Positions 1 to 46,960 of a stretch of 46,960 bases of DNA are shown here, in pieces; within the stretch, counting starts at the first letter, position 1; each line of letters opens with the position of its first letter. Both the position numbers and the translations under genes were made by a program. The stretch spans positions 1 to 46,960 of the forward strand of contig CACWID010000030.1 in NCBI GenBank assembly GCA_902760865.1, in the 5' to 3' direction. The notes under the pieces are model-generated. The model saw nothing but the letters and a program-made list of their open reading frames with translations, was not told the DNA's origin and made no database searches. This stretch comes from an uncultured Bacteroidales bacterium (GTDB lineage: Bacteria > Bacteroidota > Bacteroidia > Bacteroidales > Muribaculaceae).

Positions 1-103
<103 letters not shown>

Positions 104-105
104 AA

Positions 106-148
106 GAGGGAGTCACTGGTAAAACAGCGGCTCCCTCGTTTTTTTTTT
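106..148 (+). terminator. Rho-independent terminator of the rRNA operon
   Basis: GAGGGAG (106-112) pairs with CTCCCTC (131-137), with an inner CTG/CAG pairing, and is followed by an uninterrupted T-run. It ends the 5S transcript. Confidence 0.9.
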
Positions 149-152
149 ATAG

Positions 153-215
153 TAGCGGCAATAGCGGCAATAGTGGCAATAGTGACTATAGTAGCTATAG
201 TGACTATAGTGACTA
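153..215. repeat. 9-bp tandem repeat, seven units
   Basis: Seven consecutive 9-bp units run from TAGCGGCAA through TAGTGGCAA to TAGTGACTA, with one TAGTAGCTA variant. The units shift from one variant to another along the array, as expected of a growing minisatellite. It begins immediately after the 5S terminator T-run and ends at a GC-rich palindrome. Confidence 0.85.
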
Positions 216-223
216 TAGGGGGG

Positions 224-260
224 GGCCGTGGCGGAGCCACGGCATGGGGGACCGGGCGGA
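224..260. repeat. Solo REP-like GC-rich palindrome
   Basis: CCGTGGC-GGA-GCCACGG (226-242) is a perfect 7-bp palindrome with a 3-base loop, extended to 8 bp by the G225/C243 pair. The same string with one changed base occurs at 32381-32397 next to the RAYT transposase gene, and related units are repeated at 31181-31329. It therefore looks like a dispersed copy of the repeat family tied to that transposase. No gene lies between 149 and 401. Confidence 0.7.
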
Positions 261-386
261 TCGAAAAACGACGGCGGGCAGGAGGCGTCTCCCGGATGAA
301 GAAGCTATCCTCTTGTTTTTTTGTTGGTCATGTGGAAATTTACTAACTTAGCAACCTTGAAAGATAATCGTTAGTAACCAGAATAA

Positions 387-2567
<2,181 letters not shown>

Positions 2568-2580
2568 CCTCACGCACCTC

Positions 2581-2640
2581 ACGCTAAGTCGCCAAGACGC
2601 TAAGAATTATAAAAAACTTAGCGTCTTGGCGACTTAGCGT
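2581..2640. repeat. Perfect 24-bp inverted repeat between convergent genes
   Basis: ACGCTAAGTCGCCAAGACGC plus TAAG (2581-2604) is the exact reverse complement of 2617-2640, with a 12-base A/T loop. Each arm itself carries CTTAGCG twice. It sits between the GH97 stop and the tRNA-Asp gene and could act as a two-way terminator. A single arm with two changed bases recurs at 40191-40215, so the arm is a dispersed repeat and not just a local hairpin. Confidence 0.85.
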
Positions 2641-2672
2641 GTGGGGGCGTTCCTATAGAGGGGTAGGAGCAT

Positions 2673-2709
2673 AAAAAAGAATGGGCAAGCAGCCGAAGCA
2701 TACTTACCC
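2673..2709 (-). terminator. Terminator of tRNA-Asp
   Basis: Read on the minus strand, GGGTAAG pairs with CTTGCCC, an inner GC-TTCG-GC caps the hairpin, and a T-rich run follows (the A-run at 2673-2678). It lies 18 bases past the tRNA 3' end. Confidence 0.75.
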
Positions 2710-2726
2710 AAATCCTCTCTCCACTG

Positions 2727-2800
2727 CGGTGCGTACGTGACTCGAACACGCGACCCCCTGCGTGACAGGCAGGTATTCTAACCAACTGAACTAACGCACC
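2727..2800 (-). tRNA. tRNA-Asp (GTC)
   Basis: On the minus strand GGTGCGT pairs with ACGCACC as the acceptor stem. The D arm carries GTTGGTTAG. The anticodon arm is CCTGC-CTGTCAC-GCAGG, giving anticodon GTC. The T arm has GTTCGAGT and the discriminator base is G, as usual for tRNA-Asp. CCA is not encoded (the next bases read CAG), so it must be added after transcription. Confidence 0.95.
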
Positions 2801-2842
2801 ATCATGTGAATGCAATGGTTAATTTCTTTCCCAAAGCGACTG

Positions 2843-2873
2843 CAAAGGTACTGCAAGTTTTTGAACTGACAAA
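2843..2873 (-). promoter_or_regulatory. Promoter of tRNA-Asp
   Basis: On the minus strand TTTG (2870-2873), 19 bp, then TACCTTTG (2843-2850) matches the Bacteroidota primary sigma consensus closely. Confidence 0.8.
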
Positions 2874-3038
2874 GGATTTTGGCGAAAATTTTTCAAAAAA
2901 ATATCACACCATCAATTAATCATCTGATAAACAGCACAATAGAATAATCAACTATTGGCACTCATAAGATCATCTGATGATGTGATATAGAAAAATGAAA
3001 CAGGTGATTTGATTTCTAACTCCTAACTTCTAACTTAT

Positions 3039-5348
3039 TTACAGTCTTTCCTTCTCGCTGGCGCCTGCTCCGGTGCCCTTGTACTTGCTCGAAGTGGCGT
3101 TGAACTTGTAGCGGACGGTGAATTCCACCTCGCGGACATCACGGCGCTGGGTCTGGCAGATGTTGCGCAAGCCGTAGCGCACCTTGTAATGCTCCTGCGA
3201 GTTGAACAGGTTGTGACCAGTCACCTGGATGGACAGGCGGTCGTTCAGGAAGGTCTTGGTGGCGCCGATGTCTAGCAGATAGAGTGGCTCGGAGATGGTG
3301 ACGTTTTCCATATCGCCGCGACTCATGAAATTGAAGTTGACATTGGCCGTCAAGGTGGACAGAATCTGGAAATTGTTGCTGAACTGCACGAGGTAGAGCG
3401 GATTCTTGGGGGAGATGAAACCGATGGGTGACGGAATCTTGATCCACTCCTTGATCATGCCCAGCGTCAATGACGGCTGGTAGAGTCCGAAGCGGGGTGA
3501 GAAGGTGAGCATCACGCGCATGGCATCCTTGTGGTCCACATTCTCTTTAGTCATCAGGGTGGTGGCCTCGCTGCCGGGTATCTCATGAGCCACGTTGACA
3601 ATCACGTCACGGTCGTGCTTGTAGGCCAGCATCAGGTTGACCCACTTGTACATCGCCATGAGCGACACCTCGTTGTTGATGGTGGGCTTGAGCAGGGGGT
3701 TGCCGCTGTCCCACGTGAAACGGTTGGCATAGGTGACGCTGTTTCGCAGTTGCCAATAGCCGGGACGTTTAATCTTCATCGCATAGTTCAGCATCAGCTG
3801 CACATTGCCCGCCCGTGCCACCAGGCCCACGCTGGGGAAGAAGTGGTGGTAATTGCGGCTCTGCTCGGCCATGTGTACGCCCTGGCTGTAGTAATCGGTG
3901 TTGACGTTCTCGTTGCGCAGGCCCACCTTCAACTGGCCGAAAGGCAGCGTGTGGCCGTACTCGGCAAAGAAGATGTAGTTGCGCTCCTTCTGCTCGGTGA
4001 AGGATGTGGGGACGACCTGCTCGGGGTTAATGTAGTCATCGTTGCGGCGCGTGTGGTCATACTCACTGCCCACCTGCAGATTGCCGCCCCACAGAGACCA
4101 TGAGAGGACGAGTTTGGCCGCCCACAGCTGGTTGCGAATCACGCTGGTGCTGGTGACGGTGCGGCTTTCCCATTCTTGGCTCACCTCATCGTTGAACTGG
4201 CTCTTGCGTTCCTTGTGGAAGACATAGTCGGTATTGAAATCGATCGACGTCTTGCCCACCTTACCATTATAGTAGGCATTGAGGGTGTGAGGCATATTGA
4301 ACTTGCTGGACATGTGCATATCATTTTCCAAATGGTCATAAAACTCGCCGTTGGCCATGACGTCGGCGGTGAAGGTGCCGCGGGAGCGGTTCAGGAAAAA
4401 AGCCTTGGTGTCATAGCGGAAGCCCATCGAGTGGTTGTCATTGAAGATATAGTTCACGCCCGCCGAGGTGTAAATCGAGTTGTGGTGGGTCTTGATGTCG
4501 GAATGTTCATTCATGCGCCATGTGGTGTCGGCCTGCACGTCAAAAATGAAATCGTCATTTTCCAGGTACTTGTCATCATTGTACCATACGCTGCCGAACA
4601 CGTCCAGCCCCCGGTGGCGGTAGTTCCAGTTGAGGCCCAGCGCCAGGTCGGGCCCCTCGCCCACATAGTAACTGGCTTGGGTGTTGAAGCTGAAGCCCTC
4701 GCCCTGGGGACGCTTGGTCTTGATGAGGATGACCGACTCAACCGTCGCGTCATACTTCGCTCCAGGGCTGGTGATCAGTTCAACGCTCTGGATGTCCTCG
4801 CTGCTGATCTGGTCCAGCTCGGTCTGGGTTTGGAGTTTGCGGCCGTTGATGTAGATGAGCGGCGTGCCCTTGCCGAAAACCTCCAGTCCGTCCTTCTTGC
4901 GCTGCACGCCAGGCAGGTTCTCGAGCACAGCCTTGGCGGTGCCCACCTTGCTCAACAGTGTGTTCTCCACCTCGGTCTTGAGGCCCTCGGTCGTCAGTTT
5001 GAAAGCGGGTCGCTGGCCCTTGACCACGACTTCGCCCAGCATGGTCGCCTCGGGCTCCAGTGTGATGGTGCCCAAGTCGCTGCCCACGGCATCCAGCACC
5101 CGCGTCTTGTAGCCCAGATAGGAAATTTTGATAAGTGGCTTGGCAGCATGGCCCGTGAGCGTGAAGTGGCCGTCGGTGTCGGTCGTCGTTCCTGCCACAA
5201 AGGCGCTGTCACTGGCATTGAGCAGCACCACGTTAGCAAAGGGGACCGGAGCCTGCGTCTCATCGACCACCCGTCCAGTAAAAGTGCTTGCTGCAACAGG
5301 CATCACAGCCAGCATTGACATCAGTAATGTAAAAAAGTGTCTTCTCAT
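3039..5348 (-). CDS. Outer-membrane beta-barrel protein with carboxypeptidase-like domain (paralogue 1)
   Basis: 769 residues. A signal peptide (ends near AVMPVAAS) is followed by a carboxypeptidase-regulatory-like beta-sandwich (about 22-105: TFTGRVVDE...GTTTDTDGHFTL...YLGYKT). Next comes a TonB plug-like segment (about 107-215: EVVVKGQRP, LENLPGV, PLIYINGRKL, DIQSVELITSPGAKYD) and a long aromatic-rich C-terminal barrel of the outer-membrane beta-barrel type (OMP_b-brl_3). It is not SusC-like and has no SusD partner. The paralogue at 7491-9806 is similar along its whole length; both end in closely related KYKGTGAG tails. The ligand is unknown. Its upstream region shares two operator-like sites with the paralogue, so the two are probably co-regulated. 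Confidence 0.88.
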   Translation of the reverse strand: MRRHFFTLLMSMLAVMPVAASTFTGRVVDETQAPVPFANVVLLNASDSAFVAGTTTDTDGHFTLTGHAAKPLIKISYLGYKTRVLDAVGSDLGTITLEPEATMLGEVVVKGQRPAFKLTTEGLKTEVENTLLSKVGTAKAVLENLPGVQRKKDGLEVFGKGTPLIYINGRKLQTQTELDQISSEDIQSVELITSPGAKYDATVESVILIKTKRPQGEGFSFNTQASYYVGEGPDLALGLNWNYRHRGLDVFGSVWYNDDKYLENDDFIFDVQADTTWRMNEHSDIKTHHNSIYTSAGVNYIFNDNHSMGFRYDTKAFFLNRSRGTFTADVMANGEFYDHLENDMHMSSKFNMPHTLNAYYNGKVGKTSIDFNTDYVFHKERKSQFNDEVSQEWESRTVTSTSVIRNQLWAAKLVLSWSLWGGNLQVGSEYDHTRRNDDYINPEQVVPTSFTEQKERNYIFFAEYGHTLPFGQLKVGLRNENVNTDYYSQGVHMAEQSRNYHHFFPSVGLVARAGNVQLMLNYAMKIKRPGYWQLRNSVTYANRFTWDSGNPLLKPTINNEVSLMAMYKWVNLMLAYKHDRDVIVNVAHEIPGSEATTLMTKENVDHKDAMRVMLTFSPRFGLYQPSLTLGMIKEWIKIPSPIGFISPKNPLYLVQFSNNFQILSTLTANVNFNFMSRGDMENVTISEPLYLLDIGATKTFLNDRLSIQVTGHNLFNSQEHYKVRYGLRNICQTQRRDVREVEFTVRYKFNATSSKYKGTGAGASEKERL

Positions 5349-5387
5349 TTGTCTATAGGTTTTATTGAGTTATCATCTTACCGGTGG

Positions 5388-5484
5388 CAATAGTATCCTA
5401 CCGTTTTCCCTATAGACGCACACCGAGGGGTGAAAAGTTGCAACCTTTTACCTATAAGTTTTTATTTTCACACTTTAGGGTGTT
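5388..5484 (-). promoter_or_regulatory. Promoter with two CACCC-N4-GTG sites, beta-barrel gene 1
   Basis: Read towards the gene, CACCCTAAAGTGTG (5471-5484) and CACCCCTCGGTGTG (5419-5432) lie 52 bp apart with a shared TGCAAC block between them, followed by a -7-like TACTATTG (5388-5395). No good -33 element is present. The gene at 7491-9806 has the same arrangement (sites 50 bp apart, near site 24 bp from its -7), so this looks like an activator-dependent promoter. Confidence 0.6.
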
Positions 5485-5496
5485 AAAAATAGTGCT

Positions 5497-5529
5497 CTGT
5501 AACGGCAAATAAAATAGCGTTACGGAGGA
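5497..5529. repeat. 33-bp palindromic repeat, left flank of ATPase gene
   Basis: CTCTGTAACG and CGTTACGGAG bound a 33-bp unit with an A/T-rich centre. Units of the same length and boundaries occur at 7036-7068 and 7090-7122 on the other side of the ATPase gene. It lies 12 bp after the distal operator-like site of the neighbouring promoter, at the point where the upstream regions of the two beta-barrel paralogues stop resembling each other. Confidence 0.8.
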
Positions 5530-5544
5530 GTAAAATGTGTATCT

Positions 5545-6963
5545 TTATTGGAATAAATCATCAAGATTAATCACCTTTGGAATACTGTCAGAATAAGCAT
5601 TTTGTTTGATTCCAGACGAGGCGACCATCGTTATCATCAATGCTTTGCGTGTTCCCGTTTCACTCCTGAACTGTTCCTGTCGTTCTATCAAGTGTTGGTA
5701 ATAATCTTTTTTGATTTCATAAGGAGTCAATGAATACTTCATTTCGCACAAGTTAATGACTTGGTCGCGGCGATCAATCACCATATCAATCTGTGCTTTA
5801 TTGTCATCATTTCGGCTACGCCATGAGCAGACGTTACTCAGGATACCAGCGATGCCTAATGCCTGTTTCAACTGGGGTACATGTGTAAAGCAGACTTGTT
5901 CAAACGCATATCCGCTCCATGCACGTCGTGCGGGATTGTCTATCATATTGCTCCATGTGTGTTCATCGTTGTGAGATGTTCCTGCGACAAAATGCAAATA
6001 GAAAAGGATGTATAAGTCACATAATTGATACATAACATCACGCTCCTTTTTCCCAAAACCCTTGTACCGACGCACAAAGTCACAACTGCATAGGTTATTG
6101 AGAATTTCGGTAAGCATACCGCCATCGTACATTTTGAGCGCTTGTCGGATTTCGTTACGAGTCATTCCCTGACCTCGCTTAGCTAATAAATTGACCACAT
6201 TTCGATAATTGGTTGAATCATTGAACAGGGAACGGAATAGGAAAGTATACTCGGTTCTCAAAGGAGCATTAATACCGAAAAACAAATCATCTATGTTTTG
6301 GTACACACTTTTGTCTTTCCTGAGCATACTCAAGTAGTAGGGCGTTCCTCCCGTTACCATGTAGCAATCCACAATCTGTTGGCGGTTCCATCCCATTCCA
6401 GCATGTTTTAGATACGTTTCTGTTTCATGCAATGTGAATTGCTCAAGTTTGATACTGCACGTGAGCCGGTTGTATAATCCTCCCTTGTTGCCTATAAGTT
6501 TGCTCATCATCCAAGTAGTGGCAGAGCCGCAGACAACAAGTTTGAGATTATTACGTGTGGAGGCAAACATGTTCCAAAATGACTCCAAGGCCTGCAGGAA
6601 CTTTGAGCGGGGTGCATCCATCCAGGGCAATTCATCAAAGAAGATAATGATTCTTTCCTTATTGAGATTAGAAATATAATGCTCCAGTTGGTCAAATGCC
6701 TCAAACCACGTGTTAGGGATTGGATATACACTGTTGGCGTATTTGTTGAGTTGCTTGTTGAACAAGGCCAACTGGTCGCGACGCGATCCTTGATATATGC
6801 CAGATGTGTAAAAGTCAAAATTATCACCATAGAATTGTTTCACGAGGAAAGTTTTGCCAATCCTGCGACGGCCGTACACGGCAATAAACTCGGCTTTGTC
6901 TGATTCGGTACAAGCCTGGAGAATTCCAATTTCCCGTTTCCTACCAATGATATCGTTTGCCAT
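5545..6963 (-). CDS. AAA ATPase with PD-(D/E)XK nuclease-like C-terminus (ATPase_2/DUF234 type)
   Basis: 472 residues. The start at 6963 (MANDIIGRKREIGIL) is chosen because this is where family homology begins and a -7 element lies 23 bp upstream; an in-frame ATG 54 bases earlier would lie upstream of that promoter. The Walker A is GRRRIGKT (31-38) and the Walker B is IIIFFDE (105-111). A winged-helix-like part follows (about 255-305). The C-terminal domain carries Asp393, Asp397 and Glu407-Met-Lys409 with a helix Glu355 before them, the pattern of PD-(D/E)XK nuclease folds proposed for DUF234. Such proteins occur in many copies in archaea and Bacteroidales and their role is unclear. Here the gene is enclosed by palindromic 33-bp repeats and splits a paralogous gene pair, which suggests a mobile or self-regulating cassette. 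Function is inferred. Confidence 0.85.
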   Translation of the reverse strand: MANDIIGRKREIGILQACTESDKAEFIAVYGRRRIGKTFLVKQFYGDNFDFYTSGIYQGSRRDQLALFNKQLNKYANSVYPIPNTWFEAFDQLEHYISNLNKERIIIFFDELPWMDAPRSKFLQALESFWNMFASTRNNLKLVVCGSATTWMMSKLIGNKGGLYNRLTCSIKLEQFTLHETETYLKHAGMGWNRQQIVDCYMVTGGTPYYLSMLRKDKSVYQNIDDLFFGINAPLRTEYTFLFRSLFNDSTNYRNVVNLLAKRGQGMTRNEIRQALKMYDGGMLTEILNNLCSCDFVRRYKGFGKKERDVMYQLCDLYILFYLHFVAGTSHNDEHTWSNMIDNPARRAWSGYAFEQVCFTHVPQLKQALGIAGILSNVCSWRSRNDDNKAQIDMVIDRRDQVINLCEMKYSLTPYEIKKDYYQHLIERQEQFRSETGTRKALMITMVASSGIKQNAYSDSIPKVINLDDLFQ

Positions 6964-6985
6964 AATCTCTAATGTTTTTAGGCCA

Positions 6986-7014
6986 CAAATATAATGAATT
7001 TTTGAGTTACGGAG
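6986..7014 (-). promoter_or_regulatory. Promoter of the ATPase gene overlapped by a repeat half-site
   Basis: TATATTTG (6986-6993, minus strand) fits the -7 consensus. No TTG lies 19-21 bp upstream. Instead a CTCCGTAAC half-site (7006-7014) starts 12 bp upstream, towards the -33 region, so whatever binds the repeat would control this promoter. Confidence 0.55.
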
Positions 7015-7122
7015 CATTAAAATTGAAAAATAGTGCTCCGTAACGCCATTTTTTTTGATGTTACGGAGGGGCGAAATATAAAAATAGAGCTCCGTAACGC
7101 CTAAAAAAAACGCGTTACGGAG
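7006..7122. repeat. 54-bp-periodic palindromic array upstream of the ATPase gene
   Basis: GTTACGGAG occurs at 7006, 7060 and 7114, exactly 54 bp apart. Its inverse CTCCGTAAC occurs at 7036 and 7090, also 54 bp apart. This gives alternating palindromes: two 33-bp units (7036-7068, 7090-7122) and two 39-bp units (7006-7044 and 7060-7098). The half-sites are kept while the A/T spacers vary, as expected for protein-binding sites or a mobile palindrome. Confidence 0.85.
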
Positions 7123-7149
7123 CTACTAAAGAATATAAACATCACTTTT

Positions 7150-7494
7150 TTATAATTGATAGACCCGGGTCGTGCCGTCGGGCTCCAAGGGCGCGCAGGG
7201 CTGTTGTAACAGCACGATGTAGAAACGTGGCAGGTGCTGCACGGGCGGGTGTTCAGCGATGTAGCGGTCAATCTTGCTGCGGGCGGCAGCACGCAGTGTC
7301 TCGTCCTCGCAAGGAATTAGCCGCTCTTTCTCGACAAATGCGATCTGCCAGAAAGCCATATAACCGATAATGTATCGCTCTACAGCCTGCTCTACACTAT
7401 CGTCGTGAACGAGTTGATTGATGGTGAATGATTCACTCTCACAAACGGCCACGACAGCCCATGTCAAATCAACGTATCTCAACTCCTGTTTCAT
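7150..7494 (-). CDS. Hypothetical protein, coupled to beta-barrel gene 2
   Basis: 114 residues, no recognised domain, no signal peptide and no membrane segment. It is acidic and helix-prone in its middle part. Its ATG overlaps the TGA of the upstream beta-barrel gene by four bases (ATGA), so it is translated by coupling in the same operon. Paralogue 1 has no such partner. It may be a cytoplasmic accessory factor; no function can be assigned. Confidence 0.75.
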   Translation of the reverse strand: MKQELRYVDLTWAVVAVCESESFTINQLVHDDSVEQAVERYIIGYMAFWQIAFVEKERLIPCEDETLRAAARSKIDRYIAEHPPVQHLPRFYIVLLQQPCAPLEPDGTTRVYQL

Positions 7495-9806
7495 AATCTG
7501 TTTTTCTCGTCATTCCCTGCTCCGGTGCCCTTGTACTTGCTGCGTGTCCAATTGAAGTGATAACGCACGGTCACTTCGGCATAGCGGGTTTCGTTGGTGC
7601 GGTGCTGCCATAGAGTCAATTCACCGAAGTGTACCAGCACGTCCTGGCCATTGCGATGGAAGAGGTCATGCCCCGCAACCTTAACTGACAGTCGGTCATT
7701 AAAGAACGTCTTGGTCAGGCCGATGTATAGGTCAAGTTGATGGCTACGGCTGCAAATGTTCTCGCTGTCGCCCTTGCCCTGCCAATCGAGATTGAGAGAT
7801 CCAGTGAATGTTGGCATGAATTTGAAGTTGTTGTTCCACTGGGCCATGAAAATGGGCCTTGATGGGCTATAAATACCATCAGGCATGGGAATCTTCATCC
7901 ATTCTTTCATCATACTGATCGTGAGTTGTGGGTTCCAGATACCAATGTGTGGTGCAGCGGTTAGGCTAAGGCTCAACACATCCTTTTTGTCGATATTCTC
8001 TTGTATAATGAGCGTTGTGGCTTCGTGCCCCTCGACCTGACGTCCCAACTGTAGAACGACATCCTTGAGGTGGGAGTAACTTATGTTAAGAGAGAGAACT
8101 TTCCAAGTGGCATCCAGCGACACGTTGTTAATGATGGTGGGTTTCAGGAATGGGTTGCCAGACTGCCAAGTGAAGCGGTTAGAGTAATAAGTCTTGTTAC
8201 TTAGTTCAAAATAGGTAGGGCGGCGAATTTTCATCGCATAGCCTAACATGGCATTGACGTTGCCCACTTGAGTCGATAACGAGAGGCTAGGGAACAGATG
8301 GTTTTGATGGCGGCTTTGCCCGTCGATGTGAACGCCTTGACTGTAATAGTCGGTGGTGACATATTCGTCACGCAATCCACCGCTTAGCTGTCCGATAGGT
8401 GTCAATCGGCTGTACTCGATAAAGGCGCTGTAGTTGCGCTCCTTGACCTCGGTGTAACTTGATGGAACAATTTGCTCAGGGTTGAGGTAATCATCGTTGC
8501 GGTGGGTGTAGTCAATCTCACTGCCCACCGACAGGTTACCACCCCATAATGGCCATGAGAGCACGAGTTTGCCGGCAAACAGTTCATTTCTCACGGTATT
8601 TTCGCTGGTTACTGTGCGGTCTTCCCACTCTTGGCTCTCCTCAAGGCTACATTCACTTTCGCGGTTTTTGGTAAAATAGTAATCGGCATTGAAATCAATG
8701 TTGGTCTTGCCCACCTGGCCATTATAATAGAGATTGAGCGAGTGCGGCATGTTGTGTCTTGTCTTATTCTTACTATTGGTCATCAGGCTGTCGTAGAAAT
8801 TGCCGTTGGCGGTCACTTCGGCAGCAAAAAAGTCTTTGTCAACATCCTTGAGACGGATGCTGCTGTTATATTGGATGCCCATCGTGTGCTTATCATTAAA
8901 CTGGTAATTGGCTCCAAATACCAAGCGCAAGATATTGTAATTGCCCTGGCTGCGGCCGTGATTGTCCTGATGCCACAAGGTGTCGGCGGCGACATCCTGG
9001 GTGATGCGGTACTTCTGCAACCAGCCGTTCTCAAAGTCGCTGACTGTACCGAAGACGTCCAATCCCAGGAGACGGTAATTCCAAAGAAAGGCATTATAGG
9101 TGCGGGACATTTCGCCCTGGAAGAAACTGCTGCGCAGGTGACCGCCCCATCCTTCACCCAGTGGCTTGCGTGTCTTAATCCGAATCACGCTTTGCACCGA
9201 CGCATCATACTTGGCACCAGGGTTGTTGATGACCTCGACACTTACGATGTCTTGTGATTTCAATTCATTGAGTTCCGACGCGTCGCGCATCAGGCGGTTA
9301 TTGATGTAAATGAGAGGTTTGCCCTTGCCGAACACTTCAATACAGCCCTCTTTGCTCAAGATGCCAGGAACATTTCTCAATACGTCCTCAGCAGTTCCCA
9401 ATTGACTCAAAATCGATCCCTCGATAGTGGTAAGTAGCCCTTCTTTACCTAATTTATGGACGGGACGATATCCCTTGACAACTACTTCATCGAGCAATGC
9501 CGCGTCAGGTTCCATTACAATACTACCCATGTCACCTGGAGTCACGTCAATGCACAGGGTCTTGTATCCCACGCTGGAGAATTTCAATATACCAGTTTCC
9601 AACTCTCCAGTAATGGAGAAGGCACCATCTTCACCAGTTACAGTGCCTTGGACAAAAGTGGAATCAACGCTGTTGATCAATAATACGTTCACATAGGGCA
9701 TCGGCACCTGGTTCTCATCCAGGACACAGCCTGTGAATGTGGCGGCCCTGGCCATGGCAATAGCCATCAGCAACGCAATTGTAGCAATACTCAGTCTTTT
9801 AATCAT
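7491..9806 (-). CDS. Outer-membrane beta-barrel protein with carboxypeptidase-like domain (paralogue 2)
   Basis: 771 residues from the ATG at 9806 (MIKRLSIATIALLMAIAMARA signal peptide). An in-frame ATG 30 bases further upstream is less likely because the signal peptide would not be N-terminal. Domain order is as in paralogue 1: carboxypeptidase-like sandwich (TFTGCVLDENQVP), plug-like segment (EVVVKGYRPVHKL, LRNVPGI, PLIYINNRLM, NNPGAKYDASV) and beta-barrel. The two proteins share many blocks (GNPFLKPTI versus GNPLLKPTI, MKEWMKIP versus IKEWIKIP) but are clearly diverged, so the duplication is old. It forms an operon with the 114-residue protein and is divergent from the PAS-LuxR regulator gene. 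Confidence 0.88.
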   Translation of the reverse strand: MIKRLSIATIALLMAIAMARAATFTGCVLDENQVPMPYVNVLLINSVDSTFVQGTVTGEDGAFSITGELETGILKFSSVGYKTLCIDVTPGDMGSIVMEPDAALLDEVVVKGYRPVHKLGKEGLLTTIEGSILSQLGTAEDVLRNVPGILSKEGCIEVFGKGKPLIYINNRLMRDASELNELKSQDIVSVEVINNPGAKYDASVQSVIRIKTRKPLGEGWGGHLRSSFFQGEMSRTYNAFLWNYRLLGLDVFGTVSDFENGWLQKYRITQDVAADTLWHQDNHGRSQGNYNILRLVFGANYQFNDKHTMGIQYNSSIRLKDVDKDFFAAEVTANGNFYDSLMTNSKNKTRHNMPHSLNLYYNGQVGKTNIDFNADYYFTKNRESECSLEESQEWEDRTVTSENTVRNELFAGKLVLSWPLWGGNLSVGSEIDYTHRNDDYLNPEQIVPSSYTEVKERNYSAFIEYSRLTPIGQLSGGLRDEYVTTDYYSQGVHIDGQSRHQNHLFPSLSLSTQVGNVNAMLGYAMKIRRPTYFELSNKTYYSNRFTWQSGNPFLKPTIINNVSLDATWKVLSLNISYSHLKDVVLQLGRQVEGHEATTLIIQENIDKKDVLSLSLTAAPHIGIWNPQLTISMMKEWMKIPMPDGIYSPSRPIFMAQWNNNFKFMPTFTGSLNLDWQGKGDSENICSRSHQLDLYIGLTKTFFNDRLSVKVAGHDLFHRNGQDVLVHFGELTLWQHRTNETRYAEVTVRYHFNWTRSKYKGTGAGNDEKNRL

Positions 9807-9833
9807 AATGTTTCTATTTTGGTTGTTCGAGTG

Positions 9834-9929
9834 CAAAATTATCTAGACAAACCTCAATAGAGACACGCACTAAAGGGTGAAAGGTTGCAGTATCGGGGCG
9901 AAGAAATCGCATTTTCACACTTTAGGGTG
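9834..9929 (-). promoter_or_regulatory. Promoter with two CACCC-N4-GTG sites, beta-barrel gene 2
   Basis: Read towards the gene, CACCCTAAAGTGTG (9916-9929) and CACCCTTTAGTGCG (9866-9879) are 50 bp apart with a shared TGCAAC block, then a -7 element TAATTTTG (9834-9841) 24 bp from the near site. The distal 14-bp site is identical to that at 5471-5484. The region is shared with the divergent regulator gene. Confidence 0.62.
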
Positions 9930-9988
9930 TTAAATTACCTTGTGGCGTGTTACGACTTCTTAAGGATAAGGCTTTTTAAGTTTCACCA

Positions 9989-10020
9989 TTTGACGGAATT
10001 GGGCATTTGGGGTACATTTG
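9989..10020 (+). promoter_or_regulatory. Promoter of the PAS-LuxR regulator gene
   Basis: TTTG (9989-9992), 20 bp, then TACATTTG (10013-10020), a close Bacteroidota match 26 bp before the start codon. Confidence 0.75.
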
Positions 10021-10046
10021 CATGACTATTAACCTGCAAGACTGAT

Positions 10047-10802
10047 ATGGCAAAAATTGAGGATTTCTTCACGTTGACCAACAGTGTAGAGGGCATCGAT
10101 GATGAGCAATACCGCCACCTTGAGCCCATGATACGTGCCATCGATGCGATGGCCAATGCTACCTACCAGAGCATTTATGTCATCGACTACCTGAAGCATG
10201 GTTTTCTGCATGTGGCGAGTAATCCGCTGTTCCTGTGTGGGCATACGGCCGAGGAAGTCCGCCAGATGGGCTATCGTCTGTATATCGATCATGTCCCTGC
10301 TGAGGAGCAGATTATGCTCACTGAGATCAATGAGGTGGGCTTCAAGCGCTTCAACGAGGAGCCCATGGCTGAGCGCAGCCGCTGCTTCATGAGCTACGAC
10401 TTCCATATTGTGAATAGCGAGGACTGCTATTTGGTAAACCACAAGATTACACCGTTTGCACTTGCGCCCGACGGACGTGCCTGGTTGGCGATGTGCGTCG
10501 TGTCATTGTCGCACCACACCACTCCCGGTCACGTCGAGTTCCGCAAGAAGGGTCAATCCATTTACTGGGAATATGACTTGAACTGTCACCGCTGGCAGGA
10601 ACGCAAAAGCGTAATCCTGCGCGGGCAGGAAAAGCAAGTGCTTATCCTCTCGGCTCAGGGATATACCGTGTCTCAGATAGCCGATAGGATGTGTCGCGCT
10701 GTGGATACCGTCAAGACCTATAAGCGTGCGCTGTTTGAGCGCTTGGGTGTGCGCAGCATTACCGAGGCCCTGACTGTTGCTACCAATCAGGGCCTGTTGT
10801 AG
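10047..10802 (+). CDS. PAS-like sensor with LuxR-type helix-turn-helix
   Basis: 251 residues, cytoplasmic. Residues about 20-165 look like a PAS-type sensor region (ANATYQSIYVIDYLKHGFLHVASNPLF is its start). Residues about 185-245 form a LuxR/GerE helix-turn-helix (KQVLILSAQGYTVSQIAD, then AVDTVKTYKRALFERLGV). There is no receiver domain with a phosphorylatable Asp, so it is probably a one-component regulator. It is divergent from beta-barrel gene 2 and the shared 240-bp spacer holds the paired CACCC-N4-GTG sites. It is therefore the first candidate for binding those sites and controlling both beta-barrel genes. This link is inferred from position alone. Confidence 0.82.
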   Translation: MAKIEDFFTLTNSVEGIDDEQYRHLEPMIRAIDAMANATYQSIYVIDYLKHGFLHVASNPLFLCGHTAEEVRQMGYRLYIDHVPAEEQIMLTEINEVGFKRFNEEPMAERSRCFMSYDFHIVNSEDCYLVNHKITPFALAPDGRAWLAMCVVSLSHHTTPGHVEFRKKGQSIYWEYDLNCHRWQERKSVILRGQEKQVLILSAQGYTVSQIADRMCRAVDTVKTYKRALFERLGVRSITEALTVATNQGLL

Positions 10803-10822
10803 AAACATAGATAATTACTGGG

Positions 10823-11653
10823 TCAGGGGTCCTCGGCTTGTGATTCCTCCATGAGTTGTTTGCCGTAGGGGGTGAGGTATTCGGGGGCGCTGGGGTCGTT
10901 GGGATAGAAGAGGGGGACGTCGATGTCGCCTTGGGCGTAGCTGGCGATCTCATAGACCTGATAAAAGAGATGTAGGAATCCCTCCTCGAAATACCATACC
11001 GAAGGAATCTTCATGACACCGTCCTCGGGGAGGAACAGGTCTTCCTCGGTGTAGTCGTACTTGAGGTTGATGGACTTCAGGATGTGGGGACGGATTAATT
11101 CCGGGTCAACCAACACGTCCTCGAGCGTGACGATCTTGTCGAGTTCGGTATCATAGGTGATGTAGTTGTGGACGTACATGCCATGGGCTGCTCCTTCATA
11201 GTACATATAGGTAAATAGGTGGAATACGGCGAAGCGCTTGCCCAGGGTCTTGAGTTCGATGGTATTGGTAGTGGAAGAATAAGAGGATTCGATATCGTTG
11301 AAACTGTCAAGAATCAGGTAAGGACCATTGTCACCAAAGGGCACATTCTCGATGTCGGTGTACAACGTGTACTCGATAGCCCGGTCCATCAGCTTGATAT
11401 CGTCCTTGTCGGTCAGCCATTTGCAGATGGCCTCTTGCAGCTTGGGACATTCCTTGCCGTTGAGCATCACGGGCCAGAGGGCTCTGATGGAGTTTTGCTG
11501 ATACAGGGCATCTTCTCCTTCACCGAGCTTTGCCTTGACGGTCTTGTCGATGTTATAGAACTGGCATGATTCTCCATATGCCGATTGCGCCAAGGCAGGG
11601 CATGCCCAAGCCATGAGTACAATGGCGATGAGGCAGGTGGTTATTTTTTTCAT
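10823..11653 (-). CDS. DUF3298 (RsiV-like) secreted protein
   Basis: 276 residues with a cleavable signal peptide (MKKITTCLIAIVLMAWACPALAQ, cut after AQ). The C-terminal half has the DUF3298 hallmarks: a Gly-Ala-Ala-His-Gly loop (EGAAHGMYVHNYITYD) and YEIASYAQGDIDVPL. In the RsiV anti-sigma factor this fold binds lysozyme; here there is no transmembrane anchor or anti-sigma part, so that function should not be transferred. It follows a paralogous lipoprotein gene by 24 bp and is probably its operon partner. The same YEIASYAQG block is in both. Confidence 0.82.
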   Translation of the reverse strand: MKKITTCLIAIVLMAWACPALAQSAYGESCQFYNIDKTVKAKLGEGEDALYQQNSIRALWPVMLNGKECPKLQEAICKWLTDKDDIKLMDRAIEYTLYTDIENVPFGDNGPYLILDSFNDIESSYSSTTNTIELKTLGKRFAVFHLFTYMYYEGAAHGMYVHNYITYDTELDKIVTLEDVLVDPELIRPHILKSINLKYDYTEEDLFLPEDGVMKIPSVWYFEEGFLHLFYQVYEIASYAQGDIDVPLFYPNDPSAPEYLTPYGKQLMEESQAEDP

Positions 11654-11677
11654 AAGGAATGATGGTTCGGGAGTTGA

Positions 11678-12538
11678 TTACTCGGTTTGGTCGGTGAGGT
11701 CGAGCAGCTCGAGGCCGTAGGGGGTGTAGAGCTGTTTTATCTCCTCGGGCTTGAGCAGGTAGGGATAGATGGGGGCGTCGATCGCGCCCTGGGCATAGCT
11801 GGCGATCTCATAGACCTGATAGATGACGTGGAGCACCGTGCCGTCGATAAAGAAGTCGCGGGGCAGGGGCAGCAGGCCGTTGTCGGGGATGAAGAGGTCG
11901 TCCTTGTCGTAGTCGTAGTTATTCTTGATTGCCCTAAAGATGACGTTACGCAGCAGGGTGGTGTCGGCAACAATTTCCTCGAGGGCAACGGCTTTCTCGG
12001 TCTTGAGGTCGTAGGTGACATAATTGTTGGCGTAGATGCCGTGTGCACCACCGGCCATATAGGAAGAGGTGCCCAGGTGGTAGAGCAGCAGGCGGTTGGT
12101 CATGCTTTGCATGATCACGTCCACTTCGCTGGTCGATAACTTGCCGTCGTCCTTGACCTCGGTGACAGGGACGAATTTCGCGGCGTCATAGTCGGTGTAG
12201 TTGCCCGGGTTGAGCAGGAAGTCCGTGACCTTGTCCAGCTGGTTGAGTTCGGCGCTGTCGGTCATGGCACGGAACAGGGCCTGCTGCAGGTTGGGACAGG
12301 GCTTGCCGTTGATGATTTGCGGCCAGAAAGCCGAGAATGAGTTGTCAAAATAGAGCGTGTCGCCATCGTCATCAATGTAGGAGAACTGCTTGTTCATGTC
12401 GATGTTGCTGAACTGGCACAGGGTGCTGTCCGTGCTTCCTTGTTCTTGGGTTGCAGTAGAACCGGTGCTGTTATTGCCGCAGGACCATAAAGCTGAGATG
12501 GCCAGCAGGGCGAAAAGAAGATTCTTGTTCATAGTCAT
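11678..12538 (-). CDS. DUF3298 (RsiV-like) lipoprotein
   Basis: 286 residues; a second in-frame ATG at 12532 is possible. The N-terminus is a lipoprotein signal (LLFALLAISALWSCGN, Cys as acylation site) followed by a Thr/Ser-rich tether, so it is anchored in the outer or inner membrane. It shares the DUF3298 signatures with the downstream protein: AGGAHGIYANNYVTYD and YEIASYAQGAIDAP. First gene of a two-gene operon made by tandem duplication, one member anchored and one apparently soluble. Confidence 0.82.
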   Translation of the reverse strand: MTMNKNLLFALLAISALWSCGNNSTGSTATQEQGSTDSTLCQFSNIDMNKQFSYIDDDGDTLYFDNSFSAFWPQIINGKPCPNLQQALFRAMTDSAELNQLDKVTDFLLNPGNYTDYDAAKFVPVTEVKDDGKLSTSEVDVIMQSMTNRLLLYHLGTSSYMAGGAHGIYANNYVTYDLKTEKAVALEEIVADTTLLRNVIFRAIKNNYDYDKDDLFIPDNGLLPLPRDFFIDGTVLHVIYQVYEIASYAQGAIDAPIYPYLLKPEEIKQLYTPYGLELLDLTDQTE

Positions 12539-12561
12539 TCATTTATTAAGTATTACTGCTG

Positions 12562-12569
12562 CAAATTTA
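12562..12569 (-). promoter_or_regulatory. -7 element of the DUF3298 operon
   Basis: TAAATTTG on the minus strand lies 24 bp before the start codon at 12538. A TTG about 22 bp further upstream is a weak -33 candidate. Confidence 0.5.
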
Positions 12570-12602
12570 CGCATAATTGTTGAGTGGCATTCAACATGGA
12601 AC

Positions 12603-12631
12603 AAAAAAATCCTCGACTCACGTCGGGGATT
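12603..12631 (-). terminator. Rho-independent terminator, minus strand
   Basis: AATCCCCGAC and GTCGAGGATT form a 10-bp stem with one mismatch and a GTGA loop, followed on the minus strand by a T-run. It lies about 320 bp past the NUDIX gene and would end the operon that starts at 16664, or an unseen short transcript in between. Confidence 0.7.
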
Positions 12632-12949
12632 GCTTAACTAATTAACCTTCTAATACCATTAACATAAACCTTAAAACATTTTGTTTTTATCTGAGAAAGC
12701 AACTGTCTCACGACACCTGAATTCTCATAACCTTAAAAACTATTACCATGAAAAACCAGTGCAAAAGTAGTGCTAAATATGTTATAAAACATACTTTTGG
12801 GGCATCAAACTGTAATTATTTTACAAATATTAACACAAATGGACGGATAAAACCGTCCATTAAATATTTGTTAACATTCAATAGTAACCATAGTGCCTAC
12901 GGCATCTATAGTTGCCAAATCAGGTTATGACTGCGTCTTGTGCGGGCTG
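12632..12949. other. AT-rich intergenic stretch with a doubtful 60-codon frame
   Basis: A plus-strand frame at 12748-12930 starts after a Bacteroidales-like leader (CCTTAAAAACTATTACC) but encodes a low-complexity, Asn/Tyr/Lys-rich peptide with no signal and no known domain. A hairpin, GGACGG-ATAAAA-CCGTCC (12841-12858), lies inside that frame, which speaks against coding. It may be the remnant of a lost gene that kept its leader. No RNA gene is recognised. Confidence 0.4.
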
Positions 12950-13471
12950 TTATCGGCGGGTGAGGGTGGCAAAGTAGATCATGTCGATTTCCTCGTAGGA
13001 AAAATCGCCGCTGATAAAGTTGCCCGTTTTGAGCTTCAGGCAGTCGGACAGACGCTGTAACGCCTGCTCGAACATCTGCTGGTGGTCAAACGCCAACTGG
13101 GGCAGCTGGTTGATGGGGAACCAGCGCGCCACACGGGCGTCGTCGCCACCCTTGACCTCTTGCACTCGGGTCAGGGTGAAATAGGCGATAGAGATGACAC
13201 GCTCGCGCGGGTCGCGGTCGGGAGTGGCAAAAGCGCCCAGTTGATCGATATGGGTCACCTGGAGGCCTGTCTCTTCCATCAGTTCGCGGCGGGCACCGTC
13301 GGGTGCGTCCTCGTCGATGTTGAGAAAGCCGCCGGGGAAGGCCCAGCAGCCCTTGTAAGGCTCGCCGCCACGCTCGATGAGCAGTACGTTGAGGTGAAGT
13401 CCGTCATAGCCGAACACGACACAGTCGGTCGTCACGGCAGGGTGGGGATATCGGTAAGAGAACAGTGGCAT
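12950..13471 (-). CDS. NUDIX hydrolase
   Basis: 173 residues, cytoplasmic. The Nudix box is complete: G-x5-E-x7-REL-x-EE-x-GL (GGFLNIDEDAPDGARRELME, then ETGL). The N-terminal part (TTDCVVFGYD...VLLIERGGEPYKGCWAFPGG) and the C-terminal helix-rich extension resemble the NrtR/ADP-ribose pyrophosphatase-like group, but without a clear winged helix, so it is more likely an enzyme than a repressor. Substrate not determined. It is the last gene of the DUF1573-meaB operon, 7 bp after the lipoprotein gene. Confidence 0.9.
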   Translation of the reverse strand: MPLFSYRYPHPAVTTDCVVFGYDGLHLNVLLIERGGEPYKGCWAFPGGFLNIDEDAPDGARRELMEETGLQVTHIDQLGAFATPDRDPRERVISIAYFTLTRVQEVKGGDDARVARWFPINQLPQLAFDHQQMFEQALQRLSDCLKLKTGNFISGDFSYEEIDMIYFATLTRR

Positions 13472-13478
13472 ATCGTCA

Positions 13479-13964
13479 TTATTTTTCTAGGAAGAAAATA
13501 TTCATATTTCGTGTGCTGGCCGGCTTGTCGATGGCCACGGCGGTGAAGGGCACCATCGTGTGGGATATCCTGTCGCCCTTCTTCACCTGGTAACTGAATA
13601 CCAGGATGTTGTTGTCGGTCGCCTTGACGGCAACAGGGTTGATGGATGTCGCGCGCTTGGTCTCGGGCAGGACGAGGGCCACGACAAACTGCTTGTTCCA
13701 GTTCACCTCGGTGGGCATTCCGCCCATGTGGGCTGCCATGCCGAAATATTTCTCAAAGTCGGCCTTGTTGTCGATGATGAGGCGCTGCTGCTTGGAGCAG
13801 TCCACATCGTTGCGCACGAAGTAGTTCTCCAACGTGGTGTACGGGATCGGGGTGGCAACTTCGTCGATTTTTTGGGCCGCGTACATTTTGTCCATGAAGG
13901 AGCAGCCGCTGCACGACAGGAGCAACAGGGCGCCCAAGGCGAGGACAATGGTCAGATGTTTCAT
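13479..13964 (-). CDS. Small lipoprotein, PrcB-like region possible
   Basis: 161 residues with a lipoprotein signal peptide (LGALLLLSCSGC; Cys18 or Cys21 is the acylation site). The mature part has a DFEKYFG segment followed by FVVALVLPETKR and a C-terminal beta-rich stretch, reminiscent of the PrcB C-terminal domain, but the match is weak. Its ATG overlaps the meaB stop by four bases (ATGA), so translation is coupled. Function unknown. Confidence 0.8.
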   Translation of the reverse strand: MKHLTIVLALGALLLLSCSGCSFMDKMYAAQKIDEVATPIPYTTLENYFVRNDVDCSKQQRLIIDNKADFEKYFGMAAHMGGMPTEVNWNKQFVVALVLPETKRATSINPVAVKATDNNILVFSYQVKKGDRISHTMVPFTAVAIDKPASTRNMNIFFLEK

Positions 13965-15124
13965 TGCTTGGAATGTTCGTTGGTTATCTTGTTATAATAG
14001 AAGTTGAGCACGTCGCTGGCGGCGACAAACGAGGTCTGCTTGCCGGCGAGCACGGTGTCCTCCTTGATGGTGAGCAGGCGCTCGATCTCGGGGTCGAAGT
14101 AGAAGCGGGCCAGCAATTGCTCGTTGATGGTCTCGCGCATCCAGTAGCGTTCTTGTTCGTGGCGCTTCTCGTCGAAGTAGCCGCTCGCCTTGACGTGGGC
14201 GAAGTAGCGGTCGATCATGTCCCACACGCCCTCGATGTTCAGGTCGTAGTAGCCCGAATAGGTGATTACCTCGGGCAGGAAGCCGCTCGGGGGCAGGGGA
14301 TAGAGGTGGAGGGCGTTGCGGAACTGGGCCGCGGCCAGGTTGGCGCGCTCGATGTTGTCGCCGTCACACTTGTTGATGACAATGCCGTCGGCCATCTCCA
14401 TGATGCCGCGCTTGATGCCCTGCAACTCGTCGCCCGTGCCTGCGAGCTGGATAAGCAGGAAGTAGTCCACCATCGAGTGGACGGCGATCTCACTCTGTCC
14501 CACGCCGACGGTCTCGACGAAGATTGTGTCGTAGCCTGCTGCCTCACACAGCACGATGGTCTCGCGAGTCTTGCGTGCCACACCGCCCAGCGACCCTGCC
14601 GAGGGGGAAGGGCGGATGAACACGTCGGGCTCGACGGCGAGGCGTTCCATGCGCGTCTTGTCGCCCAGGATGGAGCCCTTGGAGCGCTCGCTGCTGGGGT
14701 CAATGGCCAGCACGGCCAGTTTGTGGCCCTGCTTGATGACGTGCATGCCGAAGGAGTCAATCGATGTGCTCTTGCCGGCGCCAGGTACTCCCGTGATGCC
14801 GATGCGACGCGAGTTGCCCGTGTAGGGGAGGCACTTCTCGATGACCTCCTGGGCGATAATCTGGTGCTCGGCGTTGCGGCTCTCGACCAGCGTCACGGCT
14901 TGTCCCAGCACGGCGCGGTTGCCCTTGCGGATGCCCTCGACGTACTCGGCGGGCGTCAGTTGGGGTTTGCGCTTGCGCTTCAGGTAGGGGTTGACGCTAG
15001 GCAGCTGCTCCACGCCGCTGTTGACCTGCAGCCCGGCGAACTGTTCGTCGTTTTCGGGATGCTGTTGCTGCGAGGGGCACTCCTCGGTGTGTTGTACGAT
15101 TCTTGTATTTTTCTTTTCAGCCAT
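13961..15124 (-). CDS. meaB: MeaB GTPase (methylmalonyl-CoA mutase chaperone)
   Basis: 387 residues from the ATG at 15124 (MAEKKNTRIV); the longer open frame upstream overlaps the preceding gene and is not used. The P-loop is GVPGAGKST, followed by AIDPSSERSKGSILGDKTRM, ETVGVGQSE and NKCDGDN, the G1, G2/switch, G3 and G4 motifs of the ArgK/MeaB family. MeaB guards loading and reactivation of adenosylcobalamin in methylmalonyl-CoA mutase, used in the succinate-propionate pathway of Bacteroidales. The mutase genes are not in the window. The N-terminal 50 residues form a polar Gln/Glu-rich extension before the family core. Confidence 0.93.
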   Translation of the reverse strand: MAEKKNTRIVQHTEECPSQQQHPENDEQFAGLQVNSGVEQLPSVNPYLKRKRKPQLTPAEYVEGIRKGNRAVLGQAVTLVESRNAEHQIIAQEVIEKCLPYTGNSRRIGITGVPGAGKSTSIDSFGMHVIKQGHKLAVLAIDPSSERSKGSILGDKTRMERLAVEPDVFIRPSPSAGSLGGVARKTRETIVLCEAAGYDTIFVETVGVGQSEIAVHSMVDYFLLIQLAGTGDELQGIKRGIMEMADGIVINKCDGDNIERANLAAAQFRNALHLYPLPPSGFLPEVITYSGYYDLNIEGVWDMIDRYFAHVKASGYFDEKRHEQERYWMRETINEQLLARFYFDPEIERLLTIKEDTVLAGKQTSFVAASDVLNFYYNKITNEHSKQ

Positions 15125-15146
15125 TGTCTGTATTGTCGGTTTGATA

Positions 15147-16256
15147 TTATTTCTTGTCGATGATGCCCACCAGGCGGATGGTCTGGTTGGGGTTGTCGGG
15201 GTCGTTGCACAGCAGGGTGAGCGGAACGTTGAGCAGGTCGCCGTCAATCTGTGCGGTATCGACAGTGACGGTCACTGTCGCCGTCTTTTTGCGCTTGACC
15301 TCCGTGCGATTGGCACTGACGGTGATGCCTTCACCGTCAGGCACCCACAGCCGACTGATGGCCAGCGGTGACTTGCCCTTGTTGGTGACGGTAAATGTGC
15401 GGCTGACGGTCGTTCCCGCCTCGATGGTGCCGAAGTCCAGCCTGTCGCCGCAGTCCACGATGGCGACCGGAGCGTCTTTACGCTGCTTGTCGGTGAGGTT
15501 CTCGAAGTCCTCGGTCACTTGGGCCATGACTTGGATGTCGGCGCTGCCGGCTGTTGCCGTCGATGGCTCGTGTAGCGGCCTGCACGTCAGGGTGAGCGTG
15601 TCGGTGTTCAGTCCCCACAAGGGGGCCTTGTCCGACAGGTAGTGCACCGTCAGGGCCATGACGCTTGCCGGGGGCACGGTGTCGGGGACGACAGCCGGGC
15701 GCAGGTGGGGCCTGCCGCCCGTGACGCTGACGAGTACCGTGTCGGTCGAGGCATTATAGCCGCTCATGTATTGTGTCTTGTTTTTGCCTCGGCTCATCTC
15801 GCCCATGGGGAATAACTGCTTGCTGATGCGCAGCGAGCCGGCTTGCAGGGGGTATTCCTTTTCGAGGGTGGCGGCAGTGGGAATGACGTTGCCCGTGATT
15901 TCCAGCGTCGTGCGGCGTGAGCTGGTGTTGCTGTTGGTGATGACGAGCACTTGTTTGGTGAACCGGCCAGGGCGGCCCGACGGGTTGTAGGTGACGCCAA
16001 TCGATGCCGTGTCGCCGGGCTGTATGGGAGTCTCGGGGTAGGTGACCCCGGTACAGCCGCAGCCTGCTTGGGCCTTGACGATCATCAGCGGTTCATTGCC
16101 GGTGTTCACAAAGCGGATGTCGCAATGCACCTTGCCGTCCTTCTCCATGAATACGCCGAAGTCGTATTTGCGTTCGAGCCATGTCGCTTCGGGTTGGGCG
16201 GCGGCCGACAATGTTGTCATCGCCAGCAGCAGGGCAATGTATAGGCAACGTTTCAT
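15147..16256 (-). CDS. DUF1573 protein, two-domain
   Basis: 369 residues from the ATG at 16256 (an ATG six bases upstream sits directly on the GGAAC ribosome-site-like sequence, so 16256 is preferred). The signal peptide ends near SAAAQ. The first DUF1573 domain (about 25-125) has the typical YDFG...F.NTG..PL.I......CGCT...Y...P..PG pattern. A second Ig-like domain (about 255-365) begins DRLDFGTIEAGTTVSRTF but has lost the CGCT cysteines. These ASPM-SPD-2-Hydin-like Ig folds are exported; their role in Bacteroidales is unknown. It lies 22 bp before meaB. Confidence 0.88.
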   Translation of the reverse strand: MKRCLYIALLLAMTTLSAAAQPEATWLERKYDFGVFMEKDGKVHCDIRFVNTGNEPLMIVKAQAGCGCTGVTYPETPIQPGDTASIGVTYNPSGRPGRFTKQVLVITNSNTSSRRTTLEITGNVIPTAATLEKEYPLQAGSLRISKQLFPMGEMSRGKNKTQYMSGYNASTDTVLVSVTGGRPHLRPAVVPDTVPPASVMALTVHYLSDKAPLWGLNTDTLTLTCRPLHEPSTATAGSADIQVMAQVTEDFENLTDKQRKDAPVAIVDCGDRLDFGTIEAGTTVSRTFTVTNKGKSPLAISRLWVPDGEGITVSANRTEVKRKKTATVTVTVDTAQIDGDLLNVPLTLLCNDPDNPNQTIRLVGIIDKK

Positions 16257-16271
16257 TTGCATGTTCCTTTT

Positions 16272-16664
16272 TTATTTCTTGGGGACGACAGTGCCCTCGA
16301 TGCGCAGGGTAGTGGTGCGCTCCTTGCCGTTAGTCTTGATCTTCACGGTCTTCTTGAAGGCTCCCGGACGGCCGATGGGGCTGTAGGTGACCTTGATTTT
16401 ACCCTTCTTGCCCGGCTTGATGGGCTTGGTGGGGTACTCGGGACGCGTGCAGCCGCACGAGGCCGTAGCATCGATGATGAGCAGCGGCTTGTCGCCCGTG
16501 TTGGTGAACTCAAACGTGCAAGTCACGGGGCCGTTGGCCTCCTTGATGGTGCCGAAGTCATGGCTCTTGACCTCAAAGGTCGCCTCGGCATACGAGTCGT
16601 CGGCGATGGCACTGATGGCCACCAGGCAGACGGCAAAGAATGCTATAAAAAATCGTTTAGTCAT
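16272..16664 (-). CDS. DUF1573 protein, single-domain
   Basis: 130 residues: signal peptide (MTKRFFIAFFAVCLVAISAIA) and one DUF1573 Ig-like domain. Signature blocks are SHDFGTIKEANGPV, FEFTNTGDKPLLI, ATASCGCTRPEYPTKPIKPG and YSPIGRPGAFKK. It is the compact relative of the next gene's N-terminal domain and starts the operon that runs through meaB to the NUDIX gene. Only 24 bp separate it from the module upstream, so part of its expression may come from read-through. Confidence 0.9.
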   Translation of the reverse strand: MTKRFFIAFFAVCLVAISAIADDSYAEATFEVKSHDFGTIKEANGPVTCTFEFTNTGDKPLLIIDATASCGCTRPEYPTKPIKPGKKGKIKVTYSPIGRPGAFKKTVKIKTNGKERTTTLRIEGTVVPKK

Positions 16665-16688
16665 TGTCTTTATGTATTTTTTATGATG

Positions 16689-16910
16689 TTATGCGAATTT
16701 ACCTTCCAACAGTTCTTTGCGGAGCAACTGGTAATTGTAACCAGCGCTCTGGAAATATAAACCTGTTTCAAGATCCAGAATTTTATCATAGAGTTGTGAA
16801 TTATAAACGGCATCCAGACTCTCCTTAATTGAGAGTTTAAATTCCTTAATCACTTTAAGAACTAAGTTCTTCGTGAGCGAATCTATCAAGAATTTTGTCT
16901 CGTTGTTCAT
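16689..16910 (-). CDS. Small protein of the DUF3990 module
   Basis: 73 residues, helical, no signal peptide (SLTKNLVLKVIKEF, YNSQLYDKILDLETGLY). I do not know a named domain, but proteins of this size and pattern accompany DUF3990 genes in Bacteroidales. Its ATG overlaps the DUF3990 stop as ATGA. It could be the antitoxin or a second DUF3791-like partner. The DNA is markedly more A/T-rich than the flanking operons. Confidence 0.72.
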   Translation of the reverse strand: MNNETKFLIDSLTKNLVLKVIKEFKLSIKESLDAVYNSQLYDKILDLETGLYFQSAGYNYQLLRKELLEGKFA

Positions 16911-17392
16911 AATCTTTTCAATTGTTCAATAGCTAATTCTGTGCCAAAGAAGTACTGACGGTTCAGTTTGCGATAGGCTAACTCCTTGGCAAGTGTTTCA
17001 AGATCGATTACACCCTCGTTGTATCTCTCAAGCTGAAAGGCGACCCCATCGTCTGCCACTGGGCCAATAACAATATCGTAGGGATGTGAAAAGCCAGTTT
17101 GAGATGAATTGCGGTTGTTGTTGACAAATTCTGCCCATTCAGCACTTACCTCATCAGGAAAAATCTTGATGTTTAGATTGCTTTGATGTAAAATGTCATC
17201 ATTGAATTCAAAAGCGGTAACAATCGGAGAGCCAGACCCCATAATGCGCACTCGTCTTTGGGCCATTGCCTCAGCCTGAGATTCAATGTCAGTCAAATAA
17301 AAGCCTTTCCCAAAATCTTTGTCTGCAAGACTTTTGGATAAGTCAATCTTATGGATTGCAACATTAGAGCCGTGATAAAGCTTTATGATCAT
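16907..17392 (-). CDS. DUF3990 protein (ADP-ribosyltransferase-like, candidate toxin)
   Basis: 161 residues from the ATG at 17392, which overlaps the upstream stop as ATGA; a longer frame is unlikely. It opens with IIKLYHGSNVAI, the LYHGS block of DUF3990, and continues with DKDFGKGFYLT and the HPYDIVIGPVADDG segment. DUF3990 has been classed with the ADP-ribosyltransferase fold, where the early Tyr-His-Gly and the later aromatic and acidic positions shape the NAD site. Flanked and coupled to two very small genes, it fits a toxin-antitoxin arrangement. Target and activity are not known. Confidence 0.85.
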   Translation of the reverse strand: MIIKLYHGSNVAIHKIDLSKSLADKDFGKGFYLTDIESQAEAMAQRRVRIMGSGSPIVTAFEFNDDILHQSNLNIKIFPDEVSAEWAEFVNNNRNSSQTGFSHPYDIVIGPVADDGVAFQLERYNEGVIDLETLAKELAYRKLNRQYFFGTELAIEQLKRL

Positions 17393-17613
17393 ATTAGCGC
17401 CCCTCCATTGCGATGACAAATGATGGATAAATCGGCAACAGCGTCGTTAATTGAGAGTTGATGCTCTGCCTCGTAGCATTCATCCAGGAAGTCTAAGCCC
17501 TTGAACCTGTTCAGGTAAGAATAGGCTTGTTTGTTGCTTAAACCATATTGATTGGCAAAAGCGCTAACACAATAAATGATATAAACCACTCTATTTTGAG
17601 TCTCCCTGTCCAT
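17389..17613 (-). CDS. DUF3791 protein (candidate antitoxin or partner)
   Basis: 74 residues, cytoplasmic. It follows the DUF3791 pattern: a start helix (VVYIIYCVSAFANQYGLS), KQAYSYLNRFKGLDFLDECYEAEHQLS and a short tail. DUF3791 genes regularly precede DUF3990 genes. First gene of the three-gene coupled set. Confidence 0.82.
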   Translation of the reverse strand: MDRETQNRVVYIIYCVSAFANQYGLSNKQAYSYLNRFKGLDFLDECYEAEHQLSINDAVADLSIICHRNGGALI

Positions 17614-17644
17614 CGGTTTGTTTGATAATGTGACAACTAACCTG

Positions 17645-17652
17645 CAAAGTTA
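17645..17652 (-). promoter_or_regulatory. -7 element of the DUF3791-DUF3990 module
   Basis: TAACTTTG on the minus strand lies 31 bp before the DUF3791 start. A near-palindrome, GGATATATGTCC (17675-17686), sits in the -33 region and is an operator candidate, as expected if the module represses itself. Confidence 0.5.
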
Positions 17653-17725
17653 GGAACATTTTTTGGGATATATGTCCAAAAACGGAAAATTTGAATGGTT
17701 GTTGTGTAGATAATGCGATTATTAA

Positions 17726-17756
17726 TTGGATGAAAAACGAAAAGTGTTTATTTTTG
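17726..17756 (+). promoter_or_regulatory. Promoter of the tandem secreted-protein genes
   Basis: TTG (17726-17728), 20 bp, then TATTTTTG (17749-17756), 43 bp before the first start codon. Confidence 0.7.
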
Positions 17757-17799
17757 CATCATCTACCCAAAGCGTATTAACTTTAAAACTATAACTAAT

Positions 17800-18687
17800 A
17801 TGAAAAAATCAAGATTACTCGTTGTTATGCTGGTGATGTTGTTTGCCGCCAGCGCCTATGCCCAGGACAGTTATCGCGAGGCCGTGAAGGACTACTGGTC
17901 TCAGTATACCAAAGGCTATCTGAATCAGTTGGATTCTGTTTTTAAGTCAACTAACAAAGTGTGGTTTCAGAGTGGGGATCTAGATCTGGATCAATTGGCT
18001 GATCGTTATCTTGAGGAACGTTTAATGGATTATATGACGGATTTATTTCTCCCCAAGGTAAAAGAGCTCGGTGTATCAGAGGCGGCTCTGAGGGAAAATG
18101 CGGCGCTCTGCTCCACACCTGCAGGAAAGACCTACATGGAACACCTGCAACAATTGACCGAGGTCATGCGAGCCGATATTGCTTCCTTGATTGACCATGA
18201 CAATCTCACGATAAAGAATGGAGCCACTTCTGACCCTGTCCAGATCAAAGCTGGTATCGATGCCGGATATGTTGCCAAATACAAGAAGGTCATGGAAAGC
18301 GACTTGATCAACTTCATGGAGGGCAGTCTTGATCAGTATTCCAATGTAGCCACAATCATATTTAAAGACAATCCCAATGGATTAGCTGATTTACAGAATA
18401 AGATAACGGGGCTTAAGGCTTGGGCGATTGCTAACCTGCCAGCCATGACGATAAATGCCGCTTATGGCATCATCACCGAGGAAGACCTTGATTTTGTCAC
18501 CAAATTGCAATCCCTGGATACCCATAAGTTATTGGGCCTCATTCCTATAAGCGATGTTGACCTGATGTCAATGGGAACCGGTATCATGATGGACTATATG
18601 GAATGGATGGAAAATCAAGGCGCTGTGGTGAATGAATATATGAAGGAAGCACTCATCCGGATGAGCAAGCAGGGATTTGGTAATTAA
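17800..18687 (+). CDS. Secreted helical protein, DUF2059-like (copy 1)
   Basis: 295 residues with a signal peptide (LVVMLVMLFAASAYAQ). The mature protein is predicted to be mostly helical. Blocks such as RYLEERLMDYMTDLFLPKV and LCSTPAGKTYMEHL recall DUF2059, which has a similar short helix followed by a Ser-Thr-Pro-x-Gly-Lys turn. It is one of two tandem paralogues: the signal peptide and the first mature residues (AQDSYR-AVKDY) are nearly identical in the next gene while the rest has diverged. Function unknown; probably periplasmic. Confidence 0.75.
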   Translation: MKKSRLLVVMLVMLFAASAYAQDSYREAVKDYWSQYTKGYLNQLDSVFKSTNKVWFQSGDLDLDQLADRYLEERLMDYMTDLFLPKVKELGVSEAALRENAALCSTPAGKTYMEHLQQLTEVMRADIASLIDHDNLTIKNGATSDPVQIKAGIDAGYVAKYKKVMESDLINFMEGSLDQYSNVATIIFKDNPNGLADLQNKITGLKAWAIANLPAMTINAAYGIITEEDLDFVTKLQSLDTHKLLGLIPISDVDLMSMGTGIMMDYMEWMENQGAVVNEYMKEALIRMSKQGFGN

Positions 18688-18699
18688 ACTATAACTGTT

Positions 18700-19617
18700 A
18701 TGAAAAAAACAAGATTACTCGTTGCCCTGCTGGTGATGCTGGTTGCCGCCAGCGCCTATGCCCAGGACAGTTACCGTCAGGCCGTGAAGGATTATCTGGC
18801 AGCGACTGACCAATTTGAAAAGACCAAATCGCTCATGTCTGACATGAGATTGCTGTTTGAGAAGAATGCTCAGGTGGACATTGATGGGTTGACAAAACGT
18901 TATATTGACGAGCGGTTGGAGAATGACATGTTGGACTCCTACGTGCCTGCGCTGGCCGATGCCGGCATGACCGAGGCCGATTTGAGGGAAATCATTTCGC
19001 TGGTATCCACGCCCGAGGGCAAGACCCTTGAAGCCCATCAGCAAGAATGGATGGGCGAGTTCTTAGCGGAATTTTTGATGCCCTTTATGATGATGGGTGA
19101 GAATGACGCGCCTGCCGAAGACAAGGATTTGAGCAGTGGGGGTGGGCTGGCCGATCTCCTGGGAGAACCCATTCAACCCAAAGCAGATATCGATCCCGCT
19201 TATGCCGCCAGATTCAAGGAAGTGATTCTGGAATCGGCGTTCGCCAAGAATATGATCGACGCGATGATGGCGAGGATGGATAAAGATTCAGCTGATGATT
19301 CCAATAAACAAGAGTCCCGCAAGGCTTTTACCGATTGGGTCATCCCCAGCATGTCGGCCCTCTTGCTGAACAGCGCTTACGGCAATTTGACCCTCGAAGA
19401 CCTTGATTATGCCGCCAGGCTCTATACCAACGAGTCCTATTGCAAACTGCAAAACTACAGCAACTTCGACCGTGACGATTTAAAAATCGGTAGTTTTATG
19501 CTCAAATACTTGGATTGGATGAAGGGACAAGGCGCGACGCTCAGCGAGGATCCCCAGGACGCCATAGAATTCTTTAAGTCGATGCTTAATGTCAGCAAGC
19601 TGAATCTTGGCAAGTGA
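18700..19617 (+). CDS. Secreted helical protein, DUF2059-like (copy 2)
   Basis: 305 residues, signal peptide as in copy 1. It keeps the same landmarks (KRYIDERLENDMLDSYVPAL, LVSTPEGKTLEAH, LNSAYGNLTLEDLDY, DWMKGQGA) but carries an extra acidic, Gly-rich insert near residues 128-150 (DAPAEDKDLSSGGG). It follows copy 1 after 12 bp, so they are one operon. A strong hairpin terminator follows. Confidence 0.75.
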   Translation: MKKTRLLVALLVMLVAASAYAQDSYRQAVKDYLAATDQFEKTKSLMSDMRLLFEKNAQVDIDGLTKRYIDERLENDMLDSYVPALADAGMTEADLREIISLVSTPEGKTLEAHQQEWMGEFLAEFLMPFMMMGENDAPAEDKDLSSGGGLADLLGEPIQPKADIDPAYAARFKEVILESAFAKNMIDAMMARMDKDSADDSNKQESRKAFTDWVIPSMSALLLNSAYGNLTLEDLDYAARLYTNESYCKLQNYSNFDRDDLKIGSFMLKYLDWMKGQGATLSEDPQDAIEFFKSMLNVSKLNLGK

Positions 19618-19639
19618 TTCCATCGATTCCGATACACAT

Positions 19640-19674
19640 CAGCCGCTGCCCACCGATGACCGGGGCAGCGGCTG
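19640..19674 (+). terminator. Terminator after the tandem secreted-protein genes
   Basis: CAGCCGCTGCCC and GGGCAGCGGCTG form a perfect 12-bp stem with an 11-base loop, followed by a modest T/G-rich tail. Confidence 0.8.
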
Positions 19675-19744
19675 TTGTTGTAGATATGCAGATTGTTTTT
19701 TAGCGTTTTTCTACGAGAAATGGGGCGTGTAATGGCTTTTTTTG

Positions 19745-19752
19745 TAAATTTG
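19745..19752 (+). promoter_or_regulatory. -7 element of the tricorn-type protease gene
   Basis: TAAATTTG, 27 bp before the start codon. No convincing -33 element is seen. Confidence 0.5.
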
Positions 19753-19779
19753 CAGAAAATAACCCAATAGAGTACAATC

Positions 19780-22700
19780 ATGATGAAGAAATTTTTGCTT
19801 TCCCTCGCCGCGGTGACGGCGATGACCGCAATGGCCGACACGCCGTTGTGGATGCGTTATGCGAGCATTTCGCCTGATGGCAACAAGATCGCGTTCTGCT
19901 ACAAGGGCGACATCTACGTGGTGCCCTCTGCCGGCGGACAGGCTGTGCAGTTGACCTCACAGTCGAGTTATGAATCCATGCCCGTGTGGTCCCCCGACGG
20001 CACGACGCTGGCCTTTGCCAGCGACCGCAAGGGCAACAACGACATCTATGTGATGCCCGCCACCGGCGGTCAGCCCAAGCAGCTGACCCGCAACAGCGCC
20101 GGCGAGACGCCGTGGACCTTCAGCCCCGACGGCAAGTACATCTACTACAGCGCCTCCATCCAGGACCCCGCCGCCAGCATGCTCTTCCCGAGCGGACGCT
20201 TAACCGAGGTCTACAGGGTGCCCGTCGAGGGCGGCCGACCCACCCGCGAACTGGGAACTCCCGCCGAGTACATCTGCTGGAACAAGACAGGTGACTACTT
20301 CGTCTATCAGGACCGCAAGGGCGGCGAGGATGAGTACCGCAAGCACCACACCTCGTCGATCACCCGCGACATCTGGCGCTATGACGCCAAGACGGGCCAT
20401 CACACCAACCTGACCGACATCGGCGGCGAGGACCGCAACCCCGTGCTCAGCCCCGACGGCAAGACGGTCTATTTCCTGAGCGAGCGCAATGGCGGCTCGA
20501 TGAACGTCTATTCGATGCCCATCGACCATCCCAGCCAGCTCAGCAAGGTGACCAACTTCACCGTCAATCCTGTGCGCTTCCTCTCCATCGCCAATAACGG
20601 CACCCTGTGCTTCACCCAGGACGGTGCCCTTTATACCATGCGCCAGGGCGGCCAGCCCAGCAAGGTGGACATCAGCCTGTGGCACGACGACAGCGACCAG
20701 ATTCAGCGCATGTCGCACACCCGCGGCGCCACCGATGCCGCTGTTTCGCCTGACGGCAAGATGGTGGCCTTCGTGGTTCGCGGCGAGGTGTTTGTGACCT
20801 CGGTCGAGTACAGCACCACCAAGCGCATCACCGAGACGCCCGCTGCCGAGAATTGGGTATCTTGGGGCGCCGACAACCGCACGCTGGCCTATGCCACCGA
20901 GCGTAACGGCAACTGGGAACTCGTCCTGGCCACCATCGAGCGCAAGGATGATCCCAACTTCCCCAACGCCACCCTCATCAAGGAGGAAATCCTGTTGCCC
21001 TCCAAGACCGTGGAGCGCACCCGTCCCTGCCTGTCACCCGACGGCAAGAAGCTCGCCTTCATCGAGGACCGCTTCTGCCTCAAGGTGCTGGACCTCAAGA
21101 CCAAGCAGGTGACCCAGGTGACCGACGGCTCGACCTGGTATGAGACCAACGGCGAGTTTAACTATGCCTGGTCGCCCGACGGCAAGTGGTTCACCCTCGA
21201 GTTCATCGGCAACCAGCGTGACCCCTACACCGACATCGGTATCGTGTCGGCCAACGGCGGCCCCATCACCAACATCACCGGCAGCGCCTACATCAGCGAG
21301 GATCCCCGCTGGGTGATGGAGGGTAACGCCATCATGTTCCACAGCAACCGCTACGGTATGCGCAGCCACGCCTCGTGGGGCTCGCAGGACGACGTCTTCC
21401 TGTGCTTTGTCAACCAGGAGGCGCTCGACCGCTACAACCTCAACAAGGAGGACTACGAACTGCTGACCGAGGCCGAGAAGGAGGCCAAGAAGTCCGAGGA
21501 GAAGAAGTCCGAGGACGCCAAGAAGAACAGCAAGAAGGGCAAGAACAATGCTCCTGCTGCCAAGGCTGATGACAAGAGCGTGAAGGTGGAGCTCGAGGGC
21601 ATCGAGGACCGCATCGTGCGCGTGACGCCCAACTCGAGCAACATCTCGGGCTGCATGATTACCCCTGACGGCGAGTCGCTTTACTACCTGTCCGCCTTTG
21701 AGAAGGGCTATGACCTGTGGAAGATGGACCTGCGCAAGCACGAGACCAAGCTGCTCAACAAGATGGGCGGCGGCGGTGCCGACATCCAGATCAGCAAGGA
21801 CGGCAAGACGCTGTATGTGCTGGGCAGCAGCAAGATGCAGAAGCTCACGGTGTCGGGCGACAAGCTCTCGACAATCGACTACAAGGCCGACATGAAGATG
21901 GACCTGTTCGCTGAGCGCGAGTACATGTTCAACCATGTGGACAAGCAGATCGAGAAGCGCTTCTACAACCTCAACTACCACGGCTGTGACTGGAAGGCCA
22001 ATGTGGAGACCTACCGCAAGTTCTTGCCCCACATCAACAACAATCAGGACTTTGCCGACCTGCTGAGCGAGTTGCTGGGTGAGCTCAATGCATCCCACAC
22101 CGGCGGCCGCTACTATCCCACCAGCGGTGAGGCAACCTCCGACCTGGGCCTTATCTATGACTGGAACTACACCGGCAACGGCCTCATGGTTGACGAGGTC
22201 ATCGAGGGCGGTCCTCTGGCCAAGGCCAAGAGTAAAATCAAGCGCGGTGTTGTGCTCGAGAAGATCAACGGCACCTACATCAACCTGGAGAACGATTATA
22301 CCGAGCTGCTCAACGGGCAGGCCGGCAAGAAGGTGCTGCTCTCGCTGTTCGACCCCAATACCGGCAAGCGCTGGGAAGAGGTGACAAAGCCTATCACCCG
22401 CGGCGCGCTCGGCGACCTGATGTACAAGCGCTGGGTGAAGCGCAACGCCCACATCGTGGACAGCCTGTCGGGCGGTCGCCTGGGCTATGTGCACCTCGAG
22501 TCGATGAACGATGCCAGCTACCGCGACATCTACAGCGACGTGCTCGGCAAGTACAACAAGCGCGACGGTATCGTGATTGATACCCGCTTCAACGGCGGTG
22601 GCCGCCTGCACGAGGACATCGAGGTCCTCTTCAGCGGCAAGAAGTATTTCACCCAGGTGGTGCGCGGCCGCGAGGCCTGCGACATGCCCAGCCGCCGCTG

Positions 22701-23034
22701 GAACAAGCCCAGCATCATGCTGCAGTGCGAGGCCAATTACAGCAACGCGCACGGTACGCCCTGGGTTTACAGCCATGACAAGCTCGGCAAACTCGTCGGC
22801 ATGCCCGTGCCCGGCACCATGACCAGCGTGTCGTGGGAGAGGCTGCAAGACTCGTCGCTCATCTTCGGTATTCCCATCATCGGCTACCTGTTGCCCGAGG
22901 GCAACTACCTCGAGAACACGCAGCTCGAGCCCGACATCAAGGTGGCCAACAACCCCGAGACCGTGGTCGCCGGTGAGGACCTGCAGCTCAAGGCTGCCGT
23001 CGAGGAACTCATGCGCGAGTGTGGCCTCAAGTGA
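19780..23034 (+). CDS. Tricorn-type protease, family S41
   Basis: 1084 residues with a signal peptide (KKFLLSLAAVTAMTAMA), so periplasmic. Residues about 25-560 form beta-propeller repeats (many PDGKxxxF / SPDG blades). A Lys/Glu-rich linker (about 565-605) leads to a second propeller part, a helical C1 domain, a PDZ domain (about 790-870) and the S41 core. His773 (NASHTGG) and Ser988 (ANYSNAHG) occupy the tricorn His746 and Ser965 positions, and a Glu in LENTQLEPDI matches Glu1023. The residue after the serine, Asp in archaeal tricorn, is Asn989, and the usual SDGE is SNAH. It probably degrades peptides in the periplasm. Monocistronic. Confidence 0.92.
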   Translation: MMKKFLLSLAAVTAMTAMADTPLWMRYASISPDGNKIAFCYKGDIYVVPSAGGQAVQLTSQSSYESMPVWSPDGTTLAFASDRKGNNDIYVMPATGGQPKQLTRNSAGETPWTFSPDGKYIYYSASIQDPAASMLFPSGRLTEVYRVPVEGGRPTRELGTPAEYICWNKTGDYFVYQDRKGGEDEYRKHHTSSITRDIWRYDAKTGHHTNLTDIGGEDRNPVLSPDGKTVYFLSERNGGSMNVYSMPIDHPSQLSKVTNFTVNPVRFLSIANNGTLCFTQDGALYTMRQGGQPSKVDISLWHDDSDQIQRMSHTRGATDAAVSPDGKMVAFVVRGEVFVTSVEYSTTKRITETPAAENWVSWGADNRTLAYATERNGNWELVLATIERKDDPNFPNATLIKEEILLPSKTVERTRPCLSPDGKKLAFIEDRFCLKVLDLKTKQVTQVTDGSTWYETNGEFNYAWSPDGKWFTLEFIGNQRDPYTDIGIVSANGGPITNITGSAYISEDPRWVMEGNAIMFHSNRYGMRSHASWGSQDDVFLCFVNQEALDRYNLNKEDYELLTEAEKEAKKSEEKKSEDAKKNSKKGKNNAPAAKADDKSVKVELEGIEDRIVRVTPNSSNISGCMITPDGESLYYLSAFEKGYDLWKMDLRKHETKLLNKMGGGGADIQISKDGKTLYVLGSSKMQKLTVSGDKLSTIDYKADMKMDLFAEREYMFNHVDKQIEKRFYNLNYHGCDWKANVETYRKFLPHINNNQDFADLLSELLGELNASHTGGRYYPTSGEATSDLGLIYDWNYTGNGLMVDEVIEGGPLAKAKSKIKRGVVLEKINGTYINLENDYTELLNGQAGKKVLLSLFDPNTGKRWEEVTKPITRGALGDLMYKRWVKRNAHIVDSLSGGRLGYVHLESMNDASYRDIYSDVLGKYNKRDGIVIDTRFNGGGRLHEDIEVLFSGKKYFTQVVRGREACDMPSRRWNKPSIMLQCEANYSNAHGTPWVYSHDKLGKLVGMPVPGTMTSVSWERLQDSSLIFGIPIIGYLLPEGNYLENTQLEPDIKVANNPETVVAGEDLQLKAAVEELMRECGLK

Positions 23035-23094
23035 TGCGAGTATTAAAAATGGTTAAAATCTTCAGTCAGCAACAATGCTACAGGTTTTTTGTAG

Positions 23095-23102
23095 TACCTT
23101 TG
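23095..23102 (+). promoter_or_regulatory. -7 element of a very small transcription unit
   Basis: TACCTTTG matches the consensus exactly and is followed by GCACCC, a usual start context. With the terminator at 23233-23266 it defines a transcript of about 155 nt. Confidence 0.6.
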
Positions 23103-23124
23103 CACCCAAATTTTAGGAGAAAAG

Positions 23125-23229
23125 ATGTACTTAACAAGCGATATATCAGCAATTTCGGTGCGCTATGTGCGACTTTTCTCTATGCCTGTACTGACAGAAG
23201 AAAATCATAACGCTGTAATAATAATGTGA
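23125..23229 (+). CDS. Candidate 34-residue small protein (or small RNA)
   Basis: An ATG at 23125 stands 5 bases after TAGGAG, a ribosome site stronger than at most genes here, and opens 34 codons (start MYLTSDISAISVRYVRLF) ending in TGA at 23227-23229. The peptide is not hydrophobic enough to be a membrane peptide and matches nothing I know. A promoter element lies just upstream and a strong terminator begins 4 bp after the stop, so the unit is complete by itself. It may instead be a non-coding RNA, or a leader controlling the SemiSWEET gene downstream. Confidence 0.45.
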   Translation: MYLTSDISAISVRYVRLFSMPVLTEENHNAVIIM

Positions 23230-23232
23230 ACG

Positions 23233-23266
23233 AGTGGGGCCCTTTTTGGGCCCCGCTTTTTTATTT
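23233..23266 (+). terminator. Strong Rho-independent terminator
   Basis: GGGGCCC and GGGCCCC with a five-T loop, extended outward to about 10 bp by AGT/GCT-type pairs, then a T-rich run. It separates the small unit from the SemiSWEET gene 23 bp later and could act as an attenuator for it. Confidence 0.88.
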
Positions 23267-23289
23267 TAAGAATATAAACTGTTGTTGCT

Positions 23290-23583
23290 ATGTTCGATTT
23301 TATCTCTACACATCTGACCGACATTATCGGTTACACGGCCTCGATCTGTCTGGTACTGGGCTACATGCCCCAGGCGGTTTATACCATCCGCACCCACGAC
23401 ACCGACGGCATCGCACTGCCCACCTTCCTGATGATGGGCCTGGGAGGCATCTTCTTTGCCATCCAGGGACTCATGCTCAAGAACTGGCCGCTGTTCATCA
23501 CCAATGTCATCACCACGGTGTCCAGCGCCATCATCTTCGGCATCAAGATGTATAATGACTATTTCAAGAAGGACAAGAAGTAG
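23290..23583 (+). CDS. SemiSWEET sugar transporter (PQ-loop, MtN3 family)
   Basis: 97 residues, three transmembrane helices, of usual SemiSWEET length. The PQ motif is in helix 1 (LGYMPQAVYTIRTHDTDGI), helix 2 is ALPTFLMMGLGGIFFAIQGLM, and helix 3 carries ITNVITTVSSAIIFGIKMY with the Asn that faces the sugar site. It works as a homodimer moving a small sugar down its gradient through the inner membrane. Substrate cannot be read from sequence. No promoter lies between it and the terminator at 23233, so it depends on read-through or an undetected promoter. Confidence 0.92.
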   Translation: MFDFISTHLTDIIGYTASICLVLGYMPQAVYTIRTHDTDGIALPTFLMMGLGGIFFAIQGLMLKNWPLFITNVITTVSSAIIFGIKMYNDYFKKDKK

Positions 23584-23624
23584 ATAACTGCCTTTTGGGG
23601 GGAGTTTAAAAAAGCGGTTTTTTC

Positions 23625-23655
23625 TTTGACAAGTCAAAAAAAACCACTACTTTTG
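23625..23655 (+). promoter_or_regulatory. Promoter of the TonB receptor-nuclease locus with palindromic operator candidate
   Basis: TTTG (23625-23628), 19 bp, then TACTTTTG (23648-23655). The palindrome TTTGAC-AA-GTCAAA (23625-23638) covers the -33 element, a natural repressor site. The leader to the ATG at 23781 is about 120 nt. Confidence 0.7.
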
Positions 23656-23780
23656 ACAAATTTTCATAGTGAAATTGCGGGTCTTGCTATGGACTTTTGT
23701 AAAATTAACTTAAACCGAAGCACTTGCTTTCCTCTACGAGAACTATATACAACATAATTAATACACTTAATGATGAATTT

Positions 23781-26543
23781 ATGAGACTTAAACTGTTTTT
23801 GCTGTTAGCACTCTTTGCTACCTTACCGCTGTTGGCTCAGCGGGCAGGCGTGCAGGGCGTGGTGATTGATGCCAAGAGCGGTCAACCCGTCGTCGGGGCG
23901 ACTGTCTTGCTCGACAACCAGGGCAATGCGGCAACCACCGACGCTCAAGGCGCCTTCGTTATCGATGACGCACTGCCTGGCCCCGACATGCTGTTGGTGC
24001 TTGCCTATGGCTACAAGGACTGGGAACGCCCCGTGGCCGTCATCCCCAATGTGGTCGAGAACATGGGCACCATCCGTGTGGAGTCCCTCTCGTTCGAGAG
24101 TGCCGAGGCGCTCGAGTACCGCAGTGCCGTGGCCGACATGGCACTCTCTGAGTCCCAACTTGAAGACGAGGAAGGCAATACTCAGGAGATCGCACTGTTG
24201 AGCGGTGCGACCGACAACCCCTTCTATCAGGCTTCGAGTTACACTTTCAGCACGATGCGTTTCCGCATTCGTGGCTACGAGAATCAGAAGACCGAGACCT
24301 ATATCAATGCCATCCCCTTCAATGACGGTATACGTTTCTCCTTCAACTACTCGATGACGGGCGGTATGAACCAGGCCTTCAGGAACAAGACCATCGGCTT
24401 TGGTCTGGAGGAGAACAGCTACGGCTTTGGTGGCATTGGCGGCGCCAATAACATCAAGACCTTTGCTGCCGACTATGCCCCGGGAACACGTTTGAGTCTC
24501 GCCTACACCAACGGTAACTACCGCTGGCGTGGTATGGTGACTCATGCCACGGGCCTGAACAAGCACGGCTGGGCCATGACCCTGTCGGCTGTCGGCCGTT
24601 ATGCCGACGAGGGCGTCTATCCCGGTTCTTTCTATAACAGCTGGGGTTACTTCCTCGCTGTTCAGAAGGTCTTCAACCCGCAGCACTCGCTGATGCTCAC
24701 CACCTTCGGCGCTCCCACTAAGCGTGCCGCCAACTCGGCTGTGTTCGAGGAGGCATGCCGACTGGTCGGCAGCAACATGTACAGCCCTGACTGGGGCTGG
24801 CAGGAGGGCAAGAAGCGCAACTCCAAGGTGGTCGAGTCCTTTGACCCCACCGCTATCCTCAACTGGCTGTGGAAGCCCAGCGACGGCCTTACGCTCAATA
24901 CCGGTTTCGCCTTCCACAAGTCCTTCTACAGCAAGGCGGCCCTCAACTGGCACGATGCGGCTGACCCCCGCCCCGACTATTACCGCTACCTCCCGTCCTA
25001 CTACAGCGACGACAATTCCAAGGATCTCTACACCGACCTGTGGACGAGCGAGAGCGAGATTACACAGATCCGCTGGAACAACCTCTATCAGGCCAACTAC
25101 ATCAATAACGAGATTGCCGACATGACAGGCGTGGAGAACGGATCGACCTATATGCTCGAGAAACGTCACAGCAACCAGACGAGCTACACCTTCGCCTCGG
25201 TGCTGAACAAGCGCTTCTCCCACCAGTTGAGCATGCAGACCGGTGTCAACGCCAACTATACCGTCGCTTCCTATTACAAGACGGTCAAGGACCTGCTCGG
25301 CGGACGTTACTGGCTCGACGTGGACCAGTACAGCGAGCGCGACTTCCCCGACAACACCGACATGGCACAGAACGATATGGAGCACCCCAACCGCAAGGTC
25401 CTCAAGGGTGACCGTTTCGGTTATGACTACGACGTCCTCACCTTCAAGACACAGTTGTGGCACCAGTGGGTGCTCAACCTGGCCAAGTGGGAACTGTTTG
25501 CCAGCGTCAAGGGTGACTACTTCCAGTTCCAGCGCGACGGACACATGCGCAACGGACGTGCCCCCGAGAATTCCTACGGCAAGGGTGACACTCACCGCTT
25601 CTTGACCTATGGCGCCAAGGCCGGTATCACCTTCAAGCTCGACGGACGCAACAGCTTTACGGGACACGCCTTCTACGGCACCGAGGCTCCGCGCCCCTAT
25701 GATGCCTACATCTCATCGCGAACCAAGGACGACGTCATCGACCTCAAGGTGGAGAAAATCTTCTCGGCCGACCTGAACTATGCGATGAACTTCCGCAACT
25801 TCAAGGCTGTTGTCACTGTCTTCTTTACCGACCAGCGTGACAACACCGAGCGCACCGCCTTCTACGATGACCTCCACAGCACCTTCATGAACTATGCTCT
25901 CACGGGCGTGCACAAGCAGTACAAGGGCGTCGAGTTCGGCGGCAGCTACAAGCTGACCCCGGCGCTGACCGTCAGCGCGGCAGCCAACATCGCCCGCTAC
26001 CAGTACAAGAACCGCCCCGTGGGCACGCGCAGCTTTGAGAATGGTTCCGAGCCCGACGAGACTCATCTGGTTTACCTCAAGAACTACTATGTGGCCGGCA
26101 CGCCCATGGAGTGCTATTCACTGGCATTCAACTGGGCAGGTCCCAAGAACTGGTACGTCGAGCTCAACGGCGCATGGATGAACCGCTCCTATGTGAGCAT
26201 CTCGCCCACCCGCCACGAGACCATCAACGACCTCTACACCCTCGCCGACAACGAGGAGCACCTGCAGCAGCTCATCAAGGACATCAGCCAGCAGGAGAAA
26301 CTCAACGAGGCCCTGGTCATCAATGCCAGCATCGGCCATGTGATCTACATCAACCGCTCGGCCTCGTTCAACATCAACCTGAACCTGAACAATATCCTGG
26401 ACAACAAGAACATCCAGACCGGTGGCTACCAGCAGGGACGCACCGACACCAAGGACTATACCAACACGTCCACCAAGTTCCCCAACAAGTACTACTACGG
26501 TCAGGGATTCAAGATGTTCCTGAATCTGGGTCTGAAGTTCTAA
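23781..26543 (+). CDS. TonB-dependent receptor with carboxypeptidase-like N-terminal domain
   Basis: 920 residues from the ATG at 23781 (MRLKLFLLLALFATLPLLAQ signal peptide); a start 57 bases earlier would bury the signal. Residues about 22-105 form a carboxypeptidase-regulatory-like domain (GVQGVVIDAKSGQPVVGATV), followed by a plug (about 140-250: FRIRGYENQKTETYINAIPF, GFGGIGGANNI) and a 22-strand-type barrel ending in FKMFLNLGLKF. It imports a ligand across the outer membrane using TonB. It is first in a co-directional set with a DUF5689 lipoprotein and two secreted nuclease-fold proteins, which suggests the ligand is a nucleic-acid or phosphodiester breakdown product. The conserved gene order is known to me from other Bacteroidota; the substrate is not. 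Confidence 0.9.
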   Translation: MRLKLFLLLALFATLPLLAQRAGVQGVVIDAKSGQPVVGATVLLDNQGNAATTDAQGAFVIDDALPGPDMLLVLAYGYKDWERPVAVIPNVVENMGTIRVESLSFESAEALEYRSAVADMALSESQLEDEEGNTQEIALLSGATDNPFYQASSYTFSTMRFRIRGYENQKTETYINAIPFNDGIRFSFNYSMTGGMNQAFRNKTIGFGLEENSYGFGGIGGANNIKTFAADYAPGTRLSLAYTNGNYRWRGMVTHATGLNKHGWAMTLSAVGRYADEGVYPGSFYNSWGYFLAVQKVFNPQHSLMLTTFGAPTKRAANSAVFEEACRLVGSNMYSPDWGWQEGKKRNSKVVESFDPTAILNWLWKPSDGLTLNTGFAFHKSFYSKAALNWHDAADPRPDYYRYLPSYYSDDNSKDLYTDLWTSESEITQIRWNNLYQANYINNEIADMTGVENGSTYMLEKRHSNQTSYTFASVLNKRFSHQLSMQTGVNANYTVASYYKTVKDLLGGRYWLDVDQYSERDFPDNTDMAQNDMEHPNRKVLKGDRFGYDYDVLTFKTQLWHQWVLNLAKWELFASVKGDYFQFQRDGHMRNGRAPENSYGKGDTHRFLTYGAKAGITFKLDGRNSFTGHAFYGTEAPRPYDAYISSRTKDDVIDLKVEKIFSADLNYAMNFRNFKAVVTVFFTDQRDNTERTAFYDDLHSTFMNYALTGVHKQYKGVEFGGSYKLTPALTVSAAANIARYQYKNRPVGTRSFENGSEPDETHLVYLKNYYVAGTPMECYSLAFNWAGPKNWYVELNGAWMNRSYVSISPTRHETINDLYTLADNEEHLQQLIKDISQQEKLNEALVINASIGHVIYINRSASFNINLNLNNILDNKNIQTGGYQQGRTDTKDYTNTSTKFPNKYYYGQGFKMFLNLGLKF

Positions 26544-26606
26544 ACCGATTTCTTTTCAACTACACGATAAACAAGATATTAATAAAACAAACAATACATC
26601 GACACT

Positions 26607-28850
26607 ATGAAACGTTTTAATTATTATCTCAGCCTGATGCTCCTGTTGGTGTTCACCGCTGCCTGCAACGATGAGTTCGACCAGCCCCCCATGGTGATTC
26701 CCGTCGCCGAGCACACCGCCAACATGACCATCGCTGAATTCAAGGCCAAGCATTGGCAGGATGAACGCAACTTCATCGACACGGTCTTCGAGGACGAGAT
26801 CATCCACGGATGGGTTACCAGCAGCGATGAGGAGGGCAACATCTACAAGCAGCTCTACATCAGTGACGGCACTGCCGGCATCACCGTTTCTATCGACCAG
26901 GGTAGCCTCTACACCAAGTACCGCATCGGCCAGGAGGTAGTCATCCCCATGAAGGGCCGTTACATCGGCAAGTTCAACGGTACCTACTGCCTGGGTATCC
27001 CTTACTTCTATGAGGCTCAGAGCGTTTGGGAGTCCAACCGTATGTCCATGGAGATGTGGAACTCGATGGCTGAAATCAACGGCCTGCCCGACATTTCCAA
27101 AGTGGACACCACCGTCATCGAGCTGAGCGATATCGCAACCGCCGACGCCGCGACACAGCTCAAGTACATGAGCCGCCTGGTGCGCATCAACGGTGTTTCC
27201 TTCACCGCCGGCGGACAGGCGTTCTCAGAGGCTGAGAACAGCACTGACCGCGAGATTGTTGACGACAACGGCAACTCGCTCCCCGTCAGCAACAGCAACT
27301 ATGCGTCCTTCCGCGCCAACATCCTGCCCAAGGGCATCGTGGACATCGTGGGACAGCTCAGCTACACCGCCAGCAAGGGATTCTTCCTGTTGCTCCGTTC
27401 GGCAAGTGATGTCATCCCCGTCGGAACGGGTGGCACCAAGGCCGAACCCTTCACCGTTGCTGAGGCCATCGAGCGCCAGAACACCGGAGCTAAGGGATGG
27501 GTCGGCGGTTACATCGTCGGTGCTGTCGCTCCCGAGGTGACCACCGTCAGCAGCAATGCCGACATCGAGTGGCAGGCTCCCACCACCCTCGATAACACCC
27601 TCGTCATTGCCGACGATCCCGAGTGTAAGGACTACACCAAGTGCCTCATCATTCCTCTGCCCCAGGGCTCATCATTCCGTGAAGATGTCAACCTCAAGAA
27701 CAACCCCAAGGCCTATAAGACTTACCTCAAGGTGAAGGGCGTGTTCGCTACCTATATGGGTGCAGCCGGCCTTACCAACGAGGGCTCCTATGACGAGTTC
27801 ATCATCGACCTGCCCGTCATCTCGATCGTCGAGGGCTTTGACAGCGGCATTCCTTCCAACTGGACGAACCTGGCCGTCAGCGGTGGCAAGTATTGGGACA
27901 CCTACAAATACACCAGTGGCGGTAGGGAAATCATTTGCGCCCAGTTCAGACCTCAAAAGTCGAGTTCTGCCATCGAGACATGGCTGATTACTCCCAAACT
28001 GGACATCAAGAACGCTCGTGACAAGATCTTCAGCTTCACATCCGAGGTCCACAAGGACGGCAATAATAATCTGGAACTCTACCTGCTTGACTCCAAGGAT
28101 CCCACCACGGCCACTGTCAAGGTGAAACTCAATCCCACCTGGCCTCCTAAGCCCTCCAGTGGCTATAGCGCATGGGTTTCCTCGGGTGTCATTGACCTGA
28201 GCCAGTGGGAAGATGGTGAGTATTACATCGGCTTCTGCTACGATGCACCTGCCTCTGATGCCCTCACCACATGGTGTATCGACGACGTTCAGTTCAATCC
28301 TAGCGGTAAATCGCTCAACGAAGTCGTGACCGAGTCCGACTTCGAGACGATTCTTCAGGGACAGGAGAGGGACTACACCACCACGCTGGGCACCTATACC
28401 TCTGATGCCGGCTGGGTAGCCACCAACTGCAGCATCCTCAAGGGCGGTGACGGCGACAACAACCCCGTGTTCGCCTTCATCGGCAAGTCGCTCGACGGTA
28501 CCACCTGGGCTAAGGCTCCCACCATGTGCGGTGGCACGACTACCGTCGGTACCATTGTCTCCCCGACCATGAAGGGCGGCATGAAGCAGCTCCGCTTCAG
28601 CTACGGCTGTGCTTACTCTGGCTCGGTGCTCTCCTTCCGCGTCGATATCAAGCAGAACGGCAGTGTGGTCAAGACTTGGACCGTCTCCGACTACCAGGTA
28701 GTGCAGAGGCAGGCCTACACGTTCAGTGAGAACTGCTCTATCAATGGCGAATTCACCATCGAGTTCACCAACCTCTGCCCGTCGAACGCTACCGGCAACA
28801 CCCGCGACCGCGTTTCCATCTGGAACGTCAACTGGGACTCGGCCAACTGA
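26607..28850 (+). CDS. DUF5689 / OB-fold surface lipoprotein with jelly-roll domains
   Basis: 747 residues. The lipoprotein signal is LMLLLVFTAACNDEFD with acylated Cys. Residues about 28-270 match DUF5689 (TIAEFKAKHW, IIHGWVTSSDEEGNIYKQLY, ITVSIDQGSLYTKYRIGQEV), an OB-fold-like, nucleic-acid-binding-type domain. Residues about 275-405 resemble DUF6359 (EPFTVAEAIERQ, GWVGGYIVGAV), again OB-like. Residues about 408-570 form a choice-of-anchor-J jelly roll (EGFDSGIPSNWTN, WLITPKLDI, WCIDDVQF), and a further beta-sandwich ends the protein. It takes the place a SusD-like protein would have beside its receptor and is probably the surface binding partner. Confidence 0.87.
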   Translation: MKRFNYYLSLMLLLVFTAACNDEFDQPPMVIPVAEHTANMTIAEFKAKHWQDERNFIDTVFEDEIIHGWVTSSDEEGNIYKQLYISDGTAGITVSIDQGSLYTKYRIGQEVVIPMKGRYIGKFNGTYCLGIPYFYEAQSVWESNRMSMEMWNSMAEINGLPDISKVDTTVIELSDIATADAATQLKYMSRLVRINGVSFTAGGQAFSEAENSTDREIVDDNGNSLPVSNSNYASFRANILPKGIVDIVGQLSYTASKGFFLLLRSASDVIPVGTGGTKAEPFTVAEAIERQNTGAKGWVGGYIVGAVAPEVTTVSSNADIEWQAPTTLDNTLVIADDPECKDYTKCLIIPLPQGSSFREDVNLKNNPKAYKTYLKVKGVFATYMGAAGLTNEGSYDEFIIDLPVISIVEGFDSGIPSNWTNLAVSGGKYWDTYKYTSGGREIICAQFRPQKSSSAIETWLITPKLDIKNARDKIFSFTSEVHKDGNNNLELYLLDSKDPTTATVKVKLNPTWPPKPSSGYSAWVSSGVIDLSQWEDGEYYIGFCYDAPASDALTTWCIDDVQFNPSGKSLNEVVTESDFETILQGQERDYTTTLGTYTSDAGWVATNCSILKGGDGDNNPVFAFIGKSLDGTTWAKAPTMCGGTTTVGTIVSPTMKGGMKQLRFSYGCAYSGSVLSFRVDIKQNGSVVKTWTVSDYQVVQRQAYTFSENCSINGEFTIEFTNLCPSNATGNTRDRVSIWNVNWDSAN

Positions 28851-28890
28851 TGCGGGCTCTAGATTCTAAGGACTAAAAAAACTTGTTACT

Positions 28891-29988
28891 ATGATCAAGA
28901 AAGCATTATTCATGGCCCTGGCGCTGGCAGCTCTACTGCCGGCGCTGGCCCTGGGCCAGGAGCAGCAAGACCAGGAGGAACAGCAGCTGGAACGCCGCTA
29001 CACCATGTATGGCGTGATGTTCTACAACCTGGAGAACCTGTTCGACACCATCAACAATAATGGTGTCTATGACTTGGAGTTCTCGCCCCAGGGCGCTCGC
29101 CAGTGGAATGGTACCAAATACTGGCAGAAGCAGCACAACATGGCCTATGCCATCAGCCAGATGGATGTCAAGGGCTCGCCAGCCGAGGGTCCCGTCATCA
29201 TCGGCGTGAGTGAGATCGAGAACATCACCGTGCTCCAGGACCTCGTGCGTCAGCCCGAACTCAAGGACCGCCGCTACCAGATTGTCCACCATGACAGTCC
29301 CGACCGTCGTGGTGTGGATGTGGGATTGCTTTACAACCCGCGTTTCTTCAAGGTCTTGAATGTCACCAACCAGCGCATCAACAAGTACCTGCCCGACTAT
29401 CCCGAGTTCCGCTCGCGTGACCAGCTCTGCGTCACTGGCATGCTCGCTGGCGAGAAGGTTTCGGTCATCGTCAACCACTGGCCTTCACGCCTCGGCGGTG
29501 AGGAGCAATCGAGCTACCTGCGCGAGGCTGCCGGACGCATGGCCCGCGAGACGATGGATTCGCTGCTGCTCGACGACCCCAACCAGGGCATCATCTTCAT
29601 GGGCGACTTGAACGACGACCCGCAGAACAAGTCCTGCAGCGAGGCCATCGGTGCCAAGAAGGAAATCAAGGACTGCCCGGGCGACGGCACCTGCTTCAAC
29701 CCGTGGTGGAACATCCTGGGCAGGGGCATCGGCACCCTGGGCTACAAGGGCAACTGGAACCTGTTCGACCAGATTATCTTCACCGACTACTTCCTGCGCA
29801 ACTACGACAGCAAGGACAAGCCCACCTTGACCTTCTTGCGCGCCGAGGTGTTGAACCGCAAGTTCCTCCGCAGCAGCGAGGGCGACCGTCAGGGCTACCC
29901 CCTGCGCACCTTCTCGGGCGGTGTCTTCCTGAACGGCTATAGCGACCACTTCCCCACGATGATCTATCTCGTCAAGGAAATCAAGTAA
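28891..29988 (+). CDS. Secreted endonuclease/exonuclease/phosphatase family protein (copy 1)
   Basis: 365 residues with a signal peptide (MALALAALLPALALGQ). All catalytic blocks of the DNase I-like fold are present: MFYNLENLFD (Asn), GVSEIENI (metal-binding Glu), HHDSPDRRGVDVGLLY (His/Asp), VNHWPSRLGG, FMGDLNDDP (Asp/Asn) and SDHFP (Asp-His). Members cut phosphodiester or phosphomonoester bonds with Mg2+. In this operon, after a receptor and an OB-fold lipoprotein, an extracellular or periplasmic nuclease or phosphodiesterase is the natural reading. It lies 40 bp after the lipoprotein gene. Confidence 0.9.
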   Translation: MIKKALFMALALAALLPALALGQEQQDQEEQQLERRYTMYGVMFYNLENLFDTINNNGVYDLEFSPQGARQWNGTKYWQKQHNMAYAISQMDVKGSPAEGPVIIGVSEIENITVLQDLVRQPELKDRRYQIVHHDSPDRRGVDVGLLYNPRFFKVLNVTNQRINKYLPDYPEFRSRDQLCVTGMLAGEKVSVIVNHWPSRLGGEEQSSYLREAAGRMARETMDSLLLDDPNQGIIFMGDLNDDPQNKSCSEAIGAKKEIKDCPGDGTCFNPWWNILGRGIGTLGYKGNWNLFDQIIFTDYFLRNYDSKDKPTLTFLRAEVLNRKFLRSSEGDRQGYPLRTFSGGVFLNGYSDHFPTMIYLVKEIK

Positions 29989-29991
29989 GAG

Positions 29992-31080
29992 ATGAAGAAG
30001 TTACTTTATATGATTTTAGCGCTGGCAGCATGTCTGCCGGCGCTAGCTTTTGGACAGCAGCAGGAACTGCAGGAGGAACCGGGCCGCCGCTATTCGGTGT
30101 ATGGCGTGATGTTCTATAACCTCGAGAACCTGTTCGACACGATCAACAACAACGGCCGCCAGGACTATGACTTCACGTCCATGGGGGCTTATCAGTGGAA
30201 CGGCACCAAGTATTGGCAGAAGGAGCACAACATGGCCTATGCCATCAGCCAGATGGAGGTCAAGGGCTCGCCTGCCGAGGGTCCCGTCATCATCGGCGTG
30301 AGCGAGATCGAGAACATTACCGTCCTCCAGGATCTCGTCAAGCAGCCCGAGCTCAAAGACCGCCGCTACCAGATTGTGCATCACGACAGTCCCGACCCCC
30401 GCGGCATCGACGTGGCCTTGTTGTACAATCCGCGCTTCTTCAAGGTGCTGAACGTCACCACCCAGCGCATCAACAAGTACCTGCCTGAGGAGCCCGATTT
30501 CCGCACCCGTGACCAGCTCTGCGTCACCGGCATGCTGGCGGGCGAGAAGGTGACCGTCATGGTCAACCACTGGCCCTCGAGGCGCAATGGACAGGAGGCG
30601 TCGAGTTACCTGCGCGAGGCAGCCGGCCGCATGGCCCGCGCGACCATCGACTCGCTGCTGCGCGACGACCCCAACCAGGGCATCATCTTCATGGGCGACT
30701 TGAACGACGACCCGCAGGACAAGTCCTGCAGCGAGGCCCTCGGCGCCAAGCGCGAGATGGCTGACTGCCCGGGCGACGGCACCTGCTTCAACCCGTGGTG
30801 GAACATCCTGGGCAGGGGCATCGGCACCCTCGGCTACCGGGGTAACTGGAACCTGTTCGACCAGATCATCTTCACGGACTACTTCCTGCGCAACTATGAG
30901 AGCAAGGACAAGCCCACCTTGACCTTCTTGCGTGCCGAGGTGCTCAACCGCAAGTTCCTCCGCTCCAGCGAGGGCGAGCGCCAGGGCTACCCCCTGCGCA
31001 CCCACTCAGGCGGCATTTTCCTGAACGGCTACAGCGACCATTTCCCCACGATGATCTATCTCGTCAAGGAAATCAAGTAA
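29992..31080 (+). CDS. Secreted endonuclease/exonuclease/phosphatase family protein (copy 2)
   Basis: 362 residues, 3 bp after copy 1 and very similar over the whole mature part; every catalytic block is kept (FYNLENLFD, VSEIENI, HHDSPDPRGIDVALLY, VNHWPSRRNG, FMGDLNDDP, SDHFP). Differences gather in the signal peptide, the tether after it and the loop after the first motif (NNGRQDYDFTSMGAYQWNG against NNGVYDLEFSPQGARQWNG). The duplication is recent or kept alike by gene conversion; both copies appear active. The different loops may give different substrate or strand preference. Confidence 0.9.
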   Translation: MKKLLYMILALAACLPALAFGQQQELQEEPGRRYSVYGVMFYNLENLFDTINNNGRQDYDFTSMGAYQWNGTKYWQKEHNMAYAISQMEVKGSPAEGPVIIGVSEIENITVLQDLVKQPELKDRRYQIVHHDSPDPRGIDVALLYNPRFFKVLNVTTQRINKYLPEEPDFRTRDQLCVTGMLAGEKVTVMVNHWPSRRNGQEASSYLREAAGRMARATIDSLLRDDPNQGIIFMGDLNDDPQDKSCSEALGAKREMADCPGDGTCFNPWWNILGRGIGTLGYRGNWNLFDQIIFTDYFLRNYESKDKPTLTFLRAEVLNRKFLRSSEGERQGYPLRTHSGGIFLNGYSDHFPTMIYLVKEIK

Positions 31081-31104
31081 TAACCAGGACTTGAAGTTTT
31101 CAAC

Positions 31105-31137
31105 AAGGGGCAGTCACTGCAATGGTGGCTGTCCCTT
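31105..31137 (+). terminator. Hairpin ending the receptor-nuclease operon
   Basis: Thirteen base pairs, two of them G-T, join AAGGGGCAGTCAC and GTGGCTGTCCCTT around a 7-base loop. No T-run follows, so it may act as a 3' stabiliser or a Rho-assisted end. Confidence 0.6.
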
Positions 31138-31140
31138 GGC

Positions 31141-31329
31141 GTTGCTGTGGTGGCCCCTTGTGCCGCGCTCTGGGTGATTGTTGCCACTAGCGTGGCGGTC
31201 CCCCGTGTCGCGGCTTTGTCGCGGCCCCGCGTGGTGGTTGCTGGAGCCGTGGCGGTCCCCTGTGTCGCGGCCCCTGGTGGTGGTTGCTGGAGCTGTGGCG
31301 GTTCCCTGTGTCGCGGCTTTGCCGCGGCC
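31141..31329. repeat. GC-rich REP-like repeat cluster, 3' side of the RAYT gene
   Basis: Two 46-bp units start at 31238 and 31284 with TTGCTGGAGC, GTGGCGGT and TGTCGCGGC; a longer diverged unit precedes them from 31181 and a weaker one from 31141. Each contains CGCGGC-type palindromic parts. The same unit reappears at 32432-32473 on the other side of the transposase gene. Confidence 0.75.
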
Positions 31330-31333
31330 ATTT

Positions 31334-32299
31334 TCAGCCTTTTCCCTTCAGGGAAATCACGCGCGCCATCTCGTTGAGGTCAAGACACTGGCTGCGGCTG
31401 ATGAGCCTTCGGTCGCTGTGGTGCTCCCAGGGGGCGAGCATGAGGAGGCGGCCCTGAGCGCAGGCATCGAAACGGCGACCTCCTGGTTTGGCGAGGGGTG
31501 CGAAGCCATTCTCTTGTAGTATAATGATGGGGAAACCGTGCTCGAAGGCGGCCCTCATAACGGCTTTCTCTCCAGGGCTGATGCTCGGGGAGACGAGGAC
31601 TGCACCATTTTGGGCATGTGACAGGAAATCATGGCAGGTCTCGTGAATCTGGTCCGGGGTGAGTCGGCGAGTGCACTGGACCTGCACGAGCCATGCTGCA
31701 TCGAGGAGGAAAATGTTACCCAGGGCAGCGAAGGTATAGTCTCCGACCCGGATGTTCCTCTGGACGCTGAATAAATCGGGGTGGGTACGCTTGATGGCGA
31801 GGCGGCGAGGATTGTCGTGGATGTAGTCCTTCATGCGCTGCAGCTGGCCTTCTCGTTCGAGAATCATGTCGTTGTAGCCTTCTTCCCATAAGGCGGGCAG
31901 GTCGTCCTTGACGAGTTCTTTGTAGGCATGGTTACAACTCACCTTGAAGCCATTGATGATTTTGCCCAGATGGACCGGGATGCGCTCCTTGACAAAAATG
32001 ATCGCATGGAGATGATCGGGCATCAACTGATGGGTCCAGATGGCAATCTGAGGGTAGAACCGAGGAATGTCCAGGAGGGCTTGAAGTACAGCTTGGCCTA
32101 ATGGGGAAGGCTGAAGGTTGGCGGGCTCGTTCTCACCATTGCCGGTGACAGTGCCCAGGAGCGGCCGGCGCCCCTTGACGACCAGGGTAATCATGTAGAT
32201 GCATCGTGCTAGGTAGTCGTGCCCGACGCGGCGGCGTTTCATCGACGGCTTCAAGTCGCCAGCATACTTCTTCTTGCTTTTATAACGCTCCCAATCCAT
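31334..32299 (-). CDS. REP-associated Y1 (HUH) transposase, RAYT, with C-terminal extension
   Basis: 321 residues. The HUH motif is His96-Leu-His98 in LMPDHLHAIIF. The following helix has Tyr126 (CNHAYKEL) as candidate nucleophile; Tyr142 in ALWEEGYNDMIL is the other. The family end block DYIHDNPRRLA is at 158-168. RAYTs are single-strand transposases that move or process REP palindromes and are usually present once per genome, flanked by their repeats. GC-rich repeats flank this gene on both sides. Unlike short Y1 enzymes it continues for about 130 residues (195-321: GAVLVSPSISPGEKAVMRA, GFPIIILQENGFAP, RRFDACAQGRLLMLAPW), a Rossmann-looking region with some resemblance to DprA/SLOG folds, of unknown function. 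Confidence 0.86.
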   Translation of the reverse strand: MDWERYKSKKKYAGDLKPSMKRRRVGHDYLARCIYMITLVVKGRRPLLGTVTGNGENEPANLQPSPLGQAVLQALLDIPRFYPQIAIWTHQLMPDHLHAIIFVKERIPVHLGKIINGFKVSCNHAYKELVKDDLPALWEEGYNDMILEREGQLQRMKDYIHDNPRRLAIKRTHPDLFSVQRNIRVGDYTFAALGNIFLLDAAWLVQVQCTRRLTPDQIHETCHDFLSHAQNGAVLVSPSISPGEKAVMRAAFEHGFPIIILQENGFAPLAKPGGRRFDACAQGRLLMLAPWEHHSDRRLISRSQCLDLNEMARVISLKGKG

Positions 32300-32377
32300 A
32301 AGGCAAAGATACCCTAAGTTTATCGCACGGGCAAGGAAATGATGAAAAGATTTCCTGCGGGCAGGTATTTCCCTGGC

Positions 32378-32475
32378 TGGCCGTGGCGGAGCCCCGGCAC
32401 GGAGAACCGCTACCGCGGCCCCGGGTGGAGGTTGCTGGAGTTGTGGCGGTCCCCTGTGCCGCGGCCCCTGGTGTT
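32378..32475. repeat. GC-rich REP-like repeats, 5' side of the RAYT gene
   Basis: CCGTGGC-GGA-GCCCCGG (32381-32397) is the palindrome seen at 226-242 with one mismatch. A second unit at 32432-32473 (TTGCTGGAGTTGTGGCGGTC, then TGTGCCGCGGCCCCTGG) repeats the 46-bp unit of 31238-31329. Together with the downstream cluster the repeats bracket the transposase gene in the same orientation. Confidence 0.75.
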
Positions 32476-32523
32476 CGCGTGAAAAGAAAAAAATAAAAAA
32501 TGCGGGTAAAAAGTCATTATTAT

Positions 32524-32555
32524 TTTGTATGTGTTGTAATTTGTGTGTAATTTTG
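32524..32555 (+). promoter_or_regulatory. Promoter of the giant secreted protein gene
   Basis: TTTG (32524-32527), 20 bp, then TAATTTTG (32548-32555). Start of transcription is expected near 32562. Confidence 0.75.
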
Positions 32556-32562
32556 CACCCAT

Positions 32563-32784
32563 ATTCGGGGGTGGTCCCGAATAGCTTACAGTGGTTATAG
32601 AAATATGAAACCGATTGGTTTATGGATGGAATTCATGATCCGTCAGTCGCTTAATCTTCCAGACTGTGCGACTAGAGGGGATGTGGGTTCCTTTTTTCTT
32701 TTTTAATTATTCCCTCAAGGAGGTCTAGTATATAGTAATCAACTTTAATAACTAATATTATTCACTTAATTTCATTTAGGTAAA
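32563..32784 (+). promoter_or_regulatory. Long structured 5' leader
   Basis: About 220 nt precede the start codon. The leader contains ATTCGGG/CCCGAAT (a perfect 7-bp hairpin near 32564-32583), AGTCGC (32645-32650) pairing with GCGACT (32668-32673), and a T-rich tract (32690-32704) of the kind found after attenuators. I cannot match it to a known riboswitch. An AT-rich unstructured stretch leads into the ATG. Confidence 0.45.
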
Positions 32785-35700
32785 ATGAAAAAACTACTAA
32801 CCTTTTTCTTATTGGCCCTACTGACCTTCGGAGTCGGTTGGGCAGAAACGGTGACGTACAACATTGGTGCATCGTCACCTGCATCATGGTCTGGTGGCTC
32901 AACTGGAGCAACTTCATGTACCACACCAGATGGCTTTGTAATTAGTATTTCTTCTGCAAATTCCAACAATGCAGGATATATTGGTTGGAATTCAGGTAAT
33001 ACTACAATGACAATCAGCCATGAATCTTATGTATTACAATCTATTGTTGCAACTTGTTCAAATGGAGATCCGAGCAAAGTAACTGTTGCATCTGGTAATG
33101 GTTCCATTACTTATACCAATGGTTCCTTTACTTGGACCACTGGATCGAGTGACGAGAAATCTGTATCATTAAACTATGTTTCTGGTAAACAATTAAGAAT
33201 TAGTAAATTAGTAATTACGTATTCTAGTGGCAGCACTCCTGTTCAGGAGAACTGGTATCGCAAGGTGACTAGCGCTAGTAGCTTGGTCGCTGGCAAGAAG
33301 TATATCATTGTCAATGAGGCCAGTGGTGTCGGTATGGGCGCGCTTAATTCCAACCGATATGGCGTTGGCGTTACTGGACTTATTTTCGATAACGGCAGAG
33401 TCGATATCGGTGGCACCGATGTCATGGAGATGACATTAGGCGGTTCGTCAAATGCTTGGACGTTCTACATGGGTGGTAACCAATACTTGAGCAATTCCAG
33501 CTCAAGCACGAACGCTTTCTTCTCTGCCTCATCTGTACAGACATCATCTACAGATATCACGAAGTGGACTATTACTCCAAGTGCTGATGCCTGTGCAATA
33601 CAGAGCAACTATGTAACGGCACAATACGTCCGATTCAATTCTTCTGGTCTGTTCGGCACTTATGGAATTAATTCGCAGTCTGCCGTAGCGCTCTATGTAG
33701 AGGATGATGGCAGCACTCCTGCTGATGCTTGCGCTGATCCTGTATTTGATCCTGATGGTGGCGTTTTCACTGGCTCCGCCAGTGTTACCATCACCAGTGC
33801 TACTGAAGGTGCAACCATCTATTATACCACCGATGGAACTGATCCCGTGGTGAACAGGAGCAGCATCGCCAATGGCGGTACTGTCGAACTGACTGAGAGA
33901 TGCACCCTCAAGGCCATGGCCGTGAAGAGTGGCATGGAGAACAGCAACATCGTCACCAGCCAGGCTTACACCATCAATCCCGCTGGCGGTGGCGGTAGTG
34001 GCCCGTTCACCCTTGTCACTGATGCCTCAACGCTTGAAGCTGGTGATGAAATCATCTTCGTCAACAGAGGTGATGCGGGTACCGCCGATGCAATGAGTAC
34101 GACGCAGAATAACAATAACCGTGGTGTGACAGCTGTGACAGTGAGCGGCAGTAAGACTGTTTCTGCAACTGATGAAACTCAGATTTTCACACTTCAAGGC
34201 GGCACTGGCGCTTGGTACTTCTATACTGGCTCTGGTTATATCTATGCGGCAAGCAGTAGCAGTAACCACTTGAAGACGGAGGATGTTGCCGATAACAATG
34301 CCAAGGCAACCATCTCGATCAGCAGCGATGGCGAAGCAACCGTAGTTTTCCAGGGTGATTATACACATAATAACCTGCGTTATAACTCCAATAATGGCTC
34401 TCCCCTTTACGCTTGCTATTTAAGTACCTCAGGCACGCCTAAGCCATTCATCTATCGTCGCAGTGGTGTTCCCAGCACCGACCCGAGACTGGAGATTTCT
34501 CCCGAAACCCAGACGATCAGTGACGCGGCACCTGCCTCGTTGACGATTACCGGTGAAAACATCAACGGTAACATCAATGCCAGCTTGGCTAGCAATACTG
34601 ACTGGTATCTGAATCCCACTTCGTTCGGCAATGAGGGTGGCACAGCCTCCTTGACCTATACGGGCCGCGCCCTGAGCGCCAGCAACACCGTGACCGCTAG
34701 TGCCAGTGGCGCTACCAGCGTGTCGGCTACAGTGAACTACATTGCTGACCTGTATATCGTTACTGACAATGGCTCGACGGGTAATTGGAATTTCTCAAGC
34801 GGTACCCAGATGACCAATAACAATGGCGTCTATACCGCCACCTTTACCGCCCCCAACCCTAACACTTTCATCCTGTTTGCCAGGAAGACGGGTGACGGCG
34901 TGAACTGGAATACTCGCTACGTTTTCGGCCCCAACAGCAATGGCGACTGGTGGCTTGATTCAAGCGGCAACGGCGGTGGTAACATCGACCTCTATGACGA
35001 TGATCCCATCAAGATCCAGGGTGCCGGCATTTACATCGTCACCATCGATGCCAACGCTGGCACGTTCACCATTACCAAGCAGAACATCAACGTGACGATT
35101 ACGCCCGCCGATGGTACCCATTTCACGGGCTCGACCGTCAGCGGTACCATCACGAGTGATCCTGCCGGCACCATCGAGTGGAGCACCGATGGCAACAACT
35201 GGCAAGCCTATACCGATGGCTTCACAGCCACGGTTGACCAGGTGGGTGGCAGCGTGACAGTCTATGCCCGCTCGACGAGCAACGGCGTGACCAGCGACGT
35301 GGTCAGCGCCACCTATACCCGCGACTTTGCTCCCGCTCCTGAGGCTCCCAGCTTCAGCATCGGCAGCAGCGCCGTGGCAGCAGGCACAGTGATCACCATC
35401 ACTGCCCCCGAGGGCTGCACGCTCTTTGTTAACGGTGAGCAAGTGACCAACCCCTATGACGTGACCATCAACAGTGCCACCTCGATCACTGCCTACTGTG
35501 TGAACGACGAGGGCACCCTGAGCACGACGGTGACCAACTCTTACACCATCGCAGCTGTCTGCAACGCCATAATTGAGTTTAAGGACAGTGATACAGATGC
35601 CTCGGCTACCACCTCATGGAATGCTATGAGCGACTATTTTGAGGCTGGTAAAGATTACCTCGACGGTGCATCCAACATTTCCAGTGTCTTCAAGGGCACA

Positions 35701-38700
35701 ACGGGTCTCAAGTATGGCAACTCGAGCAATGGTGGTACCATCACCTTCAGCCTCGACAACGAGACCGAGTGGAAGGTGAGCCACATCACCCTGAATGCCA
35801 AGAGTTATAACGGCAACAATGTCACCTTCACCGTGTCGACCGATAACGGCCAGTCAGAGACCACCTCTGCAATCGGCAGCAACTTGGGCGGCTATACGCT
35901 CGACTTCGACGGCACGGCAATCACTTCGATTACCATCAGTGCCACTGCCCGTGCTTACTTGAAGGGCTTCACGATCACTTATGACTGTGCACCTGTTGTT
36001 GAGGCTCCCGTGATTAAACCTCACACCGGTACCTACTATTATGGTCAGAATGTTGTAATCACTGCTGCTGAGGGGACCACTATCCATTACACCACCGATG
36101 GCAGCGAGCCGACGATCGACAGCGACGTGTATAGTGGTTCATTCTGGCCTGCCTTCATACCAGGCCGCACTTACACCGTCAAGGCCATCGCCGTTGATGG
36201 CAATGGCAACATCAGCCCTGTATCGACTGCAACCTACACTTGGGCTACTCCCTCGGTGACGATCACTCCTGGCAGCAAAGACGTGGCAGCCTCGAGCGTG
36301 ACCGTGATGTTGACCTCCACTCCCCCTGAGGCGAACATCTATTACACCACCGATGGCAGTAATCCCACGACCGGCAGCCTTGAGTATATTGACGCTTTCA
36401 GTGTCAATCTGCCCGAAGTCGGTGACCAGGTTACCGTGAAGGCTATCGCTGTTGTCAATGATTACTACTTCAGCGAGGTGGCCAGCGCCACCTATACCCG
36501 TGTGGAGAAAGTGATTGACGTGAATGCTCCGTTCTTCTCGCCGCTAGAGAATCAGACCTATTACGGCGCGCAGACCCTGCAGATCGCCAGCACGACGCCC
36601 AATGCCGACATCTACTACGAGATCGTTGAGGTGGACGGCACTACCGCTCCCGCCGCCAGCACTGTGGATGATCCGACCAAGGCTTCGACCCACTATGACG
36701 GCACGCCCATCAACTTGACTGTAGGCAAGAGCTACTATGTGAAGGCTATTGCCTATGTGGGTGACTTCGCTAGCGCCATCAGCGAGGGTTGGTACACCAT
36801 CAAGAGTACCGACGAGTTTGAAGGCGAGAGCGGTGTGACCTACGTGGCCAACATTGCCGAGTTCAATGCTCTGGGTGAAACTACAGCGACAGTAGGTTTC
36901 ATGAACCCCGTTCAGGTAGTGTTTATGTCAACCTACCAGAACGATGGCGAAACCGCTGAGTTCTGCTACATCCGTGACAACAGCGACTATGGCTGTGTTT
37001 ACTTTGGCAAGAACAACACAACCTACCACCGCACGATCTTTAAGATGGGTGACTGGATTGACGGCACCCAAGTGAGGGGTCTTGTAAACGTCTGGGAAAA
37101 TAATTTCCACAACCAGATGGGCTCTTCAAACCATTCTGCCATCAAGTCTTGGCCCTCAACCCGTCTCGACTGGAGTGAAATCATTCCCGAGACGACCACC
37201 ACGAGCAGCATTGCCAGTGGTACTGCTGAAGGTGACAACCTGTGGGGACACTATGTACACTTGCGCTACACCTCGATGAGTGATGTCGCAGCTGATAATG
37301 ATGGCAAGTATAAGGGTTCGATAGTAGATGAGACCGGTGCTAACACCTACTACGACAAGTTCTATCGTTGGAGCGGTTTATCTACGAGCCTTGGTAACTA
37401 TAACCAGGCCTTCTTCAATGGCAAGGCTGCTGACGGTGCGACCTTCGACGTGTATGGCATCGTTGATTATTACAAGCCTGATTCAAAGCCGTTCCAGGTT
37501 TGTCCCATCGACTTCTTGTGGGCTTACCAGCCTGTCATCACTCCTGCCAGCAATGACCAGTGCACCAGCCAGCAAGAGGTGGAGATTACCGTCCAGACCC
37601 CCGAGTGGACAACGACGGCTCCCACCATCTACTACAAGACCGATGACATGGATGACTGGGCAGTGTACACCGGCCCGATTCTGGTGAACTCCGACACCCA
37701 CATCGAGGCTTATGCCGCAATTCCCGCCGAGAAGACCGACGGAACCAACTACAACGACGTCGTTCTTTCTAAGGTTGTCAGTGCCGACTATGAGTTTGTC
37801 GGTATTGAGGAACCCTCAATCGATCCTGGCAACATGGTGATTGAGTTGGATAATGGTGGGTTTGCAGAACCGATTGAAGTCACGGTAACCGATCATAATG
37901 AGCCCGGTAGCGGTGCAGTTACGTTAGTCTATCTCATCACCCAAGATGAGACTATGGATGGCTTCGACCCCTATGATCCTGAGGGTGCTCATTATACCGT
38001 AAGTGCAGGAGAAGAATGCATTCTGGATGAACCAATTACCAGAAACACCACCGTTCTCGCTATCAGCTACGTCGTAGTCGATGGTGAATACTTGTGGAGC
38101 AACCCGGTAACCGCAACCTACACCTTCGTGGGAACCAACGGTATCGAGTACAACCTCGTGAAGACGACTCCTCAGCCGGGTTATGTCTATGTGATCGTCA
38201 ACAAGGACGCCAACATGGGTATGAGTACGACCCAGAACTATAATAACCGCGGCAGTGTCGGTGTGCTGTTCAAGGAGGATACCAATCGCGAGACCGTCTA
38301 TGGCAACGAGGATTTGGCGCAGTTCGTTCTTGAGAGCACCAATGGCGGACGTTACTATTTCAAGAACATTAATGGCGGTGGATATCTGGTGGTAACTACC
38401 AATGAAGTTGCCAACCTGAGCACCAATGCCGAAGCCTCAGTCTATAGTGAGGCTAGCGTAGCCATTGGCTCGCAGGATGCAGGCTATCCTGCTACCATCA
38501 CGTTCAACTATGACGGTACCAACCGCTACTTGCGCTACTTCGCTAACGGACGCACTTTCTCGACCCATAGCAGCGCCTCGATTAACGAGGACGTATTCCT
38601 CTATGGCGCTGAAGCAACTCCGCTTGCTTATATTGAGTCGAGCGTCGAAGAAGGCTCTCAGGTAATCGTGAGCGACGAACTCATCGCTACCTGGTCGGTA

Positions 38701-39777
38701 GTGAACCCCGAAACTGGTGAAAAGTTCTTGTGGGCCAAGGACCAGGGGAACCTCTCGATTGACAAGCGACCCGCAATTGATTACAGATATCAGAGTGACT
38801 ATGTCAAGAATATTCTCGGGTATGGGGCAGATTACGAGTACTGGGACGAGAGCAACTGGGTAATCCTGGACTTTGCTGGAATCGATGCCAATCCCGACGA
38901 TTATGTCGGCTTCAAGATCAAGGCAGGTACCGTCGCTGGTCAATATACCGATGACGTTAACTACCGGATCATGTTGGGAAATGCTCCTTCACTGTCCACC
39001 GATTTGACCTATCAACAGGATGCACCAGAGTATCCTGGATGGGAGGGACCCTTCGCCGATGAACTGGTGGGTAGCTCGTATAACCTGGGCTACAACTCCT
39101 ACGTTCCTGCCAACTTCATGGTCGAGAACCACAACCACTATGACAGCGACGGCAACGTTGTCGGCTTTGTGGCCGATGAGACCGCATTGCCTGGCCTGGC
39201 TGGTGACCAGCTCTACTTCATGAATCCCAAGATTCAGGAGGTAGCCCACATCTGGGCCGTCTGGTGTGGTGATGATGATGCCACGGGCGAGTACAAGAAT
39301 CTGTTCTCGGTTTATAGGGCCGAGCACAAGCCGAACGAGAACATCAATGCTTGGAACCTGAACGGCACCTTCCGTGTGAAGTGGGACTATAACTGCAAGA
39401 ACAGGGCATCAGATCCACATGAGAATGTTTATGGACGTGCCACCGGTCTTGTTGAGGGCGTGGCCTATGAATTCCATGCCGCTATCTTCCGTCCTACTGA
39501 TAATAGGCCCAATAGCCTGAGGGCTGATGGTGAGCCTGAGCCGCAGGGCAGCCTGAACGAGGGCACGCCGTCTCCCGACTATGTGCTCTATCCGCTGGAT
39601 ATAAAGGACGGCGGAACCTGGACTGCAGTGGTTGAAAAGAATGCTCCCAAGACCGTAGTCGGCGTGAGCTACTACAACCTGATGGGTGTCGAGAGCAAGA
39701 AGCCGTTCGATGGCGTCAACATCGTTGTGACGCGCTACAGCGATGGCAGCACCTCGACAACCAAGGTTCTGCGCTAG
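32785..39777 (+). CDS. Giant secreted multidomain protein with chitobiase-like repeats and C-terminal sorting motif
   Basis: 2330 residues with a signal peptide (LTFFLLALLTFGVGWA). In order: a jelly-roll-like domain (25-150); three copies of a beta-trefoil-like module (about 152-310, 410-565, 1790-1950; shared MSTTQNxNNRG and GYIYA/GYLVV blocks); chitobiase C-terminal-like Ig units (about 317-395, 770-855, 1073-1150, 1155-1240, 1245-1340; IYYTTDGSNPTT); a SusE/F-like unit (about 660-765); an OB-fold-like stretch (1348-1580); and a tail (2289-2330) GVSYYNLMGVESKKPFDGVN, then IVVT and a KVL end. The tail resembles a type IX secretion signal and is shared with the protein at 40348. Probably a surface adhesin or glycan binder; no catalytic domain is seen. 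Repeats could also promote recombination. Confidence 0.88.
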   Translation: MKKLLTFFLLALLTFGVGWAETVTYNIGASSPASWSGGSTGATSCTTPDGFVISISSANSNNAGYIGWNSGNTTMTISHESYVLQSIVATCSNGDPSKVTVASGNGSITYTNGSFTWTTGSSDEKSVSLNYVSGKQLRISKLVITYSSGSTPVQENWYRKVTSASSLVAGKKYIIVNEASGVGMGALNSNRYGVGVTGLIFDNGRVDIGGTDVMEMTLGGSSNAWTFYMGGNQYLSNSSSSTNAFFSASSVQTSSTDITKWTITPSADACAIQSNYVTAQYVRFNSSGLFGTYGINSQSAVALYVEDDGSTPADACADPVFDPDGGVFTGSASVTITSATEGATIYYTTDGTDPVVNRSSIANGGTVELTERCTLKAMAVKSGMENSNIVTSQAYTINPAGGGGSGPFTLVTDASTLEAGDEIIFVNRGDAGTADAMSTTQNNNNRGVTAVTVSGSKTVSATDETQIFTLQGGTGAWYFYTGSGYIYAASSSSNHLKTEDVADNNAKATISISSDGEATVVFQGDYTHNNLRYNSNNGSPLYACYLSTSGTPKPFIYRRSGVPSTDPRLEISPETQTISDAAPASLTITGENINGNINASLASNTDWYLNPTSFGNEGGTASLTYTGRALSASNTVTASASGATSVSATVNYIADLYIVTDNGSTGNWNFSSGTQMTNNNGVYTATFTAPNPNTFILFARKTGDGVNWNTRYVFGPNSNGDWWLDSSGNGGGNIDLYDDDPIKIQGAGIYIVTIDANAGTFTITKQNINVTITPADGTHFTGSTVSGTITSDPAGTIEWSTDGNNWQAYTDGFTATVDQVGGSVTVYARSTSNGVTSDVVSATYTRDFAPAPEAPSFSIGSSAVAAGTVITITAPEGCTLFVNGEQVTNPYDVTINSATSITAYCVNDEGTLSTTVTNSYTIAAVCNAIIEFKDSDTDASATTSWNAMSDYFEAGKDYLDGASNISSVFKGTTGLKYGNSSNGGTITFSLDNETEWKVSHITLNAKSYNGNNVTFTVSTDNGQSETTSAIGSNLGGYTLDFDGTAITSITISATARAYLKGFTITYDCAPVVEAPVIKPHTGTYYYGQNVVITAAEGTTIHYTTDGSEPTIDSDVYSGSFWPAFIPGRTYTVKAIAVDGNGNISPVSTATYTWATPSVTITPGSKDVAASSVTVMLTSTPPEANIYYTTDGSNPTTGSLEYIDAFSVNLPEVGDQVTVKAIAVVNDYYFSEVASATYTRVEKVIDVNAPFFSPLENQTYYGAQTLQIASTTPNADIYYEIVEVDGTTAPAASTVDDPTKASTHYDGTPINLTVGKSYYVKAIAYVGDFASAISEGWYTIKSTDEFEGESGVTYVANIAEFNALGETTATVGFMNPVQVVFMSTYQNDGETAEFCYIRDNSDYGCVYFGKNNTTYHRTIFKMGDWIDGTQVRGLVNVWENNFHNQMGSSNHSAIKSWPSTRLDWSEIIPETTTTSSIASGTAEGDNLWGHYVHLRYTSMSDVAADNDGKYKGSIVDETGANTYYDKFYRWSGLSTSLGNYNQAFFNGKAADGATFDVYGIVDYYKPDSKPFQVCPIDFLWAYQPVITPASNDQCTSQQEVEITVQTPEWTTTAPTIYYKTDDMDDWAVYTGPILVNSDTHIEAYAAIPAEKTDGTNYNDVVLSKVVSADYEFVGIEEPSIDPGNMVIELDNGGFAEPIEVTVTDHNEPGSGAVTLVYLITQDETMDGFDPYDPEGAHYTVSAGEECILDEPITRNTTVLAISYVVVDGEYLWSNPVTATYTFVGTNGIEYNLVKTTPQPGYVYVIVNKDANMGMSTTQNYNNRGSVGVLFKEDTNRETVYGNEDLAQFVLESTNGGRYYFKNINGGGYLVVTTNEVANLSTNAEASVYSEASVAIGSQDAGYPATITFNYDGTNRYLRYFANGRTFSTHSSASINEDVFLYGAEATPLAYIESSVEEGSQVIVSDELIATWSVVNPETGEKFLWAKDQGNLSIDKRPAIDYRYQSDYVKNILGYGADYEYWDESNWVILDFAGIDANPDDYVGFKIKAGTVAGQYTDDVNYRIMLGNAPSLSTDLTYQQDAPEYPGWEGPFADELVGSSYNLGYNSYVPANFMVENHNHYDSDGNVVGFVADETALPGLAGDQLYFMNPKIQEVAHIWAVWCGDDDATGEYKNLFSVYRAEHKPNENINAWNLNGTFRVKWDYNCKNRASDPHENVYGRATGLVEGVAYEFHAAIFRPTDNRPNSLRADGEPEPQGSLNEGTPSPDYVLYPLDIKDGGTWTAVVEKNAPKTVVGVSYYNLMGVESKKPFDGVNIVVTRYSDGSTSTTKVLR

Positions 39778-39802
39778 ACGACTCTAGTTATCCTGAAATA
39801 AT

Positions 39803-39843
39803 CAGGCGACCCCCATCACACACGGGGGCCGCCTGTTTGTTTA
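39803..39843 (+). terminator. Terminator of the giant gene
   Basis: CAGGCG-A-CCCCC and GGGGG-C-CGCCTG form a strong stem with one mismatch, followed by TTTGTTTACTT. Confidence 0.85.
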
Positions 39844-39844
39844 C

Positions 39845-40049
39845 TTAATGTGAGTTCGACGAAATTATTGATTGTTAATCAGTGCTTTAGCAACTCCCCC
39901 TCTAAGATTAGAGGGGGCCGGGGGGCGTTGATGCTACTATAGGTTTTGCTTCGGTAGCTCATCATACTCCTCCGGCGCTACGCGCCACCTCCCCTATCTT
40001 AGGGGAGGAATTGAGCATCAGCAACTTACTTTCGTCGAACTCACGTTAA
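39845..40049. mobile_element. MITE-like element with 20-bp terminal inverted repeats
   Basis: TTAATGTGAGTTCGACGAAA at the left end is repeated in inverse at the right end with one mismatch (15 bp, 39850-39864 and 40030-40044, are exact). The element is 205 bp and has no open frame. Inside are two hairpins, CCCCCTCTAA/TTAGAGGGGG and CTCCCCTA/TAGGGGAG, and an inverted TTGATGCT/AGCATCAG-type pair. TTAA ends could be part of the repeat or the target site. It looks like a non-autonomous transposable or folded repeat between the two surface-protein genes. Confidence 0.72.
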
Positions 40050-40190
40050 TGACAAAATTTGAATAATTTCCCGTGCGATAGCACGGTTATATTACCGAAT
40101 CGCAATGATGACACAGCCTCAGTTGCTAACGCGCTGATTTACAATAAGTAGTTTACATTTGCGAGTTAATAACAATCTAAATACTAATTA

Positions 40191-40215
40191 CTTAGCGCCT
40201 TGGCGCCTTAGCGTG
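40191..40215. repeat. Single copy of the CTTAGCG...TTAGCGTG repeat
   Basis: This 25-bp string is identical to 2617-2641 except at two positions, but here only one arm is present. The rest of the region between the MITE-like element and the next gene (40050-40347) holds only promoter-like TACATTTG boxes (40152 area and 40297) and a short GTGCGATAGCAC hairpin. Confidence 0.8.
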
Positions 40216-40296
40216 AGGCCGGCAGGCTGAATCGTCGCCGTCGTCGGTAGTGTTCAAAAAATTCGTTAAAAGTGGCGCTGTGTTCAGAATAATATG

Positions 40297-40304
40297 TACA
40301 TTTG
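40297..40304 (+). promoter_or_regulatory. -7 element of the LRR-dockerin gene
   Basis: TACATTTG followed by CAGG, 44 bp before the ATG at 40348. A clear -33 element is lacking. Confidence 0.5.
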
Positions 40305-40347
40305 CAGGTTAAAACGAGAGAAATATACTAACAAAAGACAAAACGAT

Positions 40348-42420
40348 ATGCGCAAATTGTTTTTTCTGCTGCTTGCAGCAATCACAGCATTTGGAGGAGC
40401 GGCAGTGACCGTCAACAACACGGCCGGTCAGCTGTCCACCAAGGTTTCCAACCTCCAGATTACTGAATTGACCGTCACAGGCACCATGGACGCCCGCGAC
40501 TTCCTCTTCATCACCGAAGAGCTGAACGAGCTCACGTCCATCAACCTCCAACAGGCGACGATTGTCCCCGTCAGCAACGGAATGGTGCTCTATGGCACGG
40601 TGACCAACTATCCCGCCAATGAGATTCCCAGGACTGCATTCTTCGGCAAGAAGTTGACGTCTGTCACGCTGCCCAACAACATCGAGTCCATCGGCTTTGC
40701 GGCCTTCGCCGGCTGCTACCAGCTGCGCAGCGTCACGCTGCCCGCTTCGCTGGTCGCCATCGATGACTATGCCTTCGCCGGCAGCGCGTTGACCAGCGTC
40801 AATGTGCCCGCCACGGTCCAGGTCATGGGCAAGGGCGTGTTCGCTCGTTGCGAGTCGCTCACCAGCGCCACCATCGACGCAGCCCACGTGGGTGACTTCA
40901 CCTTCCTGGGCGCCACCAGCCTCAGCCAGGTCAACATCGGCCCCGACGTGAAGAACTTCTCTAAGGGTATGTTCAACGGCTGCTCTGCCTTGACGGCCCT
41001 CAACATCGACCCCGCCTGCCGCATCACCCGCATCGACGACGAGGCCTTTATCAACTCGGGACTGCAGAACATCGACATCGCCAACCTGGGCGTTGGTACC
41101 ATCGGTGACTGGGCGTTGGCCCAGACCCACCTGAGCGGCATCCAGCTCAGCGACGGTATGACTGCCCTGGGCGAGGGCGCCCTGGCACACAACCCGATGC
41201 TGCAGTCGGCCACCCTGCCCGGCATGGGTCATGCCGCAGGTGGACCCAACCGCGCTCCGCACCGTCCGCACACACTTGCCGAGATTCCTGACTACGCCTT
41301 TGCCGGTAACGGCAACCTCAACGCGGGCGACCTGCTCCGCGAGGGCGTGGCCACCATCGGCAACTATGCGCTCTATAACGTCAGCGCCGATATCGACACG
41401 ATGTGGCTGCCCTCCACTGTCGCCTATCTCGGTGACAAGGCTATGGCAGGTATGATCGGCATGAAGGCCCTCAGGACCGACGCAGCCGACGTCCCCGCAC
41501 TGGGCATCGACGTATGGGCCGGCGTTGACCAGCCCTCGGTACCCCTCATCGCACCCGCTGCGAGCGTATCGCTCTACAAGGAAGCCGACCAGTGGATGAA
41601 CTTCTTCTTCGAGGAGGGCTACGTCCTGGGTGATGTCAACAACGACGGCCACGTCACTATTGCCGACGTTACCGCCCTCGTCAACGCACTGCTCAGCAAC
41701 AACACCGGCGCACTCCATCAGCAGGCCGCCGACGTGAACGGCGACGGCAACATCACCATCGCCGACGTCACCGCCCTCATCAACATGCTGCTCAGCGGCG
41801 TCTCAAACATGTCCGTGAACACCATCCACTCCCTCGTGAGCGATCAGCTGGTAGCGACCGGTGACGGCTTCGTGCTGCCCGCAGTGACCCTCAGGGCCGG
41901 TGACTCACGTTCCATCGACGTTGAGCTGCGCAGCACCGAGCATGACTACACCGCACTGCAGTGCCAGGTGGTACTGCCCCAGGGATTGACACTCACCGCA
42001 GTCGAGGGCATCGACCGCGGCGCCGGACACTCCTTCTACATGAGCGCCAGCCAGGTCGATGACAATGTCTACACCATCATGGCAACAGCGATGGACCTCG
42101 CCACCTTCGAGGGCGTTGAGGGCAATGTGATGCGCCTCACCGTCACCGCCAGCGACAACTTCACCGCACAGGGCAGCGAGCTCACCCTCGCCAATGTCGT
42201 CCTCGTCACCGATGAAAGTCAGGAACTGCTGGCCGACGACGCCATGACCCGCATCAGCGAGACCTCGGGCATCGACGACATTACCGCCACCAGGCAGATC
42301 GACACCATCCGCTACATCAACGTGGCAGGACAGGAGAGCGACATGCCCTTCGACGGCGTCAACATCGTCGTGACAACCTACACCGACGGCACTTCCACCA
42401 CCGTCAAGGTCATCAAGTAA
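40348..42420 (+). CDS. Secreted LRR (BspA-type) protein with dockerin, cohesin-like domain and C-terminal sorting motif
   Basis: 690 residues from the ATG at 40348 (MRKLFFLLLAAITAFGGAA signal peptide). Residues about 80-410 form BspA/LRR_5 repeats (SVTLPASLVAIDDYAFAGS type). Residues 429-485 hold two dockerin-like calcium loops, DVNNDGHVTIADVTALVNAL and DVNGDGNITIADVTALINML. Residues about 488-638 form a cohesin-like beta-sandwich (LRAGDSRSIDVELRSTEHDY, LPQGLTLTAV). Residues 651-690 end in INVAGQESDMPFDGVNIVVT plus a KVIK end, the same tail as the 2330-residue protein. Having a dockerin and a cohesin-like fold in one chain suggests self-assembly or calcium-dependent docking on the surface. 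Confidence 0.88.
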   Translation: MRKLFFLLLAAITAFGGAAVTVNNTAGQLSTKVSNLQITELTVTGTMDARDFLFITEELNELTSINLQQATIVPVSNGMVLYGTVTNYPANEIPRTAFFGKKLTSVTLPNNIESIGFAAFAGCYQLRSVTLPASLVAIDDYAFAGSALTSVNVPATVQVMGKGVFARCESLTSATIDAAHVGDFTFLGATSLSQVNIGPDVKNFSKGMFNGCSALTALNIDPACRITRIDDEAFINSGLQNIDIANLGVGTIGDWALAQTHLSGIQLSDGMTALGEGALAHNPMLQSATLPGMGHAAGGPNRAPHRPHTLAEIPDYAFAGNGNLNAGDLLREGVATIGNYALYNVSADIDTMWLPSTVAYLGDKAMAGMIGMKALRTDAADVPALGIDVWAGVDQPSVPLIAPAASVSLYKEADQWMNFFFEEGYVLGDVNNDGHVTIADVTALVNALLSNNTGALHQQAADVNGDGNITIADVTALINMLLSGVSNMSVNTIHSLVSDQLVATGDGFVLPAVTLRAGDSRSIDVELRSTEHDYTALQCQVVLPQGLTLTAVEGIDRGAGHSFYMSASQVDDNVYTIMATAMDLATFEGVEGNVMRLTVTASDNFTAQGSELTLANVVLVTDESQELLADDAMTRISETSGIDDITATRQIDTIRYINVAGQESDMPFDGVNIVVTTYTDGTSTTVKVIK

Positions 42421-42494
42421 ATACCGATAGAACAACTATAGAGGTAAAAAGAAAAATGGGTAAATAATGTCTTAGAAAATTTTTCATGATAAAA

Positions 42495-42529
42495 GCGCCG
42501 CCGCCTGAGAAGGCCGCGGCGTTTTTTTA
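42495..42529 (+). terminator. Terminator of the LRR-dockerin gene
   Basis: CGCCGCCGCCT and AGGCCGCGGCG form a GC-rich stem with a two-base mismatch and a GAGA-type loop, followed by seven T. Confidence 0.88.
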
Positions 42530-42579
42530 TTGGCATATGCCCATCAGAAATCTCAGAAAATCCAGTTGTTAGGAATTCC

Positions 42580-43158
42580 CTAGAAATCGGCGATGGTGCG
42601 GGCGACTTTGAGGATGCGGTCGTAGGCGCGGGCGCTCATGTTCATGCGCTCCATGGCGTCGCGAAGTTTCTCCAGGCCGGCGGCGTTGGGCTCGGCGTAT
42701 TTGTGGAGCAGGGACGGGGTCATCTGGGCGTTGCAGTGGATGCCGGGTTCGTCCTTGAAGCGGCGTTCCTGCAGCATCCTGGCGGCAATGACGCGCTGGC
42801 GGATGGCAGCGCTGGGTTCGCCCGGAGCCTTGGATGACATCTGGTCAAAATCAACGGGCTGGACTTCTATCTGCAGGTCAATGCGGTCGAGTAGCGGCCC
42901 CGAAATCTTGCTCATGTAGTGGGTGCGCTGGTACTCGTTGCAGACGCATTTCTTCTTGGGATGGCCATAGTATCCGCACGGACACGGATTCATCGAAGCC
43001 ACGAGCATAAACGACGCTGGATATTCCGTCGAATATTTAGCCCTCGAAATCGAAATTATCCTGTCCTCCAACGGCTGCCGCATCACCTCAAGCACATTTC
43101 TAGAAAATTCAGGCAACTCATCCAAGTGGAAGAAATGGTACCATTGCAACAGCCTCAC
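42580..43158 (-). pseudogene. comM: Truncated comM/YifB (Mg-chelatase-like ATPase), copy 1
   Basis: The frame covers 192 residues of the ComM C-terminal half: LDELPEF (Walker B region), VLEVMRQPLEDR, MNPCPCGYYGHPKKKCVCNE (zinc-finger-like insertion), SGPLLDRIDLQIEVQPVDF and the C-terminal helical lid to KVARTIAD, then a frame end. Full-length ComM has about 510 residues, so the N-terminal protease-like domain and Walker A are missing, as are about 30 C-terminal residues. Homology with copy 2 continues on the 5' side to about 43232, outside the frame. The upstream region has lost the promoter that copy 2 keeps. ComM is a branch-migration helicase for natural transformation; this piece cannot bind ATP. 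Confidence 0.85.
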
Positions 43159-43263
43159 AATCAGCTATAAAGCCCCAAAAAGCACCCAAATATGTACCAT
43201 ATAGGCATTCACAATTATAAATATAAGCTACTATCTATAAAGACCACATCAAACTCAGCCTTA

Positions 43264-44970
43264 TTATTTTTCTTCCTCAGTTATTGCTGATAGAATATCA
43301 TCTGCTGTAATCTTGGCTAAGTCTATTTTATCAGTGTTGGGAATACCTGCTAATCGAACTGCTTGAGCTTTAATTGTACGCTCAAATAGGTTGCGAACAT
43401 AACGAGCATTGCCAAAGTCTTTCTCTTTATGGGCTACACATTTTTCAAGATGTTTCTGTACAAGTTGCTCAGCATCGGGCATCAGGTTGAAGTCATACTT
43501 TTCTACCATACCTTTATAAATTTGCATCAGTTCGATGGCAGTGTAGTCCTCGAAATGGATATAGCGATTGAAACGTGAGCGTAATCCAGGGTTGGATTCA
43601 ATGAATTTCTCCATCTCATCGGCATAACCAGCTAGGATAACCACTAGTCGATCTCGGTCGTCTTCCATTCGCTTTACCAATGTGGAAATTGCTTCTTTAC
43701 CAAAGTCTCCATTACCGCCATCGACAAGAGAATATGCTTCGTCAATGAATAAAACACCATCAAGGGCAGTATCGATAATTCTATTGGTTTTTACGGCGGT
43801 TTGTCCAACATATTCCGCTACCAACCCCGAACGATCAGTCTCAATCAAGTGCCCTTTTTTGAGGATACCCAAATCCTTGTAAATGCCCGCCACAATACGT
43901 GCTACTGTGGTTTTCCCTGTTCCTGGGTTTCCTGTAAACACGCAATGGTAGGATATGTGAGGAGTTTTCATGCCGGCCTGTTGACGTCGTTGATTCACTT
44001 CTATAAAATGTTTCATTGACATTACTTCGGTTTTAACTTGATTTAAGCCAATCAGTTTATCTAAATCCTCGACCGTGGCTGTGGAATCAGGCGAAAACAG
44101 TGTGCCCTCATTATCATTAAGGTCTGTCTCTTTACGGCTATGCAATACACTTAACCATTCGCTCCTTTTTGAAGTCATTCCCGCAGCACAAGCGATATAC
44201 ACCGCCATTTTGTTGAGCAACTTGCGTACTTGGGGTATGTATCTATCGCCGTTCATTGCTCTGAGGCCCCATATAAGCGAGAAATCTTCTTCACCAGAAT
44301 AGGTCACTTTAGTATCAGTTTGATCCCTGAAAAGGATCCACATCTCATTGAGCGTTTCTTTAAATGATATATTGATATCGTCATTCCCGGTCACAATTGA
44401 CGTGAAAAACCTATAATCCTCATCACTCTTGTGTTTAGAATCTTGGAGGAACATGGTAATTGCGAGCAGAGCTTGACCACTGGCAGTGTCTAGGCTCATG
44501 TTGGTGGCTAAGTCTAGGTGTTCATAACAGTAGAAGACATCTTTACCCAACCACAGAATCAATGTATTGTTGAAATTCTCTGGTCCAAAACTACTATCAA
44601 GTGTATCTTTATCTTTTGCTACACTCAGCATCGTATTAAAAACCTCTTTGTCATGGCTTATTGTTTTAAGTTGCTTCACTAAGAGGCTCAACGTGTCTCT
44701 TAAACCATTATAGTCATCTTCTTTTATCAATATTCTGTGTTGACTGGTAATGGCAGAGGTGCTAATTATTTCATGACTACTTTGAGACGATTCGTTCTCA
44801 TTCTTTTTGTTATTCTCTGTTATGACACTTGCTCCTAACAGCCATACAACAGGAATTAACAGTAACCAATATGGAGACTGTGACGTGAGTATCAAGGCGA
44901 TGATTGTAACAACGACACATACAATCAAACACCCAAAATTGCTATCTGATACATTCTTATCTTTTGCCAT
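43264..44970 (-). CDS. Membrane-anchored CbxX/CfxQ-type AAA+ ATPase
   Basis: 568 residues. Two N-terminal membrane segments (CLIVCVVVTIIALILTS, YWLLLIPVVWLLGASVI) are followed by a helical middle region (about 75-295) without a known name, and a C-terminal AAA+ module: Walker A GNPGTGKTT, Walker B VLFIDEAY, sensor LAGYADEME and arginine-finger region NPGLRSRFNRYI. The closest families are CbxX/CfxQ/SpoVK and the EccA-like ATPases, which remodel partner proteins, but none of their partners is present. Much more A/T-rich than neighbouring core genes and bounded by two comM fragments, so probably acquired. Role open; a defence or stress function is possible but unsupported. Confidence 0.85.
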   Translation of the reverse strand: MAKDKNVSDSNFGCLIVCVVVTIIALILTSQSPYWLLLIPVVWLLGASVITENNKKNENESSQSSHEIISTSAITSQHRILIKEDDYNGLRDTLSLLVKQLKTISHDKEVFNTMLSVAKDKDTLDSSFGPENFNNTLILWLGKDVFYCYEHLDLATNMSLDTASGQALLAITMFLQDSKHKSDEDYRFFTSIVTGNDDINISFKETLNEMWILFRDQTDTKVTYSGEEDFSLIWGLRAMNGDRYIPQVRKLLNKMAVYIACAAGMTSKRSEWLSVLHSRKETDLNDNEGTLFSPDSTATVEDLDKLIGLNQVKTEVMSMKHFIEVNQRRQQAGMKTPHISYHCVFTGNPGTGKTTVARIVAGIYKDLGILKKGHLIETDRSGLVAEYVGQTAVKTNRIIDTALDGVLFIDEAYSLVDGGNGDFGKEAISTLVKRMEDDRDRLVVILAGYADEMEKFIESNPGLRSRFNRYIHFEDYTAIELMQIYKGMVEKYDFNLMPDAEQLVQKHLEKCVAHKEKDFGNARYVRNLFERTIKAQAVRLAGIPNTDKIDLAKITADDILSAITEEEK

Positions 44971-45007
44971 AGTATTCCATTAATGAAATCTTAACGTGTA
45001 ATGATTG

Positions 45008-45038
45008 CAAAATTAATACTCTCTAACAATTTATGCAA
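45008..45038 (-). promoter_or_regulatory. Promoter of the CbxX-type ATPase gene
   Basis: On the minus strand TTG (45036-45038), 20 bp, then TAATTTTG (45008-45015), 38 bp before the start codon. The gene therefore has its own promoter and does not depend on the comM fragment upstream. Confidence 0.7.
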
Positions 45039-45060
45039 TTATGTTGGCTTAAATTCAACT

Positions 45061-45101
45061 ATTCACTCTAATTAAAGGAGGGCTCTTTTAATATAGGTGA
45101 A
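45061..45101. terminator. Nested palindrome between comM copy 2 and the ATPase gene
   Basis: ATTCAC/GTGAAT encloses ATTAAAGGAG/CTCTTTTAAT, giving a long AT-rich hairpin that reads the same from both sides. It may end the comM fragment transcript and is also a possible element boundary. Confidence 0.5.
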
Positions 45102-45132
45102 TGTATTGATTATTAAAAAATTAAGGATTCTA

Positions 45133-45843
45133 TCATAGCGAGTTGCCCATATAGCTTGGGCGGTCGAGGTTGCGGTAGGCGATGGCTTCCATGATGTGGT
45201 GGTCGAGGACGTCGGCGCAGGCCTCGAGGTCGGCGATGGTGCGGGCGACTTTGAGGATGCGGTCGTAGGCTCTCGCGCTCATGTTCATGCGTTCCATGGC
45301 GTCTTTCAGTTTTTCAAGGCCGGCGGCGTTGGGCTCGGCGTATTTGTGTAGCAGGGAAGGTGTCATCTGGGCGTTGCAGTGGATGCCGGGCTCGTCCTTG
45401 AAGCGGCGCTCCTGCAGCATCCTCGCGGCGATGACGCGCTGTCGGATGGCGGCGCTGGGTTCGCCCGGAGCCTTGGATGACATCTGGTCAAAATCAACGG
45501 GCTGGACCTCGATTTGTAGGTCGATGCGGTCGAGCAGCGGGCCCGAAATCTTGCTCATGTAGCGGGTGCGATGATACTCGTTGCAGACGCACTTCTTTTT
45601 GGGATGACCATAGTAGCCGCACGGGCACGGATTCATCGAGGCCACGAGCATGAACGAAGCAGGGTATTCGGTCGAGTATTTTGCCCTCGAAATCGAAATT
45701 ATCCTGTCTTCCAGCGGCTGGCGCATTACCTCAAGCACACTTCGATTGAATTCAGGCAGCTCATCCAAGTGGAAGAAATGGTACCATTGCAATAGCCTTA
45801 TAGTCAACCATAAAGCCCAATAAACGACCAAAATATGTACCAT
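45133..45843 (-). CDS. comM: Truncated comM/YifB, copy 2 (C-terminal half with new N-terminus)
   Basis: From LDELPEF onward this is an ordinary ComM C-terminal half to the natural end (MEAIAYRNLDRPSYMGNSL). About 290 N-terminal residues with Walker A are replaced by a short hydrophobic leader (MVHILVVYWALWLTIRLLQ, start at 45843). An upstream ATG at 45873 would lie before the predicted transcription start. A good promoter (45861-45891) lies just upstream, so the fragment could be expressed as a small protein of 236 residues. Compared with copy 1 the protein is almost unchanged while many third codon positions differ. It may be a pseudogene, but an expressed truncated protein cannot be excluded. 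Confidence 0.7.
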   Translation of the reverse strand: MVHILVVYWALWLTIRLLQWYHFFHLDELPEFNRSVLEVMRQPLEDRIISISRAKYSTEYPASFMLVASMNPCPCGYYGHPKKKCVCNEYHRTRYMSKISGPLLDRIDLQIEVQPVDFDQMSSKAPGEPSAAIRQRVIAARMLQERRFKDEPGIHCNAQMTPSLLHKYAEPNAAGLEKLKDAMERMNMSARAYDRILKVARTIADLEACADVLDHHIMEAIAYRNLDRPSYMGNSL

Positions 45844-45860
45844 GAAAGCATTCACAACCA

Positions 45861-45908
45861 CAAAGATACGCATTTTTTTGCAAAAGTCAAATATAATGAC
45901 GATATTTG
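45861..45908. promoter_or_regulatory. Overlapping divergent promoters, comM copy 2 and LRR gene
   Basis: Minus strand: TTTG (45888-45891), 19 bp, TATCTTTG (45861-45868). Plus strand: TTTG (45877-45880), 20 bp, GATATTTG (45901-45908). The two overlap, so their use may exclude one another. The matching region of comM copy 1 has the -7 changed to TATATTTA. Confidence 0.62.
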
Positions 45909-45937
45909 CAGATGATTAAAGATTAAATATACGAAAT

Positions 45938-46762
45938 ATGAAAAATTTAATAACCATACTGTTATTGGTAATTCTATTACCCGTTATTGCCATTGCTCAA
46001 GATTTTGAGGTCGATGGTATCTGTTATAACATAGACCAATATGACTATTACCTTTCTGGTGCCATTGTGACTTATAACCTTAATAATTCTTATAGCGGTG
46101 ACGTGATAATTCCATCTACCGTTATATACAATGGCAAGACATATACAGTCAATGGCATCGGCAAAAAAGCTTTCTATGGATGTGGCGGTCTAACTAGTGT
46201 TACTATCCCATCCTCAGTCAAATCCATTGGGGAGTATGCGTTTGGTGCCTGCGCTTCTTTGAACACTCTTAACTTTAATGCCGTATATTGTGAGGACTTA
46301 AGTTATAATGTCTATAATGTAGAGAATACATCTTCTTACTATGGATCCAATATTACAACTATCAATATTGGGGAAAACGTTCAGAGAATTCCTGCTGGTC
46401 TCGCTTATCATTTGATGAAATTGAAAAGTATCACTATCCCCTCATCGGTCACATCCATTGGCAACTCCGCCTTCTGTTGCTGCGGACTAACTAGTATCAC
46501 TATCCCTTCATCGGTCACATCCATTGGCAACTCCACTTTCCAACACTGCACAGGACTAGTCAGTGTAGTAATGGGTAACTCGGTTACATCCATCGGCAAT
46601 TCGGCCTTTATGGATTGTGATTACATGACCAATGTTATCATTTCTGATTCAGTCACTTCAATTGGTGATTGTGCGTTCTATGGTTGCAACAGTTTGACAA
46701 GCATTACAATACCAAAGTGTATTACTTCCTTTGGAAAATACGTTTTTTCAGGATGTATTTAG
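45938..46762 (+). CDS. Short BspA-type leucine-rich repeat protein
   Basis: 274 residues with a signal peptide (LITILLLVILLPVIAIAQ). After a start domain (DFEVDGICYNIDQYDYYLSG) it consists of LRR_5 units of about 23 residues with the core SITIPSSVTSIGNSAF; neighbouring units are nearly identical in DNA (around 46430-46545), a sign of recent repeat expansion. It stops directly after YVFSGCI with no C-terminal sorting tail, unlike the LRR protein at 40348, so it may be truncated or released to the periplasm. AT-rich, in the accessory part of the window. Confidence 0.82.
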   Translation: MKNLITILLLVILLPVIAIAQDFEVDGICYNIDQYDYYLSGAIVTYNLNNSYSGDVIIPSTVIYNGKTYTVNGIGKKAFYGCGGLTSVTIPSSVKSIGEYAFGACASLNTLNFNAVYCEDLSYNVYNVENTSSYYGSNITTINIGENVQRIPAGLAYHLMKLKSITIPSSVTSIGNSAFCCCGLTSITIPSSVTSIGNSTFQHCTGLVSVVMGNSVTSIGNSAFMDCDYMTNVIISDSVTSIGDCAFYGCNSLTSITIPKCITSFGKYVFSGCI

Positions 46763-46960
46763 AGACCTCAAACCAACCATGAACAGCACTAAACAACCAA
46801 ATGTAAAATACTGAAATACAGATACTTTTAGATTTTAACACTTCGAGGCGTGTTTTTGGTTGCTTCGGAAATTCCCTATATTTTTGCCACGTATTTCTAC
46901 CGCAGGGAATTTACGGGGCTTTATTTTTGCCACATCGTGAACGGAGTTGACAAAGGTTGC
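46763..46960. other. Non-coding right edge with repeated TATTTTTGCCAC
   Basis: TATTTTTGCCAC occurs at 46879-46890 and 46922-46933, 43 bp apart, each containing a -7-like TATTTTTG. Between them lie the arms AAATTCCCT (46869-46877) and AGGGAATTT (46904-46912). The stretch looks like a control region for a gene beyond the window. No gene is seen in it. Confidence 0.5.

Follow-up and report, generated by a model that had tools for sequence, protein, structure and literature searches.

The stretch of DNA analysed here (the window, 46,960 nucleotides from an uncultured Bacteroidales bacterium of the Muribaculaceae) carries on its minus strand, at 5545-6963, a gene for a 472-residue protein that combines an ATPase, a winged helix and a PD-(D/E)XK nuclease domain. 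The gene likely starts at the ATG at 6963-6961 (MANDIIGR) and ends with the stop codon at 5545-5547; the ATG at 7017-7015, which opens an open reading frame of 490 residues, was considered and not favoured as the start. On the same strand, at 6986-6993, lies TATATTTG, which from its motif we take to be a -7 promoter box of the Bacteroidota type, a motif (TAnnTTTG) that is common upstream of genes of this family.

In an AlphaFold2 model of the protein (mean pLDDT 92.4, pTM 0.90), the helices and strands of which we used to set the domain limits, residues 1-230 (6274-6963, minus strand) form the ATPase domain, with Walker A GRRRIGKT at 31-38 and Walker B residues D110 and E111; invariant columns and a clear Pfam match to ATPase_2 (E 1.5e-17) place this domain as well. 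A winged helix follows at residues 250-314 (6022-6216), where the relatives L087 and L043 have matches of the IclR/MarR type, and its predicted recognition helix spans residues 282-293 (6085-6120). The nuclease domain occupies residues 344-472 (5548-5934). Its residues D393, E407 and K409 (the last two as E407-x-K409) and the Walker residues are invariant across 79 aligned sequences, so that the union of an ATP-binding and a nuclease-like domain, proposed in a first-pass annotation of this DNA, is borne out; the match to DUF234 stays under its cut-off (17.6 versus 22.5 bits). By fold the best match is the Walker ATPase of P. abyssi, 2qen (E 4.6e-13), which resembles our protein in the ATPase and in the helical and winged part behind it. 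The profile matches to 2qen and 2fna (chains of 350 and 357 residues) end at positions 297-298, and therefore these structures do not cover the nuclease domain.

The PADLOC model PDC-S27 (PDLC04984) matches the window protein from residue 4 to 471 (E 1.8e-198), that is, over its full length and with the Walker A, Walker B and PD-(D/E)XK residues intact, while a comparison with NCBIfam gave no match. PDC-S27 (S27 below) is a candidate phage-defence family, and defence is here only a database label. The available text of PMC12988326 describes S27 as an ATPase plus PD-(D/E)XK, counts 3503 archaeal and 4562 bacterial systems and says that most candidates of this kind still await validation.

On both sides of the gene lie 33-bp palindromes with the consensus CTCYGTAAC-N15-GTTACGGAG, three copies in the window. 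Two stand on the 5' side of the gene, at 7036-7068 (59 bp separate its dyad from the first T of the promoter box) and at 7090-7122; the third, at 5495-5527, stands 3' of the gene in the same orientation and has one mismatch in an arm. The three copies reported in the first-pass annotation are thus all present, the left one starting at 5495 and not at 5497. The 5' side forms an exact 54-bp lattice, as had been claimed, with GTTACGGAG at 7006, 7060 and 7114 and CTCCGTAAC at 7036 and 7090; its period is the sum of the 33-bp palindrome and a 21-bp spacer, and the sequence places the spacers at 7015-7035 and 7069-7089. The half-site nearest to the promoter (GTTACGGAG, 7006-7014) covers the -33 region, 13-21 bp upstream of the first T of TATATTTG, again as described before. 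Beyond the arm, the start of a spacer also follows the left unit (5528-5536), and together they make a copy of GTTACGGAGNANTAAAAT at 5519-5536 that recurs at 7006-7023; these two copies bracket the cassette of the window. GTTACRGAG occurs 7 times in the window versus 0.46 expected, a number reached by 0 of 100 shuffled sequences, and in the 3.35-Mb genome to which the window belongs the exact gapped palindrome is found in three places, all of them at this locus. The upstream regions of the two beta-barrel genes of the window have a pair of short stretches in common (24 bp at 100% and 32 bp at 78% identity). Their similarity had been said to be lost exactly where the left repeat begins; it does end close by, at 5487/9934, a few bases away from the left arm, which begins at 5495. 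A CRISPR-like array was rejected because the 21-bp spacers are alike; it is the inner 15 bp of the palindromes that vary.

We asked whether such an arrangement is peculiar to the window or a property of S27 genes in general. Two sets were used, both of which lean to close relatives: 90 S27 genes of the same genus (30 loci returned by the search and 60 picked, not strictly in order, from the matches listed, those with in-frame stops being left out, so that all genus counts are among the matches listed) and the best 80 of 584 matches in other genomes, 78 of which were usable (L120 and L129 have no open reading frame of 380 residues). Short flanks or runs of N reduced the genes that could be counted to 85 of 90, 74 of 78, 156 of 168, 117 of 122 and 109 of 122, and the comparison with neighbouring genes, for which a gap of 150 bp was also required, used 100 of 122. 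Thresholds for the palindrome score were chosen by eye, and displaced windows, gene bodies and shuffled sequences served as controls. In this comparison, which covers several phyla, a strong palindrome lies upstream of 70 of 100 S27 genes, while among other genes at these loci that have an intergenic upstream region 12 of 142 have one (Fisher 3e-24), and a repeat at 50-57 bp lies upstream of 51 of 100 versus 1 of 142 (Fisher 5e-23). A palindrome with a score of at least 13 precedes 83 of 117 nonredundant (80%) S27 genes, compared to 3 of 331 far windows and 0 of 117 shuffles. When exact 9-mers repeated at 50-57 bp were counted, 50 of 85 genus genes had one upstream (controls: 0/80, 2/79, 3/84 and 1/90) and 9 of 88 had one just downstream; in the other genomes the numbers were 31 of 74 upstream (controls: 0/65, 0/62, 0/74 and 0/78) and 2 of 77 downstream. 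The sequence of the palindrome varies from one S27 gene to the next, and hence the earlier idea of a gene with its own recognition-like palindromes extends to paralogues that carry other palindromes. Against a general rule count the 18 of 117 nonredundant genes that have only weak palindromes (score below 11) and the roughly half of S27 genes that are without the 50-57-bp repeat. Outside the close family we viewed three archaeal or thermophile plasmid members: that of Natronomonas has no palindrome, that of M. jannaschii has one made of A/T only, and that of Rhodothermus has one at the start codon. Most of the relatives compared carry such an array, and each related group has a palindrome of its own, which suggests that every S27 protein reads a DNA address private to its gene. 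Ordinary intergenic terminators were rejected as a reading, as the palindrome and the lattice are rare in front of the other genes at these loci.

The arrays hold a defined position with respect to the promoter. In 142 of 168 S27 genes, versus 13 of 585 control windows, TAnnTTTG is found in the 75 bp upstream. The cassettes of integrons, which go with an attC-type site and a tyrosine integrase, usually have no promoter, and in this one respect these S27 genes are unlike the usual cassette. When 89 genes were aligned on this box, the mean dyad score peaked at -31.5 (3.86) and at -58 (3.36), compared to a control mean of 2.31, and the two peaks are 26.5 bp apart, half of 53. Scores at -84.5 (2.66) and -111 (2.71) are raised, yet several columns unrelated to these reach the same height. 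Two further peaks, at -37 (3.22) and +10.5 (2.98), have no explanation. A strong dyad falls between -66 and -50 in 52 of 90 boxed genes, and in 34 of these 52 it lies inside -59.5 to -57, which makes up 6 of the 33 half-base positions (p 9e-14, for an interval picked after seeing the data). Inspected by eye, A/T-rich columns return with a period of about 10.5 bp. The half-sites, also by eye, follow a loose grammar, C/G-rich on the outside and A-rich on the inside, with A at position -9 in 83%.

Long perfect hairpins and tandem repeats in front of a gene could also act as RNA, either as terminators between operons or as a repeat RNA that controls the protein. The latter is found in type III toxin-antitoxin systems, in which a repeat RNA controls a toxin whose domain is a ToxN-type endoRNase. 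S27 differs from them in its PD-(D/E)XK domain and in the order of its parts, the array coming first and the promoter box after it. With the box on the gene side of the array, as in the Bacteroidota members, a transcript made from the S27 promoter should not include the array; on the other hand, the array of an S27 gene in Wolbachia phage WO (see below) stops only a few bases before the start codon. Moreover, it is the arm sequence and not pairing alone that is conserved across phyla, the dyad of the spacer is as marked as that of the unit, and Rfam at its gathering score found three tRNAs only in 12 loci, with nothing other than sub-threshold matches in 5300-7300 of the window. We consider a function of the palindromes as RNA hairpins improbable.

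As the palindromes differ between genes, we compared how often two S27 genes share a palindrome with how similar their proteins are, using the 136 of 168 genes with a palindrome score of at least 11. Sharing falls with protein identity: it was seen in 97% of 30 pairs at 90% identity or more, in 87% of 45 at 80-90%, 57% of 30 at 70-80%, 32% of 68 at 60-70%, 7% of 266 at 55-60%, 8.5% of 929 at 50-55%, 2.4% of 2926 at 45-50% and 0.8% of 4886 below 45%, the pairs not being independent of each other. Some palindromes are kept over long distances. CTCCGTAAC stands beside proteins only 47-59% identical to that of the window (L035, L114, L122, L124, L153 and L165); in L153 and L165, which are Lachnospiraceae, a unit also lies 5 bp after the stop codon, and the upstream unit, by our reading, precedes what looks like a sigma-A-like promoter. 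With overall identity controlled, the stretch of 20 residues that best predicts sharing is 277-296, which contains the predicted recognition helix. The effect is small (partial r 0.075, with 72 sharing among 4636 pairs), and its maximum was reached by 3 of 1000 permutations over the same stretches, for pairs that again are not independent. Copies within a genome mostly differ: among the same 136 genes, 1 of 80 same-genome pairs shares a palindrome, and between genomes 46 of the 2611 pairs with 40-63% identity do, a comparison that does not establish exclusion within a genome. Together with the phasing to the promoter, the covariation with the recognition helix lends indirect support to the autoregulation that had been proposed for the window gene.

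The 3' unit of the window has counterparts in the family. Upstream and immediate downstream DNA share an 11-mer in 56 of 156 S27 genes versus 3-8 of 143-160 controls, so that in the majority of genes no downstream copy was detected. Direct repeats of at least 35 bp across the gene were found in 39 of 109 S27 genes versus 1 of 81 displaced controls, and inverted repeats bracket 12 of 109. Counted by the first-listed repeat of each gene, the upstream distance is at most 200 bp in 27 of the 39 and larger in the other 12. Among the 27 near ones, 19 begin no more than 20 bp from the stop codon; the downstream copy is at the stop codon or a few bases from it in L057, L064, L071, L091, L101, L141 and L170, and in L057 it includes the stop codon. 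The nine outer repeats that we viewed (L037, L041, L063, L094, L095, L105, L137, L167 and L173) consist of 90-400 bp of duplicated flanking DNA, which in L095 and L137, as we read the sequence, is apparently part of a neighbouring gene.

Next, we considered what happens to the palindromes where the gene is missing. Some match to S27 is present in 77 of 101 genomes of the genus, the exact palindrome of the window in 20 and a close orthologue in seven (the gene of the window itself and six at 90-97% identity). Units flank all seven of these orthologues on both sides, the left unit being degenerate in one arm in four, and all seven adjoin the same barrel gene. The first-pass annotation had named repeats at unrelated positions without the gene as evidence against its reading, and such evidence is seen in part. 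The exact palindrome occurs without a close orthologue in 13 of the 20 genomes, many of which are incomplete assemblies, and in two of these 13 (L015 and L017) it is found at another place; the two places are related to each other, and their 3-kb surroundings do not match 2501-10500 of the window. To avoid the bias of a search that starts from the palindrome, we searched with the neighbouring gene (7150-7900 of the window) and read 26 loci. Five hold S27 and an array, 11 hold units without S27, four hold units beside another ATPase gene and six have no such unit. The empty-site comparison that had been proposed for this place thus finds units with no S27 beside the barrel gene in 11 of 26 loci; in ten of the 11, one or more units still have two intact arms, and the eleventh has a remnant. 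In G018, the left unit is joined through one spacer to the next unit, which fits the expectation after a clean loss. The genomes with gene-free barrel loci have no second locus with the exact palindrome, yet the units persist, and this is not predicted if the units are an operator alone; the units may be terminators, or may be bound by another binder.

The two groups of carriers (G000, G055, G053 and G064 versus G093, G020 and G094) have S27 proteins with 89-91% amino acid identity and only 39-50% identity at fourfold sites, which means that S27 is under strong constraint and that the two lineages have long been separated. Between the same groups, fourfold identity is 51-76% in the adjoining barrel gene and 38-44% in the short gene on the other side; for the pair G053-G093 it is 76% in the barrel gene and 43% in S27. 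As these divergences disagree, the gene and its flanks have different histories, for which recombination in the flank and separate acquisition of S27 would both serve as explanations.

The other ATPase at the barrel locus is PDC-S01 (PADLOC E 1.8e-113; DUF4143), 95-97% identical among G020, G095, G058 and G057. G020 has both PDC-S01 and S27, while the other three have no S27 in the stretches read. Like S27, PDC-S01 is described in the available text of PMC12988326 as an ATPase fused to a domain of the PD-(D/E)XK superfamily. Taking the longest Walker-A open reading frame per locus as the PDC-S01 gene (29 of 30 usable), we found a palindrome with a score of at least 13 upstream of 11 of 29 in the same genus, above other genes (p 2e-4); unlike S27, only 2 of 29 have the 50-57-bp repeat. 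The presence of units without S27, and of a different ATPase among them, would fit palindromic elements of an independent, REP- or MITE-like kind, or signals of phages or operons, next to which S27 survives by chance. Such elements would hardly have a sequence that tracks the identity of the S27 protein and its recognition helix, be phased to the S27 promoter, be confined to one locus of their own genome and differ between copies of the same genome, as reported above. We regard this reading as highly improbable.

Gene-free sites that keep palindromic units were found at two further loci, three in all. Phage WO of Wolbachia has an S27 gene (39% identical) that is flanked by head genes and preceded by a 56-bp tandem palindrome; in relatives that lack S27, the same place holds one unit (L263 and L265) or more (L264, in which another mobile gene sits there). 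In G054, a single unit is found where G081 and G020 carry S27 and an array. For two other palindromes followed through the 101 genomes, copies without S27 within 1.5 kb were seen in 1 of 3 genomes (G038) and in 3 of 10 (G053, G054 and G100), respectively; a further copy of the second, in G069, is on a contig that ends too soon.

These sites raise the question of whether S27 is a cassette that moves itself, its nuclease and ATPase using the unit as an attachment or homing site at which promoter and gene are inserted, with excision leaving a unit behind. Besides the empty sites and the gene-free copies of the two other palindromes, the nearly identical direct copies that closely adjoin promoter and stop codon (as in L057) and the disagreement between gene and flank histories at the barrel locus are in line with this, as is a tree of S27 that mixes phyla (Bacillota needs 5 changes), a pattern that paralogy or binning errors can also cause. 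On the other hand, the seven orthologues are all beside one and the same barrel gene, the protein shows no transposase or recombinase fold, and the unit copies and duplicated flanks that are seen did not establish a target duplication of fixed length. Among the 90 genus genes, moreover, 0 of 98 same-genome pairs reach 70% identity, which is weak evidence as only about 2 are expected from the cross-genome rate. The mobile cassette of the first-pass annotation is accordingly upheld in that direct copies often bracket the gene and that the gene is absent with units left at three loci, and finds no such backing in close same-genome copies. Self-mobility of S27 is in our view possible and rather doubtful. 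A wider form of the idea, in which each S27 lineage is a self-addressed mobile cassette whose nuclease-ATPase reads a diversified unit of its own that serves at once as operator, assembly lattice and attachment site, and in which cassettes enter or leave units, with units remaining as scars, and are insulated from other copies in the genome by their differing addresses, we hold to be unlikely.

The explanation that we prefer, and consider probable on the sequence comparisons, is that S27 binds a private palindromic array that controls its own promoter and often brackets the gene as a losable cassette. The winged helix would bind the half-sites, and several S27 subunits would sit on a regular lattice with a period of ~53-54 bp (five helical turns) that extends as far as the promoter. 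Bound to the array, S27 would control its own transcription, and negative autoregulation would be most likely where, as in the window, a half-site covers the -33 region. In about a quarter to a third of the family, a 3' copy of the unit would turn promoter and gene into a compact cassette between direct copies of its own address. This cassette could be lost by recombination between the copies while units stay behind; of the explanations considered, such a loss best accounts for both the 3' copies and the gene-free arrays. The ATPase and the nuclease would together be the effector, probably directed against invading DNA.

Genes accompanied by cognate palindromes or tandem repeats are known from REP/RAYT and type III toxin-antitoxin systems, and S27 is similar in this respect. 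REP/RAYT palindromes are dispersed, unlike the three exact copies at one locus seen here, and no HUH (Y1) transposase domain was found in S27, which is made up of ATPase, winged helix-turn-helix and PD-(D/E)XK.

Another parallel is RptR, an example of autoregulated operators in defence islands, for which the available text of PMC12255303 describes repeated operator sites in a defence promoter, much like the S27 arrays. The RptR sites have a conserved 6-bp palindrome and are bound by a small repressor that is a protein of its own, whereas in S27 the ATPase-nuclease would itself be the binder, at a site peculiar to each lineage. The literature searched, including the available texts of PMC12988326, PMC13356809 and PMC12255303, contained no account of S27 palindromic arrays and no report of a target, trigger or DNA site of S27; the string 'palindrom' has 0 occurrences in the main text of PMC12988326. 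To the S27 family as described in the available text of that paper, which mentions no array in cis, the present analysis adds the array, its phasing and the gene-free sites.

A private address beside each S27 gene would predict what each protein binds. The many natural pairs of S27 protein and DNA would be material for decoding the specificity of winged helices, and the addresses make it testable, for a family that is widespread and uncharacterised, whether S27 is a defence gene or a selfish cassette.

Units of the window-type array of 33-bp palindromes do not surround S27 (the PDC-S27 ATPase/winged helix/PD-(D/E)XK gene) alone. At the barrel locus, where S27 lies beside a beta-barrel gene, they surround an ATPase gene of PDC-S01, another PADLOC candidate family (DUF4143), in four genus genomes: G020 (positions 4819-6210 of the fetched locus L223), G095, G058 and G057 (also L224-L226). 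The four PDC-S01 genes are 95-97% identical, and S27 was absent from the stretch read in three of the four genomes. Among PDC-S01 genes of the genus (loci L266-L295), strong upstream palindromes were found at 11 of 29, and direct repeats spanned the gene in 6 of 29.

Other repeats take the array's place at the barrel locus of two genomes, namely CCGTAACGC..GCGTTACGG in G073 (L209) and a GC-rich palindrome in G084 (L216). Away from this locus, solo window-type palindromes lie downstream of genes that are related to each other and encode proteins with VKEIK at the C-terminus (L015 and L017). A palindrome of the ACCGCC/GGCGGT type sits between head genes of Wolbachia phage WO, with or without an S27 gene (L254:2900-3000, L263:2211-2281 and L265:1709-1760).

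In ten loci (L037, L041, L063, L094, L095, L105, L137, L165, L167 and L173) the DNA flanking S27 is duplicated on either side for ∼80-400 bp beyond the palindromes, and in some of them the duplicated DNA is apparently a piece of an adjoining gene. The S27 proteins of L131 and L132, from a Fibrobacter and a Lachnospiraceae MAG, are almost identical, which reflects either recent transfer or a binning error. At the barrel locus (L023-L029), S27 divergence between carriers disagrees with that of the neighbouring barrel gene, indicating recombination or separate acquisitions of S27.
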